Positions 1-64,000 of a DNA stretch of 64,000 bases are shown piece after piece. The stretch lies in the NCBI RefSeq assembly GCF_019456655.1, contig NZ_CP080332.1:4092001-4156000 (forward strand), written 5' to 3'. Every line of letters starts with the position of its first letter. Position 1 is the stretch's first letter. The notes beneath the pieces were generated by a model, which worked only from the letters and a program-made list of their open reading frames with translations, was not told where the DNA came from and searched no databases. The DNA is from Mycolicibacterium diernhoferi (GTDB lineage Bacteria > Actinomycetota > Actinomycetes > Mycobacteriales > Mycobacteriaceae). Made by a program: the position numbers and the translations under genes.

Positions 1-2
1 CC

Positions 3-701
3 CAGTTCCGGTCCGATCCGATGTTCCGGCAGCGGTATTGGGCCCGTAACCATCTCGGCTGGCGGCACATGGACCGGACCGCGCCCAACGCCGGGCACCG
101 GGCGCTGGCACGCCTGGAGGACGCCGGTGTGGTGAGCGGGCTGATCACCCAGAACGTCGACCTGCTGCACACCAAGGCCGGCAGCAAGCAGGTGGTGAAC
201 CTGCACGGCACCTACGCCCAGGTGATCTGCCTGTCCTGCGGGTACACCATGACCCGCGAGGCGCTGGCCGACGAACTGGAGGCCCTCAATCCCGGGTTCG
301 CCGAACGCGCCGGGCACGTCGGCGGGATCGCGGTGGCCCCCGACGCGGACGCCGTGGTCGAGGACACCACCAGCTTCCGCTACCTGGACTGTCCGCGGTG
401 TGCGGGCATGCTCAAGCCCGACATCGTGTACTTCGGCGAGAGTGTGCCCAAGGAGCGTGTACAGCAAGCCTTTTCGCTCGTCGACGCCGCGGAGGCGTTA
501 CTGGTGGCGGGCTCCTCGTTGACGGTGTTCTCCGGCTACCGGTTCGTCCGGCACGCGGCGGGCGCCGGCAAGCCGGTCGCCATCATCAACCGGGGCCCGA
601 CCCGCGGCGACGCGTTGGCAGGGGTCAAGGTCGAGGCCGGTTGCTCGGAGATGCTGACGCTGTTGGCCGGCGAACTCCCCACCACGGTTTCGGTGCGCTA
701 G
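3..701 (+). CDS. Sir2-family NAD-dependent protein deacetylase (5'-truncated by window edge)
   Basis: Sirtuins remove acyl groups from lysine using NAD+, releasing nicotinamide. The reading frame is open from the first bases (QFRSDP before the first Met), so the gene starts outside the window and the N-terminal GAG nucleotide-binding motif is not visible. Seen: the TQNVDLLH segment, the catalytic His in LHGTY, four zinc cysteines (CLSCG and CPRC), and the late GSSLTV and IINRG motifs that close the Rossmann fold. The 3' end is complete. Its stop shares the bases CTAG with the stop of the convergent P450 gene. Family assignment is secure; substrate unknown. Confidence 0.9.
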   Translation, partial: QFRSDPMFRQRYWARNHLGWRHMDRTAPNAGHRALARLEDAGVVSGLITQNVDLLHTKAGSKQVVNLHGTYAQVICLSCGYTMTREALADELEALNPGFAERAGHVGGIAVAPDADAVVEDTTSFRYLDCPRCAGMLKPDIVYFGESVPKERVQQAFSLVDAAEALLVAGSSLTVFSGYRFVRHAAGAGKPVAIINRGPTRGDALAGVKVEAGCSEMLTLLAGELPTTVSVR

Positions 702-1963
702 AAGGTGCACGGCATCGCGCGGATGCCGTGGATGAAGTTGCCCGGCACGAGGGACGGTTCACCGGCCTGGATCTGCGGGATCTGGCCCAGCAGTTCACCG
801 ATGATCGCCCGCAACTGCGCCCGCGCGACGTGCGCACCGAGGCAGAAATGCCGTCCGCCACCGCCGAATCCGACGTGCGGGTTGGGGTCGCGACCCAGGT
901 CGAGGCGCTGCGGGCCGTCGAACACGGTCTCGTCCTGGTTGGCCGATGAGTAGAACATCACCACCTTCTCCCCCGCATTGATCTGCCGGCCGCCCAGCTC
1001 GTAGTCGGTGGCCGCGGTGCGCCGGAAGGTCATCACCGGGGTGGCCCAGCGGATGAACTCCTCCACCGCGGTGCCGATCCGGTTGTCGAAATCGTCCTGC
1101 AGCCAAGCACGTTGGTCGGGACTGTCGGTCAGTGCCTTCAGTGCGTGGCTCGTGGTCTGGCGGGTGGTGTCGTTGCCCGCGACCGCGAGCAGGACGAAGA
1201 ACGCGGCCACCTCGGGGTCGGTCAGCCGGGCGCCCTCGACCTCGGCGTGCACCAGGGCGCTGAACAGGTCGTCGCCCGGGTTCTCCCGGCGGTCGGCGGC
1301 CAGCGCCAGGGCGACCTGGTGCAGGTACATCTGGCTGGCGACCAGGACCTCCAACGGGTTGCGTCCGTTCAGGTACACCGCGTCCCCCCAGGACACCAAC
1401 GCATCCGCGGCCTCGGCCACCTGGCGACGTTCGGACTCCGGAATACCGACCATGTCCGAGAGCGTGCGGATGGGCAGTTCCTTGGCGCACAGGTCGACGA
1501 AGTCGGCGCCGCTGCCGGCGGCGTGCAGTTCGGAGACGATGTCGGCGGCGTTGGCCTTGATGGAATCCTCGATCCGGCGGACCTGGCGCGGGGTGAACGC
1601 CGAGTGCACCACCTTGCGGATGACGGTGTGCCGCGGCGGATCCATGGCCAGGAAGGACTGGGACGCCTCCAGCAGTTCGGCCGGGATGTTCTCGAACAGC
1701 ACGCCGTGGCCGGACAGGAACACCTCGCTGTTGCGGCTCACCTCGACGACATCGGCGTGCCGGGTCACCGCCCAGTAGCCGCGGTCGGCCGGGTCGGGCA
1801 TCAACGAGTCCTCGACCGGCGGATGCCAGCTGACCGGGCGGTGGGCCCGCAATTGCGCGAACGCGGTCTCGCGATCTGCGGCAGTGGTCGACCAGAAGGC
1901 CCGCGACGACAGGTCGATCGGGTCGTAGGCACGCTCGGTTGATGTGATCGGTGACACAGTCAT
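698..1963 (-). CDS. Cytochrome P450
   Basis: Soluble haem monooxygenase of 421 residues, the usual length for a bacterial P450. Seen: I-helix oxygen-activating motif AGNDTTR, K-helix E-x-x-R-like EEFIRW, and the haem loop FGGGGRHFCLGAH with the ligand Cys near residue 374. It would need separate ferredoxin and reductase partners, none of which is adjacent. It is divergent from a TetR gene 66 bases away with a palindrome between them, so repression by that TetR protein is likely. The overall look is of the mycobacterial CYP groups acting on sterols or fatty acids, but the CYP family cannot be assigned by eye. Confidence 0.9.
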   Translation of the reverse strand: MTVSPITSTERAYDPIDLSSRAFWSTTAADRETAFAQLRAHRPVSWHPPVEDSLMPDPADRGYWAVTRHADVVEVSRNSEVFLSGHGVLFENIPAELLEASQSFLAMDPPRHTVIRKVVHSAFTPRQVRRIEDSIKANAADIVSELHAAGSGADFVDLCAKELPIRTLSDMVGIPESERRQVAEAADALVSWGDAVYLNGRNPLEVLVASQMYLHQVALALAADRRENPGDDLFSALVHAEVEGARLTDPEVAAFFVLLAVAGNDTTRQTTSHALKALTDSPDQRAWLQDDFDNRIGTAVEEFIRWATPVMTFRRTAATDYELGGRQINAGEKVVMFYSSANQDETVFDGPQRLDLGRDPNPHVGFGGGGRHFCLGAHVARAQLRAIIGELLGQIPQIQAGEPSLVPGNFIHGIRAMPCTF

Positions 1964-1979
1964 GGCGCTGACGATAGGT

Positions 1980-1996
1980 CTAGACAGAGTGTCTAG
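1980..1996. promoter_or_regulatory. Palindromic operator between P450 and TetR genes
   Basis: Perfect inverted repeat CTAGACA-GAG-TGTCTAG in the 66-base space between the two divergent starts. Symmetry, arm length and position are typical of TetR-family operators. Control of both genes by the adjacent regulator is inferred. Confidence 0.6.
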
Positions 1997-2029
1997 TCAA
2001 GATGCGCGGGCAGCCGATACGCTGGCCTC

Positions 2030-2668
2030 ATGGCATCGGTGACACGGGTGACCCGCAGGTCACCGGCCAACCGCCAGGAACGCCGCGAGCAGATCGAACG
2101 CAAGCTGCTCGACGCGACCGACCGGCTGATGGCCGACGGCACCAGCTTCACCGAGCTCAGCGTCGACCGGCTGGCCACCGAGGCCGGGATCTCCCGCGCC
2201 AGCTTCTACATCTATTTCGAGGACAAGGGCGATCTGCTGCGCCGGCTGGCCGGCCAGGTCTTCGCAGACCTCACCGAGGACGCCGCGAAATGGTGGGTGG
2301 TGGCCGGGCGCCGCGATCCCGCCGACGTGCTGGCCGCGATGACGGCGATCGTGGCCAGTTACCGCCGCCATCAGCCGGTTCTGCTGGCCCTCAACGAGAT
2401 GGCCGGATACGACGCCGCAGTCGGCGAGACCTACCGGGACCTGCTGAACGGGATCTCGGCGCAGTTCACCGAGGTCATCGAAGCCGGCCAGGCCGACGGC
2501 TCGATCCGGCCCGGACTGCCCGCCGCCACCACGGCCAGCAGCCTGGTGTGGATGGTGGAGCGGTCCTGTCAACAGAATCTGCCCACCCGGCCGACCTCCT
2601 ACGATGCCGAGCTGGCCGCCAGCTTGACCCAGATCATCAGGGGCGCACTCTATCTGGCAGCCGACTGA
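2030..2668 (+). CDS. TetR/AcrR-family transcriptional regulator
   Basis: A 212-residue regulator. The N-terminal helix-turn-helix is recognisable (LSVDRLATEAGISRASFYIY, roughly residues 45-65), followed by an all-helical ligand-binding half of normal size. Divergent from the P450 gene with a 17-base palindrome in between, so autoregulation and control of the P450 are the natural inference. A -10-like TACGCT lies six bases before the ATG, which would give a leaderless mRNA, common in mycobacteria. Ligand unknown. Confidence 0.88.
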   Translation: MASVTRVTRRSPANRQERREQIERKLLDATDRLMADGTSFTELSVDRLATEAGISRASFYIYFEDKGDLLRRLAGQVFADLTEDAAKWWVVAGRRDPADVLAAMTAIVASYRRHQPVLLALNEMAGYDAAVGETYRDLLNGISAQFTEVIEAGQADGSIRPGLPAATTASSLVWMVERSCQQNLPTRPTSYDAELAASLTQIIRGALYLAAD

Positions 2669-2694
2669 CTCCCGGATAGCCGCACTCCCGGCCG

Positions 2695-3987
2695 CTAGAA
2701 CCGCTCCGGGTGCCAGTACACATCCTCGGGCGCGCCGGACAACGCGTTGTCCACGGCCTGACGACCCTGCACATAGCCGTAGTCCTGGTTCGAGGATTCA
2801 TAGCGCCAGCCCCCGAACCGGCCCCGGCTGTAGATGCCGTGCGCACGCAGCCGCTCGTCGGCCTCCCGCAGCAGCCGGTCCCGGCCCAGGGTGGGCACCG
2901 GGTAGCCGAAGTCGAGGGTGTCGGAGAACCGGCTGACCACCCGCGCCGGGTCGGCGCCGAGCAACTGCAGTGAGCGCTGCACACCGTCGACCGCCTCACT
3001 CACCGAGATCGGGGCCTGAGCGAAGACCGGCACCTCGCAGAGGATGTTCCAGCGGCCGGGCCCGGCGTTGGCGGCGTCGTAGTTGCTGAGCATGGTCGCG
3101 CGGTACCACGGGACCGATTCGGCCGGGCAGTACAGCCAGGTCTTGTCCGCCAGAGCGGGCGGCGGTTCACCGCGATATCCGAGGCCGACCGCGTGCAGCC
3201 GACTGGCCCGCAGCGTCTGCGCCGGTTCGGACCAGCCGATCCAGCCGAGTGCCGTGGTGACCGGGGCGGTGCTGATGCAGAACTGGTAGGACACCGTGCC
3301 GCCGTCGTCGAGCCGGGCCACCCGGGCGACCGGGTCGACGTCGAGCACCCGGGTCCGCAGCCGCACCGAATCCGGCGTCATCAGCTTGTCGTGCACCGCC
3401 TGCCACAGCGCACCCGTTCCGCCGATGGGGTACGGGAAGGTCGACGCCGGTGCCGGCGGTCCCCCGGCCAGGCCCAGCACCGGCACATTGCGCGCGGCAC
3501 TCCCGCTGCGCAGCGACGTCCATTCGTGGTCGATGTCGTGCAGCGGCAGCGTCCACATCTTGCGGTTGTAGGGCTCGAAGAACCCGTCGTAGAGATCGCG
3601 GCCGAAGTTGTTGCGGTAGTAGTCCCCCAGATGCGCCACCGGGGCGTCCGGGTACAGGTCGGTGGGCAGCTCGGTGAGCTGTTGCTGGATCGGGGTGGGC
3701 AGCAGACTCTGCGGCCCGTCGCCGCGCAGCCACACCCAGCCGTTGCGGGTGACGTGATTGAGGCCGACACCGCTGGCCTCGACGGCACGATCGAACTCCT
3801 CGAAGTGGCTGTGCAGCACGTGGCCGCCCAGATCCCAGGTGAAGCCGGCCTCGTCAGTGACCGAGGCGGACATACCGCCCAACCGGTCCCCCGCGTCCAC
3901 GACGAGGTGATCGATACCCAATTCGGTGAGACGGACGGCCGCGCCGATGCCGGTGGTGCCGGCGCCCACCACGAGAAATGTTGGCAC
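2695..3987 (-). CDS. FAD-dependent oxidoreductase, UDP-galactopyranose-mutase/protoporphyrinogen-oxidase-like
   Basis: A 430-residue flavoprotein. The N-terminal dinucleotide fold is clear: VVGAGTTGIGAA, then VVDAGDRLGG, the second glycine-rich stretch of amine-oxidase and UGM-type enzymes. Later segments (YPIGGTGALW) are also typical of this superfamily. GTG start, three bases after the stop of the upstream PIG-L deacetylase gene, so the two form an operon. Pairing with a sugar deacetylase favours a role on a nucleotide-sugar or glycoconjugate over haem synthesis, but the substrate is unknown. Confidence 0.75.
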   Translation of the reverse strand: MPTFLVVGAGTTGIGAAVRLTELGIDHLVVDAGDRLGGMSASVTDEAGFTWDLGGHVLHSHFEEFDRAVEASGVGLNHVTRNGWVWLRGDGPQSLLPTPIQQQLTELPTDLYPDAPVAHLGDYYRNNFGRDLYDGFFEPYNRKMWTLPLHDIDHEWTSLRSGSAARNVPVLGLAGGPPAPASTFPYPIGGTGALWQAVHDKLMTPDSVRLRTRVLDVDPVARVARLDDGGTVSYQFCISTAPVTTALGWIGWSEPAQTLRASRLHAVGLGYRGEPPPALADKTWLYCPAESVPWYRATMLSNYDAANAGPGRWNILCEVPVFAQAPISVSEAVDGVQRSLQLLGADPARVVSRFSDTLDFGYPVPTLGRDRLLREADERLRAHGIYSRGRFGGWRYESSNQDYGYVQGRQAVDNALSGAPEDVYWHPERF

Positions 3988-3990
3988 AGT

Positions 3991-4614
3991 TCAGAAGTCG
4001 ACGACCTGGCGGATGGGCTCGAATCCCTCGGCGAACGGCCGCCGGCACAGGAAGCCGTAGTGCTCGGCGGCGCTGCGCACCCACGAGGCGCTGACCTTCT
4101 CACTGGCCTCGGCCTGCGAGACATGGCACATCAGCGCCTCGATCTTCTTGTCCAGGCAGTCCGAGATGTCGATGAACGACGTCGGGTTGAAGCCCACCGC
4201 GGACGGGCCGCCGTAGGCCATGATCGTCGACACCCAACGCGCCGCGCCCATGGTGCACCGGGAGACCACCCGGTGGTCCTGGTGGCTGTCATTGGCCACA
4301 TGGGTGTACACCACGTTCGCCGACACCTTCTCGATGGCGTCCTCGATGAGGTGCACGAGTTCGAACTCCTGCAGGGACACCCGGCAGTCCAGGAAACCCT
4401 CGCCCCACAGCAGGGTGTCCACCCCGAGCACCTCGACGGCGCGCAGCTGCTCGGATACCCGCTGCGCGGAGCGGCCAGGACCTTCCTCGCCACGCGTCAC
4501 GACCAGCATCGCGACCTTGTCGCCGGCGGCCACGTGCTTAGCCAGGGCGCCCCCGCAGCCAAGCTCGATATCGTCAGGATGTGCACCGACCGCGAGCACC
4601 GAACGTCGTGGCAT
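3991..4614 (-). CDS. PIG-L (LmbE-like) family deacetylase
   Basis: Zinc-dependent N-deacetylase family that includes MshB and Mca of mycothiol metabolism. Seen: the metal motif AHPDDIELG at the extreme N-terminus and the distal HQDH motif near the middle. An upstream in-frame ATG exists at 4704, but the start at 4614 puts the first strand (RRSVLAVGAHPDD) where the family begins and has a purine-rich AAGGGGAAG upstream. About 207 residues. First gene of a two-gene operon with the flavoenzyme downstream. The acyl substrate is unknown; a mycothiol enzyme is possible but the neighbour does not suggest it. Confidence 0.82.
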   Translation of the reverse strand: MPRRSVLAVGAHPDDIELGCGGALAKHVAAGDKVAMLVVTRGEEGPGRSAQRVSEQLRAVEVLGVDTLLWGEGFLDCRVSLQEFELVHLIEDAIEKVSANVVYTHVANDSHQDHRVVSRCTMGAARWVSTIMAYGGPSAVGFNPTSFIDISDCLDKKIEALMCHVSQAEASEKVSASWVRSAAEHYGFLCRRPFAEGFEPIRQVVDF

Positions 4615-4848
4615 GCCCCTGCTTCCCCTTTGCTGATACCAGATCAGATCGGAGCATACCTGGAGAATCGCCGGTCCGGGAGCATTAGCTGGCGGCCACG
4701 GCACGCTGGCATGTTGTGACCATCCCGCGTTTCAGGGCCGGGCGGGCCGAAATCGGCAGGCAACGCCGCATATCCGTAGCGGAATTTGCCAATCGACCTC
4801 GTTGAGATTCTCTCAGCTACCTACGGAATCCGTTGTCGAAGGCGTCGT

Positions 4849-5970
4849 TCAGGTGGCGACGAGGTCGTCGGCGTGCACTGCGGGGCGGCGCAACTCGGGC
4901 GGCAGATCCCGGGTCGAGCGCCCCAGCATCGCCGTCAGTTCGGCCGCGTCATAGGCGACCACACCGCGGGCCACCGTGGCGCCGTCGGGCCCGCGCAGTT
5001 CGACGACGTCGTCGCCGTGGAAGCGCCCCGACACCGCGGTGATCCCGGCCGCAAGCAGCGAGCGCCTGCCCTTCACCACCGCGTGCACCGCACCCTCGTC
5101 CAGGGTCAGCACCCCGTGGGCTTCGGCCGCGTAGCGCACCCAGAATCGGCGCGCCGTCATCCGCTCGGGGCGGGCCGCGAACACCGTGCCCACCGAGGCA
5201 TCGTCGAGTGCGGCCGCGGCGTCGGCCGCCGCGGCCAGGAGCACCGGCACCCCGGCGTCGGCGGCGAGCAGGGCCGAGGACAGTTTCGAGGCCATCCCGC
5301 CGGTGCCCAGGCTGCTGCCGCGCCCGGCGATCACACCGTCGAGGTCACCGTCGGCGGCCACTTCCGGGATGAACCGGGCGGGCTTGTCCGCAGTGGCCTT
5401 GCGCGGGTCCCCGTCGTAGAGACCGTCGATGTCGGAGAGCAGTACCAGCGCATCCGCGCCGACCAGATGAGCGACCAGCGCCGAGAGTCGGTCGTTGTCA
5501 CCGAACCGGATCTCGTTGGTGGCCACCGTGTCGTTCTCGTTGACGATCGCCACCGCATGCAGGGCGCGCAGCCGGTCCAGCGTGCGCTGCGCATTGTTGT
5601 GCTGCGCGCGCATCGCGATGTCGTGGGCGGTGAGCAGTACCTGGCCCACGGTGCGCTGGTAGTGGCCGAAGGCCGCGCTCCAGGCGTTGACCAGCGCCAC
5701 CTGCCCGACGCTGGCGGCGGCCTGCTTGGTGGCCAGATCGGTGGGGCGCCTGCTCAGGCCGAGCGGTTCGATGCCGGCGGCGATGGCGCCCGAGGAGACG
5801 ATGACGACATCCGAGCCGGCCTTCATCCGGCCCTCGATGGCCTCGACCAGGCTGGCCAGCCGGCCCGCGTCGAAGACGCCGGTGGGAGTGGTCAGCGCGG
5901 TGGTGCCGATCTTGACGACGATGCTGCGGGCGGTCCGGATGGCTTCTCGATGCGCTGAGGGCGCACTCAT
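4849..5970 (-). CDS. proB: Glutamate 5-kinase
   Basis: Phosphorylates L-glutamate to gamma-glutamyl phosphate, the first step of proline synthesis. 373 residues: amino-acid-kinase domain first ([32 protein letters not shown]) and a C-terminal PUA domain from about residue 285, as in full-length ProB. Its ATG overlaps the obg stop (ATGA), so it is translationally coupled to obg, the order found in M. tuberculosis (Rv2440c-Rv2439c). Confidence 0.96.
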
Positions 5971-7406
5971 TCGCTGCGCTCCCGGCGTGCCTTCCGCGCG
6001 GCTTTACGTTCGTCGGCCGACACCCGGTCGGTCTGCTCCAACCGCATATCGGTTCCGCGACCGGACATCTGGGCGTCCACCCCGGCCAGAGTCTGCGGCT
6101 CCCAGTCGAAGGTGACATCACCGATGGTGACCGCGCAGCCGGGTGTGGCGCCGAGCTTGAGCAACTTGTCCTCGACGCCGAGGCGGGCCAACCGGTCGCC
6201 GAGGTATCCGACGGCCTCGTCGTTGTCGAAGGCGGTCTGGGCGATCCAGCGTTCCGGCCGGGTGCCACGGACCACGAATCCGCCCTGGCCGTCGGGGGTG
6301 ACGGTGAATCCGGTCTCGTCGACCGGGATCGGGCGGATGACGGGCCGGCGCGGGGCCACTTCGGGTTGCGCGGCACGGTAGGCCGCAACCATCTCCCAGA
6401 GCGCGAAGATCAACGGCCGCAAACCATCTCGGCTCACCGTCGAGATCTCCAGGACCGGCCACCCGTACTTCTCGGCGATCTCGTCACGGACGAAATCGGC
6501 GAGTTCGCGGGCATCGGGAACGTCGATCTTGTTGAGCACCACCGCACGGGGGCGGTCCGCGAGATCACCCAGGGTCGAATCACCCTGCAGCGTGGGCTGA
6601 TAGGCGGCCAGCTCGGCTTCGAGCGCGTCGATGTCCGAGATCGGGTCGCGACCGGGTTCCATGGTGGCGCAGTCCACGACGTGCACCAGGACCGCACAGC
6701 GTTCGATGTGGCGCAGGAATTCCAATCCCAGCCCGCGTCCCTCGGACGCGCCGGGAATCAGGCCGGGCACATCGGCGACGGTGTAGGTGTGCTCCCCCGC
6801 CGAGACCACGCCGAGGTTGGGCGCCAGCGTGGTGAACGGGTAGTCGGCGATCTTGGGCTTGGCGGCCGAGATGGTGGAGACCAGCGACGACTTACCCGCC
6901 GACGGGAAACCGACCAGTCCGACGTCGGCGACGGTCTTGAGTTCCAGGGTCAGATCACGGACCTGGCCCTTCTCACCGAGCAGCGCGAAGCCCGGGGCCT
7001 TGCGAGCCCGGGAGGCCAGTGCGGCGTTCCCCAGCCCGCCGCGACCGCCGGCGGCCGCCTCGAAGCGGGTGCCCGCGCCGACCAGATCGGCGATCAGGTT
7101 GCCGTGCTCATCGAGGACCACGGTGCCGTCGGGCACCCTGACCTCGAGATCGGCGCCGATCGCGCCGTCACGGTTGCTGCCGGCGCCCGGCTTGCCGGAC
7201 GGTGCGACAACGTGTGGGTGGAAGTGGAAGTCCAGCAGCGTGTGCACCTGCGGGTCCACCACCAGCACGATGGAACCGCCGCGGCCACCATTGCCGCCGT
7301 CGGGGCCACCGAGCGGCTTGAACTTCTCGCGGTGCACCGACGCGCATCCGTTGCCGCCATTGCCGGCCTGCGCATGGATGACGACGCGGTCGACGAAACG
7401 GGGCAT
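5967..7406 (-). CDS. obg: GTPase Obg (CgtA)
   Basis: Essential ribosome-associated GTPase acting in large-subunit assembly and stress signalling. The start at 7406 ([13 protein letters not shown]) is chosen over the longer open frame because the Obg fold begins there and GGAAGG precedes it. Domains in order: glycine-rich Obg domain to about residue 160, G domain with [10 protein letters not shown] (P-loop), DVPGLI (G3) and NKID (G4), then the C-terminal OCT domain and a charged tail. 479 residues. Located after rpmA, beyond a hairpin that may limit read-through, and coupled to proB. Confidence 0.97.
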
Positions 7407-7426
7407 ATCAGGTCCTTCCCACAGGC

Positions 7427-7480
7427 CTTCCGAAAAACGGAAGCCGCTGCGAGTCTTGTCTAGAGAACTCGCAGCAGCTT
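7427..7480 (-). terminator. Intrinsic terminator or attenuator between rpmA and obg
   Basis: Read on the minus strand, a 14-base stem with one mismatch (AAGCTGCTGCGAGT pairing with ACTCGCAGCGGCTT, 12-base loop) is followed three bases later by TTTTT. The T-run itself sits in a second hairpin, CTTCCG-TTTTT-CGGAAG. It lies between the rpmA stop and the obg start, so it probably makes obg-proB expression lower than rplU-rpmA. Confidence 0.65.
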
Positions 7481-7506
7481 CGCGTTCGCAGAAAGTCCTC
7501 GGGTTA

Positions 7507-7773
7507 TCAGGCTTCCGAGCGCACGAGGCGGACGATGTTGACCGTCCGACGGCCGCGCTTGGCACCGAACTCCACGACGCCGGGCGCCGTGGCAAACAGG
7601 GTGTCGTCGCCACCGCGGCCGACATTCACGCCGGGGTGGAAGTGGGTTCCGCGCTGACGGACCAGGATCTCGCCGGCCTTGACGACCTGACCGCCGAAAC
7701 GCTTGACGCCGAGTCGCTGGGCAGCTGAATCGCGCCCGTTGCGCGAGCTGGAAGCGCCCTTCTTATGTGCCAT
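7507..7773 (-). CDS. rpmA: 50S ribosomal protein L27
   Basis: 88-residue ribosomal protein near the peptidyl-transferase centre. The N-terminus [16 protein letters not shown] and the [10 protein letters not shown] segment are diagnostic. The N-terminus begins directly with the mature-type sequence, without the cleavable extension seen in Firmicutes. Second gene of the rplU-rpmA unit, 18 bases after rplU. Confidence 0.98.
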
Positions 7774-7791
7774 GTCTGTCGCTCCCGTTCT

Positions 7792-8115
7792 TTACTTGAT
7801 GCCGGTGACCTTGAGCACCGTCAGCTGCTGACGGTGACCCTGGCGCTTGTGATAGCCGGTCTTGTTCTTGAACTTGTGGATACGGATCTTGGGGCCCTTG
7901 GTGTGCTCCAGGATCTCGCCGGTGACGGCGACCTTGGCCAGGTCATCGGCCGAGGTGGTCACCTTGGCGCCGTTGACGACCAGAGCGACGGGCAGCGAGA
8001 CGGAAGCCCCGGGCTCGGACTCCAGCTTCTCAACCTTGACAATGTCCCCGACGGCGACCTTGTACTGCTTGCCGCCAGTCTTGACGATTGCGTACGTGGC
8101 GTTCTCGGCTGCCAT
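7792..8115 (-). CDS. rplU: 50S ribosomal protein L21
   Basis: 107-residue 23S rRNA-binding protein. Start at 8115 ([20 protein letters not shown]) is preferred over an upstream in-frame ATG at 8169 because it matches the family N-terminus and has AGAGGTAG upstream. The C-terminal [16 protein letters not shown] block is the L21 signature. First gene of the rplU-rpmA-(obg-proB) unit, with a candidate promoter about 120 bases upstream. Confidence 0.97.
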
Positions 8116-8232
8116 CGTGGATCTACCTCTGCTTCGTTCGTCTGGGCGCGCGCAATAGGGAACATGCACGTGCGGGTCTTGGGTGCGGGCCGAGCCAGCA
8201 GTTGCGGCTGCAAGCCCCGCGACAACTGGTCA

Positions 8233-8262
8233 AGGGTACGTGACCAGCGCATCGAGGGTCAA
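8233..8262 (-). promoter_or_regulatory. Candidate housekeeping promoter of rplU-rpmA
   Basis: On the minus strand TTGACC (8257-8262) is separated by 18 bases from TACCCT (8233-8238), which fits a SigA-type promoter. It implies a leader of roughly 110 bases ahead of rplU. Confidence 0.45.
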
Positions 8263-8282
8263 ACCGGCTGTTCGGGTCCTGG

Positions 8283-11200
8283 CTAGGCGGTCGGCGGGCC
8301 CGCCGGACGGGCCGCAGCCCGCCTGCGAACCCGGCCTCTGGGGGCCACCACCGGCGGTGGCGGGGTAACGGCGATCACCTCGTGGGAGTCGTCCTCGGAG
8401 TCGTCCTCAGAGTCGTCGTCATCGTCCTCGTCCTCGTCGTCCAGGTCCGAGTCGTCCTCGTCGGCGTCATCGTCCTCGTCGTCCAAGTCCGAGTCGTCCT
8501 CGTCCGAGTCCTCATCGTCCTCGTCGTCGAGGACCTCGATGTCATCGTCATCGGCTTCATCGTCGTCATCATCGATGTCGACGAGTTCGTCCTCGTCCGA
8601 ATCGTCGTCGTCGGAATCGTCGTCGGTGTCCTCGTCGGAATCCTCCAGGGTGTCGGGCTCCTCGAAGTCCTCATCCACGGCCGACTCGGTCACCTCGGTC
8701 TCTGCCAGAGAGGTCTCGGCGACGTCGTCCCCGATGTCCTCGCCGTCCTCACCGTCGCCGTTGCCGTGCAGCCCGGCCGCCATCGCCTTGAACATCGGAT
8801 GCTCACCGGCGGCGTGCGCAGGCACCTTCGCCAGCTGCACGGTGTCCGGCACGTCCTCGGTCTTGGCGGCCTTCTTGCCGCGCTTGCTGCGACGGCTTCC
8901 GCCACCGCCCGCGTCGGCCTTCCGGTTGTTGTTGCCCCCGGACGGCGTGGCGGTGTCCACCGGGTCCGCGTGCAGGTGGATCCCCCGGCCCGCGCAATGC
9001 GTGCAAGTGGTGGAGAACGCCTCGATCAGTCCGGTGCCGAGTTTCTTGCGGGTCAGCTGCACCAACCCGAGCGAAGTCACCTCCGAGACCTGATGGCGGG
9101 TCCGGTCCCGGGCCAGCGCCTCGGTCAGCCGGCGCAACACCAGGTCGCGGTTGGACTCCAGCACCATGTCGATGAAGTCGATGACGATGATGCCGCCGAT
9201 ATCGCGCAGCCGGAGCTGGCGCACGGTCTCCTCGGCGGCTTCCAGGTTGTTCTTGGTCACCGTCTGTTCGAGGTTGCCGCCCGAACCGGTGAACTTGCCG
9301 GTGTTGACGTCGACGACGGTCATCGCCTCGGTTCGGTCGATGACCAGGGTGCCACCCGAGGGCAGCCACACCTTGCGGTCCATCGCCTTGGCCAGCTGCT
9401 CGTCGATGCGGTGCACCGCGAACACATCCGGCCCGTCCGGGTTGGCGGGCTCGTACTTGGTCAGCCGCGGAACCAGCTCCGGCGCAACGGACGTCACGTA
9501 CTCGTTGATGGTCTTCCAGGCATCGTCACCGGAGACGATGAGGTTGGAGAAGTCCTCGTTGAACAGATCACGGATGACCTTGACGAGCACGTCGGGCTCT
9601 TCGTACAGCGCCATGGCCGCGCCGGACTTCTTCGCGGTGACCTCGGCGGCGTGTGCCTCGATCTGCGTCCAGCGTTCCTGCAGCCGGTTCACATCGGCGC
9701 GGATGTCGTCTTCCTTGACGCCCTCCGACGCGGTCCGGATGATCACGCCGGCGCCGGCCGGGACGACCTCGCGCAGGATCTCCTTGAGCCGCTGCCGCTC
9801 GGTGTCGGGAAGCTTGCGGCTGATGCCGGTCGACGAGGCACCCGGCACGTAGACCAGGTAGCGGCCGGCCAGCGACACCTGCGTGGTGAGCCGGGCGCCC
9901 TTGTGGCCGACCGGGTCCTTGCTGACCTGGACGACGACGTAGTCGCCGGGCTTGAGGGCCTGCTCGATCTTGCGCTGGGCGCCACCGAGACCGGCGGCCT
10001 CCCAGTTCACCTCGCCCGCGTACAGCACGCCGTTGCGGCCGCGGCCGATGTCGACGAACGCGGCTTCCATCGAGGGCAGCACGTTCTGCACGATGCCCAG
10101 GTAGATGTTGCCGACCAGAGATGCCGAGGCGGCTGACGTCACAAAGTGTTCGACCACGACGCCGTCTTCGAGGACGGCGATCTGGGTGTAGCGCGCACCC
10201 TCGTGCGGCGGTTCGGTGCGGATCTTGTCGCGCACGATCATGGTGCGTTCGACGGCCTCGCGACGGGCCAGGAACTCGGCCTCGCTCAGGATGGGCGGGC
10301 GCCGGCGACCGGCGTCCCGGCCGTCACGGCGACGCTGACGCTTGGCCTCCAACCGGGTGGATCCGGAGATGCCCTGGATCTCGTCTGAGTCTTTTCCGTC
10401 CCGCGCGGAGCTCGACTTGGCCCGCGGCGCGCGCTCGTGCACGACGGTGTTGGGCGGATCGTCGGGTGAGCTGGCCTCGTCGGAATCGGCCGATCCCGAC
10501 TTGCGGCGGCGACGGCGGCGGCGACGGCGGCTGCCCGCCTCGGCACCTGCGCCGTCTTCACCGGCATCCTCATCGGCGTCGGTGTCCTCGTCGGAGTCGC
10601 TGTCGGCGTCCTCGGATTCCTCGGCGCCGGCCTCGTCGGTGACATCGGCGTCGGTGTCCTCGGCATCCTCGCTGCCGTCCTCGGCGCTCGGCTCCCCGCG
10701 CCCACGTCCCCGACCCCGGCGACCGCGGCGACGGCGCCGTGCGGCGGGCCGCTCGGACTGGTCGTCGTCGCCGTCTGCGGTGTCATCGGCGTCGGTGTCT
10801 TCGGCGTCATCGTCGTGGTCGTCGACCGGCGTCGGCCGTGGCGCGAACTCGACGGGCTGCGGGGCCACGAACAGCGGGAGGTACGGCGCCGGCTCGTGGG
10901 TTGCGGGAGACTCGGCCGGTGCCTCGGGGGCCGGGGGCGCCTCCAGCAGCAGCCGGGATTCCGGCTCCTCGATGACGATCGCGACCGCCTCGGGGGCATC
11001 CTCGGCGGGGGCTTCGGGTGCTTCGGGAGCGACAGCCTCCGGCGCGTCGCCGGGCGCCGGGACCTCCGGGGCGGCTTCCTGCGGGGCCGCTTCGGTGACG
11101 CTGTCCACGGCCGGAACCTCGACCGCGGACGCGGCGGCCTCGGCATTGAGCACCTCGCGGACCTGCTCGGCCTGCTCGCGCGCCACCGTCGAATGCGGGC

Positions 11201-11357
11201 TGCGGGACCGTCCGTCCAGCTCGGCGAGAGCGTCCACGATGCGCTTACTCGTGGTGCCCAGCACGCGGGCCAGCGAGTGGACTCTCAGCTTCGCCGGCAG
11301 TTCCTCGCTGCGCTGGGTGTTTTCGACTTGGTCTTGGGTAGGGGCATCTTCGGCCAC
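8283..11357 (-). CDS. rne: Ribonuclease E/G
   Basis: Endoribonuclease for rRNA maturation and mRNA decay. 1024 residues with the mycobacterial layout: catalytic core in the middle, disordered extensions on both sides. N-terminal third is Ala/Pro/Glu-rich with basic clusters (RRRRRGRRGRGRGR); core has an S1-like segment, the catalytic motif GGIIVIDFIDM, and the zinc-link cysteines CTHC. The last 130 or so residues are almost pure Asp/Glu followed by a short Arg-rich tail. GTG start with a strong AAGGAG. A long leader precedes it. Confidence 0.96.
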   Translation of the reverse strand: MAEDAPTQDQVENTQRSEELPAKLRVHSLARVLGTTSKRIVDALAELDGRSRSPHSTVAREQAEQVREVLNAEAAASAVEVPAVDSVTEAAPQEAAPEVPAPGDAPEAVAPEAPEAPAEDAPEAVAIVIEEPESRLLLEAPPAPEAPAESPATHEPAPYLPLFVAPQPVEFAPRPTPVDDHDDDAEDTDADDTADGDDDQSERPAARRRRRGRRGRGRGRGEPSAEDGSEDAEDTDADVTDEAGAEESEDADSDSDEDTDADEDAGEDGAGAEAGSRRRRRRRRRKSGSADSDEASSPDDPPNTVVHERAPRAKSSSARDGKDSDEIQGISGSTRLEAKRQRRRDGRDAGRRRPPILSEAEFLARREAVERTMIVRDKIRTEPPHEGARYTQIAVLEDGVVVEHFVTSAASASLVGNIYLGIVQNVLPSMEAAFVDIGRGRNGVLYAGEVNWEAAGLGGAQRKIEQALKPGDYVVVQVSKDPVGHKGARLTTQVSLAGRYLVYVPGASSTGISRKLPDTERQRLKEILREVVPAGAGVIIRTASEGVKEDDIRADVNRLQERWTQIEAHAAEVTAKKSGAAMALYEEPDVLVKVIRDLFNEDFSNLIVSGDDAWKTINEYVTSVAPELVPRLTKYEPANPDGPDVFAVHRIDEQLAKAMDRKVWLPSGGTLVIDRTEAMTVVDVNTGKFTGSGGNLEQTVTKNNLEAAEETVRQLRLRDIGGIIVIDFIDMVLESNRDLVLRRLTEALARDRTRHQVSEVTSLGLVQLTRKKLGTGLIEAFSTTCTHCAGRGIHLHADPVDTATPSGGNNNRKADAGGGGSRRSKRGKKAAKTEDVPDTVQLAKVPAHAAGEHPMFKAMAAGLHGNGDGEDGEDIGDDVAETSLAETEVTESAVDEDFEEPDTLEDSDEDTDDDSDDDDSDEDELVDIDDDDDEADDDDIEVLDDEDDEDSDEDDSDLDDEDDDADEDDSDLDDEDEDDDDDSEDDSEDDSHEVIAVTPPPPVVAPRGRVRRRAAARPAGPPTA

Positions 11358-11652
11358 AAATTCTCCTTAAGCCCCCGGGCGCGTCATGACGACGCGGCCA
11401 CGCGAGGGCTTCCGTTATGGGTCCGGGGAGCTTCTCCCGAACTTGTTATGGTCTCGCCCCGAGCGGCTCGCGATGAACCCACTCGGCGCCTGGCTGAATG
11501 ATGGCTAGACGCTTTGGCGCCGCACCGCTGACGCGATGGTCGCACTCGTCGAAGTCTTCATCCGGGTGACCGGCCCCACTATGGCGCCGGTCTCCCAGGG
11601 GTAAGTATCCCATACCGCACGCCAGAATCTGACGAAGCGGTTGAAGGTGCAG
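11358..11652 (-). promoter_or_regulatory. Intergenic region holding the rne promoter and long 5' leader
   Basis: No gene in these 295 bases between ndk and rne, which point the same way. A -10-like GATACT (11604-11609, minus strand) would give a leader of about 240 bases with at least one hairpin (GGGAG/CTCCC near 11425). Long leaders on rne genes are known to take part in autoregulation in other bacteria; here that is inference. Confidence 0.35.
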
Positions 11653-12072
11653 CTAAGCGCTGGTCAGTTCGGGGAACCAGAGCGCGATTTCCCGGGCTGC
11701 CGACTCGGGCGAGTCGGAGCCGTGCACCAGGTTCTCCTGGGTCACGAGCGCGAAGTCACCACGGATGGTGCCGGGAGTCGCCTTCTCCACCGGATCGGTG
11801 CCGCCGGCGATCTGACGGAACGCGGCGATGGCACGTTCGCCCTCGACCACCGCGGCCACGACCGGGCCGGAGGTGATGAATTCCAGCAGCGAACCGAAGA
11901 AGGGCTTGCCGTCGTGCTCGGCATAGTGCTGCCGGGCCAGCTCCTCGGTCACGGTCTTGAGCTCCAGCGCAGCGAAGGTCAACCCCTTGCGCTCGATCCG
12001 GCCGAGAACCTCGCCGATCAGGTTCCGCTGCACGCCGTCGGGCTTGATCAACACGAGAGTCCGCTCAGTCAC
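11653..12072 (-). CDS. ndk: Nucleoside diphosphate kinase
   Basis: Transfers the terminal phosphate between nucleoside tri- and diphosphates through a phospho-histidine. 139 residues. Seen: [12 protein letters not shown] at the N-terminus, [10 protein letters not shown] in the middle, and the active-site block [12 protein letters not shown] with the catalytic His. The glycan cassette starts directly upstream, where M. tuberculosis has its DUF4233 gene (Rv2446c). Confidence 0.97.
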
Positions 12073-12206
12073 GGCGCTCAGCGTACCGGTCAGTAATGAA
12101 CGGCCCCCGCACCAGCCCCCTGTATTCCTTTGACCACCGTTCCTGGGCGGCCGGTGCCACTTTCCGCGCTGTGCAGTCGTCGTCCTCGGGCTACGATCCG
12201 GGCATT

Positions 12207-13247
12207 ATGTGTGACAGCGCGGGGGCCCGGAACGGTCGTTCCCCGCGCCGTCACCTCGCTGCCGCGCTCACGTTGGCCGGGTTGGGCGTCCTTGCCGGGT
12301 GCGGATCCATCGACGAGGATCTCTCCCAGCCCATTGATTCGCCGATAGTCCTGGTAGACCGAACGAGCGACCCACTGGCGTCGTTACCGTTCTATGTCGA
12401 CCCGACCACCTCCGGCGCGGTCGCGGCGGGCATGGCCGTTCCACGCAAGCCGGAACTCGACTTGATCGCCGGCACCGCACAGGCTTGGTGGGTTGACCAA
12501 CAAACGCCGGTGGGCGAGGCGGCCGAAGCCATCCGATCCCACGCGGCCGGTGCCGCCGCTGACGGCGCGATGCCGGTTGTCGCCGTCTACGGCATCCCCA
12601 ACCGCGATTGCGGTGGATTCGCCTCGGGCGGGCTGCCCACGGGTGACGAATACCGTGCGTGGATCACTGAGTTGGTGAAGGGCATCGGGTCACTACCGGT
12701 GACCATCGTTCTGGAGCCGGATGCACTCACCGCCGCGGACTGTCTGTCCGAAGCCCAACGTCAGGAACGAATGGACTTGTTGGACTTCGCTGTTGACGCC
12801 TTCGGCAGCAACTCCGGAGCGGTGGTGTACATCGACGGCGGGCATTCACGGTGGCTCACCGCAGAGGACCTTGCGACGCGGCTGCGACAGGTCGGCGTCG
12901 CGAAAGCGCGCGGGTTCAGTCTGAACGTGTCGAACTTCTACACCACCGAGGAGCAAGTCGGGTACGGCGAACGGGTGTCTGCGCTGCTGGGCGGTGCACA
13001 CTATGTGATCGATACCTCCCGCAATGGACGCGGTCCGGCTCCCGACGGACCCCTGAACTGGTGCAATCCACCCGGACGATCGCTGGGCGTGTCTCCGACT
13101 GCGCAAACGGGTCACCCGCACGCAGACGCATATCTGTGGATCAAGCGGCCCGGTGAATCCGATGGAGAATGCGGCCGTGGCGATCCGAAGTCCGGACTGT
13201 TCATGGAGGACTACGCGGTGGGACTCGTCCGCGATCGGCCCCGCTGA
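12207..13247 (+). CDS. Glycoside hydrolase family 6 lipoprotein (cellulase/cellobiohydrolase family)
   Basis: Secreted beta-1,4-glucan hydrolase family. Seen: a basic N-terminus, hydrophobic core and lipobox LAGC with Cys32; both GH6 signatures, VYGIPNRDC (D134) and LEPDAL (D172, the usual catalytic acid); then YIDGGHSRW and DTSRNG. Start at 12207 rather than the frame's first ATG at 12096, because it puts the signal peptide at the N-terminus and a -10-like TACGAT lies nine bases upstream (leaderless mRNA). 346 residues, catalytic domain only. Its 3' end overlaps the convergent GT4 gene by 37 bases. In this setting it may trim or release the glycan made by its neighbours. Confidence 0.88.
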   Translation: MCDSAGARNGRSPRRHLAAALTLAGLGVLAGCGSIDEDLSQPIDSPIVLVDRTSDPLASLPFYVDPTTSGAVAAGMAVPRKPELDLIAGTAQAWWVDQQTPVGEAAEAIRSHAAGAAADGAMPVVAVYGIPNRDCGGFASGGLPTGDEYRAWITELVKGIGSLPVTIVLEPDALTAADCLSEAQRQERMDLLDFAVDAFGSNSGAVVYIDGGHSRWLTAEDLATRLRQVGVAKARGFSLNVSNFYTTEEQVGYGERVSALLGGAHYVIDTSRNGRGPAPDGPLNWCNPPGRSLGVSPTAQTGHPHADAYLWIKRPGESDGECGRGDPKSGLFMEDYAVGLVRDRPR

Positions 13248-14488
13248 TCGACCTGGGGGCCATCGAGCGCGCGCCGATACGCCGCGATGAACTTCGGCAC
13301 GACAACTGACGCACAGTAGTCGTGGGCCTTCACACTGCCGCAAGCTCCGTAGCTCTCCGCGCGCCGCGGGTCGCCGACCATCTCGTCGAGGGCTGCAGCC
13401 AGTGCGGACGGATCATTCGGCGGAACAATCAATCCGGTCTTCCCATGCTCGACAACCTCCGGGAGGGCACCGACCCTGGTAGCCACCACTGGGGTCCCGG
13501 CCGCCATGGCCTCCACCGCCACCAGACCCAACGGTTCCTGCCAGCGTGACGGCACGACTGCGACGGCTGCTGCCGCGAAGGTGGCCATGATCTCGGGATG
13601 GGGAATCCGGGTCAGCGTGCGCACCGGCCGGGTCGGCGTACCGACATACTTCTGAGTGTCGGCGCGTTCACTACCGATCACCACCAGAGGAACGGCGGCA
13701 CGCATGCGTTGGTGCGCAGCAACGGCCAACCCCAAGCCCTTATGGTCCCCAAGGGCACCGACGAATGCGACAAACGGGCCGTTGGGGAGGAACGAGGGCC
13801 GCGGCGTCAACCGCGCCTCGTCGAACACTGCATCGTCGACGAAGGATGGAATCCGACAGACGCGTTCGGCGCGCACCCCTGCCAGGCCGGCCACCTCGAC
13901 CGCCTCGCTGATCGGAAAGAACAGCGACACCTTGTCCAGCTGTCGCCAACTGTCCCGCAGCCCCAACGCGAGCGCGGTGCCCTTCAGCGTTCCGTAGTGG
14001 TCGCGCGTGCATGCCAGGCAGCGCCCCAGGCTGGGTCCTGCGCAGGGATCCTCCAGCCGATCGAACGAGATCAGCGTCTTGTTCGCGCAGCGCAGGCCGT
14101 AGTCGTGCAGTGTAGTGACCATCGCAGCCCCCGAGAGTCGCAGGCCAAGACAGGAATTGAGGATCCAGCCGTGCGCGTGCACGATGTCGGGGCAGAAGTC
14201 GTCCACAAGCTTCTGCAGGTGGCGAACCAATAGTGGGTCGGGAAAAGTCGGGTGGAAAAGATGGCCTGGGTCGCTGGCGAACCGCCGTAACCAGCGGGTG
14301 ACCCCATCGATACGGTGAATCTCGACACCCGTCTCGGTCACCTCGGTGTCGGGAGCATCCGGGCGCCCCAGTGTGGCGACGGCGACCCGGTGCCCCCTGG
14401 CGGCCAGTCCGTGCGACAAGGCTTCGACGACCCGCTCGGTACCGCCGGTGGCCGGCGGATACCCGTCGCTGACCTGCAGCACTCTCAT
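13211..14488 (-). CDS. Family 4 glycosyltransferase
   Basis: GT-B fold transferase of 425 residues, cytoplasmic, retaining type. Start at 14488 (MRVLQVSDGYPPATGGTERV) gives the canonical N-terminus with a glycine-rich turn; the longer frame upstream lies inside the flippase gene. Late motif PSRWQEPLGLVAVEAMAAG carries the E-x7-E pair used for donor binding, followed by GALPEVV. Two cysteine pairs in the N-terminal half (CAGPSLGRCLAC) are seen in many GT4 enzymes of surface-polysaccharide loci. Last gene of the leftward arm, coupled to the flippase by an ATGA overlap. Confidence 0.88.
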   Translation of the reverse strand: MRVLQVSDGYPPATGGTERVVEALSHGLAARGHRVAVATLGRPDAPDTEVTETGVEIHRIDGVTRWLRRFASDPGHLFHPTFPDPLLVRHLQKLVDDFCPDIVHAHGWILNSCLGLRLSGAAMVTTLHDYGLRCANKTLISFDRLEDPCAGPSLGRCLACTRDHYGTLKGTALALGLRDSWRQLDKVSLFFPISEAVEVAGLAGVRAERVCRIPSFVDDAVFDEARLTPRPSFLPNGPFVAFVGALGDHKGLGLAVAAHQRMRAAVPLVVIGSERADTQKYVGTPTRPVRTLTRIPHPEIMATFAAAAVAVVPSRWQEPLGLVAVEAMAAGTPVVATRVGALPEVVEHGKTGLIVPPNDPSALAAALDEMVGDPRRAESYGACGSVKAHDYCASVVVPKFIAAYRRALDGPQVDQRGRSRTSPTA

Positions 14489-15840
14489 CGGACAGATCCT
14501 TCGGCGGTCACCGGGGCAACGTCTTCGCAGACCGCCAGTGCGGCAGGCAGATCCGGTGTCACACCGCCACCGAGGATCGCCTTCCATCTGACCAGCACCC
14601 ATATGGCCCCGAGAGCCTGGCTCAACGTCCAGGCCAACCCGGCGCCCACGATGCCCAGGACCGGCAGGGCGTACCAGGCCCCGACCACACTGCCTATCAG
14701 TACGCCGACGTTCAGCACCAGCGCCGACCGGACCCGACGAGTCACCCGCAGCACCGACACCGCGACGTTGGAGATGGCGTCCGGGACCGCCGACACCGCC
14801 AGGATCAGCAGCAGAAGATAGCCGTGCTGCGCGTAATCCTCGCCGAAAACACCGAGAATCCACCGGCCCGCCACCACGTAGACCAGCACAGGAGCGGTCA
14901 GTAGCGCCAGGACGATCACCAGGCAGCGCCGCGCCTGGTGCGGCAGCTTTGACGGGTCGGCCGCCCCTTCCACGAACAGGGCGGCAGAAACCGCGGGACT
15001 GATGATGAAGAACACCGACCCGAGCATCCACGTGATGTAGAAGTAGGCATTGTCAGTCGCAGAGAGCCTGCTGACAACGATGATCGGTAGCACGTACCCA
15101 GCCAGCATCGCGGTCACTGTGATCAGGTGCTGGCCGGCCAGCGACGAGGCCATCTCGCGCACATGCGTGCGCATCCCGGTGAAGCTGGGCCACAGGGTGT
15201 TCCCCCCGCGATTACCGAAGAATAAGCACGTCCAGAGCAGCGACAGACCGGCGGCCGCGGTCCAGCTGAAGAGGATCGAGTCGGCGCCGGTCAGGACCGT
15301 AACTGGTAGCAGGATCAACGGTATTCGGGTACCGGACAACACCATGTTGCGCATCATCAGCAGGCCGCCTCGATGCTCGCAGATGGCCACGTAGTCGATC
15401 ACCTGACCGATCGAGAAGAAGACACACCCGAGCACGAACAGCATGGCGCCCGGCGGCGTCGCCAGCTGTGGCAGGGTTGCGAACCCAAACCCGAAAACTG
15501 CGACAACGGCCGACCCACCGGCCAGCGCAGTCACCGCGCCCACCACCCATGCGGTCGTCACCCGCCGCCGCCATTGCAGGGCATCCGCAGAGCGTGGCAG
15601 CCACTCGACCAGTGCGGCCGCTGCACCGACGCTGGCCGTCAGCACAGTGGCCTGAATCGCGCTCGTCGTCGCCGCGGCGGTTCCGCCGGCTTCGGTGTCG
15701 AAGATTCGCGCGACGACGATCCAGAACACATAGCCCAACGCCGAGGTCACGATCGTGTTGCCCATCAGGGCGACGCTGTTGCGCGTCATCGGGTCGGAGA
15801 GACCGGTGAGCCCCTGCCGCATTGCGCGTCGTTTACTCAC
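14485..15840 (-). CDS. Wzx-like polysaccharide flippase (MOP superfamily)
   Basis: Integral membrane protein of about 451 residues with some twelve hydrophobic segments spread over the whole length and short polar loops, the pattern of lipid-linked oligosaccharide flippases. The first segment (GNTIVTSALGYVFWIVVARI) resembles the start of many Wzx/RfbX proteins. GTG start at 15840 is chosen because it overlaps the previous stop as GTGA and has CGAGG upstream; an ATG 18 bases earlier is possible. Likely moves the lipid-linked glycan made by the neighbouring transferases across the membrane. Confidence 0.78.
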   Translation of the reverse strand: MSKRRAMRQGLTGLSDPMTRNSVALMGNTIVTSALGYVFWIVVARIFDTEAGGTAAATTSAIQATVLTASVGAAAALVEWLPRSADALQWRRRVTTAWVVGAVTALAGGSAVVAVFGFGFATLPQLATPPGAMLFVLGCVFFSIGQVIDYVAICEHRGGLLMMRNMVLSGTRIPLILLPVTVLTGADSILFSWTAAAGLSLLWTCLFFGNRGGNTLWPSFTGMRTHVREMASSLAGQHLITVTAMLAGYVLPIIVVSRLSATDNAYFYITWMLGSVFFIISPAVSAALFVEGAADPSKLPHQARRCLVIVLALLTAPVLVYVVAGRWILGVFGEDYAQHGYLLLLILAVSAVPDAISNVAVSVLRVTRRVRSALVLNVGVLIGSVVGAWYALPVLGIVGAGLAWTLSQALGAIWVLVRWKAILGGGVTPDLPAALAVCEDVAPVTAEGSVR

Positions 15841-16721
15841 GGTGCAACCTCGATCCACCCTGTCAACGTCACCGGCAGCCGCTCATGCAATGCGCCCTTC
15901 GAATGCGGATAAACCGAGATCGACACCCGGTGCAACCCAGCGCTGTCCGGCGCGGCGAAAGTCACCGATCCGCTGATTTCGATGGGGTCGCCCGGCTGAG
16001 CAGCCGCGCTGAAGTCACCGAGAACGACGGCGACAGCAGTCAACGGGCCACCGTCCAGCGCGACCTCCACCGCGGTGAGAGCCGGATCAGGCAGATAGCC
16101 GAAGGATCGCAAGATCCAGCCCACCGTCACCGGTTCGGCCGCAACCGCGCGCTGAGAAGCCTCTGACAGCCACGATTGATCGGCGAACGTGAGGGTCGTA
16201 TAGCTCTCCGCTGCTTTCGGCTGCAGTGCGATCGCCGCTACGACGGCTACGGCCAGAACCGCCGCGGCCGCGGAGGATGCCAGTGCCGGTCTGATGAGCT
16301 CGGCGGGGCGCGGACCGAAGCGCGGCAGGCGCCGCATGCCCTGGCCGATCACCAACGCTGCACCCATCGCAGCGGTGCCCGCAGTCACCCCCGTCGTGCC
16401 GATCCGAACGCCGCCGAAGTGCAGCGCGAGTACCACCGCCAGCAGAGAAACCGTGCCGAAGACGACGGTCAGGGGTAACCGAACCAGAGGATCAGCGAGC
16501 ATCGGCCGTCTCCTCGATTCCCCCAGGAGCAGTTGCGTCAGAGCCGAACCGGTTATCAGAACCAAGATCGCCAAGCAGGCGAGCCCCACTACCGGAGGAC
16601 ACGCAGACACCGTTACCGTCAACGACACCACGCCCAGGAGCACGAGCTTGGCGCATAACACCGGCAGTACGGCGATATGCGTTTGCCGGCGCCCTGTGGA
16701 CGCCTGTGCCCTGGTGGTCAT
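15837..16721 (-). CDS. Membrane protein with C-terminal extracytoplasmic domain, function unknown
   Basis: 294 residues not assigned to a family. The N-terminal half has about four hydrophobic segments; after another helix (ASSAAAAVLAVAVVAAIALQ) the last 130 residues look like a soluble beta-rich domain (repeated VTV and ISV strands). Coupled by 4-base overlaps to the GT-C-like gene before it and the flippase after it. The position suggests an accessory to assembly or polymerisation of the glycan outside the membrane, which is inference only. Confidence 0.6.
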   Translation of the reverse strand: MTTRAQASTGRRQTHIAVLPVLCAKLVLLGVVSLTVTVSACPPVVGLACLAILVLITGSALTQLLLGESRRRPMLADPLVRLPLTVVFGTVSLLAVVLALHFGGVRIGTTGVTAGTAAMGAALVIGQGMRRLPRFGPRPAELIRPALASSAAAAVLAVAVVAAIALQPKAAESYTTLTFADQSWLSEASQRAVAAEPVTVGWILRSFGYLPDPALTAVEVALDGGPLTAVAVVLGDFSAAAQPGDPIEISGSVTFAAPDSAGLHRVSISVYPHSKGALHERLPVTLTGWIEVAP

Positions 16722-18685
16722 CTGGCCTCCGAGTCGCGTTCCAGGTGCAGCCTGTACACCCGGATGCTTTCGGTGGACAGAACCCGAGTAGCCCAGGGTG
16801 CGGCGTCGAGGCGGTCCAAATTGGGCATTGGAGTTTTGTCGCCGAGCAGCGGATCGTGCTCACCGAAGTTGTGGCCGTTGAACGGGATCTGCTCGCCCAT
16901 GTGCACGTTCACCACCAAGTACCGGTAATCCGACGTCCACAGCATCTCGGCCAACTCTGAAGACGGGTCTGCGTCGGTCTGGGTCAATTCCCAGGCCGGA
17001 AACCCTGGAGATGGTGCGGCCATGATCATGCCGCCGTTGGCGGCCAACTGAAGCGCCGTGTACCTGTCGCTGACCACTTTGACGCGGCCGAACTGAGCGT
17101 GCATCTGTTCGGCCAACACCCGATTCTCCCGGGTGGCCGAATTGGTGTCGGTCCCCCAGCGGAACGGTCCGGGGAATCGGTACGGGTCGTTGAGCCCGCC
17201 GGCCACGTTGCCCACGAGAAGGACCACGATCAGCACAGCTGACCACACCGCCATCGCCCGCTGCCTGATGAGGACGAAAAAATGCAAACCCTCTGCGGGC
17301 CAACGGGTGACCACCATGGCTGCGACGATTGCGATACCGACGTACACAAAACCCCACGACCGGCGCGCCCCTTCGGCCCCGGACGGGGCCAGGATGAAGG
17401 GCAGCGAGACGAAGTAGAGCAGACCGAACAGCGCAAACCCGAAGGTCGTCAGGTTCGGCCGCACCACGCGCCGCCGCACCAGCAAGGCCGCCAGAATCGT
17501 GGTCCCTAAGAGGGCGGCCGGAGCACCGGCGGTGAATACCCGTTCCCAGAGCGGCTGGACACTGGCCGACAACAGTTTTCGGCCACCCGATCCGCTTTTC
17601 TGCGCCATGCTCTGCAGTTGATCGACCGAGTTGCCGAAATAGGGCGAGAGGTAGTCCAGAGTCGGGCGGGCGAAGAACCAGATCCACACCGCGGCGATGG
17701 ACAGCACCACTCCGAGAATCACCCACCATGTGGTCGCAACTCTCAGCGATTGCCGTCCGATCCCGACACCGCGGCGGCGGAGAAGAGCCGTGCCCGCGGT
17801 GACGGCGCCGGCGACGGTCGCCAATGCAACGATCAGGAACACCGTCGTCAAGTGGTGGGTGACGACGATTGCCGCGGTCAACAACGCGACGGCAGCCACG
17901 GTACGCAAGCGGCGCCCGCGGTACGGAGTCGTGGCCGCGATCGAACCCAGTGCCAGCACCCAGAGGAACAGGTTGACGGCCAGACTTTCGTAGGCGTACT
18001 GGGTGTCGAAGTACACCGCCGACGGGTTGAGTCCGTAGACGCAGGCGGCGATAGCCCCCGCCCGGGGCGACCCCAATAACCGGTCACCCAGAACAAACAC
18101 GGCGAAGAGCCCACAGATGTGCAACGTCGCAACAGCCGCCAACCCCGCGGTCCACAACGACAGACCGCTGACCGACTGGACCGCGACGGTCAGACCGGAA
18201 GTGCCCGGGAAGAACTCGACGATCGGAATAAGGGTGTTCGGCTGGAACAGCTGTCCGGTCGCAGCGACGTCGAGCGCTTCACGCCAGTGTGCGTACTCGT
18301 CGTGGTATCGCGGACCGTCCGGGTTTCGCAGCAGCTTCGGCACCATTGTGACCGCGCCGAGCATCAATATCGACCAGCCCCTGTCAGCTCGGGATGTATT
18401 GTGCATGAACAGTTTTGCAGCCACCGGAAGGGCACCGGCGAACATGCCCAGCCAGAACACGGCGTAGTAGGTGGAAGCCGCTGCCCCGAGCCCGGACAAA
18501 CGGTAGGAATAGCCGATCATCAGGATGCCCGCCGCAGCCGCTGAGACGACTACGGGCCATCCGGCCGCCCGGGCCACGACAACTCGGTGAATTCCGGGCG
18601 TGATCAGCTTCCGGTGCCTAGCCCGACTCCCGTCCACCATCGGCACGCACACCGGCGCAAGCGGCGGTTTGACAGCAGAGGTCAT
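16718..18685 (-). CDS. Large GT-C-like membrane glycosyltransferase or polymerase
   Basis: About 655 residues with roughly a dozen membrane segments and a C-terminal soluble domain of some 130 residues. An acidic DEYAHW motif follows the second or third helix, matching the Asp-Glu pair in the first external loop of GT-C enzymes that use lipid-phosphate sugars. Start at 18685 (MTSAVKPP) overlaps the upstream stop as ATGA; the ATG at 18736 is less likely. Candidate for a sugar transfer or polymerisation step on the outer face of the membrane. A Wzy-type polymerase is the alternative. Confidence 0.65.
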   Translation of the reverse strand: MTSAVKPPLAPVCVPMVDGSRARHRKLITPGIHRVVVARAAGWPVVVSAAAAGILMIGYSYRLSGLGAAASTYYAVFWLGMFAGALPVAAKLFMHNTSRADRGWSILMLGAVTMVPKLLRNPDGPRYHDEYAHWREALDVAATGQLFQPNTLIPIVEFFPGTSGLTVAVQSVSGLSLWTAGLAAVATLHICGLFAVFVLGDRLLGSPRAGAIAACVYGLNPSAVYFDTQYAYESLAVNLFLWVLALGSIAATTPYRGRRLRTVAAVALLTAAIVVTHHLTTVFLIVALATVAGAVTAGTALLRRRGVGIGRQSLRVATTWWVILGVVLSIAAVWIWFFARPTLDYLSPYFGNSVDQLQSMAQKSGSGGRKLLSASVQPLWERVFTAGAPAALLGTTILAALLVRRRVVRPNLTTFGFALFGLLYFVSLPFILAPSGAEGARRSWGFVYVGIAIVAAMVVTRWPAEGLHFFVLIRQRAMAVWSAVLIVVLLVGNVAGGLNDPYRFPGPFRWGTDTNSATRENRVLAEQMHAQFGRVKVVSDRYTALQLAANGGMIMAAPSPGFPAWELTQTDADPSSELAEMLWTSDYRYLVVNVHMGEQIPFNGHNFGEHDPLLGDKTPMPNLDRLDAAPWATRVLSTESIRVYRLHLERDSEAR

Positions 18686-19869
18686 TCTCGACTCTTCGCT
18701 ACCAAAGCGTCGATGGCCCCCGCCAGAGGCGCCCACGTATGGGGATTCGGATATCGGCTATCGCGCCGGGTGGCGACCTCAAGGATTGCTTGCCGCAGTC
18801 CTGGGATGTCACCGGGCGCCACCAGCGTGGCACCCGGGTAGTCGCGGACAGCCTCCGACAGACCTCCGACATCGTAGAGGATCACCGCGATGCCATTGCT
18901 CATCGCGGCTTGTAGCGGCCCACTCGCCGAGCCCCGGCGGTAAGGAAGGACGAGCATGTCCGCGCGTGCGAAAAATCCGGTTGCCTCAGAGTCCGAGACG
19001 TAGCGATTCTCGAAATGGATTCGATCCCGATAAGGGCTGGCGGCGATGGCTTCTGCTGGCGCGGTCCAGTTTTCCCACGTTTCGCCGACGACGTCGACCA
19101 CGAGTCCGTTGGCCTGTTCGGGTGTCATACCATCGATCGCAGCGATCAGATCCTCCGCGCCCTTGTACGGGCGGATCAAGCCGAAGAAGAGCACACGAGC
19201 CGGCCCGCCGCCGGAGCGGTGCCGGTTCTCGATGGTTGAACCGAGTGCCGTCATGTGGTTATACGGCCCATGCGGTGCGACTCGGGAAGGAATCTGGCGG
19301 ACCACCTCGGGCCCCAACAGGTCGGCGATCGACTCCCGGTCATGTTCATTGTGGAAGATTGCTCCGGAACACTCCCGGACCAGCCTGCGCAGGAACGACC
19401 GGCCATATCTGGCGACACCAGGAACGGCCGCTTCACCCGTGTCCTGAGCCTCATGAAACTCGATGAACACGGGGATGTTCAGGCCGCGGGCAATGCGCGC
19501 GATCAGTAGATAGGTGTGCAGGCTGGCAGCCGTCCACCACTGCAGCACGATGACGTCCGGCTTGGCGTCCTGGATCCACGCGGACAACCTGGCGATGCCA
19601 CTGCCCCAATACCAGTCGACGTTCCCGACCATGCGCACCCGCGGGTCGTACCTCAGCGAGGTGAGATCCTGTCCCACCCGTGCCGCGCCCGGGTATAGCC
19701 GCCTGGGCACGAGTCGATCGAGCAGGAGTACCGAAACGTCGTGAGTTTCCACCAGCGCGTTGGCGAGCGAGCACGTGTAGACCGACAAGCCGCCAAGGAA
19801 GCGGAATCCGGGCCCGACAAGCAGGATCCGGTTCCGGACCATGCCCGTGTCCGCGGACTGCCCCGCCAT
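18682..19869 (-). CDS. Family 4 glycosyltransferase (SG-variant lacking the E-x7-E pair)
   Basis: 395-residue GT-B transferase. N-terminus RILLVGPGFRFLGGLSVYT is a typical acceptor-side start; the late region reads YRRGSASGPLQAAMSNGIAV, the variant seen in a subset of GT4 enzymes where the usual E-x7-E glutamates are replaced and SG contacts the donor. Start at 19869 follows the GT2 stop by seven bases; a second ATG at 19842 is equally possible since neither has a strong ribosome site. Second gene of the leftward arm, coupled to the GT-C-like gene. Confidence 0.85.
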   Translation of the reverse strand: MAGQSADTGMVRNRILLVGPGFRFLGGLSVYTCSLANALVETHDVSVLLLDRLVPRRLYPGAARVGQDLTSLRYDPRVRMVGNVDWYWGSGIARLSAWIQDAKPDVIVLQWWTAASLHTYLLIARIARGLNIPVFIEFHEAQDTGEAAVPGVARYGRSFLRRLVRECSGAIFHNEHDRESIADLLGPEVVRQIPSRVAPHGPYNHMTALGSTIENRHRSGGGPARVLFFGLIRPYKGAEDLIAAIDGMTPEQANGLVVDVVGETWENWTAPAEAIAASPYRDRIHFENRYVSDSEATGFFARADMLVLPYRRGSASGPLQAAMSNGIAVILYDVGGLSEAVRDYPGATLVAPGDIPGLRQAILEVATRRDSRYPNPHTWAPLAGAIDALVAKSRE

Positions 19870-19876
19870 CGAGGCG

Positions 19877-20689
19877 CTATGGCGCGACACGGGCCACCTG
19901 CGCCGACTCATCACTGAGCAGCCCGTCACCACCATCGGCCGGGGCGACGAATGCCACGACGTTGGCGCCGGTGGCGAACGGACCGACGGGCAGACCGGGC
20001 GGCTTACGCAACCGTGCGGCGGCCAACAGTCGAAGACACTCGACACCGTCCCACCAGCTGATCTTCTTACCTTCACTTGCGGTCCGGCCGTTGTAAGTCA
20101 CCGGAACCTCGTAGGGCCGGATTCCGGAGCGGAGCAGCGCCGCAGTCATCTCGGTGTCCAGACCAAAGCCTGACTCGCTGAGCCGCAAAGATCGGAAGTG
20201 TTGTACCGGAATCAATTTCAAGCAGGTGTGCATGTCGGTCAGGCAGGAATCGAAGAGGAGGTTGGCGCCCAAGGTGGTCAACCTGCCCCCAACTGCGAAC
20301 CTGAACGACGGGAAACGGGTGTTGAAGCCGAACACCCGAGACCCGAACACATGATCGGCAATTCCGGACAGCACCGGAGCGAGGAGACTGGGGATATCCG
20401 ACGGGTGGTATTCCAGGTCCGCGTCGAGAATCAGCATATGCGTACCAGTGGCTTTCCGAGCGCCACGAGTCACCGCCGAACCCTTGCCGCGGTTGAACGG
20501 CTGGAGCAGAACCGTGACTCCCCTGCTTGCGTAGTCCGCCAAGATGTTCCGCGTGCCGTCGGTGCTGCCGTCGTCGACCACGATGAGTTCCACCGGGCAC
20601 GGATAGTCGACAGCGAGAACTCGGTCCAACGCGGACGCGACCGTCTCAGATTCGTTGTAAACGGGCATGACGATCGACAACAGAACCAT
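19877..20689 (-). CDS. Family 2 glycosyltransferase, dolichol-phosphate-mannose-synthase-like
   Basis: GT-A inverting transferase, 270 residues. Seen: LSIVMPVYNE at the N-terminus, ELIVVDDGSTDGT (nucleotide binding), NRGKGSAVTRG, and the metal-binding DADLEYHP. These are the hallmarks of polyprenyl-phosphate sugar synthases. No membrane anchors are obvious. Start at 20689 is set by the strong GAGGGGGGCGAC upstream. As first gene of the leftward arm it could supply the polyprenyl-phosphate sugar used by the GT-C-like enzyme downstream, a common pairing. Confidence 0.87.
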   Translation of the reverse strand: MVLLSIVMPVYNESETVASALDRVLAVDYPCPVELIVVDDGSTDGTRNILADYASRGVTVLLQPFNRGKGSAVTRGARKATGTHMLILDADLEYHPSDIPSLLAPVLSGIADHVFGSRVFGFNTRFPSFRFAVGGRLTTLGANLLFDSCLTDMHTCLKLIPVQHFRSLRLSESGFGLDTEMTAALLRSGIRPYEVPVTYNGRTASEGKKISWWDGVECLRLLAAARLRKPPGLPVGPFATGANVVAFVAPADGGDGLLSDESAQVARVAP

Positions 20690-21129
20690 GTCGCCCCCCT
20701 CGGCGTCGGATCGCTCGGCGGATGCCGTGCGCGTACACCACGACGACTCCGTCGCGGTCTCCATGTCGCCATCGCCCACCTCCGGCGCAGGATCTGCCAT
20801 TTCTAGCACACTTTAATGAACATGGTGAAAACCATTTCGCTGAGCGGATACGGCTTTGCCAGAATGCAATATTTGCGCACGAAACAACTTGGAATCTCCA
20901 ACGTAAACGGGAAGTTAAATGCGTCCTACCTGTATTTTTATTAACTCGAAGGATCTATTGACGAGGGCGCCACTCTAAGCTACGAAGTTTTCTATAGTGG
21001 CTCGCTTTCGCGTCGATGAAGACGCCCTGCTAGAGTTTCAGCGAACAATGGCAAACTCCGCCAGCTCCACCCACGGTGGCCCGCGCCGCCCGTGGAGGGT
21101 TCGAGCACATTCGAAAGGCAAGACGCCGA
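20690..21129. promoter_or_regulatory. Divergent promoter region of the glycan cassette
   Basis: About 440 bases between the two arms with no convincing gene. The part from about 20810 to 21000 is visibly AT-rich compared with the rest of the window. A good -10 (TATAGT, 20993-20998) points towards the rightward arm; no clear -35 is at the right distance. An AT-rich centre is where both arms must be switched on and is a likely site for a nucleoid protein such as Lsr2, which is inferred. Confidence 0.45.
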
Positions 21130-22044
21130 GTGACACCACGGATACCAACAAGGCGCCTACGCCTCTTCGCGGTCGTGATCGCATCGGTCGTTTCGGTGGC
21201 CGGACTGTGCACGGGCGGCGCACATGCGTGGCATGACCGCACTGAGGTCACCTACTACGTATCGGTCGGCGACTCCTATGCCGCGGGCTACCGCCCCGAT
21301 GGCAAATCGGGCCTCGAGACAGGCGATGGCTACGCTTACCAGTTGACCGACATCCTCAACCGGTCTGGTCGCTGGGAGCTGCGGAACTTCGGCTGCGTGG
21401 GCCAAACAGCTCACGGAATGCAGCTCGACAATGGCTGCACCGCAGGGGCTTTGGCTTCAGGTGGGGTGGACTACCCCGAGACGACACAGCTACGAGCCGC
21501 CGATACGTTCATGGCGGAGCACCAGGGCGAGGTCGGCTTGGTCACCGTCGCCATGGGTGCCAACGACATGGTGCGGTGCCTCGATCTCGCCGATGACGGC
21601 GCGGTCCAGCACTGCGCCGAACAGATGTCAACCGAGGTCCGACAGAGCCTCGGCGTCTTCCTGACCGCAACACGCGCGCTGCTGGGCAACGACGTCCCGA
21701 TCGTCGGGATCTCCTACTTCAACGTCTTCCACGCGGCGGGCCCGGCCGGCCCGCTCGAAGCCAGTCGCCGCAGCACGCTGTCACAGACACTGTTCGACAA
21801 CTACCTCAACCCGACCTTGCGGGACATCTACTCACAGGCGGGCGCCTATTTCGTCGACAGTTCGACGATAGCGGGGAACGATCTTCCCGAAAGTCGCATG
21901 TCGCCGCTTCCAGGGCACGGAACTGTCAGCACCTCGACCGCTCGGCTCTGCGGCCTGACTTACTACTGCTCAGATCACGACCCTCATCCGAACCGGGCTG
22001 GACACGCATTGATCGCCCAAGCGATCGCAGAGGCGATCACGTGA
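21130..22044 (+). CDS. Secreted SGNH/GDSL hydrolase
   Basis: Esterase or deacylase fold of about 304 residues. A signal peptide is clear (RIPTRRLR basic part, hydrophobic LFAVVIASVVSVAGLC, then AHA). Block I VSVGDSYAAGY holds the catalytic Ser, GANDM is block III, and DHDPHPNRAGH carries the Asp-x-x-His pair. GTG start at 21130 has AAAGG upstream and gives a compact signal peptide; a GTG at 21076 is possible. First gene of the rightward arm, overlapping the next gene as GTGA. With an acyltransferase in the same operon, a role in editing acyl groups on the exported glycan is plausible. Confidence 0.85.
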   Translation: MTPRIPTRRLRLFAVVIASVVSVAGLCTGGAHAWHDRTEVTYYVSVGDSYAAGYRPDGKSGLETGDGYAYQLTDILNRSGRWELRNFGCVGQTAHGMQLDNGCTAGALASGGVDYPETTQLRAADTFMAEHQGEVGLVTVAMGANDMVRCLDLADDGAVQHCAEQMSTEVRQSLGVFLTATRALLGNDVPIVGISYFNVFHAAGPAGPLEASRRSTLSQTLFDNYLNPTLRDIYSQAGAYFVDSSTIAGNDLPESRMSPLPGHGTVSTSTARLCGLTYYCSDHDPHPNRAGHALIAQAIAEAIT

Positions 22045-23168
22045 CCACCCGAGTGCTGATGGTGACCCCCGGCTTCCGCGGCCGCCCGGGCGGGGTCGAG
22101 GTGCACTGCTCGGAGCTGATCGCCGGATTGGCCGCGTATGACATGGACATCGACGTCATAACCGCCGCCCGAGGAGTCCGACGGCGGACAGAGAAGTCGT
22201 ACGATGACTGCCGTTCAACGGTTTACCCGGCCTGGCGCGCGCAGTCCATGTCGATCGCGCCGCGAGTGGCGCTCGGAGCGGCGCACCGGCAATTCGGAGC
22301 CGACATCGTGCACGTTCACAGTTATCACGCCACGACGGCGATCGCCGCACTGGTAACCCGTCGTCCGGTCGTGTTCACTCCGCACTACCACGGCCAGCAG
22401 GGCCACTCGGTGGCAGCCGGACTGTTGCACAAAGCATTCCGGCATCTCGGAGGGCGGGTACTGCGACGAGCCGACGTGGTCATCTGCGTGTCACGCGCCG
22501 AACGGGACCTGCTGATCCAGGATTTCCCCTTCGTCGCGAACAAGGTCGAGGTGATCCCTAATGGCGCGCACGTCGAAGATCTCCGACGTGCCGAGCCGTT
22601 CCCCGAAACGGCTCCGACGGCACTCTGCGTCGGCAGGCTGGAGCCTTATAAGCGATTCGCCGATGTCATCCGGTGCTTCGCCGATGTCGCACCGCCGGCG
22701 CGTCTGGTGATCATCGGCGGCGGCAGCCAGTATGACGAACTTTGTTCACTCGTAGGAGAACTCGAGATCGGCGACCGCGTGCAGTTGTGCGGACGAGTGG
22801 ACACCGACATCGTGCGGCGTTGGCTGCGCACCGCTACCGTGGTCGTCTCGATGTCCGAGCATGAAGCGTTCGGAATGGTCCCGCTCGAGGCGGCTGCCGC
22901 CGGTGCCCGTGTGGTGCTCAGCGACATCCCAGCCCACCGCGAAGTGTTCGCCGACCACCTTCGCGGGCGTGGCGTCGTGGTCGACGACGACACATCGCTG
23001 GCACGGCACATATCCGCGCAACTGGCCGAAGGCCGCCCACCCACACCGGCTGACGTACCCGGCTGGACATCAATCGCGGACCGGACCGCCGAGGCCTATC
23101 AGCGGCTGATGGCACGTTCTGGTTCGGCATCCGTAGACAGACGAGAGCCTCGAGAGGCAGCACGATGA
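22041..23168 (+). CDS. Family 4 glycosyltransferase
   Basis: 375-residue cytoplasmic GT-B transferase. Seen: VLMVTPGFRGRPGGVEVH at the start, DIVHVHSYH in the first domain, VEVIPNGAHVE at the domain linker, VGRLEPYKRF, and SEHEAFGMVPLEAAAAG with the E-x7-E pair. GTG start overlaps the previous stop. Second gene of the rightward arm. Confidence 0.88.
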   Translation: MTTRVLMVTPGFRGRPGGVEVHCSELIAGLAAYDMDIDVITAARGVRRRTEKSYDDCRSTVYPAWRAQSMSIAPRVALGAAHRQFGADIVHVHSYHATTAIAALVTRRPVVFTPHYHGQQGHSVAAGLLHKAFRHLGGRVLRRADVVICVSRAERDLLIQDFPFVANKVEVIPNGAHVEDLRRAEPFPETAPTALCVGRLEPYKRFADVIRCFADVAPPARLVIIGGGSQYDELCSLVGELEIGDRVQLCGRVDTDIVRRWLRTATVVVSMSEHEAFGMVPLEAAAAGARVVLSDIPAHREVFADHLRGRGVVVDDDTSLARHISAQLAEGRPPTPADVPGWTSIADRTAEAYQRLMARSGSASVDRREPREAAR

Positions 23169-24454
23169 TTCCAAACTTGTCGGATTCCCACCGGGCCCGG
23201 CCCAGCTGGATCGACCGCACCTGGGCGGGCCACTACTCGGTACTGTCGCTGAGCCCGATCGAGCAGCCTGACATCGCGCGACTGAAGGCAGATCTGCTCG
23301 AATTGATGGCCTCCGACCCGGCGAACCCGGTCAACTGTGTCCTCAGCGCGGACGGTCGACGATGGATGGAGGTGGAGGAGGCAACGCGCGTCAGGCACCT
23401 CGACAGCGTCGTCATGGCCACCGGCCCCTTCGATACCGAGGATCCGTACGACTATCTCCGCCAACACGCGCCAGACCCTACTTCGGGCATTCCGTACAAG
23501 GTGCTCGTGGGACCGGATTCACTGACCTGCTATATCGCCCACGTACTCGGCGACGCCGTGGTGGTGTGCTCGTTCGCCGTCCTCCTGGCGTTGGGCGATG
23601 TCCACGGGCTACGTCACCTGCGACCAGACTCGGGGATGGGGCTCGCGGTACGCCTGCTGAGGTCGGAGGCACGAGACCACTACAAGTCGTGGTGGCAACA
23701 CTTCCGTGCGGCGCCGAAGGTGCAGGCTCCGCCGATCCCAGCCGGTGGCAATCGACCCGTACCGGCGCTGATCAGCAGCGACGCAGTCGGTCATCGAATT
23801 TCGCCGGAAGCCGTCGCTGCATTGCAGGACTGGCGCAGGACCACGTGCCCGGAAGTGTCGACATCTGGGCTGATTGCAGCGGCGACGCACCGCGCGTTGA
23901 CCCGCAACGGCATCAAGATGAATCCGGATGGCTTCTTCACCTTGGTGGACCTGCGCCGGTATCTGCCGGAGAAACAGGCACTGCGCCCGGGCAATATCGT
24001 CAAAAGCGTCTTCATTCCCGCGTGCATGAACGACCCGTCGGACGTCGGCGCCGGCATCAAGGAAGCCGTTTCGTCCGCACGTGCGATACCAGCGCTGGCC
24101 ATCGGTGCCCTCAGCTCTGGACTGAGACCCGGTTCCCGACAACCTGCGATATCTGAATCCGCATATTCGACGATGACTTTCAACTACATGATGCGACTAC
24201 CCGGTACCGACCACATCCCCTGGCGAGACCTCGGTGCGGCCCGGTTCTCGTCGATGTCCTACCCGTGCACCCCCGACAATCTGGCGATTTTCGCGTGCGG
24301 GGTGGCCGGAGCCGTCCACTTTTCGGCCAGCTTCGTACCCGAGATCATCGATAAGTCAGCGGTACGGAACGCGTTGCAAGAACTCGACGACATACCTGCC
24401 CTGCTCGCACCGGAGTCCGCGGACGTCGGTCTCGGCGGGGACACCCCGGGCTGA
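23165..24454 (+). CDS. Condensation-domain/CAT-fold acyltransferase
   Basis: 429 residues. The pattern IPYKVLVGPDSLTCYIAHVLGDAVVVC matches the HxxxD active-site region of the chloramphenicol-acetyltransferase/condensation/PapA superfamily; here it reads HVLGDA, with Ala where most have Gly. The second half shows the usual N-rich linker (GFFTLVDLRRYLP, then GNIVKSVFI) of these pseudo-dimeric enzymes. Such proteins move acyl groups from CoA or carrier proteins to hydroxyls. ATGA overlap with the GT4 gene. Likely decorates the glycan or glycolipid made here. No signal peptide, so it acts inside the cell. Confidence 0.7.
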   Translation: MIPNLSDSHRARPSWIDRTWAGHYSVLSLSPIEQPDIARLKADLLELMASDPANPVNCVLSADGRRWMEVEEATRVRHLDSVVMATGPFDTEDPYDYLRQHAPDPTSGIPYKVLVGPDSLTCYIAHVLGDAVVVCSFAVLLALGDVHGLRHLRPDSGMGLAVRLLRSEARDHYKSWWQHFRAAPKVQAPPIPAGGNRPVPALISSDAVGHRISPEAVAALQDWRRTTCPEVSTSGLIAAATHRALTRNGIKMNPDGFFTLVDLRRYLPEKQALRPGNIVKSVFIPACMNDPSDVGAGIKEAVSSARAIPALAIGALSSGLRPGSRQPAISESAYSTMTFNYMMRLPGTDHIPWRDLGAARFSSMSYPCTPDNLAIFACGVAGAVHFSASFVPEIIDKSAVRNALQELDDIPALLAPESADVGLGGDTPG

Positions 24455-24510
24455 CCCGATCAAGGTGCCGGCGAAGATGCGGCTCAGACTCTGCCTCATC
24501 GCACCTCGGA

Positions 24511-24915
24511 TCACCCGCCCTGCGGCGGTGGGCCGGACTGCTGGTAAGGCAGCTGCCCACGGTCCTGACGCCGTTTGACCTCGGCGCGCAGGTAGATCAT
24601 CAGCGCCCAGACGCCCGCGAAGATGACGCCGATGAAGCCGATCCCGCCGTGGATCAGCGCACCCGCGATGAACACGGCCTGGATCCCCAGGTTCACCCAG
24701 ATGATGCCCGGCCTGCCCTGCATGCCGGACAGCAGAATCAGCACGACCGCCATCCCGATCAGGAAGCTGCCGGCGGCCACGGTCAGGCCGTTCTCCCCCG
24801 CCGAGACGACGGGCAGGGCCAGTAGGACGACGATGGCCTCCAGAATGTGGATGCCGGCCATGATGCCCCGGAAACTGCGCCACGGGTCGCCGGTCGGAGC
24901 TGCGCCGGCGCTCAC
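24511..24915 (-). CDS. DUF4233 membrane protein
   Basis: 134 residues, four hydrophobic segments, charged C-terminal tail (RAEVKRRQDRG). Matches the small membrane protein next to folC in mycobacteria (Rv2446c type). GTG start overlaps the folC stop as GTGA, so it is coupled to folC. Function unknown. Confidence 0.85.
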   Translation of the reverse strand: MSAGAAPTGDPWRSFRGIMAGIHILEAIVVLLALPVVSAGENGLTVAAGSFLIGMAVVLILLSGMQGRPGIIWVNLGIQAVFIAGALIHGGIGFIGVIFAGVWALMIYLRAEVKRRQDRGQLPYQQSGPPPQGG

Positions 24916-26327
24916 TGCGGATCCCGCCCGAACAGCGTGCGCGCCGCGCCCGCGGTGACAACCGAACCAGTGATGACCATGCCGCTCCCCGAGTATCCCT
25001 CGCCGTCATTGCCGGACTCTTCGACGAGCGCCGTCGCCGTCTCGATCGCATCCGGGAGCGTCGCCGCGACCGCGACACGCTCCGGACCGAACCGCTCCTC
25101 GGCACGCGCCGCCAACTCTTCCGCGGCCAGGGCCCTTGGCGACCCGTTGTGGGTCACCACGATCATGTCGAAGGCCGGCTCCAACGCCTCCAGGATGCCG
25201 TCGACATCCTTGTCGGCCATCACCGACAGCACGCCGACCAGATAGCGGAAATCGAACTCGTCGCCCAGCGCCTGGGCCAGCGCCGCCGCGCCCGCCGGAT
25301 TGTGCGCGGCGTCGATGAACACCGTGGGGGCGCTACGCACCCGCTCCAGCCGGCCCGGGCTGCTGGCAGCGGCGAATCCGGCCCGCACCGCATCGATGTC
25401 GAGCTGCCGTTCCGAACCGGCACCGAAGAACGCCTCCACCGCGGCCAGCGCGAGGACGGCGTTGTGCGCCTGATGCTCGCCGTGCAGCGGCAGGAAGATC
25501 TCCGGATACACCCCGCCGAGGCCCTGCAGCGTCAGCAACTGGCCACCGATGGCGACCTGACGGTCCAGGATCGTGAACTCCGAATCCTCGCGGGCCACAG
25601 CGGCATCGGCACGCACGGTCTCGGCCAGCAGCACCTCCATCGCCTCGGGCGCCTGACGCCCGATGATCGCGACGGTGTCCAGGTCGAACCCGGACGGCAC
25701 GGTCTCTCTTTCCTGCCGGGTGATGATGCCGGCCTTCTCCCCCGCGATCTCGGCGAGCGTGTCACCGAGATAGTCGGTGTGGTCCATACCGATCGGGGTG
25801 ATCACCGCAACCGGGGCGTTGATCACGTTGGTGGCGTCCCAGCGCCCGCCCAGCCCGGTCTCCACCACGGCGACGTCGACCGGCGCGTCGGCGAACGCCG
25901 CGAACGCCATGGCGGTGAGCACCTCGAACTTGCTCATCCGCGGGCCGCCCGCGGCCTCGGACTGCTGATCCACCAGCTCGATGAACGGTTCGAGCTCGCG
26001 GTAGGTCTCCACGTACTGCGCCGGGCTGATGGGCTTGCCGTCGATGGAGATGCGTTCGACGGCGGACTGCAGGTGCGGGCTGACGATCCGCCCGGTGCGC
26101 CGGTGCAGCGCGGTGAGCAACGCGTCGATGATCCGGGCGACCGACGTCTTGCCGTTGGTGCCGGCGATGTGGATGGACGGGTAGCTCCGCTGCGGCGACC
26201 CGAGCAGTTCCAGCAGCGCCGAGATGCGCGCGGTGCTGGGCTCGATCTTGGTCTCCGGCCACCGCTGGTCGAGCAGATGCTCGACCTGCAACATCGCCGC
26301 GATCTCGTCCGGCATGGGCTGATTCAT
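24912..26327 (-). CDS. folC: Bifunctional folylpolyglutamate synthase/dihydrofolate synthase
   Basis: Mur-ligase-family ATPase adding glutamates to folates. 471 residues. P-loop IHIAGTNGKTSVARI, the omega region with SPHLQSAVERI, GLGGRWDATN, and a C-terminal domain with DAAHNPAGA are all diagnostic. Between valS and DUF4233, as in M. tuberculosis Rv2448c-Rv2446c. The start at 26327 has GAGG eleven bases upstream; MPDEI five codons in is an alternative. Confidence 0.96.
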   Translation of the reverse strand: MNQPMPDEIAAMLQVEHLLDQRWPETKIEPSTARISALLELLGSPQRSYPSIHIAGTNGKTSVARIIDALLTALHRRTGRIVSPHLQSAVERISIDGKPISPAQYVETYRELEPFIELVDQQSEAAGGPRMSKFEVLTAMAFAAFADAPVDVAVVETGLGGRWDATNVINAPVAVITPIGMDHTDYLGDTLAEIAGEKAGIITRQERETVPSGFDLDTVAIIGRQAPEAMEVLLAETVRADAAVAREDSEFTILDRQVAIGGQLLTLQGLGGVYPEIFLPLHGEHQAHNAVLALAAVEAFFGAGSERQLDIDAVRAGFAAASSPGRLERVRSAPTVFIDAAHNPAGAAALAQALGDEFDFRYLVGVLSVMADKDVDGILEALEPAFDMIVVTHNGSPRALAAEELAARAEERFGPERVAVAATLPDAIETATALVEESGNDGEGYSGSGMVITGSVVTAGAARTLFGRDPQ

Positions 26328-26357
26328 GCGTGCGCCGACCTCATCGCGTCCACCGAC

Positions 26358-29000
26358 TCATCCCAAACCGCCGAGGCGGGCGGTGATCCGCTCCACCTCT
26401 TCGGCCGCCAACTGCCGGCGTGCCTTGATCTTCTCGACGACGGCTTCGGGCGCCTTGGCCAGGAACGCCTCGTTGCCGAGTTTGCCTGTCGTCTGGGCGA
26501 GTTCCTTCTGCGCGGCCGCCAGATCCTTCTCCAGCCGCTTGCGTTCGGCGGCGACGTCCACGGTGCCCGAGGTGTCGAGTTCGACGACGACGGTGCCGCC
26601 GGTCAGGCGCACCTCCACGGCCGCCGACGGGGTGAATCCGTCCGCGGGTTCGGTGAGCCAGGCCAGTGAGGTGATCGCGGGCAGCTGTGCGGCCAGGCCC
26701 GCTTCGCCGATGCCGACCAGCTTGGCCGGGACGCGCTGGCGATCGTTGAGCCCCTGATCGCTGCGGAACCTGCGCACCTCGGTGATCAGCTTCTGCATAT
26801 CGGTGATGCGCTGGGTGGCAGCGGAATCCACGGCGATACCGGATGCGGCCGGCCAGTCTGCGATGACCAGGGACTCCCCGCCGGTCAACGTCTTCCACAG
26901 CGTCTCGGTGACGAACGGCATCACCGGGTGCAGCAGCTTGAGCAGACTGTCCAGCACCGTGGCCAGCACCGCCGGCGTGTGGGTCGCGTGCTCCTCTTGA
27001 CCGAGTTGCACCTTGGCGAGCTCGAGGTACCAGTCACAGAACTCGTCCCAGGCGAAGTGGTAGATCGACTCGCAGGCGCGGCTGAACTCGTAGCTCTCCA
27101 TCGCCGAATCCGCTTCGGCGCGAACCTCTTCCAATCGCCCCAGAATCCAACGGTCGGCGTCGGTGAGCTCACCGAGGTCCGGCAAGGGTGCGAGCGCGGC
27201 GCCGTTCATCAGCGCGAACTTGGTGGCGTTGAAGATCTTGGTGGCGAAGTTACGCGAGGCGCGGGCGTGGTCCTCGCCGATGGACAGGTCACCACCCGGG
27301 CTGGCACCGCGCGCCAGGGTGAAGCGCAACGCGTCGGCGCCGAACTTCTCCACCCAGTCCAGCGGGTCGATGCCGTTGCCCTTGGACTTGCTCATCTTTC
27401 GGCCGAACTCGTCGCGGATCAGCCCGTGCAGGAACACGTTCTTGAACGGAACGGCCCCCTCACCGAGCGCGTCATCGCCGGCCACGAAGGTGCCGAACAT
27501 CATCATCCGGGCCACCCAGAAGAACAGGATGTCGTAGCCGGTAACGAGAACGCTTGTCGGATAGAACTTTTCCAGCTCGGGGGTGCGGTCCGGCCAGCCC
27601 ATGGTGGAGAACGGCCACAGTGCCGAGGAGAACCAGGTGTCCAGCACGTCGGGGTCCTGCTCCCAGCCCTCGGGCGGGGTCTCGTCCGGACCGAGGCACA
27701 CCTGCTGGCCGTCGGGACCGTGCCAGATCGGGATGCGGTGCCCCCACCAGAGCTGGCGCGAGATGCACCAGTCGTGCATGTTGTCCACCCATGCGAACCA
27801 GCGCGGTTCCAGGCTGGCCGGGTGGATCACGGTGTCGCCGTTGCGCACCGCGTCGCCGGCGGCCTTGGCCATCGATTCGACATTGACCCACCACTGCAGG
27901 CTCAGCCGCGGTTCGATCGGCTCGCCGCTGCGCTCCGAGTGCCCGACGCTGTGCAGGTAGGGACGCTTCTCCGCGACGATGCGACCCTCGGCCGCCAGCG
28001 CTTCGCGCACCGCCACCCGGGCCTCGAAGCGGTCCATCCCGTCGAACTTGGTCCCGGTGCCGGTGATGGCACCGGTGGTGTCCAGGATCGAGGGCATGGG
28101 CAGGCTGTGCCGCAGCCCGATCTCGAAGTCGTTGGGGTCGTGCGCCGGTGTGACCTTCACTGCGCCGGTACCGAATTCGGGATCGACATGGGTGTCGGCC
28201 ACGACGATGATCTGCCGATCCAGGAACGGGTGCGCCAAGGTCTGGCCGACCAGTGCGCGGTACCGGTCGTCGTCGGGGTGCACCGCGATGGCGGTGTCGC
28301 CGAGCATGGTCTCCAACCGGGTGGTGGCGACCACCAGGTGCGGTTCGTCGTCGTTCATCGAGCCGTACCGGAACGACACCAGCTCGCCCTCGACGTCCTC
28401 GTACTTGACCTCGAGGTCGCTGATCGCGGTCTGCAGCACCGGCGACCAGTTGACCAGGCGCTCGGCCTGGTAGATCAGCCCGGCGTCGTAGAGCCGCTTG
28501 AAGATGGTGCGGACCGCACGCGACAGCCCTTCGTCCATGGTGAACCGGTCGCGGCTCCAGTCGACACCGTCCCCGAGGCGGCGCATCTGTCCGCCGATGG
28601 TGCCGCCGGACTCACGCTTCCAGTCCCACACCTTCTCGACAAACGCCTCGCGGCCGAGGTCCTCTTTGGTCTTGCCGTCGGCGGCGAGCTGCTTTTCCAC
28701 CACGGACTGGGTGGCGATACCGGCGTGGTCCATACCGGGCAGCCACAGCACCTCGTAGCCCTGCATCCGCCGGCGCCGGGTCAGCGCGTCCATGAGCGTG
28801 TGATCGAGCGCATGGCCCATGTGCAGGCTGCCGGTCACATTCGGCGGCGGCAGCACGATCGAATAGGCGGGCTTGTCGCTGCTCGGGTCGGCGGTGAAAT
28901 ACCCGGCATCCACCCAGCCCTGATAGAGGTCGCTTTCTACCGCACTCGGCTCCCAGGACTTGGGAAGGGCATCGGCACGGTCACGGGGGCTGGCGGTCAC
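26358..29000 (-). CDS. valS: Valyl-tRNA synthetase
   Basis: Class Ia aminoacyl-tRNA synthetase, 880 residues. Seen: the HIGH-type motif ([14 protein letters not shown]), the editing domain with [12 protein letters not shown], the KMSKSKGNG loop, an anticodon-binding domain, and the C-terminal coiled-coil arm ([18 protein letters not shown]) typical of ValRS. GTG start. 30 bases upstream of folC in the same direction. Confidence 0.98.
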
Positions 29001-29054
29001 CCATCGATTCTAGGGAAACCGCTCCGCCCAACTTGCCGCCACCCGTCGGGCGGG

Positions 29055-29100
29055 CTACTTCTTGCCGCCCGACAGCCGTCTACTTCTTCCCGCCCAACAG
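29055..29100. repeat. Imperfect 21-base tandem repeat over a stop codon
   Basis: Two 21-base copies, 29055-29075 and 29080-29100, agree at 19 of 21 positions with a 25-base period. Both begin CTACTTCTT on the plus strand, so on the minus strand each ends in GGS-AAG-AAG-TAG. The second copy is the true end of the DUF937 gene; the first lies just beyond its stop. Confidence 0.6.
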
Positions 29101-29688
29101 CCCGCCCAAGATATCGCCGATCACATTTCCCTGGTTGTTGCCCTGACCTCCGCCGAGCACGCTGCCCAGGATGCTGCCGAGCGGATTGTTACCCCCGCCA
29201 CCGGCGCCGCCGAGAATGCTGCCCAGCACATCGCCGAGACCACCGCCGCCGGACGGCGCGGCCTGCGGCTGGGCGGCAGCGCCCGCCCCGAACTGCTTGC
29301 CGATGTAGGCCAGCACGATCGGCGCCAGGATCGGCAACAGCTTCTGGATCAGGTCGCCGCTGCCGGCACCGGTGCCGGCCAGTGCGGCCGCCACCGAAGT
29401 GCTGTCGTTGCCGCCGAAGATGGTGGCAACGATCTTGTCGCCCTGTCCGGGGTCGACATCGTCGACCGTGACCCCGCCGTCGAGCAGACCGCTGGCCGCC
29501 TGCGAGCCGACCTCGGCCTCCAGATCGGTCGAGTCGATATCGTCGGCCGCGACGTTGACCTGCAGCCCACCCACCAGCGCGGGAACCAGCGTGTGGATGG
29601 CGTTGTTCACCTCGCCCTCGTCCGCCCCCAGCTTGGTCGCGATGTCCTGAACAGGAATCTGCGCGAAAAGTTCATCCAGCCCGGCCAT
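29080..29688 (-). CDS. DUF937 domain protein
   Basis: 202 residues. N-terminal helical DUF937 domain (LDELFAQIPVQDIATKLGADEGEV, then LVPALVGGL), a linker, and a low-complexity Gly-rich tail with repeated GDVLGSILGG-like units ending GGKK. No signal peptide or membrane helix of normal length. Stands alone between valS and the next gene. Function unknown. Confidence 0.8.
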   Translation of the reverse strand: MAGLDELFAQIPVQDIATKLGADEGEVNNAIHTLVPALVGGLQVNVAADDIDSTDLEAEVGSQAASGLLDGGVTVDDVDPGQGDKIVATIFGGNDSTSVAAALAGTGAGSGDLIQKLLPILAPIVLAYIGKQFGAGAAAQPQAAPSGGGGLGDVLGSILGGAGGGGNNPLGSILGSVLGGGQGNNQGNVIGDILGGLLGGKK

Positions 29689-29778
29689 TTCTCACCCATT
29701 TCCGTTGATGTGAGGATCCCCCGAGGTGGACCCTAGCCGAGTCCGAACATGGTCCACAGGTGTTCTGCGCGGGCCGAA

Positions 29779-31047
29779 TCAATTGAGGCGGGCGGTCTCC
29801 AGCGTGACGCCGGCGGCCGGCAGCCGGGTCAGCAGAGCATCGCCCATGGCCGCGGCCGGCGTCAGCACTCCGCGCAGGTCAGAGAGCCGGTCGCGGTCGA
29901 GCGCGAGCGCCAGACCGCACTCCGCGAGCAGCACGGCGGTGGCCTTGTATCCGGGGTCGCCCTGCTGGGCGATGGTGGCCCGATAGCGGGCTCCGGTCGT
30001 CGTCGTGGTGTACGTCTCGACGTGGTAGTAGCCCTTTTCCCGGGTGCGTTCGCTCGGTCCGGTGCCCGGCTTGGGCAGCACGCGGTCGAGCAGCCCCTGA
30101 GGCACCTTGTTGATGTAGCGGGTGCCCAGACCGAAGGTCGCGACGCTGACCGCGGTCTCCAGCGCCGCGGCCACCGGCGCGACGACCGAGGAGCCGACGC
30201 TCATCTGCTCGGCGTACCGGAACGTCCTGCCGTACGACCAGTCCAGCAGGGCATTGCTGCGGCGCACGATGCGCGAGTTGGGTGCGGCCATGGCGAAGGC
30301 CCCGGTCCAGATGCCGTCGAGTTCGGGCGCGATCTCGCGGCCGCGGCGCCACGGGTTGTCCGATTGCGGACCCAACTCGGGCTCGGCGCCACGGTCGGTG
30401 CTCAGCGTGTACGGGTCGTGCAGGTCGTCGCGTGACTGCGGGTTCTCCGCGGCGGTACGCATGAACTCGATCATCGAGGCCACGGTGCCCCCGGAGACCC
30501 CACCGGCGAAGGAGCGCAACACCAGGTTGGTTTCGGCGAGTTCACCGGCGCCGTCCGCACGGACCCGGTCATACAGCGCGTAGACGGTGATATCCGATGG
30601 CACGGAGTCGAACCCGCAGGAGTGCACGATCCGCGATCCGGTGTCGGCGGCCTGCTTGTGGAACTGTTCGGCGCTGTCCCGGATGAACAGCGTCTCACCG
30701 GTGAGGTCGGCGTAGTCGGTGCCCGCGGCGACGCACGCTTGGACCAGCGGCATGCCGTAGCGGGTGTAGGGCCCGACGGTCGTGATGACGACCCGGGTGC
30801 GGGCCGCCATATCGGCCAGCGTGGACGGCTTGGAGGTGTCCGCTTCGATCAGTGGCCAGGACTGCGCCTGCTCGCCCAGCTCGTCGCGCACCGCGCGGAC
30901 CTTCGTCAGTGACCGGCCGGCCAGCGCGATGCGGGCACCGCTGCCCGCCTCGGCGAGGTACTGCGCGGTGAGTTTCCCGGCGAACCCGGTGGCGCCATAC
31001 AGGACTACGTCAAATTCTCGGCCGAGGTCCCGCTGCGAGGAGGTCAT
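29779..31047 (-). CDS. Saccharopine-dehydrogenase-like NAD(P)-binding protein (trans-acting enoyl reductase type)
   Basis: 422 residues. N-terminal Rossmann motif FDVVLYGATGFAGKLTAQYL, a second-domain YADLTGE motif, and HSCGFDSVPSD, all typical of the mycobacterial family that includes Rv2449c and the trans-acting enoyl reductase Rv2953 of phthiocerol/phenolglycolipid synthesis. Its place near valS matches Rv2449c. Lysine metabolism is not implied. Substrate unknown. Confidence 0.85.
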   Translation of the reverse strand: MTSSQRDLGREFDVVLYGATGFAGKLTAQYLAEAGSGARIALAGRSLTKVRAVRDELGEQAQSWPLIEADTSKPSTLADMAARTRVVITTVGPYTRYGMPLVQACVAAGTDYADLTGETLFIRDSAEQFHKQAADTGSRIVHSCGFDSVPSDITVYALYDRVRADGAGELAETNLVLRSFAGGVSGGTVASMIEFMRTAAENPQSRDDLHDPYTLSTDRGAEPELGPQSDNPWRRGREIAPELDGIWTGAFAMAAPNSRIVRRSNALLDWSYGRTFRYAEQMSVGSSVVAPVAAALETAVSVATFGLGTRYINKVPQGLLDRVLPKPGTGPSERTREKGYYHVETYTTTTTGARYRATIAQQGDPGYKATAVLLAECGLALALDRDRLSDLRGVLTPAAAMGDALLTRLPAAGVTLETARLN

Positions 31048-31058
31048 GGTTCCCGAAG

Positions 31059-33029
31059 CTACCCGAGGAGTTCCGGGAGGCCCACGTCCCGACCGAACAG
31101 ATGACGGCCCAGGAACGCGGTGACCACCTGGTACCAGAGTTTGGCGTGTTGCGGCGCTCCCACCCAGTGCCCTTCGGAGGGGTAGTACAGGAACTGGTGG
31201 GCGCTGATGCCGTCATCGGCCGCGGGCAGTCCGGACTGGCTGAGCAGTTCGTACCACAGCCGCAGCCCCTCGCCGATGGGTACGCGATAGTCCTTGTCTC
31301 CGTGGATGACCAGCATCGGCGTGCGGATATTGCCGACGTGGTGATGGGGCGAGTTGCGTTGGGTCATCTGCTCGGTCATCTCGCGCACCCACCAGTAGGC
31401 CCCGTCGGTGGTGTGCCCGAACTGGTCCAGCGCCCACAGGCTGGCGTGGGTGACGATGGCGTCGAACCGGTCGGTGTGCCCGGCGATCCAGTTCGCCATG
31501 TACCCGCCGAAGGAACCGCCCATCACTGCGGTGCGCGATGCGTCCACGCCCGGATGGGCGCACGCCGCATCGGTGACGGCCATCAGATCCGTGTAGGGCG
31601 CCGCACCCCAGGCACCCCAGCCACGCTGGATGAAGTCCTGTCCGTAGCCGGTGGACAGCGCCGGGTCGGGCAGGAGCACCGCATACCCCTGCGCGGCCAG
31701 CAGCCACGGGTTCCACCGCCAGTGCCAGGCATTCCAGCTGGCCAGCGGCCCGCCGTGCACCCACAGCAGCAGCGGCGCCGGTTGCGCGCCGGGGTCCGGC
31801 AGGATCAGCCAGGACCGCACCGCCGTACCGTCCTCGCCCGTCGCGGTCAGCTCTTCCAGATGCCCTGGCAGTTCGGGCAACTGGACGCACGGCAAGACCG
31901 TGACCACACCGTCGGCGAGGTCGATGCGCACCGGGTGCGGCGGGGTGAGGTACGAGCTGCGCACCGCGAAGATCGGCCCGCCGGGCGCGGTGCGCACATC
32001 GGTGTAGGAGAAGTCGTCGTGGGTCAGCCGGGTCACCGCGGCGGTCTGCGGGTCCACCGCGAACACCGGGCCGCGGCCGGCGTCGTCGGCGGTGACGATC
32101 AGCGCGGCGCCGTCGGCCGACCAGGTCACCGAGGTGGGCCAGCGGTCCCAGTCATCGAGTTCCATCCGGTCTCCGCCGAAGGTCTGCCAGCACAACGTGA
32201 TCCGCGGCGCCTGCTCCGGTGTGGAGATCGTCTCGCGCAGGTAGGCCACTCGGGTGCCGTCCGGGGAGATCGCGGGCTGCCCCAGATCGGCGGCGGGATC
32301 GTCGGCGACAACGGTATGCCGGCCGGTGCCGATGTCGATGCGCACGATCCGGGACCGCAACGCCACCCCGGGTGCGGCGGACTGCCACCCGGTGACCAGG
32401 AAGGTGCCGTCGGCGCTGACGTCACGGCCCGTCTCCCGCAGCGCGCCGCCCGGGGCGGGGGCCAGGTCGCGCAGCCCGTCGCTGTCGAACAGGTGCGGTT
32501 GACCGGGGCCCAGGTCGTGATCCCAGTACCGCACCGGATAGCCGGTGTGCAGGATCGCCGACACCTTGTTGTCCTTGCGTAGCTTCCGCAGGCGTTTGTC
32601 ATCCTCGAGGTCGGCCGCCGCGGGCAGGACCGGCGCGGTGATCACGGTGGTCGCGGCGCGCCGAGCGGCGTGCACGGCGGCCACCCCGCCCGGCAGCGAC
32701 AGCTCCTCGAACGCCTCCCCGCCGTGCCGGGGCAGCCGCCACAGGGCTGCGGGCGGCGCGTCCTCGCCGGGTGTGGCCCGCGTCGCCACGAACAACAGAT
32801 CACCGTCGGAGGTGAACGTCGGTGCGGACTCCCCGGTGCTGCCGTGGGTCAGTCGCCGCGCCGGCTGCACTCCGTCGGGGTCCAACTCCCATATCGCCGT
32901 GACGTATTCGGTCCGGTCCGGGTTGAGTTCGCTGATCGTGGTCACCACCCGCGCGCCGTCCGGGGACACGGCCAGACCCGCAACCCTCGGCAGCGCGAAG
33001 TAGGTATCCAGATCGTGGAACGGCGTCAT
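31059..33029 (-). CDS. S9-family serine peptidase (prolyl oligopeptidase/acylaminoacyl peptidase type)
   Basis: 656 residues without signal peptide. The first 390 or so residues form a beta-propeller (repeated VSPDGARV and SPDGTRVAY strands); the C-terminal alpha/beta-hydrolase domain has the nucleophile motif GGSFGGYM, WVHGGP for the oxyanion hole, a late HGDKDYRVP with the Asp, and SEGHW with the His. Start at 33029 has GAGGG upstream. 11 bases before the reductase gene, so probably one transcript. Confidence 0.9.
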   Translation of the reverse strand: MTPFHDLDTYFALPRVAGLAVSPDGARVVTTISELNPDRTEYVTAIWELDPDGVQPARRLTHGSTGESAPTFTSDGDLLFVATRATPGEDAPPAALWRLPRHGGEAFEELSLPGGVAAVHAARRAATTVITAPVLPAAADLEDDKRLRKLRKDNKVSAILHTGYPVRYWDHDLGPGQPHLFDSDGLRDLAPAPGGALRETGRDVSADGTFLVTGWQSAAPGVALRSRIVRIDIGTGRHTVVADDPAADLGQPAISPDGTRVAYLRETISTPEQAPRITLCWQTFGGDRMELDDWDRWPTSVTWSADGAALIVTADDAGRGPVFAVDPQTAAVTRLTHDDFSYTDVRTAPGGPIFAVRSSYLTPPHPVRIDLADGVVTVLPCVQLPELPGHLEELTATGEDGTAVRSWLILPDPGAQPAPLLLWVHGGPLASWNAWHWRWNPWLLAAQGYAVLLPDPALSTGYGQDFIQRGWGAWGAAPYTDLMAVTDAACAHPGVDASRTAVMGGSFGGYMANWIAGHTDRFDAIVTHASLWALDQFGHTTDGAYWWVREMTEQMTQRNSPHHHVGNIRTPMLVIHGDKDYRVPIGEGLRLWYELLSQSGLPAADDGISAHQFLYYPSEGHWVGAPQHAKLWYQVVTAFLGRHLFGRDVGLPELLG

Positions 33030-33197
33030 GCCCTCACCGTAATGCCCGGATACCGTCCCGCCGGTGGACCACATCGGTCACCTGATCCGTGCTGTCGGTG
33101 CGCAACTGGGTGCTGCTGTGCACCGGCGTGGCAGCTCTTCACGCGGAATTAACCGGCAGTGACCGCTGGGACACATTCCCGCAGTTAGTTTCATTCC

Positions 33198-33214
33198 GGT
33201 ACACCGTCAGTACC
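33198..33214. promoter_or_regulatory. Possible GlnR-type site upstream of the Amt gene
   Basis: Inverted repeat GGTAC-n7-GTACC (33198-33214) contains AC-n9-AC spacing, the loose core described for mycobacterial GlnR. It lies about 70 bases before the start codon. The core is short enough to occur by chance. Confidence 0.3.
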
Positions 33215-33284
33215 TCAAGGCCACTGCGGTTAAACGCACGGCTTCCCCACCCCATCCCCCCGAACAGAGCGGCGGAGGTTTCCA

Positions 33285-34616
33285 TTGACCCCTGAAGTCG
33301 AGGACGCCATTGCGGTAATGACCGCAGTGAACAACGAATTCTATTTCTGGATGTCCATTGCGTTGATGATGCTCATCCACGCGGGCTTCCTTGCCTACGA
33401 GATCGGGGCCTCCCGGTCCAAGAACGTGCTGGCGACCGCGATGAAGAATCTGCTCGCGCTGGCGACGATCATCGCCTCGTTCTTCTTCGTGGGCTGGTTC
33501 CTCTACAACGCGATGCCCAGCGGGTTCCTCGAGCTGACCGATGCCGCGAAGGCCGCGTTGCCCTGGAGCGACAACATGGGCCCGAATACCGCCGACTCGG
33601 TCAGCGGCATCTCCTGGGGTGCGTTCGCGCTGTTCGCCGCCACCACCGGCTCGATCATGTCCGGCGCTGTGCTGGAACGGATCCGGACCAGCGGCTTCCT
33701 GGTTCTGACCGTCTTCGTCGGTTCGGTGACCTGGATCATCGGTGCGGCCTGGGGTTGGCACGGCGCAGGTTGGATGCTGCTCAAGCTCGGCTTCCACGAT
33801 GTCGGCGCGGCCGGCTGCGTGCACATGATCGCCGGCTTCGGAGCGCTCGGCATCCTGATCAACCTGGGCCCGCGCATCGGACGCTTCCTGCCCGACGGCA
33901 CCGCGGTCACCATCCGTCCGCACAACCTGCCGTTGACCATGCTGGGCCTGATGCTGATCTTCACCGGCTTCTTCGGCTTCCTGATGGGCTGTGTCATCTA
34001 CGGTTCCGGCGGCTTCGCGACCATCTACGGCAGCCCGACCACGCTGTCGGCGTTCGCGTTCAGCACCTTGATGGGCCTGGCCGGCGGCATCATGGGCGCC
34101 TACATGACCTCGCGTGGTGAGCCGTTCTGGACCATCTCCGGTGGTCTGGCCGGCATCATCGGCCTGGCCTCGGGCATGGATCTGTACCACCCCGCGCTCG
34201 GGTTCATCATCGCCCTCGGCGCCGGTGCGCTCATCCCCTACATCGGCAAGCTGCTGGAGAAGTTCCGGATCGACGATGTGGTGGGCGCGGTGGCCGTGCA
34301 CGGCGGCATCGGCGTGTACTCGCTGCTGATGGTGGGCATCTTCCTGGGCGGCTACCCGAACACCGACGGCAACCCGTCGATCTCGCTGTGGGGTCAGGTC
34401 GTCGGCATCGTGGTCTTCGCGGCGCTGGGCTTCATCCCGACCTACCTGCTGTCCCTGGGGCTGAAGAAGGTTGGGCTGCTACGGATTCCGGAGGCTGTGG
34501 AGCTTCAGGGCCTCGACCTGAGCGAGGTCCCGGCCACGCCGTACCCGGAGGGCACCCCGGTCACGGTGATGGCAACGACCAACGGCAAGGTACTCGTCGT
34601 CGAGGAGGCGAAGTAG
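33285..34616 (+). CDS. amt: Ammonium transporter of the Amt/Mep/Rh family
   Basis: Membrane channel for ammonium, 443 residues with about eleven helices. The twin pore histidines are visible in AAGCVHMIAGF and VVGAVAVHGGIG, each in the expected Amt context. TTG start, supported by a strong GGAGG seven bases upstream. Immediately followed, with no gap, by a one-helix protein gene. No glnB/glnK follows, unlike the amtB-glnB-glnD operon, and the C-terminal tail is long and differs from the usual GlnK-docking tail. It faces a dimethylamine monooxygenase-like operon, so methylammonium is an alternative substrate. Confidence 0.88.
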   Translation: MTPEVEDAIAVMTAVNNEFYFWMSIALMMLIHAGFLAYEIGASRSKNVLATAMKNLLALATIIASFFFVGWFLYNAMPSGFLELTDAAKAALPWSDNMGPNTADSVSGISWGAFALFAATTGSIMSGAVLERIRTSGFLVLTVFVGSVTWIIGAAWGWHGAGWMLLKLGFHDVGAAGCVHMIAGFGALGILINLGPRIGRFLPDGTAVTIRPHNLPLTMLGLMLIFTGFFGFLMGCVIYGSGGFATIYGSPTTLSAFAFSTLMGLAGGIMGAYMTSRGEPFWTISGGLAGIIGLASGMDLYHPALGFIIALGAGALIPYIGKLLEKFRIDDVVGAVAVHGGIGVYSLLMVGIFLGGYPNTDGNPSISLWGQVVGIVVFAALGFIPTYLLSLGLKKVGLLRIPEAVELQGLDLSEVPATPYPEGTPVTVMATTNGKVLVVEEAK

Positions 34617-34835
34617 ATGTTCAGTCCTATCGACAGCTATGACGAGCTCGGAGTGGTCTTCACATTCGGCGGCTACTCGGTCGGCGTGTGGATCGTCTTC
34701 CTGCTCTCCGTGGCCTTGTTCATCGGGTTCTTCGTCAGGATGATCCAGCACGAGAACAGCGCCTACAAGTCGATCATCGAGCACAAGCCGGTGGAGCCCG
34801 GCCCCGCCGCCGAAGGAGAACCGACGGCCTACTGA
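34617..34835 (+). CDS. Small single-helix membrane protein partnered with Amt
   Basis: 72 residues: a short amphipathic start, one strong membrane helix (VGVWIVFLLSVALFIGFFV), then a polar Pro/Glu-rich tail. Its ATG follows the amt stop directly, so the two are translated together. Not assigned to a family. A role as stabiliser or regulator of the transporter is inferred only from the arrangement. Confidence 0.7.
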   Translation: MFSPIDSYDELGVVFTFGGYSVGVWIVFLLSVALFIGFFVRMIQHENSAYKSIIEHKPVEPGPAAEGEPTAY

Positions 34836-34847
34836 TCGCAGGAACGG

Positions 34848-34881
34848 AAATCGCCCGAATCCGAAAGGATTCGGGCGATTT
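34848..34881. terminator. Bidirectional intrinsic terminator
   Basis: Perfect 15-base stem AAATCGCCCGAATCC with a GAAA loop and its exact complement, between the convergent Amt and DUF3445 genes. A-rich on one flank and T-rich on the other (arms end AAA/TTT), so it can work for both strands. Confidence 0.88.
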
Positions 34882-34896
34882 CTGTGTGTGCCGGCG

Positions 34897-35874
34897 CTAC
34901 CTCGCGTCGCGCAGCCACTGCGCCGCACGGTCGCGGTAGCCGATGATGCCCTTGTAGTCGGCGATGTCCTCGGGGAGTTCGGCCAGCACCGCGGCGGCCC
35001 GCTCCCGCCAGGCGTCGACGGCGGCGATATCGGCCAGCGGCAGCATGTAGCTGCGGATCAGGAAACAGATCGAGCCGGATTCCGGCAGCCGGATCAGGTG
35101 CTGCACCTCGACCCGCAGGTGCACCGCGCGGCCGAACTCCTCATCGGAAACCTCGTGGATGGCCGTGCGGTCCGGGCCCCACTCGTGGTACAGCTCGGTG
35201 GAGACGTCGAGGCGCCGGCCGATGGTGAGCGTCCAGTTGGTGCGCCGGTAGGTTTCACCGGGTTGCAGCCGCATCAGGAACTCCCTGGCGCGGGTGATGA
35301 CACCGGTCTCGCGCAGCCGCGGTACCGGGCCGTGGATCTCCAGGAACGTCATCCCGACGTCAAACCCGAACGACCAGTCGGCGGCGAAGGTCACCACGCC
35401 GGCGTCGCCGAAGAGATCACCCTCGCGCTGGTCGAGCAGCACGATGTCCTCCTGGACCTGAGCGGCGATGTAGGACAGTGGCTCGGCCGGCAGCGTGCAC
35501 TCATCGCCGACCACGAAGCTTTGGTCGATCCCCAATCTGTCGTTGCGCCAACGCCAGCCGTCGCCGTCGCGCTGCAGCGACATGCTGTCCGGGTAGGCGG
35601 TGGCGAGTTCACGCATCAGGGTCAGCATGGCATCCCAGCACGCCGGACGCATATGCGGCAACACCGCGCTGCGGCTGGGGTCGGCGGCGAGAATGGCCGC
35701 TCGCTGGGCCAGTTCGTTCTCGTACTCGCTGTCGACGTCGACGATCCGCTCGCCCCAGCACCCCACCGGGGTGTGCACCGCCGAGCCGGCGGGTTCGACG
35801 TTGGTGCTGTAGCGGTAGGTGTCGGCGGCGAACGGGAAGGGAAAGGTATGGATCAGGTCGGGGGTGGTTATCAC
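34897..35874 (-). CDS. DUF3445 haem-dependent oxidative N-demethylase family protein
   Basis: 325 residues. Family of haem proteins in secondary-amine demethylation, including a subunit of dimethylamine monooxygenase in methylamine-using bacteria. Seen: WSFGFDVGMTFLEIHGPVP, RLQPGETYRRTNWTL, and HLRVEVQHLIRLPESG, blocks I associate with DUF3445. GTG start at 35874 overlaps the reductase stop as GTGA with GGAGG upstream. Last gene of a three-gene operon with a VanB-type reductase and a DmmA-like protein, so an electron path from NAD(P)H via 2Fe-2S to haem is likely. Dimethylamine as substrate is inferred. Confidence 0.78.
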   Translation of the reverse strand: MITTPDLIHTFPFPFAADTYRYSTNVEPAGSAVHTPVGCWGERIVDVDSEYENELAQRAAILAADPSRSAVLPHMRPACWDAMLTLMRELATAYPDSMSLQRDGDGWRWRNDRLGIDQSFVVGDECTLPAEPLSYIAAQVQEDIVLLDQREGDLFGDAGVVTFAADWSFGFDVGMTFLEIHGPVPRLRETGVITRAREFLMRLQPGETYRRTNWTLTIGRRLDVSTELYHEWGPDRTAIHEVSDEEFGRAVHLRVEVQHLIRLPESGSICFLIRSYMLPLADIAAVDAWRERAAAVLAELPEDIADYKGIIGYRDRAAQWLRDAR

Positions 35875-36815
35875 AGTGCTACCTCCAGGGTTTCGGGACC
35901 GCCACGGGAAACGCAGGCCATCAGTGCGTCGCCGGCCTGTCTCTCGGCGTCGCTCAGATACAGGTCTCGGTGGGTGATGGCGCCACCGGAGACCGGCACC
36001 CGGCACTCACCGCACACGCCGCGGCGGCACAGGTTCGGTACCTCGATTCCGCGACGTTCCAGTTCCTCCAGCAGCGATACTCCGGCGTCGACGGTGAACT
36101 GCTCACCGGTGGAGGCGATCCGGGCGGGGAAGGGTACGCCGGGGTCGAGCGCCTCGGCGCCGAAGTGCTCCAGATGGATCCGGCTCGGTGGCCAGCCCAG
36201 CCGGGCCGCGGCACTGGTCACATCGTCGATGAACGCGGCCGGTCCACAGATATAGAGGTGGGTGCCGAAGGGTTGATCACCGAGCGCCGCGAGCAGGTCG
36301 GCGGTGAAGGCGGCACGGTCGGTGTGCACCGAGATGTGTTCGCTCAGTTGGGACACCGTGTCGAGATAGGCGCCGCGGCCGGTCCGGTGCACGTAGATCA
36401 GCCGGGCGTCACGTCCCCACCGGCGAGCGCTGCGCAGATGCGACACCATCGGGGTGATACCGATGCCCGCGGCGACCAGCAGATGGCGGCGGGCCCGCAG
36501 CACCGGCGCGAATGCGCTGCGCGGCGGGGTGGCCGCCACGGTGTCGCCGAGCGCGAGTTCGTCGTGGATCCACCGGGATCCGCCCGTCCCGCCGTCGGAC
36601 TCCGCGCGCCGCAGCACCGATATCACATAGGTACCGGGCGAATCCCCCTCGCCGGTCAGGGAATAGGCGTTGGCGCGGCCCGCGCACTCCAGCACGATGT
36701 GACTTCCCGGGGTGAACGAGGGTAATGGCGTGCCGTCCGGGTCGGACAGGGTCAGGGTACGGATGCCGTGGACCGTGTCGTCGATGCCGGCGACGACCAG
36801 TTTGAGGGTGTTCAC
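35871..36815 (-). CDS. PDR/VanB-family oxidoreductase (flavin and 2Fe-2S reductase)
   Basis: 314 residues in the phthalate-dioxygenase-reductase order: flavin domain (FTPGSHIVLE, NAYSLTGEGD), NAD(P)H domain (LLVAAGIGITPMVSHL, LYICGPAAFI), then a C-terminal plant-type ferredoxin domain with CRRGVCGECRV and a last Cys in MACVS. GTG start at 36815 overlaps the DmmA-like stop. Supplies electrons to the adjacent haem N-demethylase. Confidence 0.9.
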   Translation of the reverse strand: MNTLKLVVAGIDDTVHGIRTLTLSDPDGTPLPSFTPGSHIVLECAGRANAYSLTGEGDSPGTYVISVLRRAESDGGTGGSRWIHDELALGDTVAATPPRSAFAPVLRARRHLLVAAGIGITPMVSHLRSARRWGRDARLIYVHRTGRGAYLDTVSQLSEHISVHTDRAAFTADLLAALGDQPFGTHLYICGPAAFIDDVTSAAARLGWPPSRIHLEHFGAEALDPGVPFPARIASTGEQFTVDAGVSLLEELERRGIEVPNLCRRGVCGECRVPVSGGAITHRDLYLSDAERQAGDALMACVSRGGPETLEVAL

Positions 36816-37363
36816 GCCGACACTCCCGCCGGTCGCTCCGCATCGGCCATGTACCCGAGGTGGGCGCCCGAGCGACGCGAGACGTGGTAGTGGACAAAGA
36901 GATTCCGGCCACAGGACCGGCATGGCAGGGTGTCTTCGATGTTCACCCGCGCCCGGGTGACGGCACCACAGTGCACGCAGTGCACCGACCGCGAATCGAC
37001 GTCGGTGGAGGCGACCGTCATCTCGTCATCGGCGACGCCCAGATCCACGGCAGCCCCTCGCAGCTTCAGGCACGCGTCGGCGGGTCCGGCCATCATCAAC
37101 CGCCAGCCGACGCGGGCCGAGCCGAGATCGGCCCGCAGCGCCGCGGCGGCCCGATCTGCGGGCTCCCACTCGGCAAATCGGTGCAGCCGGACCGCGGATC
37201 CACCTCCAGCCGAGGAGATCTGGTCCAGCCAGTCCGCCGCAATGGCGGCACCGCGGGACCCGAACGCGACGACGGTCCATGACCGCCCCGATAGGTCGGC
37301 GTCCGGTTCGGCGGGGGTCAGTGCCCAACCGGGCACGCTCGTCAGTTCGAGGTCAGGTCGCAT
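36812..37363 (-). CDS. DmmA-like dimethylamine monooxygenase subunit with C-terminal zinc ribbon
   Basis: 183 residues. The first 120 residues form an alpha/beta domain (SWTVVAFGSRGAAIAADWL; VGWRLMMAGPADACL); the C-terminal part has four cysteines, CVHC and CRSC, followed by NLFVHYHVSRRSGAHLGYMAD, which I associate with DmmA-family subunits. Start at 37363, with GGAAGGG upstream. First gene of the operon; the next two overlap by four bases each, a sign of a fixed-stoichiometry complex. Confidence 0.72.
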   Translation of the reverse strand: MRPDLELTSVPGWALTPAEPDADLSGRSWTVVAFGSRGAAIAADWLDQISSAGGGSAVRLHRFAEWEPADRAAAALRADLGSARVGWRLMMAGPADACLKLRGAAVDLGVADDEMTVASTDVDSRSVHCVHCGAVTRARVNIEDTLPCRSCGRNLFVHYHVSRRSGAHLGYMADAERPAGVSA

Positions 37364-37483
37364 AAGCCCTTCCGTGGACACCGAGGGTTGACTAGGTTGC
37401 CCTCCAGGAAACCAAGGCTGCGTTTCGGTGATGTGACCTGACTGTCTCGTCTGGTTGACAGCCGGCCCGATAGCGTCGGCGTC

Positions 37484-38662
37484 ATGACCGAACGCATCAT
37501 GGTGATCGGCGCCGGTATCGCCGGCCTGGCCACCGCGGTGGCACTGCGCCGCGCCGGGTACGAGGTGTCCGTCATCGAGCAACGCCCCACCGCCGATGCG
37601 GCGGGTGCCGGTATCAGCATCTGGCCCAATGCGCTGGCGGCGCTGGACACCATCGGCCTCGGCGATCAGGTTCGCGGTGCCGGCGGCCGAATCAGCGCAG
37701 GCGCTCTGCGCTGGCGCGACGGGCGCTGGTTGCGCCGCCCGGACACCGACCGGATCGTGCACGCCTTGGGCGAACCGCTGGTCGTCATCCACCGCGCGCG
37801 GCTCACCGAGATCCTGGCCGGGGCGCTACCCGCCGGCACCGTGACCCATGGCCGTGCCGCGACGGCGCTCGATGTCTCGCGTGCGGGCGCCCGAATCACG
37901 TTGTCGGACGGCACCGTTGACCAGGTCGACGCCGTGGTGGGCGCCGACGGTGTGGATTCCATGGTCGCGCGCCACCTCAACGGCGACCTCCCCCGCCGCT
38001 ATGCCGGTTACACCGCATGGCGCGGCATCGCCGCGTACGCAATGGATCCCGATCTGGCCGGGGAGACGATGGGACCGGGTATGGAGGTCGGGCATGTGCC
38101 ACTCAGGGCGAGCGAAGGGATCGAGTCGGGGGCCGATCACACCTATTGGTTCGCCACCCAGCGGGCACCTCGGGGGCAGACGGCCCCGGGTGGTGAACAC
38201 GCGCACCTGAGCCGGGTTTTCGGTACGTGGCCGGAACCGATCCCGAGCCTGCTGGCGAGCACCGATCCGGCCGCAGTGCTGCGCAACGATCTCTACGACC
38301 GGAAACCGGCCGCCCGCTGGGCGCGCGACCGCGCGGTGATCGTCGGGGATGCGGCCCACCCGATGCGGCCGCATCTGGGCCAGGGCGGCTGTCAGGGACT
38401 GGAGGACGCGGCGATCCTGGCGGCATTGACAGCGTGTGAGCCGGATCTGTCCGCCGCGTTCGCCCGGTTCGGGACGTTTCGGCGTCGGCGGGTCCGCGGC
38501 CTGGTCGCCGAGTCCCGGGCGGTCGGCCGGATCGTGAACATGCGCCCCGCCGCGCTCAGCGCCGCGGCCAGCCGGGCCTCGGCCCTGATTCCGGAGGCCG
38601 TGCTGGCCCGGCATCTGGCGTCGGTGGCCGGCCGTTCGGCGTTCGTGCTGCCGACGTCGTGA
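37484..38662 (+). CDS. FAD-dependent aromatic-hydroxylase-type monooxygenase
   Basis: 392-residue group A flavin monooxygenase. N-terminal MVIGAGIAGLATAVALRRAGYEV (dinucleotide fold), central DG motif (VVGADGVDSMVARHL), and VIVGDAAHPMRPHLGQGG for the FAD ribityl contact. Divergent from the DmmA-like operon with 120 bases between; a -10-like TAGCGT sits seven bases before the ATG. Substrate unknown; it may be part of the amine pathway or independent. Confidence 0.88.
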   Translation: MTERIMVIGAGIAGLATAVALRRAGYEVSVIEQRPTADAAGAGISIWPNALAALDTIGLGDQVRGAGGRISAGALRWRDGRWLRRPDTDRIVHALGEPLVVIHRARLTEILAGALPAGTVTHGRAATALDVSRAGARITLSDGTVDQVDAVVGADGVDSMVARHLNGDLPRRYAGYTAWRGIAAYAMDPDLAGETMGPGMEVGHVPLRASEGIESGADHTYWFATQRAPRGQTAPGGEHAHLSRVFGTWPEPIPSLLASTDPAAVLRNDLYDRKPAARWARDRAVIVGDAAHPMRPHLGQGGCQGLEDAAILAALTACEPDLSAAFARFGTFRRRRVRGLVAESRAVGRIVNMRPAALSAAASRASALIPEAVLARHLASVAGRSAFVLPTS

Positions 38663-38665
38663 CGC

Positions 38666-39304
<639 letters not shown>

Positions 39305-39381
39305 TCACCCGTTACGGGGGAGGCTGGAGTTTTATCAGTTTCTTATGTGACTGGTGCTGTTAGCGGGGTTTATGAGAAAAC

Positions 39382-39412
39382 AATGGCGCCGGGCGTAAAG
39401 CCCGGCGCCATT
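39382..39412 (-). terminator. Intrinsic terminator of the second rpf gene
   Basis: Perfect 13-base stem AATGGCGCCGGGC with a five-base loop; on the minus strand it is followed by GTTTTC. Sits 24 bases beyond the stop of the second rpf gene. Confidence 0.8.
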
Positions 39413-39435
39413 GAGGAGCGTTTGGTATCGCGAGA

Positions 39436-39954
<519 letters not shown>

Positions 39955-40060
39955 TTACACGCGATGTTGAATGTGAAATTGTTTGCTCCATTTCGGAGTT
40001 GCTAGCAACGTACAAAATCCTCGGAACGAAGTCACCTCGATGAAGAACGCGTCGCAAGCA

Positions 40061-40223
40061 GATCACGGGATGATCACGGTGAACCTATGGGTGAACCATG
40101 CAGGTCAGCGCGGAGATCGTCGGTGAACCCTGAATTGCAGGTCGAGACCGAATTGGTGAGGCAGATCACGATCATTTTGTGAGCCACACCACTTGCCGGG
40201 CGTGTCCACACGGCCGGTTCACC
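40061..40223. repeat. Repeated octamers upstream of the second rpf gene
   Basis: GGTGAACC occurs at 40078-40085, 40090-40097 and 40122-40129, and inverted at 40216-40223. GATCACG occurs at 40061, 40072 and 40164. The first spacings (11 and 12 bases) are close to one helical turn. The cluster fits a transcription-factor array. A partial CRP-like half-site (TGTGA) occurs at 40179-40183. Confidence 0.5.
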
Positions 40224-40840
40224 TCTGATTCCCCCCAAACCGGGTTCTCAAACCGCCCCGCCACCGGCACAGCCGGACATCCGTTCGCTGGCGACTGCCC
40301 CATCCCCCTTGCCGCACATATCAGCCAAATGCACTGCCGTGCAAGCGTTTAACGAAATACATCGGATGAGTGTCCAACGACGGCCGCAGCCAAGGAAACT
40401 CGTCGACCCAATCCTCCGACCAGCCGGAACAGATTGATTTGCAACTGATTTCGTACCGACCGGGTGTCTCGATGCGTCCGCGCAATCGGCCCGCTGATCA
40501 TGATCAACCGGAACACCTCCGGCCCCGAGCCCGCGCCGCTCAGCCGGCCCATCCAAGGGCTGGATTCACCCGGCCTGGACGAGTCCGGTTGCACGGCCAC
40601 AACGCAATTCAGCCAAAAGTCGCGCGATCGCGCGACGCGAGATCCGCTACGCCGGAACGGTTTTCGCAAGCCCTCCGGCCCGCGCCACGGACGCCGCCGG
40701 GAATTCCCACTTAGAGTGCATGAATTCAGCGCACGTTATACAACCGATATATTCGGGCATAAACTCTCGGATGGGTAAATTCAGAGATTTTCGTGACCTA
40801 ATTGGTTATTTGCTGGCCGGCTGGCACCCTTCGGGCGGCC
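40224..40840. other. Gene-free stretch upstream of rpf and downstream of mobA
   Basis: No convincing gene in about 600 bases; short open frames lack family features. Contains an 18-base perfect palindrome (GTCGCGCGATCGCGCGAC, 40619-40636), the 12-base palindrome TGATCATGATCA (40495-40506), and an AT-rich part from about 40720 to 40810. May hold a small RNA or distal promoter; nothing decisive is seen. Confidence 0.4.
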
Positions 40841-41407
40841 TCAGCGCAGGTCGGCGGGAGTGTTGACGTTGGCCATGTCCGGCCGCTCCGGCATCACGAT
40901 GCGCTGGGTATCGCAGGATTCGACCAGGGCCCGCATGCTGCGCTCCCCGGCCGCGACCAGCGTGTCCGCCCGGTCGGCGAGCGAGGTCCGGTAGATACCG
41001 GCCAGATAATGATCGCGACCGGCCCAGGGCAGCACCACCTCGGCGGGCAGTCCCGCGGTGGGAATCAGCAGGTCGTCGATGAGATCGGCGGTGAGGTTCG
41101 GCATGTCCACCGCGCAGACGAAGGCTCGGTCCACGCCCGCCTCCGCGGCCGCCCGCAATCCGCGGGCGGTCGCCAGCAGTGGACCGACGCCGCGCACTTC
41201 ATCACGCAGGATCTGCGCGGCCAGATCCGGCAGCGCCTGCCCGGGAGCCGCGACGACGAAGACCGGTGCACAGCGGGCGGCGACGGTCGCCACCGTCCGC
41301 TCGACCAGGGTCTCACCGTCGATGACGAGGGTGGCTTTGTCGCGTCCCATCCGGCGGGACGCACCACCCGCAAGAATGACGGCGGCGAGCGTCGTGGGGG
41401 CGGTCAC
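40841..41407 (-). CDS. mobA: Molybdenum cofactor guanylyltransferase
   Basis: Attaches GMP to molybdopterin, giving MGD cofactor. 188 residues; nucleotidyltransferase start [16 protein letters not shown] and the metal motif VCAVDMPN are diagnostic. GTG start. Follows korB by ten bases in the same direction, matching M. tuberculosis Rv2455c-Rv2453c. Confidence 0.94.
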
Positions 41408-41417
41408 CCCCGCGACG

Positions 41418-42497
41418 TTAGTCGACCGACCAGGTGTCCTTGCCGCGAAGCAGCGATTGCAGCGCGGCCGTGTCGTGCGCCTTGGCCTCGCGGGCCGCGG
41501 CGATCTGAGCGCGGGCGGCGTCGTCGTAGGTCGGCTTGTTCACCTGACGGAAGATACCCATCACCATGTGGTCGAGGTTCTGCTCGCTCAGCCGCGACAA
41601 CGCGAAGGCGTACGCCGGGTCGTCGATCGTGGCATCGTGCACCACGATCTGGTCGGCCGGCACGTCCGCGGTCTTGGCGATCTCCAGGCCGAACCCGGAC
41701 TTCACCACGGCGTACTCGCCGTCGGCGCCGAAGGTGATCGGCTCACCGTGGGTGATGTTGATCAGCCGGTCCTCGGCACCTTCCTTGCGCAGCGCGTCGA
41801 AGGAACCGTCGTTGAAGATCGGGCAGTCCTGCATGATCTCGACCAGGGCGGCGCCGCGATGCTGTGCGGCACCGCGCAGCACCTCGGTCAGACCCTTGCG
41901 GTCGGAGTCCAGCGCGCGGCCGACGAAGGTGGCCTCGGCGCCCAGCGCCAGCGACACCGGGTTGAACGGGTAGTCCAGTGAGCCCATCGGCGTGGACTTG
42001 GTGACCTTGCCGACCTCGGACGTCGGCGAGTACTGGCCCTTGGTCAGTCCGTAGATCCGGTTGTTGAACAACAGGATGGTGATGTTGATGTTGCGGCGCA
42101 GCGCATGGATCAGGTGGTTGCCGCCGATCGACAGCGAATCGCCGTCACCGGTGACGACCCACACCGAGAGGTCCTCGCGGGCCAGCGCCAGCCCGGTGGC
42201 GATGGTCGGCGCACGGCCGTGGATCGAGTGGAAACCGTAGGTCTCCAGGTAGTACGGGAACCGGCTGGAGCAGCCGATACCGCTGACGAACGCGATGTTC
42301 TCGCGGCGCAGGCCGAGCTCGGGCAGGAAGTTGCGGATGGTGTTGAGGATGACGTAGTCACCGCAACCCGGGCACCAGCGGACCTCCTGGTCGCTGGTGA
42401 AGTCCTTACCCTTCTGCGGCTGGTCCGTGGTCGGCACCAGCGCAGTCTTGCTGAGGGCTTCGGTCAGGCCCAGGTCAGAGCCGATGAGGTCGGTCAT
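41418..42497 (-). CDS. korB: 2-oxoglutarate:ferredoxin oxidoreductase subunit beta
   Basis: 359 residues. Holds the thiamine diphosphate and iron-sulfur site: CPGCGDY near the N-terminus, [12 protein letters not shown], and [12 protein letters not shown], the ThDP motif with its later NN. With KorA it converts 2-oxoglutarate to succinyl-CoA and reduces ferredoxin, an anaplerotic alternative to the dehydrogenase complex. ATG overlaps the korA stop. Confidence 0.96.
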
Positions 42498-44422
42498 GCG
42501 TTCGCTCCCACAGATTCCACGGTGGCGGCGGCCAGCCGTGCAAACTTCGCCTTGTCTGTTTCCTTCTCACGCAGCGTTCCATCGAGCGCCGCGTCGATGA
42601 TGCCCTCCACCTCGTCGGCCAGGAAGGCCATGCCCTCGACCTTGGTGACCGACTGCACGTCGACCAGGAACTTGCCGCGCAGCAGCAGGGCGAGCTGGCC
42701 GAGGTTCATCTCCGGCACGACGACCTTCTGGTACTTGTTCAGCACCTCTTCGAGGTTGGCCGGGAACGGATTCAGGTAGCGCAGCTGAGCGTGCGCGACC
42801 TTGATGCCGTTGCGCCGGGCGCGCCGGCAGGCCTCGCCGATGGGGCCGTACGAGCTGCCCCAGCCCAGCATCAGCAGTTCGGCGTCGCCGGTCGGGTCGT
42901 CGACCTCCAGGTCGGGCACCGAGATGCCGTCGACCTTGAGCTGACGCAACCGCACCATCAGATCGTGGTTCTTGGGCTCGTAGGAGATGTTGCCCGAGCC
43001 GTTGGCCGACTCCAGACCGCCGATGCGGTGCTCCAGGCCCGGGGTCCCGGGGACGGCGAACTGTCGGGCCAGGGTCTCCGGGTCACGGGCGTAGGGCTCG
43101 AACGGTTCGCCGGACTTGGCGAAGGTGTGCTCGATGGCCGGGTAGGTGCTGATGTCCGGGATGCGCCACGGCTCCGAGCCGTTGGCGATCGCGCCGTCGG
43201 ACAGGATGATCACCGGGGTGTGGTAGCCGATCGCGATCCGCACGGCCTCCACGGCGATGTCGAAGCAGTCCGAGGGTGAGCACGGCGCCAGCACCGCGAC
43301 CGGCGATTCGCCGTTGCGGCCGTAGAGCGCCTGCAGCAGGTCGGCTTGTTCGGTCTTGGTGGGCAGACCGGTCGACGGGCCGCCGCGCTGCACGTCGATG
43401 ACGATCAGCGGGAGCTCGGTCATCACCGCGAGGCCGATGGCCTCGGACTTCAGCGAGACGCCCGGACCCGAGGTGCTGGTGACACCGAGCGCACCGCCGT
43501 AGGAGGCGCCGATGGCGGCACCGATGCCGGCGATCTCGTCCTCGGCCTGGAAGGTCAGCACGTTGAAGTGCTTGTACTTGGACAGCTCGTGCAGGATGTC
43601 CGACGCCGGGGTGATCGGGTAGGTGCCCAGCACCACCTGGATGTCGGAGAGCTGACCGGCCGCCACGAGGCCGTAGGCCAGCGCCGTATTGCCGGAGATC
43701 TGCCGGTACTCACCGGACTTGAGCTTGGCCGGGGCCACCTCGTAGGTGGTGGCGAAGGCCTCGGTGGTCTCGCCGTAGTTCCAGCCCGCCTTCAGGGCGA
43801 GCACGTTGGCCTCGGCGATCTCGGGCTTGCGGGCGAACTTCTCCCGGATGAAGGCCTCGCTCGCCTCCAGTTCGCGGCCGTACATCCACGACAGCAGACC
43901 GAGGGCGAACATGTTCTTGGCGCGCTGGCCGTCCTTCTTGGTGGCGCCGATCGCTTCGACGGCCCCCAGGGTCAGGGTGGTCATCGCGACCGACTGCACG
44001 ACGTAGTCGGACAGCTCGTCGTTCTCCAGCGGGTTGGCCTCGTAGCCGACCTTGGCCAGGTTGCGCTTGGTGAACTCGTCGGAGTTGGCGATGATCAGGC
44101 CGCCGCGTGGCAGGTCGCCCACGTTGGCCTTCAGCGCCGCGGGGTTCATCGCGACCAGAACGTCGGGACGGTCGCCCGCGGTGAGGATGTCGTAGTCCGC
44201 GATCTGGATCTGGAAGGACGACACACCGGGCAGGGTGCCCTGTGGTGCGCGGATCTCGGCGGGGTAATTGGGCTGTGTCGCAAGGTCGTTGCCGAACAGC
44301 GCGGCCTCGGACGTGAATCGGTCGCCGGTGAGCTGCATGCCGTCGCCGGAGTCGCCTGCGAAGCGGATGACCACCTTCTCCAGCTTCTGCCGCGGAGCCC
44401 CCGCGTTGTCGTTCTGACCCAC
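42494..44422 (-). CDS. korA: 2-oxoglutarate:ferredoxin oxidoreductase subunit alpha (gamma-alpha fusion)
   Basis: 642 residues. N-terminal gamma domain (VIRFAGDSGDGMQLTGDRF), then the alpha domain with YPITPASDILHEL and TSTSGPGVSLKSE. The fused order is that of the aerobic mycobacterial enzyme. GTG start with AGGAAGTC upstream. First gene of korA-korB-mobA. Confidence 0.96.
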   Translation of the reverse strand: MGQNDNAGAPRQKLEKVVIRFAGDSGDGMQLTGDRFTSEAALFGNDLATQPNYPAEIRAPQGTLPGVSSFQIQIADYDILTAGDRPDVLVAMNPAALKANVGDLPRGGLIIANSDEFTKRNLAKVGYEANPLENDELSDYVVQSVAMTTLTLGAVEAIGATKKDGQRAKNMFALGLLSWMYGRELEASEAFIREKFARKPEIAEANVLALKAGWNYGETTEAFATTYEVAPAKLKSGEYRQISGNTALAYGLVAAGQLSDIQVVLGTYPITPASDILHELSKYKHFNVLTFQAEDEIAGIGAAIGASYGGALGVTSTSGPGVSLKSEAIGLAVMTELPLIVIDVQRGGPSTGLPTKTEQADLLQALYGRNGESPVAVLAPCSPSDCFDIAVEAVRIAIGYHTPVIILSDGAIANGSEPWRIPDISTYPAIEHTFAKSGEPFEPYARDPETLARQFAVPGTPGLEHRIGGLESANGSGNISYEPKNHDLMVRLRQLKVDGISVPDLEVDDPTGDAELLMLGWGSSYGPIGEACRRARRNGIKVAHAQLRYLNPFPANLEEVLNKYQKVVVPEMNLGQLALLLRGKFLVDVQSVTKVEGMAFLADEVEGIIDAALDGTLREKETDKAKFARLAAATVESVGANA

Positions 44423-44733
44423 GACTTCCTGCCTTTCACACCCGCGCGAATAGTGCGCTGATCGCGAGGGGGTTTGCGTCCGAAACTTTTGGTGTCACTG
44501 CCGGTAACCAGTATGGCACTTCTCTTAGGGTGACCATGCCCACGCGGCACAGCGACACGCGGGTTTCATCTAGAAGAACTCCCAGTTCAGGGGCGTGAAG
44601 CAGAACGAGTTCCCGCCCACCTGTGGTCTTCATCACTTTTGGAGAATGTCATTCTCTAAGGATCTGATTACCGCCCAGTAGCCCCACCGCGACTGAACTT
44701 GACGGGTGTCAAGTACTGCCAGGCTACCAGGGC
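44423..44733. promoter_or_regulatory. Upstream region of korA with two inverted repeats
   Basis: 311 bases with no gene. GAGAATG-T-CATTCTC at 44642-44656 is a perfect 7-1-7 palindrome like those bound by Fur-family regulators. ACTTGAC-GGGT-GTCAAGT at 44697-44714 is a perfect hairpin just after the PfkB gene's stop and may end its transcript. The korA promoter must lie in the first 200 bases. Confidence 0.5.
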
Positions 44734-45579
44734 TTACGCCGGTGAGAGGCCGAGGTGAACGCGCTTCTGCAATTCGCGAGCGACGAGTTCGCTGGCGATC
44801 TGCACCGCGCGCCGCGGGTCCGCCCCCGCCGCCCGGTGCGCGATGAAAGAAGCGGTGAACATGTCGCCGGCGCCGGTGGTCTGGACATCCATCACCCGCC
44901 ACGCGGCCGGCACCCGCTCCACGGTCCCGTCCCGGTAGATGTCGCAGCCTTCGGAGCCGTAGGTCACCAGGATCTCCGGAACCCCGAGCCGTTCGGCGGC
45001 CGCCAGGTCGAACGGGCCGTCGGCGACGATGACGGCCTCGTCCTCCGCCAGCTTCAGTACATCGAGGTGGCGTACCAGCTCCGGGGCGAAGTGCCGGTCC
45101 AGCTGCAGCGGGCCGACACTGTCCGCACGCACCAGGCCCTGGCCGTCGTAGGCGATCCGGTGCCCGCGCGCCGCGAGATGGGCCAGGGTCTCGGCCGGGA
45201 AGTCGGTGCGCAGCAGCGGAGCCAGGTGAATCCAGGTGGTGCGGGGGTCGTCGGCCTCGATATCGGCCGGCGTCCACACCGGACCGACGGCCTCGACGCC
45301 CATGTGCCGGTGATCGGTGTCGTCGTAGTCCAGCCGGAACGCACTGGTGCGGTCCGAAGCCAGCAACCGCACCATCGAGCCGAACCGGTCCAGCACCGGG
45401 TCGAACAGTTCGTGGTCGCGCCGGGCCCCCATGGCCACGATGTGCGCGGTCCCGGGGGCGCTTTCCAGCGCCACACCCGCGAAGGAGGCGCAGCCACCCG
45501 GACTGGGCGGCGCACCGTTGATGATGTCGATGGCCAGGTTTCCCAGCACGGTCACGCCCGGGATGAGCTCTGGCGACAT
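44734..45579 (-). CDS. PfkB/ribokinase-family carbohydrate kinase
   Basis: 281 residues. N-terminal TVLGNLAIDIINGAPPSPGG, a middle DVLKLAEDEA strand, and the C-terminal signature TTGAGDMFTASF with the catalytic Asp. Start at 45579 (MSPELIPG) has GGGGGAACC upstream. Distinct from the iolC kinase at 56.4 kb. It is downstream of the LacI gene, same direction, so may phosphorylate a cyclitol or sugar from the opposite PhyH-dehydrogenase operon. Substrate unknown. Confidence 0.85.
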   Translation of the reverse strand: MSPELIPGVTVLGNLAIDIINGAPPSPGGCASFAGVALESAPGTAHIVAMGARRDHELFDPVLDRFGSMVRLLASDRTSAFRLDYDDTDHRHMGVEAVGPVWTPADIEADDPRTTWIHLAPLLRTDFPAETLAHLAARGHRIAYDGQGLVRADSVGPLQLDRHFAPELVRHLDVLKLAEDEAVIVADGPFDLAAAERLGVPEILVTYGSEGCDIYRDGTVERVPAAWRVMDVQTTGAGDMFTASFIAHRAAGADPRRAVQIASELVARELQKRVHLGLSPA

Positions 45580-45715
45580 CTTTGGTTCCCCCGCTTGACG
45601 TTTGTCCTGTCGTCGGTACATCTCGACGTGGCTGTCGGGCGAAATGGTAGTCGGCGTCTGCCGCTTTCAGCCATTCCGCAGCTTCGGCCCGTACCCCGCC
45701 CGGCCAGGCCGACGG

Positions 45716-46717
45716 CTATCCGGGCAGGTTGTAGGGGGTGACGACCTGAATGGGGGTGGGACGCACCGGTTCGGAGGGAAGAGCGCCGTGCTGCTGGAGC
45801 AACACCCGCATGGCCAACCGGGCATCGGCGCGCAGATCGTTGTGCAGCACCACCGAAAGCTTGCCTTCCCGCAGCAGCCGGCGATTGTCGACGTCGAGGT
45901 CGTGGGCGACGAAGACTCTGCACCTCCGGCCCAACCGCGCGAATGCGGCGACGGTCGCGGCATTACCGCCGCCCGGGGAGTACACGGCCTCGATCCCGGG
46001 GTGGCGTTTCAGCGCGTCGAGAACCAGCCGTTCGTTGGTGACATCGATACCGTCGCTGTCGCTGACCTCGACGATGTCGTGCCCGGTACCCCGCAGGCCG
46101 GCGCGAAACCCCACCTCGCGCTCCCCCTCGCCCCGAAACACCGTGCGGCTCAGTGTGATCAACACTCCCGACGGGGCGGCGCCCAGCCATTGGTTGACCA
46201 GGAACGCCGCCGTCAGCCCGGCCCCGTGGTTGTCGATACCGACATAGGCGCAGCGGTCGCTGTTGGCCACATCGGTGGTGTAGGTCACCACCGGCACTCC
46301 CCCGGCGACCAGCCGGTCGACCGCCTCGGCGACCTCGGGTTCGTCCTGCGCCTTCAGGATGACGCCGTGGCTGCCCTTGATCCGGTCCAACTCGGCGGCC
46401 ATATCGGCCGCCGACCCCGACTCCCACAGGTGAAATCGGGCTCGCGGCACGGCCGGCGCGAAGGCCGGCAACTCGGCCTCGATGGCCGCCCGGAACGCAT
46501 CGGAGAATCGTTGCGGGGTCTGCATCACCACATCGAACAGATAACGACGGCCGTTGAGCCGCAACTGCGCTCGCTGCTTGTCCAGGTCCGCGACGGCTTG
46601 ACGCACCTCGGCGCGGGTGTTCTCCCGGACCCCCGGCCGGTTGTTGAGAACCCGGTCGACCGTCGCCTCGCTCAACCCGGCCTGCTGCGCGATCTCGCGG
46701 ACCTTGTACCGGTGCAT
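45716..46717 (-). CDS. LacI-family transcriptional regulator
   Basis: 333 residues. N-terminal helix-turn-helix VREIAQQAGLSEATVDRVL and hinge, then a periplasmic-binding-type sensor domain (GVILKAQDEPEVAEAVDRL; AYVGIDNHGAGLTAA) of the ribose/inositol kind. Divergent from the PhyH-dehydrogenase operon with 107 bases between, which carry an 11-base tandem repeat. Probably represses both directions until a sugar or cyclitol binds. Confidence 0.9.
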   Translation of the reverse strand: MHRYKVREIAQQAGLSEATVDRVLNNRPGVRENTRAEVRQAVADLDKQRAQLRLNGRRYLFDVVMQTPQRFSDAFRAAIEAELPAFAPAVPRARFHLWESGSAADMAAELDRIKGSHGVILKAQDEPEVAEAVDRLVAGGVPVVTYTTDVANSDRCAYVGIDNHGAGLTAAFLVNQWLGAAPSGVLITLSRTVFRGEGEREVGFRAGLRGTGHDIVEVSDSDGIDVTNERLVLDALKRHPGIEAVYSPGGGNAATVAAFARLGRRCRVFVAHDLDVDNRRLLREGKLSVVLHNDLRADARLAMRVLLQQHGALPSEPVRPTPIQVVTPYNLPG

Positions 46718-46761
46718 CGTGCCTTCCTTGCTCTGCGCGCGGGTGGACGGTTGAGCGGTGG

Positions 46762-46783
46762 TGATGGTTTTTTGATGGTTTTT
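46762..46783. repeat. Tandem 11-base repeat in the LacI-PhyH promoter region
   Basis: TGATGGTTTTT is present twice, head to tail, at 46762-46772 and 46773-46783, between divergent LacI and PhyH genes. T-tracts in phase with one helical turn would bend DNA; could also be operator half-sites. Confidence 0.55.
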
Positions 46784-46824
46784 CGCTGTTGATTGCGGTC
46801 GTGGTCACAGCAAGACTAACCCTC

Positions 46825-47988
46825 ATGCCCGCTTCACTCGCCGCTTCCGGACCGAGCTGGATCACCGAGTCCCAGTGCGATCTCGACGAGTTCGGTAGCC
46901 AGGTGCTGCGCGGCACCGATCTGGCCGACTACCCGCACGCCACCGACGTCCGGCGCAACGTGCTGGTGTACTCGGCCGCCGATATCGCGGGGGCTGATCG
47001 ACGGGCACTGCAGGCCGAGCTGATCGTGGCGCTCACCGACGGGCCGGGCGTGGTCGTGTTCGAGGGCGCCTTCGCCGACGAGGTGGTGGACCGTGCCTCC
47101 GCTGCGTTCACCGACATCATCGCCGACCAGCGCGCCGCGGGCGGCGCCGCCGGGGATCATTTCGGTAAGGCCGGGGCCAACGACCGGGTCTGGAACGCCG
47201 CCCAGAAACTGGCCCTGCGCTCCCCCGAGGTGTACGCGCACTACTACGCCGCGGACACCCTGGCGCTGGTGTCGCAGGCCTGGCTGGGCCCGCGGTATCA
47301 GCTCACCTCACAGGTCAATGTCGTCAATCCCGGTGGCGCCGCGCAGATTCCGCACCGCGATTACCACCTGGGCTTCGTCGACCCCGACCGGCTGGCGGAC
47401 TACCCGGGGCACATGCACCGGATGTCGGCGGCGTTGACGCTGCAGGGCGCGGTCGCGCACTGCGATATGCCATTGCAGAGCGGACCGACGATGCTGCTGC
47501 CGTACTCGCAACGATTCGCAGCGGGCTACATCGCGTTCTACCGGCCGGAGTTCATCGAGTTCTTCGCCGCACATCACGTCCAGGTGCCGCTGCGCAAGGG
47601 TGATGCGGTCTTCTTCAACCCGGCGCTGTATCACGGTGCGGGAGCGAATACTTCGACCGATATCAGCCGGATGGCCAATCTGCTGCAGATCTCGTCCCCG
47701 TTCGGCCGGGCGATGGAGGCGCTGGACCGCACCGCGATGGTCAAGGCGGTCTACCCGGTGCTGCTGGACATGCGGCGCGCCGGCCGCCCGGACGGCGAGC
47801 TGGCCAACATCGTCAACGCCACCGCCGAGGGCTACGCCTTCCCGACCAACCTCGACCGCGATCAGCCGATCGGCAGCCTGGCGCCACCGAGTCAGGTGGA
47901 CACCGTGCTGGCCGCACTGGCCGACGGGCTCAGCGCCACCGAACTCCACGACATCCTCGACGCACAGAACGAACGGAGAATTCCATGA
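46825..47988 (+). CDS. Phytanoyl-CoA dioxygenase (PhyH) family protein
   Basis: Fe(II)/2-oxoglutarate oxygenase fold, 387 residues. The iron ligands fit HRDYH (His-x-Asp) in IPHRDYHLGF and a distal His in FFNPALYHGAGANTS. Start at 46825 (MPASLAASG); an in-frame TTG 36 bases earlier is possible. First gene of an operon with Gfo/Idh, IolE-like and Gfo/Idh genes, the next starting inside its stop (ATGA). An oxygenase here could hydroxylate or O-demethylate a cyclitol or sugar before the dehydrogenases act; that is inference. Confidence 0.82.
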   Translation: MPASLAASGPSWITESQCDLDEFGSQVLRGTDLADYPHATDVRRNVLVYSAADIAGADRRALQAELIVALTDGPGVVVFEGAFADEVVDRASAAFTDIIADQRAAGGAAGDHFGKAGANDRVWNAAQKLALRSPEVYAHYYAADTLALVSQAWLGPRYQLTSQVNVVNPGGAAQIPHRDYHLGFVDPDRLADYPGHMHRMSAALTLQGAVAHCDMPLQSGPTMLLPYSQRFAAGYIAFYRPEFIEFFAAHHVQVPLRKGDAVFFNPALYHGAGANTSTDISRMANLLQISSPFGRAMEALDRTAMVKAVYPVLLDMRRAGRPDGELANIVNATAEGYAFPTNLDRDQPIGSLAPPSQVDTVLAALADGLSATELHDILDAQNERRIP

Positions 47989-49004
47989 CCACCATCGGCG
48001 TGATCGGACTGGGCCGCATCGGCGCATTCCACACCGAAACCCTGTCCGGGCTCACGGGAGTGGACGAACTGGTGATCACCGACGAGCGCGCCGACGTGAC
48101 GGCCGCGGTGGCGGCCAAGCACGGGGCCAGGGCCGTCGACTCGGTGGAGGCACTGCTGTCCGCGGGGGTCGACGGTGTGGTGGTGGCCGCGGCCACCCCG
48201 GCGCACGCCGAGCTCACCCTGGCATCAGTGCAGCGCGGTATCCCGACGTTCTGCGAGAAGCCGATCGCCTCCACCGCCGCCGAGAGCGCGCGGATCGCCG
48301 AGATCATCACCGGCTCCGGGGTTCCGGTCCAGGTCGGGTACCAGCGTCGCTTCGACGCGGCGTTCGCGGCTGCCAAGAGCGCCGTCGACAGTGGCGCGCT
48401 GGGCACCCTGCACACGGTGCGCAGCACCACGATGGATCCCGCTCCCCCACCGATGGACTACATCAGGGGTTCGGGCGGGATCTTCCGGGACTGCGCCGTC
48501 CACGATTTCGACATCCTGCGCTGGATCACCGGCCAGCAGCCGGTCGAGGTGTACGCCACCGGAACGGTGCAGGGTGATCCGCTGTTCACCGAGTACGGCG
48601 ATGTGGACACCGCCGCGGTGGTGGTGCGGTTCGACGGCGGCGCCCTCGGGCTCGTCTCCAACGCCCGCTACAACGCCCGCGGCTACGACTGCCGCCTGGA
48701 GGTGCACGGGTTCGACGACAGTGTCGCCGCCGGCTGGGATCAGGGCGCGCCGCTGCGGAACATGGATCCGGGCAACGAGTTCCCGACGGGACCGGCGCAC
48801 AACTTCTTCATGGACCGCTTCACCGAGGCGTTCCGCACCGAGTTGGCCGGTTTCGTCGAGGTGGCCCAGGGCGGACCGGTGCGCGGTGCGACGGTGGCCG
48901 ACGCCGTCGAGGTGGCCTGGTTGGCCGAGGCCGCCACCGAGTCCCTGCGCCGGGGTGCCCCGGTAGCACTTGAGTCGGTTAGAAAGAAGGTAAGCAACCC
49001 ATGA
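47985..49004 (+). CDS. Gfo/Idh/MocA-family oxidoreductase (inositol 2-dehydrogenase-like)
   Basis: 339 residues. NAD-binding start TIGVIGLGRIGAFH, the EKP motif (CEKPIAS), and GGIFRDCAVHDFDILRW with the Asp and His used in proton transfer by inositol dehydrogenases. It resembles IolG but is separate from the iolG copy at 62 kb. Second gene of the side operon; overlaps both neighbours. Confidence 0.88.
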   Translation: MTTIGVIGLGRIGAFHTETLSGLTGVDELVITDERADVTAAVAAKHGARAVDSVEALLSAGVDGVVVAAATPAHAELTLASVQRGIPTFCEKPIASTAAESARIAEIITGSGVPVQVGYQRRFDAAFAAAKSAVDSGALGTLHTVRSTTMDPAPPPMDYIRGSGGIFRDCAVHDFDILRWITGQQPVEVYATGTVQGDPLFTEYGDVDTAAVVVRFDGGALGLVSNARYNARGYDCRLEVHGFDDSVAAGWDQGAPLRNMDPGNEFPTGPAHNFFMDRFTEAFRTELAGFVEVAQGGPVRGATVADAVEVAWLAEAATESLRRGAPVALESVRKKVSNP

Positions 49005-49873
49005 GCACCAACGCCATCAAAATCGCGGGAGCGCCCATTTCCTGGGGTGTCTGCGAGGTACCGGGTTGGGGTTTCCAACTCGACCCCGAACAGGTCCTCG
49101 GTGAGATGCGCGCGGTCGGCCTGACCGCCACCGAACTCGGCCCGGACGGTTTCCTGCCCGCCGACACCGAGGCGCTGAAGTCGGTCCTGGCCCGGCACGA
49201 GCTGTCCTGCGTCGGAGGATTCGTCCCGGTGGTGGCGCACCGGACCGATCACGATCCGGCCGAAGACCTTGCCGGACCGCTGAATTCGCTGGTCGCCGCG
49301 GGTGCGGGAGTCGTCGTGCTCGCCGCGGCCACCGGCGCCGATGGCTACGATTCCCGGCCGGTGCTCGACGACGAGCAGTGGTCGACGCTGCTGTCGAATC
49401 TGGACCGGCTGGCCGGCATCGTCGCCGAACGGGGTCTGCTCGCGGTGCTGCATCCGCATGTCGGCACCATCGTGGAGTCCCGCGCCGAGGTCGACCGGGT
49501 ACTGGCCGGATCCTCGATCCCGCTGTGCCTGGACACCGGCCATCTCCTGATCGGCGGCACCGATCCGGTGGAGCTGGCGAAGACGGTGCCCCAGCGCATC
49601 GCGCACACCCATCTCAAGGATGTCGATGCCGCACTGGCGGCCAAGGTGCAGTCCGGTGAGCTGAGCTACACCGATGCGGTGAAGGCCGGCATGTACACGC
49701 CGTTGGGCACCGGCGACGTCGATATCGCCGGGATCGTCTCCGTCCTGCGGGACAACGGTTTCGACGGCTGGTTCGTGATGGAACAGGACACCATTCTGGA
49801 GGGCGCACCGGACGGTGCGGGACCACTCGCCGATGTGCGGAGCAGCGTCACGTACCTGAACAGCGTGACATGA
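49001..49873 (+). CDS. IolE-like inosose dehydratase/sugar-phosphate isomerase TIM barrel
   Basis: 290 residues, xylose-isomerase-like TIM barrel. N-terminus GAPISWGVCEVPGWG is a strong IolE-type start; metal ligands are likely the Glu in ATELGPDGF, LHPHVGT, CLDTGHLLIGG and HTHLKDVD. Second IolE-like protein of the window (the other at 61.1 kb). Translationally coupled between two dehydrogenases, so it may dehydrate or epimerise the keto product of the first. Confidence 0.82.
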   Translation: MSTNAIKIAGAPISWGVCEVPGWGFQLDPEQVLGEMRAVGLTATELGPDGFLPADTEALKSVLARHELSCVGGFVPVVAHRTDHDPAEDLAGPLNSLVAAGAGVVVLAAATGADGYDSRPVLDDEQWSTLLSNLDRLAGIVAERGLLAVLHPHVGTIVESRAEVDRVLAGSSIPLCLDTGHLLIGGTDPVELAKTVPQRIAHTHLKDVDAALAAKVQSGELSYTDAVKAGMYTPLGTGDVDIAGIVSVLRDNGFDGWFVMEQDTILEGAPDGAGPLADVRSSVTYLNSVT

Positions 49874-50871
49874 CCCGTACCGACGGTCTGCGCATCGGCG
49901 TGCTCGGCGCCTCCCGCATCGCCGAGTCCGCCATCGTCGGACCCGCAGCAGAACTCGGCCACCGCCTGGTCGCCGTGGCGGCCCGGGACCGCAGCCGTGC
50001 CGACGGGTTCGCCGAGAAGTACGGCGTGGAACGGGTTCTCGACTCGTATCAGGACGTCATCGACGACGCGTGCGTCGATGTCATCTACAACCCGCTGGCC
50101 AACTCGCTGCACGCACCGTGGAATCTGGCCGCCATCGCGGCCGGCAAACCGGTCCTCAGTGAGAAGCCGTTCGCCCGGGACCGGTCCGAAGCGCTGCGGG
50201 TCGCCGACGCGGCGCGGTCGGCGGGTGTCACCGTGCTGGAAGGCTTCCACTACTTCTTTCATCCGGTGACCCAGCGGGCGTTCGCACTGGCGGCCGACGG
50301 AGCCCTCGGCGCCGTCCACCGGGTGGAGGTCGCCATGGCGATGCCGGAGCCGGCCGCCACCGACCCACGCTGGTCGCTGGACCTGGCCGGTGGGGCCTTG
50401 ATGGACCTGGGCTGTTACAGCCTGCACGTCATGCGAACCCTGGGTCGGCTCGGCGTCCCCGGTCTCGGTGGCGCCCCGTCGATCACCCGCGCACACGCCG
50501 TACTGCGTTCACCGGGTGTCGATGCGAGCTGCGACGTCGAGCTCGCCTTCCCCGACGGGGCGACCGGGGCGACCACCAATTCCATGGTGGCACCGGACTA
50601 TTCGTTCACGCTCAAGATCTCCGGCAGCCTCGGCGACGTGCTCGTGCACGATTTCATCCGGCCCGGCCGGGACGACCGGCTCACCTTGGTCACCGACGAC
50701 GGCCCGCGTGTGGAGCGTCTGGGCACGCGGGCGTCCTACACCTACCAGCTGGAGGCGTTCGCTGCGCATGTCCAGCATGGCGCGGCACTTCCGTTCGGCA
50801 CCGATGATGCGGTCGCCAATATGGCGTTGGTCGACGCGGCCTACCGGTCGGCCGGGCTGCGGCCGCGCTAG
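49870..50871 (+). CDS. Gfo/Idh/MocA-family oxidoreductase
   Basis: 333 residues. RIGVLGASRIAE at the N-terminus, SEKPFARD, and GFHYFFHPVTQRA, the pattern of trans-1,2-dihydrodiol/xylose dehydrogenase-like members, distinct from the inositol dehydrogenase-type copy two genes before. Last gene of the PhyH operon; its TAG shares CTAG with the opposite SRPBCC stop. Confidence 0.87.
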   Translation: MTRTDGLRIGVLGASRIAESAIVGPAAELGHRLVAVAARDRSRADGFAEKYGVERVLDSYQDVIDDACVDVIYNPLANSLHAPWNLAAIAAGKPVLSEKPFARDRSEALRVADAARSAGVTVLEGFHYFFHPVTQRAFALAADGALGAVHRVEVAMAMPEPAATDPRWSLDLAGGALMDLGCYSLHVMRTLGRLGVPGLGGAPSITRAHAVLRSPGVDASCDVELAFPDGATGATTNSMVAPDYSFTLKISGSLGDVLVHDFIRPGRDDRLTLVTDDGPRVERLGTRASYTYQLEAFAAHVQHGAALPFGTDDAVANMALVDAAYRSAGLRPR

Positions 50872-51341
50872 TTCGTGTAGTACCGCTCGGCCAGCGCAGT
50901 CAGCGTCGACTCGATGCCCTCGGCATTCTTCTTCTGCATGCCCAGGAACTCGATGAGGAACGGCGACTTGGCGCCTGCGTAGTCGAACGTCTCGGTCACC
51001 TTCGTGGTGCCCGGGCTGACCTCGGCCAGTTCCCAGCGCCACCGGTGCCCGAGCGGATGCTGCCACTCGACCAGACGGTTCTCCTCGACGGCGGTGGCCG
51101 TCGAGGTGATCTTGTAAGGCAGCCCGTACTGCTTCATGCCGACGGTGAACGTGTCACCCACGCTCAGATGGTGCGGCCCTTTGACGGTGACGTCACGGAC
51201 CGTGCCGGATCCGTCGATGTCGTGGTGGCGGTGGGGGTCCACGATCAGTTCGAAGATCGTGGCCACCGGCGCGGAGACCTGCACGCTACGGCTGACGGCC
51301 TTGGGTCCTGCGTCTTCTGTCTTCAGCGTTGACGGGGTCAT
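50868..51341 (-). CDS. SRPBCC-family (polyketide cyclase/START-like) protein
   Basis: 157 residues with the helix-grip fold pattern: SRSVQVSAPVATIFELIVDP at the start, a middle GDTFTVGM strand, and a C-terminal amphipathic helix (FLGMQKKNAEGIESTLTALAERY). Binds a hydrophobic ligand in other members; ligand here unknown. Stands alone between two hairpins or convergent ends and is not evidently linked to sugar catabolism. Confidence 0.8.
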   Translation of the reverse strand: MTPSTLKTEDAGPKAVSRSVQVSAPVATIFELIVDPHRHHDIDGSGTVRDVTVKGPHHLSVGDTFTVGMKQYGLPYKITSTATAVEENRLVEWQHPLGHRWRWELAEVSPGTTKVTETFDYAGAKSPFLIEFLGMQKKNAEGIESTLTALAERYYTN

Positions 51342-51395
51342 GGCCGCCGTATACCCGGGGGCCCGCGGTGTTACACGGCGTTGTTACCGGCAACA

Positions 51396-51446
51396 CGATT
51401 TCGGCGCGATTGCGTTCGACAAGCGAACGTCACCGCGCCGAAATCG
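51396..51446 (-). terminator. Large hairpin ending the ABC-transporter operon
   Basis: Perfect 13-base arms CGATTTCGGCGCG (51396-51408) and CGCGCCGAAATCG (51434-51446), with an inner 6-base stem CGTTCG/CGAACG. It begins eight bases beyond the ATPase stop. No T-run, as is common for mycobacterial terminators. Confidence 0.7.
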
Positions 51447-51453
51447 TCAGGAA

Positions 51454-52272
51454 CTACTTACGCCCGAGCTCATGGGACAGTGCCTCCAGCTCGTCGCCAC
51501 CGGCCATCTGCTGGGTCAGATGCTCCAGCGAGATCTCGTCATAGGTGCAGTCCAGCTTCTGCCGACCGCGGTTCAGCAGCACGAAATGATCGCCGACCAT
51601 GTGTGCATGGTGCGGGTTGTGCGTGATGAACACGACCCCGAAACCGGCCTCCTTGGCGGCGGTGATGTACTTCAGCACCACACCGGACTGCTTCACCCCG
51701 AGCGCGGCGGTCGGCTCATCGAGGATGAGCACCCGCGCACCGAAGAACACCGCCCGCGCGATCGCGACACACTGGCGCTGACCACCGGACAGTGATCCGA
51801 TCGGCGCGTCCACATCGGGTAGTTCGATGCCCATCTTGGCCAGTTCGGCCAACGTGGTCGCCCGCATGGCGTTGGCGTCCAACGAATACGGGAACGACTT
51901 CTTACGTACCTCCTGGCCGAGGAAGAAGTTGCGCCACACCGGCATCAGCGGCACCACCGCGAGGTTCTGATAGACGGTCGCGATGCCCTTGCCCAGTGCG
52001 TCCGCCGGCGAGGAGAACTTGGTCGGCTCACCGTCGACCAGCAGTTCGCCCTCGGTCTGCTGGTGCAGTCCGGCGATGATCTTGATCAAGGTGGACTTAC
52101 CGGCGCCGTTGTCGCCGAGGATTCCGGTCACCTGGCCGGCGTGCACCCGCAGGCTGATGTCCTTCAGCGCGTGGATGTGGCCGTAGGACTTGCCGACGTT
52201 GCGCAGCTCGACCAGCGGCGTCTGCCCGCCGGCCGATGCTTCGTTGCTCTGGGTTTGCACTGTAGCGGTCAT
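51454..52272 (-). CDS. ABC sugar importer, ATP-binding protein
   Basis: 272 residues, one ATPase domain: Walker A GDNGAGKST, signature LSGGQRQ, Walker B VLILDEPTAAL, and switch His in VFITHNPHH. Sugar importers of the ribose class often have two fused domains; this one has one, like the FrcA type. Energises the adjacent permease. Last gene of the operon. Confidence 0.93.
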   Translation of the reverse strand: MTATVQTQSNEASAGGQTPLVELRNVGKSYGHIHALKDISLRVHAGQVTGILGDNGAGKSTLIKIIAGLHQQTEGELLVDGEPTKFSSPADALGKGIATVYQNLAVVPLMPVWRNFFLGQEVRKKSFPYSLDANAMRATTLAELAKMGIELPDVDAPIGSLSGGQRQCVAIARAVFFGARVLILDEPTAALGVKQSGVVLKYITAAKEAGFGVVFITHNPHHAHMVGDHFVLLNRGRQKLDCTYDEISLEHLTQQMAGGDELEALSHELGRK

Positions 52273-52276
52273 CGGA

Positions 52277-53335
52277 TCACTTCTTCGCTGCGTAGTTACG
52301 GAAGGCGTTGTTGGCGATCACCGCGAAGAGCAGCATGCCGCCCAGGAAGAACTTGAACCAGTCCGGGTTCCAACCCGCGTAGACGATGCCCTGATTGGTC
52401 ATCCCGAAGATGAACGCACCGATCGCGGCGCCGATCGCGGTGCCGTAGCCGCCGGTGAGCAGACAGCCGCCGATCACCGCGGCGATGATGTAGAAGAACT
52501 CGTTGCCGATGCCCTGCCCGGACTGCACGGTGTTGAACGCGAACAGCAGGTGCATGCCGACGAACCAAGCGCAGAAGCCGACGAACATGAACAGGCCGAT
52601 CTTGACCTTGGTCACCGGAATACCGATGGCACGGGCACTTTCGGCATCGCCGCCGACGGCGAAGATCCAGTTGCCGATCTTGGTCTTGAACAGCACCCAG
52701 GTCGCCACGGCGGTGAACACCAGCCACCAGATCACGGTGACGCGGATGCCGACACCGAACACGACGAAGGTCGAGGAGAACACCTTCTGCGCCGAATCCC
52801 AGCCGGCCATATCGCTCACACTCTGGGTGGCAACCTGTCCGGCAACGAGTTTCGTGACGGCCAGGTTGATGCCGGCAAGCATGAAGAACGTGCTGAGTGT
52901 GATCAGGAAGCTGGGGATCTTGGTCTTCATCACCAGGAACCCGTTGAAGAAGCCCACCGCCAGCGCGAGCACCAGAGCCAGCGCCGCGCCGACCCACAGG
53001 TTGAGGTGCAGGTTGTAGGCGAGCATCGAGGCCGCCAGTGAACTGAACGTCACCGCCACGCCCGCCGACAGGTCGAACTCTCCGCCGATCATCAGTACCG
53101 CGACACCGCAGGCCATGATGCCGATGGTGCTGCTGGCGTAGAGCACGGTCGCCAGCGAGGAGGCCTCCCGGAACGGGGGCGCCACGACCAGGAATGCGAT
53201 GAAGATCCCGATCGCACCGATACCGGCGCCCATCTCGGGCCGGATCAACAGACGCTGTAGACGATTTCGTTCCTTGACGCGTTCGTCGCGAACCACCTTG
53301 TGTTCGGCGACGTCCAGCGCTTCCTGGGTGGTCAT
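52277..53335 (-). CDS. ABC sugar importer, permease (ribose/xylose/inositol type)
   Basis: 352 residues with about ten membrane segments, ribose-type permease. The EFDLSAGVAVTFSSLAAS motif and GGCLLTGGYGTAIGAAIGA are typical. Start at 53335 (MTTQEAL), with AGGAG upstream. Four bases separate it from the ATPase gene and 16 from the binding protein. Confidence 0.92.
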   Translation of the reverse strand: MTTQEALDVAEHKVVRDERVKERNRLQRLLIRPEMGAGIGAIGIFIAFLVVAPPFREASSLATVLYASSTIGIMACGVAVLMIGGEFDLSAGVAVTFSSLAASMLAYNLHLNLWVGAALALVLALAVGFFNGFLVMKTKIPSFLITLSTFFMLAGINLAVTKLVAGQVATQSVSDMAGWDSAQKVFSSTFVVFGVGIRVTVIWWLVFTAVATWVLFKTKIGNWIFAVGGDAESARAIGIPVTKVKIGLFMFVGFCAWFVGMHLLFAFNTVQSGQGIGNEFFYIIAAVIGGCLLTGGYGTAIGAAIGAFIFGMTNQGIVYAGWNPDWFKFFLGGMLLFAVIANNAFRNYAAKK

Positions 53336-53351
53336 GTTCTGCTCCTGGCTT

Positions 53352-54371
53352 CTAGCGAGTTCCGCCCTTGGCCAGTTCGGCCACGGCGTCGATGTTGGAC
53401 TTGTCGATGAACGACGGGCCGGTAAGCGTCGCCTGACCGCCACCGATCAGGTTCTTGTTGTTCAGGTACAGCCACAGCGAGTCGATGGCCAGGTAGCCCT
53501 GCAGGAAGGGCTGCTGGTCGACGGCCCACTGCACGTCACCGTTCTGGATGGCGTCCACCAGCGCGGCGTTGGTGTCGAACGTGGTGATGTTCACGTTGCT
53601 ACCGGCGTTGCTCTTCGACTGCACCGCGGTCAGCGCAATCGGCGCGCCGAGCGCGACGAGGGTGTCGACCGTGGGGTCCTGCTGCAGCTTGGCGGTGATG
53701 GTCGCCTCCACCGACGGCATGTCCTTGCTGTTGACGTTGAGGATCTCGGTCTGCCCGCCGAAGCCTTCCTTGACGCCTGCACAACGGGATTCGAGTGACA
53801 CCTGTCCCTGTTCCTGGATGATGCAGACCACCTTCTGGGCGCCGTCGGCGGTGAGCCGCTCACCGGCCGCGATGCCCGCGAGCCTCTCGTCCTGGCCGAA
53901 GTACTGCTGGACGCCCATGGACTTGAAGTTGTCGAAGCCGGAGTTGAAGGCGACCACCGGGATGCCCTTGTCCAGAGCCGCCTTGATCGCCGGCGCCAAC
54001 GCCTCGGGCTTGGCCAGCGTGACGGCGATGCCGTCGACGCCGCTGTCGATGGCGGCCTGCACCAGGTTTGCCTGATTCGGCGCCTCGGGATCGTTGGAGT
54101 AACGCAGCTCGATGTTGTCCTTCTTGGCCGCCGTCTCGGCGCCCTTGCGGATGAGGTCCCAGAACGAGTCGCCGGGCACCTCATGGGTGATCATCGCGAC
54201 CGTCATGCGCGGGGTGTCCACGGTGCCGCCGCCACCGCCTTCTCCGGCACTGTCCGGCCTGCCGCCGGTGGACGAACACGCCGCCATGCCCAACGCCAAC
54301 ACGCTCGCTCCGGCAAAAACTGCAAATCGCTTCAACGGCTTGTGTGCTTTGCTCTTCGCGCGAGCGCTCAT
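53352..54371 (-). CDS. ABC sugar importer, substrate-binding lipoprotein
   Basis: 339 residues. Lipoprotein signal with lipobox ALGMAAC, then a ribose-binding fold (AMITHEVPGDSFWDLIRKG; FNSGFDNFK; GVKEGFGG). Start at 54371 has GAGGAGAG upstream. First gene of the importer operon, driven by a promoter with the element shared with the iol operon, so myo-inositol or a related cyclitol is the likely ligand. Confidence 0.9.
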   Translation of the reverse strand: MSARAKSKAHKPLKRFAVFAGASVLALGMAACSSTGGRPDSAGEGGGGGTVDTPRMTVAMITHEVPGDSFWDLIRKGAETAAKKDNIELRYSNDPEAPNQANLVQAAIDSGVDGIAVTLAKPEALAPAIKAALDKGIPVVAFNSGFDNFKSMGVQQYFGQDERLAGIAAGERLTADGAQKVVCIIQEQGQVSLESRCAGVKEGFGGQTEILNVNSKDMPSVEATITAKLQQDPTVDTLVALGAPIALTAVQSKSNAGSNVNITTFDTNAALVDAIQNGDVQWAVDQQPFLQGYLAIDSLWLYLNNKNLIGGGQATLTGPSFIDKSNIDAVAELAKGGTR

Positions 54372-54450
54372 CGCTGTCTCTCCTCGTGTCAGATCGCCGT
54401 GTCGCCGGACGGGCCTGGGGCCGAAGCCGGACGCTACGCCTGCATTATTG

Positions 54451-54508
54451 ATGTAATACGGCTCACACCAGAAAGTCAATACTTTGTCCTGACATTAGGA
54501 CTGCAAGT
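54451..54508 (-). promoter_or_regulatory. Importer promoter with operator shared with the iol promoter
   Basis: On the minus strand: -35 TTGACT (54474-54479), 17-base spacer, -10 TTACAT (54451-54456). Five bases upstream of the -35 is the palindrome TGTCAGGACA (54485-54494), and beyond it GACTGCAAGT on the plus strand (54499-54508). The block AATGTCAGGACAAA-N-TATTGAC is the same as upstream of iolC, 21 of 22 positions. Confidence 0.75.
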
Positions 54509-54613
54509 CATTTGCTAGAGTGCGTTGTCCCAGGCCGCGCACCGCCGCACCGGGGGCGCAACTCGCTCAACCTGGTCACCGTCGCCAGAACGAACCGCCG
54601 GATCGGAGCTCCC

Positions 54614-55456
54614 ATGTCCTCACCCCTGCCCTTCGGCCGCCCGGAGATCGACCGAGAACACGGCTCCCCTCGTGCGGAACGGGGTGCCGGCATGAGGCTG
54701 GCCGTCTGCGCGGAGATGGTGTTCACCAAGCTGCCGATCGCCGACCGGGTAAAGCGCATCCACGAACTGGGTTTCGATGTCGAGATCTGGAGCTGGCACG
54801 ACAAGGATCTCGACGCGCTGGCCGCGACCGGCGCGCGGTTCTCCTCGATGACCGGGTACCTGCACGGAGATCTGATCGATCCGGACACCGCCGACGAAGT
54901 GGTGCGGACCGCCGAACTGAGCATCAAAGCAGCTGACACGCTGGGAGTTCCGCGGCTCAACCTGCACACCGCCGAACTGGTCGACGGCCACGCGGCCCGG
55001 CCGCGACACCGTGCCACCGGACAGATGTGGACGACGGCGCTGCGCACGCTGGAACGTATCGGCGCGCTCGGGGCGGCGGCCGGGGTGACCTTCTGCGTCG
55101 AGAACCTCAACACCGTCGTCGACCATCCGGGCGTGCCGTTGGCGCGCGCGAAGGACACCCTCGCCCTCGTCGAGGGGGTCGGGCACCCGAACGTGAAGAT
55201 GATGCTGGACCTGTACCACGCCCAGATCGGCGAGGGGAATCTCGTCGACCTCGTGCGCCGCTGTGGGCCGGCGATCGGCGAGATCCAGGTCGCCGATGTG
55301 CCCGGGCGCTGCGAGCCGGGCACCGGCGAGATCCACTACCCCGCCGTCGCACGGGCGTTGCGCGACATCGGATATTCCGGGACCGTCGGCCTGGAGGCAT
55401 TCGCGGCGGGCGACAGTTCTGCGGCCCTGCAGGCCTTCCGCGCGGCGTTTTCCTGA
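54614..55456 (+). CDS. Hydroxypyruvate-isomerase-like TIM-barrel sugar isomerase
   Basis: 280 residues. TIM barrel with LAVCAEMVFTKLPIADRVKRI, FCVENLNTVVDHPG, MMLDLYHAQIGEGN and IGEIQVADVPGRCEPGTGEI, typical of Hyi-type isomerases. Start at 54614 (MSSPLPFG) with GGAGC upstream; a start at 54692 (MRLAVCAEM) is also reasonable and would be closer to the family length. Divergent from the importer, convergent with the GntR gene. Substrate uncertain. Confidence 0.8.
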   Translation: MSSPLPFGRPEIDREHGSPRAERGAGMRLAVCAEMVFTKLPIADRVKRIHELGFDVEIWSWHDKDLDALAATGARFSSMTGYLHGDLIDPDTADEVVRTAELSIKAADTLGVPRLNLHTAELVDGHAARPRHRATGQMWTTALRTLERIGALGAAAGVTFCVENLNTVVDHPGVPLARAKDTLALVEGVGHPNVKMMLDLYHAQIGEGNLVDLVRRCGPAIGEIQVADVPGRCEPGTGEIHYPAVARALRDIGYSGTVGLEAFAAGDSSAALQAFRAAFS

Positions 55457-55472
55457 GAGGTTCAGCGCGGCG

Positions 55473-56204
55473 CTAGCGATCGACGAGCGTCGTCTCGAAG
55501 TAGTACCGCGATGCGCGATAACAGTGACTACCGAACTCGACCGCCCGGCCGGAGTCGTCGAATGCCGTCCGGCTCATGGTCAGCAGGGGCGCGCCGGCCT
55601 TCTCACCGAGCAGCCGGGCCTCGGTACGGTTGGCCGGTTTGGCGCCGATGCGCTGCCGGGCCAGCCGGATGTGCACACCCCGACCGCGCAGCGCCTGGTA
55701 GAGGCCGCTGGCTTCGAGCTCATCGGCGTCCGGCGCGATCTCGACGGGCAGATAGTTCGTCATCACCGCGAGCGGTTCGCCGTTGGCGCACCGCAGCCGC
55801 GCAATGGTGACGATCTCGTGGTCCTTGCCGAGGTTGAGCTCGGCGGCGATCTCCTCGTCGGCGATGCCGCACCGGTACTCGAGCAGCTGGGTCGTCGGGT
55901 CCTGCCCGGACTTGGCGAGGTCGTCGAACAGGCTGGTGAGCTCGACCCGGCGGTGCACGGGATTCTGCACGACCTGGGTACCGACGCCGCGCTTGCGCAC
56001 CAGCAGACCCTTGTCGACGAGTTCCTGGATCGCGCGCCGGGTGGTGGGCCGCGACAGGGCGAGCCTGCCCGCGAGCGCCAGTTCGTTCTCGAACCGGTCG
56101 CCGGGGGCCAGCTCGCCGTTGCGGATCGCAGCTTCGATGGCCTGGGCGAGTTGGTAGTAGAGGGGAACAGGGCTGGACCTGTCGAGCTCAACAGCTAAAG
56201 GCAC
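55473..56204 (-). CDS. GntR-family (HutC-type) transcriptional regulator
   Basis: 243 residues. Winged helix (VPLYYQLAQAIEAAIRNGEL, then LALSRPTTRRAIQELVDKGL) and a C-terminal UTRA ligand domain (REE-like REV in the ELNLG region; LPVEIAPD). GTG start at 56204 is where the fold begins and has GGAG five bases upstream. It lies between two copies of a shared palindromic element, upstream of the importer and of iolC, so it is the first candidate for the regulator of both. Confidence 0.88.
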   Translation of the reverse strand: MPLAVELDRSSPVPLYYQLAQAIEAAIRNGELAPGDRFENELALAGRLALSRPTTRRAIQELVDKGLLVRKRGVGTQVVQNPVHRRVELTSLFDDLAKSGQDPTTQLLEYRCGIADEEIAAELNLGKDHEIVTIARLRCANGEPLAVMTNYLPVEIAPDADELEASGLYQALRGRGVHIRLARQRIGAKPANRTEARLLGEKAGAPLLTMSRTAFDDSGRAVEFGSHCYRASRYYFETTLVDR

Positions 56205-56260
56205 GTCCACTCCGATCTGGGGGCAACTGATCAGACAGATCAGCCAAACCATAGCACCAT

Positions 56261-56296
56261 GACTGCAAGTTAGAATGTCAGGACAAACTATTGACA
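56261..56296 (+). promoter_or_regulatory. iol operon promoter with shared operator
   Basis: TGTCAGGACA (56276-56285) lies five bases before a perfect -35 TTGACA (56291-56296). GACTGCAAGT (56261-56270) is just upstream. Same elements and same spacing to the -35 as at the importer promoter. Confidence 0.75.
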
Positions 56297-56359
56297 TGAG
56301 TGAGTGACCCAAGGCACAGTCATAGAAGTAGAGCCCGCCCACGATCTTCGGGAGCCACA

Positions 56360-57346
56360 GTGTCTATTGAAAGGCCGTCCAGCACGGACCCGTTCGACGT
56401 CATCGCCATCGGTCGCAGCGGCGTGGACGTCTACCCCCTGCAGACCGGTGTCGGGCTGGAAGAGGTCGAGTCCTTCGGCAAGTTCCTCGGCGGCAGTGCC
56501 GCCAACGTCGCCGTCGCGGCGGCCCGTCTGGGCAACCGGACCGCACTGATCTCCGGCGCCGGCGACGATCCCTTCGGGCGCTTCGTCCGCAACGAACTCG
56601 CCCGCCTCGGCGTCGACAACCGCTTCGTGCGCACCCACGGTGAATACCCGACGCCGGTCACCTTCTGCGAGATCTTCCCGCCCGATGACTTCCCGCTGTA
56701 CTTCTACCGCAAGCCTTCGGCACCCGATCTGCAGATCAGCGCCGACGAGATCGACACCGACGCCATCGCCAACGCCCGGCTGTTCTGGGCCACGGTCACC
56801 GGACTGTCCGAAGAACCCAGCCGCAGTGCACATTTCGCCGCACTCCAGGCGCGTGCGCGCGGTCCGCTGACGGTTCTCGACCTCGACTACCGCTCGATGT
56901 TCTGGGATACCCCGGCCGCGGCCACCGAGCAGGTACAGCACGCACTGCAACACGTCACCGTCGCGGTCGGCAACCGCGAGGAATGTGAGATCGCGGTCGG
57001 GGAGACCAGCCCGCACAGGGCCGCCGACGCACTGCTCGATCTCGGGGTCGAACTGGCCATCGTGAAGCAGGGCCCGCGCGGCGTGCTCGGCAAGACCAAG
57101 CACAGCTCGGTGACGGTGCCACCCAACGAGGTGGACGTCGTCAACGGGCTCGGCGCCGGGGATGCCTTCGGCGGCAGCCTGATCCACGGCCTGCTGCACG
57201 GCTGGCCGCTGGAGAAGACCCTGCGTTACGCCAACGCCGCGGGGGCCATCGTCGCCTCCCGCCTCGAATGCTCGACCGCGATGCCGACCGCCGCCGAGGT
57301 GGCCGATCTCGCCGAACAGACCGCTGTGGAGGCCGTCAATGTCTGA
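56360..57346 (+). CDS. iolC: 5-dehydro-2-deoxygluconokinase
   Basis: PfkB-family kinase phosphorylating 2-deoxy-5-keto-D-gluconate in myo-inositol breakdown. 328 residues. VIAIGRSGVDVYPLQ, GGSAANVAVAAARLG, and the catalytic NGLGAGDAFGGSL. GTG start at 56360 with GGGAG upstream. First gene of the iol operon; the next gene begins eight bases before its stop. Confidence 0.92.
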   Translation: MSIERPSSTDPFDVIAIGRSGVDVYPLQTGVGLEEVESFGKFLGGSAANVAVAAARLGNRTALISGAGDDPFGRFVRNELARLGVDNRFVRTHGEYPTPVTFCEIFPPDDFPLYFYRKPSAPDLQISADEIDTDAIANARLFWATVTGLSEEPSRSAHFAALQARARGPLTVLDLDYRSMFWDTPAAATEQVQHALQHVTVAVGNREECEIAVGETSPHRAADALLDLGVELAIVKQGPRGVLGKTKHSSVTVPPNEVDVVNGLGAGDAFGGSLIHGLLHGWPLEKTLRYANAAGAIVASRLECSTAMPTAAEVADLAEQTAVEAVNV

Positions 57347-58235
57347 ACCGACCTCTTCCCACGTCGCCCCGGCAACATACGCCGACATCACCGAGGTACG
57401 GGCATCCGACCCGGCCGCCGTCGCCAAGGCCTGGCGGGACCGCGCCACCCGCCCGACCGTGCGCGGTGACGGCCGGCTGATGATCGTGGCCGCCGATCAC
57501 CCGGCCCGCGGAGCGCTCGCCGTCGGGTCACGTCCGACGGCCATGAACAACCGCATCGACCTGCTGGACCGGCTGCGTGCCGCCCTCGCCGACCCGGGCG
57601 TGGACGGGGTACTGGCCACCGCCGACATCCTCGATGACCTCGTTCTGCTGGGTGCGCTCGAGGACAAGGTGGTGTTCTCCTCCTTCAACCGGGGCGGGCT
57701 GGCCGGCTCCTCGTTCGAGCTGGACGACCGGATGACCGGTGCGACCGCGGCATCGACGGCGGCTGCCAACATGAACGGCGGGAAGATGCTGTGCCGCATC
57801 GATCTTGATGATCCCGGCACGGTGTCCACCCTCGCCGCGTGCGCACAGGCGGTCGACGAGCTGGCCGCCCACGGGCTGATCGCCATGCTGGAGCCGTTCA
57901 TGTCCAGCCGCGTGGACGGCAAGGTCCGCAACGACCTCTCCCCCGACGCCGTCATCAAGTCCGTGCACATCAGCCAGGGGCTGGGCTCCACGTCGGCCTA
58001 CACCTGGATGAAGCTGCCGGTCGTGCCCGAAATGGACAGGGTGATGGAGGCGACCACGCTGCCCACACTGCTGTTGGGCGGTGACCCCACCGACCCCGAC
58101 GAGGCGTTCGCCAGCTGGGAGAAGGCCCTGGCACTGCCCGCCGTCAAGGGTCTGATCGTCGGTCGCACCCTGCTCTACCCAACCGACGACGACGTCGCCG
58201 GCGCCGTCTCGACCGCCGTGAAGCTGGTGCGCTGA
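57339..58235 (+). CDS. Aldolase of the DeoC/LacD-like Cgl0158 family
   Basis: 298 residues. A (beta/alpha)8 enzyme often found between iolC and iolB in actinobacteria and annotated deoxyribose-phosphate aldolase. Seen: MIVAADHPARGAL, GVLATADILDDL, KLPVVPEMDRV and GLIVGRTLLY. In this place it likely cleaves 2-deoxy-5-keto-gluconate-6-phosphate to dihydroxyacetone phosphate and malonate semialdehyde, the IolJ step, since no iolJ is present. Confidence 0.8.
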   Translation: MSEPTSSHVAPATYADITEVRASDPAAVAKAWRDRATRPTVRGDGRLMIVAADHPARGALAVGSRPTAMNNRIDLLDRLRAALADPGVDGVLATADILDDLVLLGALEDKVVFSSFNRGGLAGSSFELDDRMTGATAASTAAANMNGGKMLCRIDLDDPGTVSTLAACAQAVDELAAHGLIAMLEPFMSSRVDGKVRNDLSPDAVIKSVHISQGLGSTSAYTWMKLPVVPEMDRVMEATTLPTLLLGGDPTDPDEAFASWEKALALPAVKGLIVGRTLLYPTDDDVAGAVSTAVKLVR

Positions 58236-59101
58236 TGAAGTCCAAGTGGTACATCCCGGCCGGCACCGCGACCGCGCCCTACACCGTCGATGTCACCCCG
58301 GAGTCGGCCGGCTGGGCCGAGTCCAGCCTGCACGTGCTGGATCTCGACGCGGGTTCGGTCACCCGCAGCACCGGTGACAGTGAAGTGATGATCCTGCCGC
58401 TGGCCGGTGCCGGCACCGTCGGCTGCGACGGCCAGACCTTCGAACTGTCCCCGCGCGCCTCGGTTTTCGACGGCCCCGCGGACATGGTGTACGTCGGTAT
58501 CGACCAGACCTACACGCTGGCCGGACACGGCCGCGTCGCGATCTGCGGTGCGCGCGCCACCCGGGCGTTCCCGAACCGCCGGGTCGCCGCCGCCGACGTG
58601 CCCGTCGAACTGCGCGGTGCCGGCAACTGCAGTCGACAGGTACACAATTTCGGCACCGCCACCACGTTCGAGGCCGACTCGTTGATCGCCTGCGAGGTCA
58701 TCACCCCGGGCGGCAACTGGTCGAGCTACCCCGCGCACAAGCACGATGAGGACACCGGGTCCGAAACCCAGCTGGAAGAGATCTACTACTTCGAGATCGA
58801 CGACAGCCCATCCGGGACACCGGGTTTCGGTTACCACCGGGTGTTCGGCACCCCGGATCGCCCCATCGAGGTGCTCGAGGAGGTGCGCTCCGGCGACGTC
58901 GTGCTGGTGCCCCACGGCTACCACGGTCCGTCGATCGCCGCGCCCGGCCACCACATGTACTACCTCAACGTGATGGCCGGGTCCGGCCCGAACCGCGCGT
59001 GGCTGATCTGCGACAACCCCGACCACACCTGGCTGCGCGACAGCTGGGAGCACCAGGAAATCGATCCGCGCCTGCCGATGCGCAAGACCCGAGGAGTCTG
59101 A
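58235..59101 (+). CDS. iolB: 5-deoxy-glucuronate isomerase
   Basis: 288 residues, bicupin. The metal site is in SSYPAHKHDEDTGSETQLEEIYYF (split here only by reading); late VLVPHGYHGPSIAAPGHHMYYLN fits IolB. Starts on the last base of the aldolase stop (TGATG). Converts 5-deoxy-glucuronate to 2-deoxy-5-keto-gluconate. Confidence 0.95.
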   Translation: MKSKWYIPAGTATAPYTVDVTPESAGWAESSLHVLDLDAGSVTRSTGDSEVMILPLAGAGTVGCDGQTFELSPRASVFDGPADMVYVGIDQTYTLAGHGRVAICGARATRAFPNRRVAAADVPVELRGAGNCSRQVHNFGTATTFEADSLIACEVITPGGNWSSYPAHKHDEDTGSETQLEEIYYFEIDDSPSGTPGFGYHRVFGTPDRPIEVLEEVRSGDVVLVPHGYHGPSIAAPGHHMYYLNVMAGSGPNRAWLICDNPDHTWLRDSWEHQEIDPRLPMRKTRGV

Positions 59102-59103
59102 CC

Positions 59104-61068
59104 GTGGTTTCCACCGCGCCGAAGTCGACCGAGAAGCTGGCCGAGACCGAGTCGACCGTGCGACTCACCGTCGCGCAGGCCATTATTCGGTTCCTGGCCA
59201 ACCAGTACGTCGAACACGACGGTGAGCGCACCAGGTTCTTCGCGGGCTGCTTGGGCATCTTCGGTCACGGCAATGTGGCGGGCCTGGGCCAGGCCCTGCT
59301 GCAGGACGAGATCGAGGCTGCGGAAGCGGGCCGGGAACCCGGGCTGAAGTACGTGCTGGGCCGCAACGAGCAGGCCATGGTGCACAGTGCGGTCGCCTAC
59401 GCCCGGCAGAAGGACCGGCTGCAGGCCTGGGCCGTGACCGCGAGCGTGGGCCCCGGCTCGACCAACATGCTGACCGGCGCCGCGCTCGCCACCATCAACC
59501 GGCTGCCGGTGCTGCTGTTGCCCGCCGACACCTTCGCCACCCGGGTCAGTTCCCCGGTGCTGCAGGAACTCGAGCTGCCGTCCTCCGGCGATGTCACCGT
59601 CAACGACGCCTTCAAACCGCTGTCCCGGTACTTCGACCGGGTGTGGCGCCCCGAGCAGTTGCCCGCCGCGCTGCTGGGCGCGATGCGGGTGCTCACCGAC
59701 CCCGTCGAGACGGGAGCGGCGACGGTGTCGATCCCGCAGGACGTCCAGGCCGAGGCGCACGACTGGCCGGAGTCGCTGTTCGCCGAGCGCACCTGGCACA
59801 TCGCCCGCCCGCTGCCCGAGCGGTCGGTGATCGCGCGCGCCGCCGAGGTCATCGCCTCGGCCACCAAGCCGCTGATCATCGCCGGCGGTGGCCTGCACTA
59901 CTCGTTCGCCGAAGATGCCCTGGCGGCGCTGGCCTCCCAGACCGGGATTCCGGTCGCCGAGAGCCAGGCCGGCAAGGGGTCGCTGCGCTACGACCACCCG
60001 CAGAGCGTCGGCGCGATCGGCTCCACCGGCACCACCGCGGCCAACGCGCTGGCCGCCGAGGCCGATGTCATCATCGGAATCGGCACCCGCTACAGCGATT
60101 TCACCTCGGCCTCGCGGACCGCGTTCAACAACCCCGCGGTGCGGTTCGTCAACATCAACGTGGCCTCGTTGGATTCGGTCAAGCAGGGTGGGATCAGCGT
60201 GGTCTCCGATGCCCGCGAAGCCCTGGAGGCCCTGGCCCCGGCACTGGACGGTTACACCGTCAGTGCCGAATACCGCGCCCGGGTGACCGAACTGGCCGCC
60301 GAGTGGGAGGACACCGTCAGCGCGGTCTACGCCACCTCCGATGATGCGCAGCTGAACCAGAACCAGGTGATCGGCCTGGTGAACACGCTGTCCGACCCAC
60401 GCGACGTGGTGGTGTGCGCGGCCGGTTCGATGCCCGGTGATCTGCACAAGCTGTGGCGTACCCGGGACCGCAAGGGCTACCACGTCGAGTACGGGTTCTC
60501 CTGCATGGGCTACGAGATCGCCGGCGGTATCGGGGTGCGGATGGCCGCACCGGACCGCGATGTGTTCATCATGGTCGGCGACGGCTCATACCTGATGATG
60601 GCCACCGAGATCGCGACGGCCGTGCAGGAGGGCGTCAAGGTCATCCCGGTGCTGGTGCAGAACCACGGATTCGCCTCCATCGGTGGACTTTCCGAGTCGC
60701 TCGGCTCGCAGCGGTTCGGCACCGAATACCGCTACCGCAGCGCCGCGGGACGCCTCGACGGGGACAAACTGCCGGTCGATCTGGCCGCCAACGCCGCGAG
60801 CCTGGGCGCCGACGTCATCAAGGTCGCCACCGCCGCCGAGTTCGCCGATGCGGTCAAGGTGGCCAAGGCCGCCGAGGTCACCACGGTCATCTACGTGGAG
60901 ACCGACCCGCGGATCTACGCCCCGGACAGCTTCTCCTGGTGGGACGTCCCGGTGTCCGAGGTATCGACCCTGGAGTCCACCCAGCAGGCCTACCAACGCT
61001 ATTCGGAGTGGAAGAAAGTGCAACGTCCTCTGGTCCGCCCTTCAGATCAAGGCCCCTCAGACCGCTGA
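59104..61068 (+). CDS. iolD: 3D-(3,5/4)-trihydroxycyclohexane-1,2-dione hydrolase
   Basis: ThDP-dependent ring-opening enzyme of inositol breakdown, 654 residues. N-terminal FFAGCLGIFGHGNVAGLGQAL, central domain, C-terminal ThDP motif starting GDGSYLMMATEIATA and ending in VQNHG. GTG start at 59104, two bases after iolB, with GAGGAG upstream; a longer frame from 58999 lies inside iolB. Confidence 0.96.
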   Translation: MVSTAPKSTEKLAETESTVRLTVAQAIIRFLANQYVEHDGERTRFFAGCLGIFGHGNVAGLGQALLQDEIEAAEAGREPGLKYVLGRNEQAMVHSAVAYARQKDRLQAWAVTASVGPGSTNMLTGAALATINRLPVLLLPADTFATRVSSPVLQELELPSSGDVTVNDAFKPLSRYFDRVWRPEQLPAALLGAMRVLTDPVETGAATVSIPQDVQAEAHDWPESLFAERTWHIARPLPERSVIARAAEVIASATKPLIIAGGGLHYSFAEDALAALASQTGIPVAESQAGKGSLRYDHPQSVGAIGSTGTTAANALAAEADVIIGIGTRYSDFTSASRTAFNNPAVRFVNINVASLDSVKQGGISVVSDAREALEALAPALDGYTVSAEYRARVTELAAEWEDTVSAVYATSDDAQLNQNQVIGLVNTLSDPRDVVVCAAGSMPGDLHKLWRTRDRKGYHVEYGFSCMGYEIAGGIGVRMAAPDRDVFIMVGDGSYLMMATEIATAVQEGVKVIPVLVQNHGFASIGGLSESLGSQRFGTEYRYRSAAGRLDGDKLPVDLAANAASLGADVIKVATAAEFADAVKVAKAAEVTTVIYVETDPRIYAPDSFSWWDVPVSEVSTLESTQQAYQRYSEWKKVQRPLVRPSDQGPSDR

Positions 61069-61101
61069 CCCCTCAGACCGCCAGCCAGAAGGAAGCACCA
61101 C

Positions 61102-62007
61102 ATGTCGTCAATCCGCGTGGGATCCGCACCCGACTCCTGGGGCGTCTGGTTCCCCGACGATCCGCAGCAGACCCCGTACACCCGGTTCCTGGACGAGGTC
61201 GCCGAATCCGGTTACGAGTGGATCGAACTGGGCCCGTTCGGCTACCTGCCCACCGACCCGAAACAGCTCGCCGACGAGCTGGCCGAGCGCAACCTGCAAC
61301 TGTCGGCCGGCACGGTGTTCGAGCACCTGCACCAGGATCACTCGTGGGACGCCGTGTGGTCCCAGATCGAGGACGTCGCCAAGCTCACCGCCGCGGTCGG
61401 CGGTGAGCACGTCGTCGTCATCCCGGAGATGTGGCGCGACCCGGCCACCGGCGCGGTACTCGAGGATCGCCATCTGACCCCCGAGCAGTGGCGCAAGAAG
61501 ACCCAGGGCATGAACGAACTGGGTAAGGCCATGTTCGAGAAGTACGGTGTGCGTGCGCAATACCATCCGCACGCCGACAGCCACATCGACACCGAGGAGA
61601 ACGTCTACCGCTTCCTCGACGGCACCGACGGCGAGTTCGTCAACCTGTGTCTGGACACCGGGCACATCAGCTATTGCGGCGGCGACAACATCGCCATCAT
61701 CCGCCGCGCCCCGGAGCGGATCGGCTACCTGCACCTCAAGCAGGTGAATCCGGAGGTGCGCGCCAAGGTGGAGGCCGAGGACCTGCCGTTCGGTGAGGCC
61801 GTCAGGCTCGGCGCCATGACCGAACCGCCGCTGGGCATTCCGGAGATGCCGCCGCTGCTCGCCGAAATCGAGAAGCTCGGCATCGACGTGTTCGCCATCG
61901 TGGAGCAGGACATGTACCCCTGCGAAGTCGACGCACCGCTGCCCATCGCCAAACGCACCCGGGCATATCTGGGCTCGTGCGGCGTCCCCTCCGTTCGTTT
62001 CGACTAG
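61102..62007 (+). CDS. iolE: Inosose dehydratase-type TIM barrel (IolE)
   Basis: 301 residues. GSAPDSWGVWFPDD at the N-terminus, YEWIELGPFGYLP, QYHPHADSHIDTEE, LCLDTGHISYCGGD and YLHLKQVN supply the expected metal ligands. Place after iolD and before iolG matches the Corynebacterium order as I recall it. An isomerase role instead of dehydratase cannot be excluded, as two IolE-like genes are present in the window. Confidence 0.85.
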   Translation: MSSIRVGSAPDSWGVWFPDDPQQTPYTRFLDEVAESGYEWIELGPFGYLPTDPKQLADELAERNLQLSAGTVFEHLHQDHSWDAVWSQIEDVAKLTAAVGGEHVVVIPEMWRDPATGAVLEDRHLTPEQWRKKTQGMNELGKAMFEKYGVRAQYHPHADSHIDTEENVYRFLDGTDGEFVNLCLDTGHISYCGGDNIAIIRRAPERIGYLHLKQVNPEVRAKVEAEDLPFGEAVRLGAMTEPPLGIPEMPPLLAEIEKLGIDVFAIVEQDMYPCEVDAPLPIAKRTRAYLGSCGVPSVRFD

Positions 62008-62027
62008 ACCTGTAGGAGTACCGACTC

Positions 62028-63071
62028 ATGTCCGAACTGCGTGTGGCCGTGCTGGGTGTCGGCCTGATGGGCGCCGACCATGTGGCCCGGATCGATCGAA
62101 AGATCAAGGGTGCCCGGGTGGCCGTGGTCAACGACTTCGTCGCCGAGAAGGCCGAGCAGATCGCCGCCGGCATCGACGGCTGCCGTGCGATCGGTGATCC
62201 GCTGGATGCGATCGCCGACCCGGAGGTGGACGCCGTGGTGCTGGCCACCCCCGGCCCGACGCACGAGAAGCAGTTGCTGGCCTGTCTGGAGCACGGTAAG
62301 CCGGTGCTCTGCGAGAAGCCGCTGACCACCGACGTCACCACCTCGCTGGAGATCGTCAAGCGGGAGGCCGAACTCGGTAGGCGCCTCATCCAGGTCGGCT
62401 TCATGCGCCGGTTCGACAATGAATACGCCGCGCTCAAGGCCGCGATCGCGGCGGGCGACCTGGGCACACCACTGGTGATGCACTGTGCACACCGCAATCC
62501 CGCCGTCCCGCACGGCTTCGACAGCTCGATGGTGGTGCGCGACAGCCTGGTTCACGAGGTCGACGTCACCCGGTTCATCTTCGACGACGAGATCACCTCG
62601 ATCCAGATCGTGAAGCCGGCCGCCAATCCGGCGGCGCCCGAGGGTCTGGCCGATCCGCAGATCGCGATCCTGCGGACCGCCTCCGGCAAGCATGTGGACG
62701 TCGAACTGTTCGTCACGACCGGCGTCGCCTACGAGGTGCGCACGGAGGTGGTCGGCGAAAAAGGCAGCGCCATGATCGGTCTGGACGTGAACCTGGTCCG
62801 CAAATCCGCACCGGGCACCTGGGGCGGGCAGATCACCCCGGGGTTCCGGGAACGGTTCGGCCAGGCCTACGACACCGAGGTCCAGCGCTGGGTGGACGCG
62901 GTAACGGCCGGTGTGACGGGCGGGAACTCCGCCGCCAATTTTGTAGATGGGCCGACCGCGTGGGACGGCTATGCCGCCGCCGCGGTCTGCGAGGCCGGGG
63001 TCCAGTCGCTGCACAGCGGTCTGCCCGTCGAGGTCGAGATGGTCGACCGCGCCTCCATCAAGGGAGCATGA
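62028..63071 (+). CDS. iolG: Inositol 2-dehydrogenase
   Basis: 347 residues, Gfo/Idh/MocA fold. LRVAVLGVGLMGADHVARI, CEKPLTTD, GFMRRFDNEYAAL, and SLVHEVDVTRFIF with the catalytic Asp and His. Oxidises myo-inositol to 2-keto-inositol with NAD+. 20 bases after iolE, with TAGGAG upstream. Confidence 0.92.
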   Translation: MSELRVAVLGVGLMGADHVARIDRKIKGARVAVVNDFVAEKAEQIAAGIDGCRAIGDPLDAIADPEVDAVVLATPGPTHEKQLLACLEHGKPVLCEKPLTTDVTTSLEIVKREAELGRRLIQVGFMRRFDNEYAALKAAIAAGDLGTPLVMHCAHRNPAVPHGFDSSMVVRDSLVHEVDVTRFIFDDEITSIQIVKPAANPAAPEGLADPQIAILRTASGKHVDVELFVTTGVAYEVRTEVVGEKGSAMIGLDVNLVRKSAPGTWGGQITPGFRERFGQAYDTEVQRWVDAVTAGVTGGNSAANFVDGPTAWDGYAAAAVCEAGVQSLHSGLPVEVEMVDRASIKGA

Positions 63072-63072
63072 G

Positions 63073-63948
63073 GTGAAGATCGCCCTGGATCCCACCCCGT
63101 TCCACCACGACCACGTTCTGCTCGACCTTCCGAAGGTGGTGGCCGAACTCGGGTATGAGTACCTGCAGCTGACACCGCACCGGGACTTCATCCCGTTCTA
63201 CAACCACCCCCGCGCCGATGACGATCTGGTGGCCAAGTTCCGCAAGGCGTGCGCGGCCGCGGGTGTCGGCATCGCCTCGGTGCTGCCGGTGCTGCGCTGG
63301 TCCAGCCCGGACCCGGACGCCCGGGAGGCGGCGGTGCGCTACTGGAAGCGCGTCATCCAGATCACCGTGGATCTCGGCGTCAACGTCATCAACACCGAGT
63401 TCTCCGGTCGGCCGGAGAAGGCCGAGGAGTCCGAGCGGGCCTTCTTCCGGTCCATGGAGGAGCTGCTGCCGATCATCGAGCGCGAGGGCATCGATGTCCG
63501 GATCGACCCGCACCCCGATGATTTCGTCGAGGACGGGCTGGAAGCGGTGCGGATCATCCGCGGGGTCAACTCCCCCAACATCGGCATGGTCTACGTGGCC
63601 TGCCACAGCTACCACATGGGCGGCAGAATGACCGAGGTCATGCGGGCCGCCGGGGACAAGCTGCGGCTCGTGCACGTCGCCGACACCATGGATCATCACC
63701 GCAGTCACGGGTTGCGCTACATCACCAACCCGCCGGGCAATCCGGTGCGGGTGCACCAGCACCTCAAGATCGGCGACGGTGACATCGACTGGGATGAGTT
63801 CTTCGGCGGCCTGGGTGAACTCGGCTTCTACGACCGGGACGACACCGTGATGGTGTCCTCGGTATTCGCGGAGGACGAGAGCGCGCACGAGGTATCCCGC
63901 TACCAACTGAAGACCATGACCGAATACGTCGCGAAGTACAGGATGTAG
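63073..63948 (+). CDS. iolH: IolH-type sugar-phosphate isomerase/epimerase
   Basis: 291 residues, TIM barrel. GTG start (63073) one base after the iolG stop, giving the IolH-type N-terminus KIALDPTPFHHDHVLLDLPK. Metal ligands likely in INTEFSG, IDPHPDDFVEDG, ACHSYHMGG and HVADTMDHHRSH. Last iol gene in view. Exact reaction of IolH is unsettled. No iolA (methylmalonate-semialdehyde dehydrogenase) is seen up to the window end, which leaves 52 non-coding bases. Confidence 0.88.
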   Translation: MKIALDPTPFHHDHVLLDLPKVVAELGYEYLQLTPHRDFIPFYNHPRADDDLVAKFRKACAAAGVGIASVLPVLRWSSPDPDAREAAVRYWKRVIQITVDLGVNVINTEFSGRPEKAEESERAFFRSMEELLPIIEREGIDVRIDPHPDDFVEDGLEAVRIIRGVNSPNIGMVYVACHSYHMGGRMTEVMRAAGDKLRLVHVADTMDHHRSHGLRYITNPPGNPVRVHQHLKIGDGDIDWDEFFGGLGELGFYDRDDTVMVSSVFAEDESAHEVSRYQLKTMTEYVAKYRM

Positions 63949-64000
63949 CGCGAGCAGCGCGATCCGTGACCCGTCTGATGCGCACACCTCGACTCGTCGC

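What the first reader, a model, noticed from the sequence alone, without database searches (positions are those of the whole stretch)
12207..24454. A 12-kb glycan biosynthesis, export and modification cassette between ndk and folC
Seen: nine contiguous genes in two divergent arms, with four glycosyltransferases, a GT-C-like membrane enzyme, a Wzx-like flippase, an unknown membrane protein, an SGNH hydrolase and an acyltransferase, plus a GH6 gene at the edge; most junctions are ATGA or GTGA overlaps. Known: in M. tuberculosis ndkA (Rv2445c) and the DUF4233 gene (Rv2446c) are adjacent. Inferred: a lipid-linked, acylated surface polysaccharide or glycolipid assembled, flipped and trimmed by one locus, gained or kept by this lineage. 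I know of no described mycobacterial system with this gene set.
Basis: partly seen in the sequence, partly recalled or inferred. Interest (0 to 1): 0.8.

Follow-up and report, generated by a model that had tools for sequence, protein, structure and literature searches.

The report
Mycobacterial cousin of sporangium-matrix polysaccharide cluster
A few mycobacteria carry, as an inserted ten-gene block, a version of the recently described gene set with which Actinoplanes builds the sugar matrix around its spores, here with a probable acylation arm and its own cellulase-family enzyme.

Summary
In detail: ten genes (not nine; the GH6 gene belongs) lie between ndk and DUF4233-folC in two divergent arms. 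The core is not an unknown gene set. Seven genes match, class for class, the imp cluster (impA-impG) of Actinoplanes missouriensis, which makes the sporangium-matrix polysaccharide (mBio 2025); two of the GT4 genes have changed places. The block has the same order and strands in 6 of 6 mycobacterial cassettes compared (window included), sits at other sites in M. neglectum and M. sp. AZCC_0083, is missing from the DUF4233-ndk gap in 25 of 29 relatives, and has lower G+C than the rest of the window: an acquired island, with strong GT-C homologues in 5 of 396 genomes of the genus (own included). Added here: the Wzy-position enzyme models as an STT3/AglB-like GT-C enzyme; the unknown membrane protein stands in ImpD's place and is weakly DUF1616-like; the cassette GH6 is a distinct paralogue that travels with the block; an SGNH hydrolase and an HxxxD protein (fused to a cassette glycosyltransferase in Actinokineospora pegani) suggest acyl decoration. 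Best reading: a repeat-unit polysaccharide, flipped by Wzx and polymerised by the GT-C enzyme. The product is untested. New variant of a known kind.

The parts
12207..13247 (+). GH6 beta-glucanase, putative lipoprotein (LAGC lipobox, recalled motif); convergent with the GT4a gene; cassette-specific paralogue
   Evidence: PF01341 E 4.4e-59 (scanned from the longer frame 12096-13247); CelA1/Cel6 structures 1uoz and 1up0 best, about 389 bits (that they are from M. tuberculosis is recalled); cassette GH6 one side of a 100/99 branch
13211..14488 (-). GT4a glycosyltransferase, ImpB-like
   Evidence: PF00534/PF13692/PF13439; 35-41% to the Actinoplanes gene next to wzx
14485..15840 (-). Wzx-type flippase (MatE), about 11 hydrophobic segments, ImpC-like
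   Evidence: PF01554 26.2 bits, cut-off 24.9 (frame 14485-15858)
15837..16721 (-). ImpD-position membrane protein: 5 helices plus C-terminal beta-sandwich in the model; homologues weakly DUF1616-like
   Evidence: model pLDDT 68, pTM 0.44; DUF1616 in 4 of 7 (best E 5.1e-6) and 7 of 13 (best 0.012) homologues, below Pfam's cut-off wherever bits were shown, window copy no hit
16718..18685 (-). GT-C membrane transferase, ImpE-like, proposed polymerase
18682..19842 (-). GT4b glycosyltransferase, ImpA-like
   Evidence: Pfam; 45-49% to Actinoplanes
19877..20689 (-). GT2 glycosyltransferase, ImpG-position; start could be as far up as 20809
   Evidence: TIGR04182 106.9 bits, below its cut-off of 325 (frame 19877-20809); dolichol-phosphate mannose synthase best PDB hit
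20690..21075 (.). divergent intergenic region between the two arms
   Evidence: 386-base gap; no sigma-70-like site found
21076..22044 (+). SGNH/GDSL hydrolase with one N-terminal hydrophobic segment, possible secreted deacylase
   Evidence: PF13472, PF00657; GDS and GxND blocks
22041..23168 (+). GT4c glycosyltransferase, ImpF-like
   Evidence: Pfam; 35-40% to Actinoplanes
23165..24454 (+). putative HxxxD acyltransferase (AT; no library hit)
   Evidence: H126 and D130 invariant in 6 of 6; one open frame with the GT4c homologue in Actinokineospora pegani

Best explanation
The block is an imp-type exopolysaccharide cluster. Three GT4 enzymes and one GT2 enzyme build a short oligosaccharide on a polyprenyl carrier inside the cell; the Wzx protein flips it; the GT-C enzyme, an STT3/AglB-like fold standing where Wzy would stand, joins repeat units en bloc outside, helped by the ImpD-like protein. 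The second arm decorates the glycan: the HxxxD protein adds an acyl group, perhaps to the sugar that the neighbouring GT4 places, and the SGNH hydrolase edits it. The GH6 enzyme cuts the finished polymer, as GimA/GimB (GH5) cut the sporangium matrix. Shown here: gene content, homology, order, insertion, predicted fold. Inferred: substrates, linkages, acylation, polymer. A prediction follows: with retaining GT4 enzymes, beta links should come only from the GT2 and/or GT-C steps, so GH6 should release whole repeat units or halves.
For: Class-by-class match with ImpA-ImpG as described in PMC12691653 (outline, passages, part 1 of the discussion). GT2, GT4c, GT-C, Wzx, GT4a and GT4b homologues are in 16 of 16 Actinoplanes/Symbioplanes loci, in imp order in 15 of 16. 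Published single deletions of all seven imp genes gave squashed sporangia, and the impD mutant showed no matrix. A GH5 gene lies convergent beside the ImpA gene in L018 and L027 (2 of 3 Actinoplanes candidates scanned). Rhizobium plasmid locus L002 pairs a full-length GT-C homologue (hhalign 99.9%, E 3.6e-34) with a gene annotated as flippase, a GH5 cellulase and a polysaccharide export protein (PF02563/SLBB), which points to polymer rather than protein glycan. GT-C, GT4a and GH6 trees give the same main groups among the mycobacterial blocks. GT4c-AT fusion; beta-ketoacyl synthase genes follow AT in three other cassettes.
Against: No product is known. No Wzy- or Wzz-family hit and no initiating transferase are in the block; the genome has 2 PF00953 and 4 PF02397 genes elsewhere. 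The order is not identical to imp: the ImpA-like gene stands where ImpF stands and the ImpF-like gene is in the other arm. GT2 is only 26-31% like the Actinoplanes gene; the two ImpD groups align over 64 columns only, and my script listed an ImpD-like frame in 8 of 16 Actinoplanes-type loci, none in the other 8. In the paper the impG mutant and the whole-cluster deletion were milder than the other single mutants, and GimA/GimB group with beta-mannosidases, not glucanases. AT has no significant family match and the comparison with two resident PapA-like proteins was inconclusive (0.6%). A. missouriensis itself was not among my loci.
Confidence: 0.7

Rival explanations
1. Oligosaccharyltransferase system: the GT-C enzyme transfers the flipped oligosaccharide once, to protein, as STT3/PglB/AglB do.
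Against: The WWD acceptor motif (recalled) is absent from the window protein: its only WW, at residue 320, reads WWVI. imp deletions change a bulk matrix; the Rhizobium homologue sits with a polysaccharide export gene; a beta-glycanase accompanies the block.
Confidence: 0.12
2. Glycolipid or lipooligosaccharide system: a short acylated oligosaccharide stays on a lipid at the cell surface, with no polymer.
For: Acyltransferase-like protein with an HxxxD motif, beta-ketoacyl synthase neighbours in three other cassettes; mycobacteria make acylated glycolipids (recalled).
Against: No polyketide synthase or acyl-AMP ligase hit in the ten genes; the core occurs in Actinoplanes and Rhizobium loci without an AT hit; a GH6 endo-type enzyme fits a polymer better (inference).
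Confidence: 0.13
3. Decayed or silent island with no product.
For: The M. aurum wzx homologue is read in two frames; the block has low G+C.
Against: All ten window frames are open and 6 of 9 junctions keep 4-base overlaps; all ten genes persist in order in the four more distant cassettes at about 30-69% protein identity.
Confidence: 0.05

Closest known systems
imp cluster (impA-impG) of Actinoplanes missouriensis, PMC12691653
   Same: Three GT4, one GT2, Wzx, ImpD-type protein and ImpE-type GT-C protein, with wzx-impD-impE and the ImpB gene next to wzx kept in order, and a glycoside hydrolase gene beside it
   Different: GH6 here instead of GH5; ImpA-like GT4 stands between GT2 and GT-C; ImpF-like GT4 is in a second divergent arm with SGNH and HxxxD genes; mycobacteria form no sporangia (recalled)
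Canonical Wzx/Wzy exopolysaccharide pathway
   Same: Lipid-linked repeat unit, MatE/MOP flippase, external polymerisation (proposed)
   Different: No Wzy- or Wzz-family hit and no initiating transferase in the block; a GT-C fold in the Wzy place
M. tuberculosis Cel6 (Rv0062), PMC10816823 (abstract and passages seen)
   Same: GH6; described there as an endo-beta-1,4-cellulase acting on biofilm matrix
   Different: Cassette GH6 is a separate paralogue (100/99 branch); the five cassette Mycobacterium genomes searched also keep a resident copy
Rhizobium leguminosarum plasmid locus (L002, NC_012858.1)
   Same: GT2, GT4, GT-C homologue, membrane protein with a weak DUF1616 match, annotated flippase, GH5 cellulase
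   Different: Polysaccharide export gene and DUF6492 gene; no SGNH or AT hit
Oligosaccharyltransferases STT3/AglB/PglB
   Same: GT-C fold over model residues 95-649
   Different: No WWD motif; genomic company is that of polysaccharide export

Membership tests
imp-type cluster | three GT4 and one GT2 genes | tested here: met
imp-type cluster | wzx, impD, impE consecutive | tested here: met
   ImpD by position, helices and a weak profile match only (64 columns, 92%)
imp-type cluster | full imp gene order | tested here: not met
   ImpA-like and ImpF-like GT4 genes have changed places
imp-type cluster | adjacent beta-glycanase | tested here: met
   GH6 instead of GH5
imp-type cluster | needed for a matrix polysaccharide | not testable with these tools
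   needs deletion strains
Canonical Wzx/Wzy pathway | MatE/MOP flippase | tested here: met
   PF01554 just over cut-off
Canonical Wzx/Wzy pathway | Wzy of the O-antigen ligase-like families in the block | tested here: not met
   no such Pfam hit at E <= 1 in the ten genes
Canonical Wzx/Wzy pathway | Wzz/co-polymerase in the block | tested here: not met
   no such Pfam hit; ImpD could stand in, as PMC13390465 suggests
Canonical Wzx/Wzy pathway | initiating phosphoglycosyl transferase | tested here: inconclusive
   none in the block; 2 PF00953 and 4 PF02397 genes elsewhere
Protein oligosaccharyltransferase | GT-C fold of STT3/AglB type | tested here: met
   (predicted model)
Protein oligosaccharyltransferase | WWD acceptor motif (recalled) | tested here: not met
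   window protein only
GH6 | family profile and LEPD/RDC motifs (motifs recalled) | tested here: met
PapA/condensation HxxxD acyltransferases | HxxxD motif | tested here: met
PapA/condensation HxxxD acyltransferases | profile similarity | tested here: inconclusive

The most novel reading that the evidence does not exclude
Imp-type clusters define a polysaccharide polymerisation route separate from Wzy: an oligosaccharyltransferase-fold GT-C enzyme with a DUF1616-like partner polymerises flipped repeat units, in Actinobacteria and in Rhizobium, usually beside a beta-glycanase of changing family (GH5, GH6, perhaps GH113) that cuts a link made in the last steps; in mycobacteria the repeat is also acylated, giving a lipid-decorated matrix polymer.
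Probability: 0.35. Interest if true: 0.72.

Novelty: new variant of a known kind. Interest (0 to 1): 0.52.

Why it matters
It ties an orphan mycobacterial gene block to a genetically tested pathway, offers a fold-based role for the unexplained ImpE and ImpD proteins, and makes the chemistry testable: the cassette GH6 is a candidate tool to release the repeat unit of a polymer whose structure the imp authors call unknown (PMC13390465, introduction). It also suggests that cellulase-sensitive matrix in some mycobacteria need not be cellulose.

Tried and rejected
Plasmid search with the GT-C protein found 19 records (18 Rhizobium, 1 Mesorhizobium), none covering 80%, so no mycobacterial plasmid carrier was seen. 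Rfam: nothing. tRNA genes: none in the window, so no tRNA integration site there. PDB search with SGNH: nothing. AT against PDB and NCBIfam: no meaningful hit. Foldseek of the ImpD-like model gave generic beta-sandwich hits (CARDB, immunoglobulin-type domains), not used for function. DUF1616 in papers: one paper, two table entries of a haloarchaeal glycoproteome (listing and passages); DUF6541: no paper. Promoter scan: none.

Caveats: the GT2 query ran 12 codons past its stop by my mistake. Family draw: 3 of 101, own included. Empty-site count: 29 same-genus relatives with loci out of 58 other genomes with a folC match: 25 have a DUF4233-ndk gap of at most 295 bases, one 875, three show no ndk within the DNA held (one of them at a contig end). 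Trees used selected loci (17 and 19 rows); the GT4a tree carries a long-branch warning and joins Actinoplanes to the second mycobacterial type, unlike the GT-C tree. Protein searches scored only the candidates sharing most words. The G+C control segments all lie downstream of the block and overlap each other.
Full report
WHAT IS THERE. Between ndk and the DUF4233-folC pair lie ten genes in two divergent arms. Minus-strand arm, in reading order: GT2 (19877-20689), GT4b, GT-C, a 294-aa membrane protein, a MatE/Wzx-like flippase, GT4a; convergent with its end is a GH6 gene. Plus-strand arm: SGNH hydrolase, GT4c, and a 429-aa protein (AT) with an HxxxD motif. Six of nine junctions are 4-base overlaps. 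Family calls are; the GT-C, membrane and HxxxD proteins of the window match no Pfam family at E <= 1.

IT IS AN INSERT. In 25 of 29 relatives examined DUF4233 and ndk lie at most 295 bases apart; the nearest by folC (G034, 90%) has 47 bases. One has 875 bases and three show no ndk in the DNA held. G+C of the block is 64.5%, below every one of 110 overlapping 12.2-kb segments of the rest of the window, 66.7-68.6%. M. aurum carries the block at the same place (L003, GT-C 79%). In M. neglectum (L004), M. sp. AZCC_0083 (L005), genome G055 (L061; its contig length equals that of an M. madagascariense record) and a Mycobacteriaceae MAG (L006) all ten genes have the same order and strands, but no ndk, DUF4233 or folC hit lies within the DNA held. 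With window and M. aurum that is 6 of 6. Strong GT-C homologues (59% or more) occur in 5 of 396 genomes of the genus, own included.

IT IS IMP-TYPE. PMC12691653 (outline, passages and part 1 of the discussion seen) describes impA-impG of Actinoplanes missouriensis: ImpA, ImpB and ImpF are GT4, ImpG GT2, ImpC a Wzx-type protein with 11 helices, ImpD a 5-helix protein without domains, ImpE an Alg6/Alg8-like protein with 11 helices that may act as Wzy; gimB, a GH5 gene, is adjacent. All single deletions gave squashed sporangia (impG also normal ones) and the impD mutant showed no matrix; the whole-cluster deletion was milder. PMC13390465 (outline, two sections, passages) gives the same proposed roles and suggests that ImpD may assist ImpC/ImpE or act as Wzz. 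All 16 Actinoplanes/Symbioplanes loci fetched (L012-L027) hold homologues of six window genes; 15 have the order GT2, GT4c, GT-C, gap, Wzx, GT4a, GT4b, which is imp read from G to A; in L013 GT4b stands after GT2. In the gap between GT-C and Wzx my script listed an ImpD-like membrane frame in 8 of 16 loci and none in the other 8. In L018 and L027 a GH5 gene is convergent beside GT4b; the third candidate scanned (L015) did not reach the GH5 family. By sequence, GT4b is ImpA, GT4a ImpB, the flippase ImpC, GT-C ImpE, GT4c ImpF, GT2 ImpG; the 294-aa protein is ImpD by position. In the window ImpA-like and ImpF-like genes have changed places, the latter to the other arm.

INTERMEDIATES. Rhodococcus yunnanensis and R. 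globerulus (L007, L010) have the core with GH6 but no SGNH or AT hit; three Actinokineospora loci (L008, L009, L011) have the core with SGNH and AT but no GH6 hit, L009 being cut off just beyond GT4a. GT-C and GT4a trees put the six mycobacterial blocks on one side of a 100/99 branch, nearest Rhodococcus and Actinokineospora; the GT4a tree carries a long-branch warning for its deep part. A more distant cluster type occurs in six other Mycobacterium genomes (GT-C 31-33%); its GT-C genes form a separate group (4 of 6 used).

IMPD. Frames at this place have 3-6 hydrophobic segments; the window model has five helices and a beta-sandwich (pLDDT 68, pTM 0.44; only the sandwich is well modelled). DUF1616 is the commonest family among homologues (4 of 7 and 7 of 13), E 5.1e-6 to 0.77 where single values were shown, below Pfam's cut-off in each; the window copy has no hit. 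The two ImpD groups align over 64 columns only.

GH6. The genome has two GH6 genes. Each of five cassette Mycobacterium genomes searched has two and each of four without this cassette has one; both Rhodococcus genomes and the MAG have one, at the cassette; A. pegani has none. In a 17-row tree the eight cassette copies and the nine resident copies are the two sides of a 100/99 branch. Rv0062, a GH6 of M. tuberculosis, is described as an endo-beta-1,4-cellulase that disperses biofilm (PMC10816823, abstract and passages). A GH113 gene in L064 and GH5 in the Rhizobium locus suggest that a beta-glycanase is a frequent companion; I did not scan all loci, and three genes scanned beside the cluster in L062 were no hydrolases of this kind.

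ACYL ARM. The protein search gave 39 AT homologues; five carry a mycobacterial name, none that of another genus, and one is called acyltransferase by its source (the Actinokineospora forms were not among them). 13 of the 39 have a longest contig equal in length to that of a listed GT-C homologue, so the gene seems bound to this block. In A. pegani one open frame of 792 aa holds GT4c and AT. In three other blocks a beta-ketoacyl synthase gene follows AT (M. neglectum and AZCC_0083 by Pfam; G055 by likeness of its start only).

MECHANISM AND STEREOCHEMISTRY. GT4 enzymes retain (stated in PMC12691653); GT2 and GT-C enzymes invert (recalled). Then beta links can come only from GT2 and from the GT-C step, at most two kinds per repeat; GimA and GimB cut at two different positions (PMC12691653), which fits, although they group with beta-mannosidases and GimA cut none of seven test polysaccharides, so their bonds need not be those that GH6 cuts. 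Four transferases predict four sugars, five with a separate initiator; the papers estimate four to eight. This is a prediction, not a result.

VERDICT. Real, well bounded, acquired and coherent; a variant of a cluster described in 2025, not a new kind. Product chemistry is open.

Noticed in passing
L003:12848-14196: The M. aurum wzx homologue is read in two frames, changing at about residue 387; frameshift or assembly error.
   Followed up: no
L004:2660-3850 and 16626-17816: Two beta-ketoacyl synthase-like genes with near-alike starts flank the cassette on the same strand in M. neglectum, a possible recombination footprint; only the first was scanned.
   Followed up: partly
L062, L064: A second imp-like cluster type in other mycobacteria: in L062 with polysaccharide deacetylase, UDP-glucose dehydrogenase and AMP-ligase genes, in L064 with a GH113 gene.
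   Followed up: partly
L011:15030-17117, L008:18389-20482, L012:6183-6989, L027:4650-5483: Glycerophosphodiester phosphodiesterase genes lie near the cluster in Actinokineospora and Actinoplanes; in L011 next to GT4a, where GH6 stands in mycobacteria.
   Followed up: partly
L071:6002-7201: A polysaccharide pyruvyl transferase gene lies beside a distant GT-C/Wzx pair in another Mycobacterium genome.
   Followed up: no
window 18682-19842: A scan for the EX7E motif of GT4 enzymes (recalled) found it at the expected C-terminal place in GT4a and GT4c but not in the ImpA-like GT4b.
   Followed up: no
window 20690-20813: Likeness to M. aurum runs on upstream of the assumed GT2 start, so the true start may be near 20800-20809.
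   Followed up: partly
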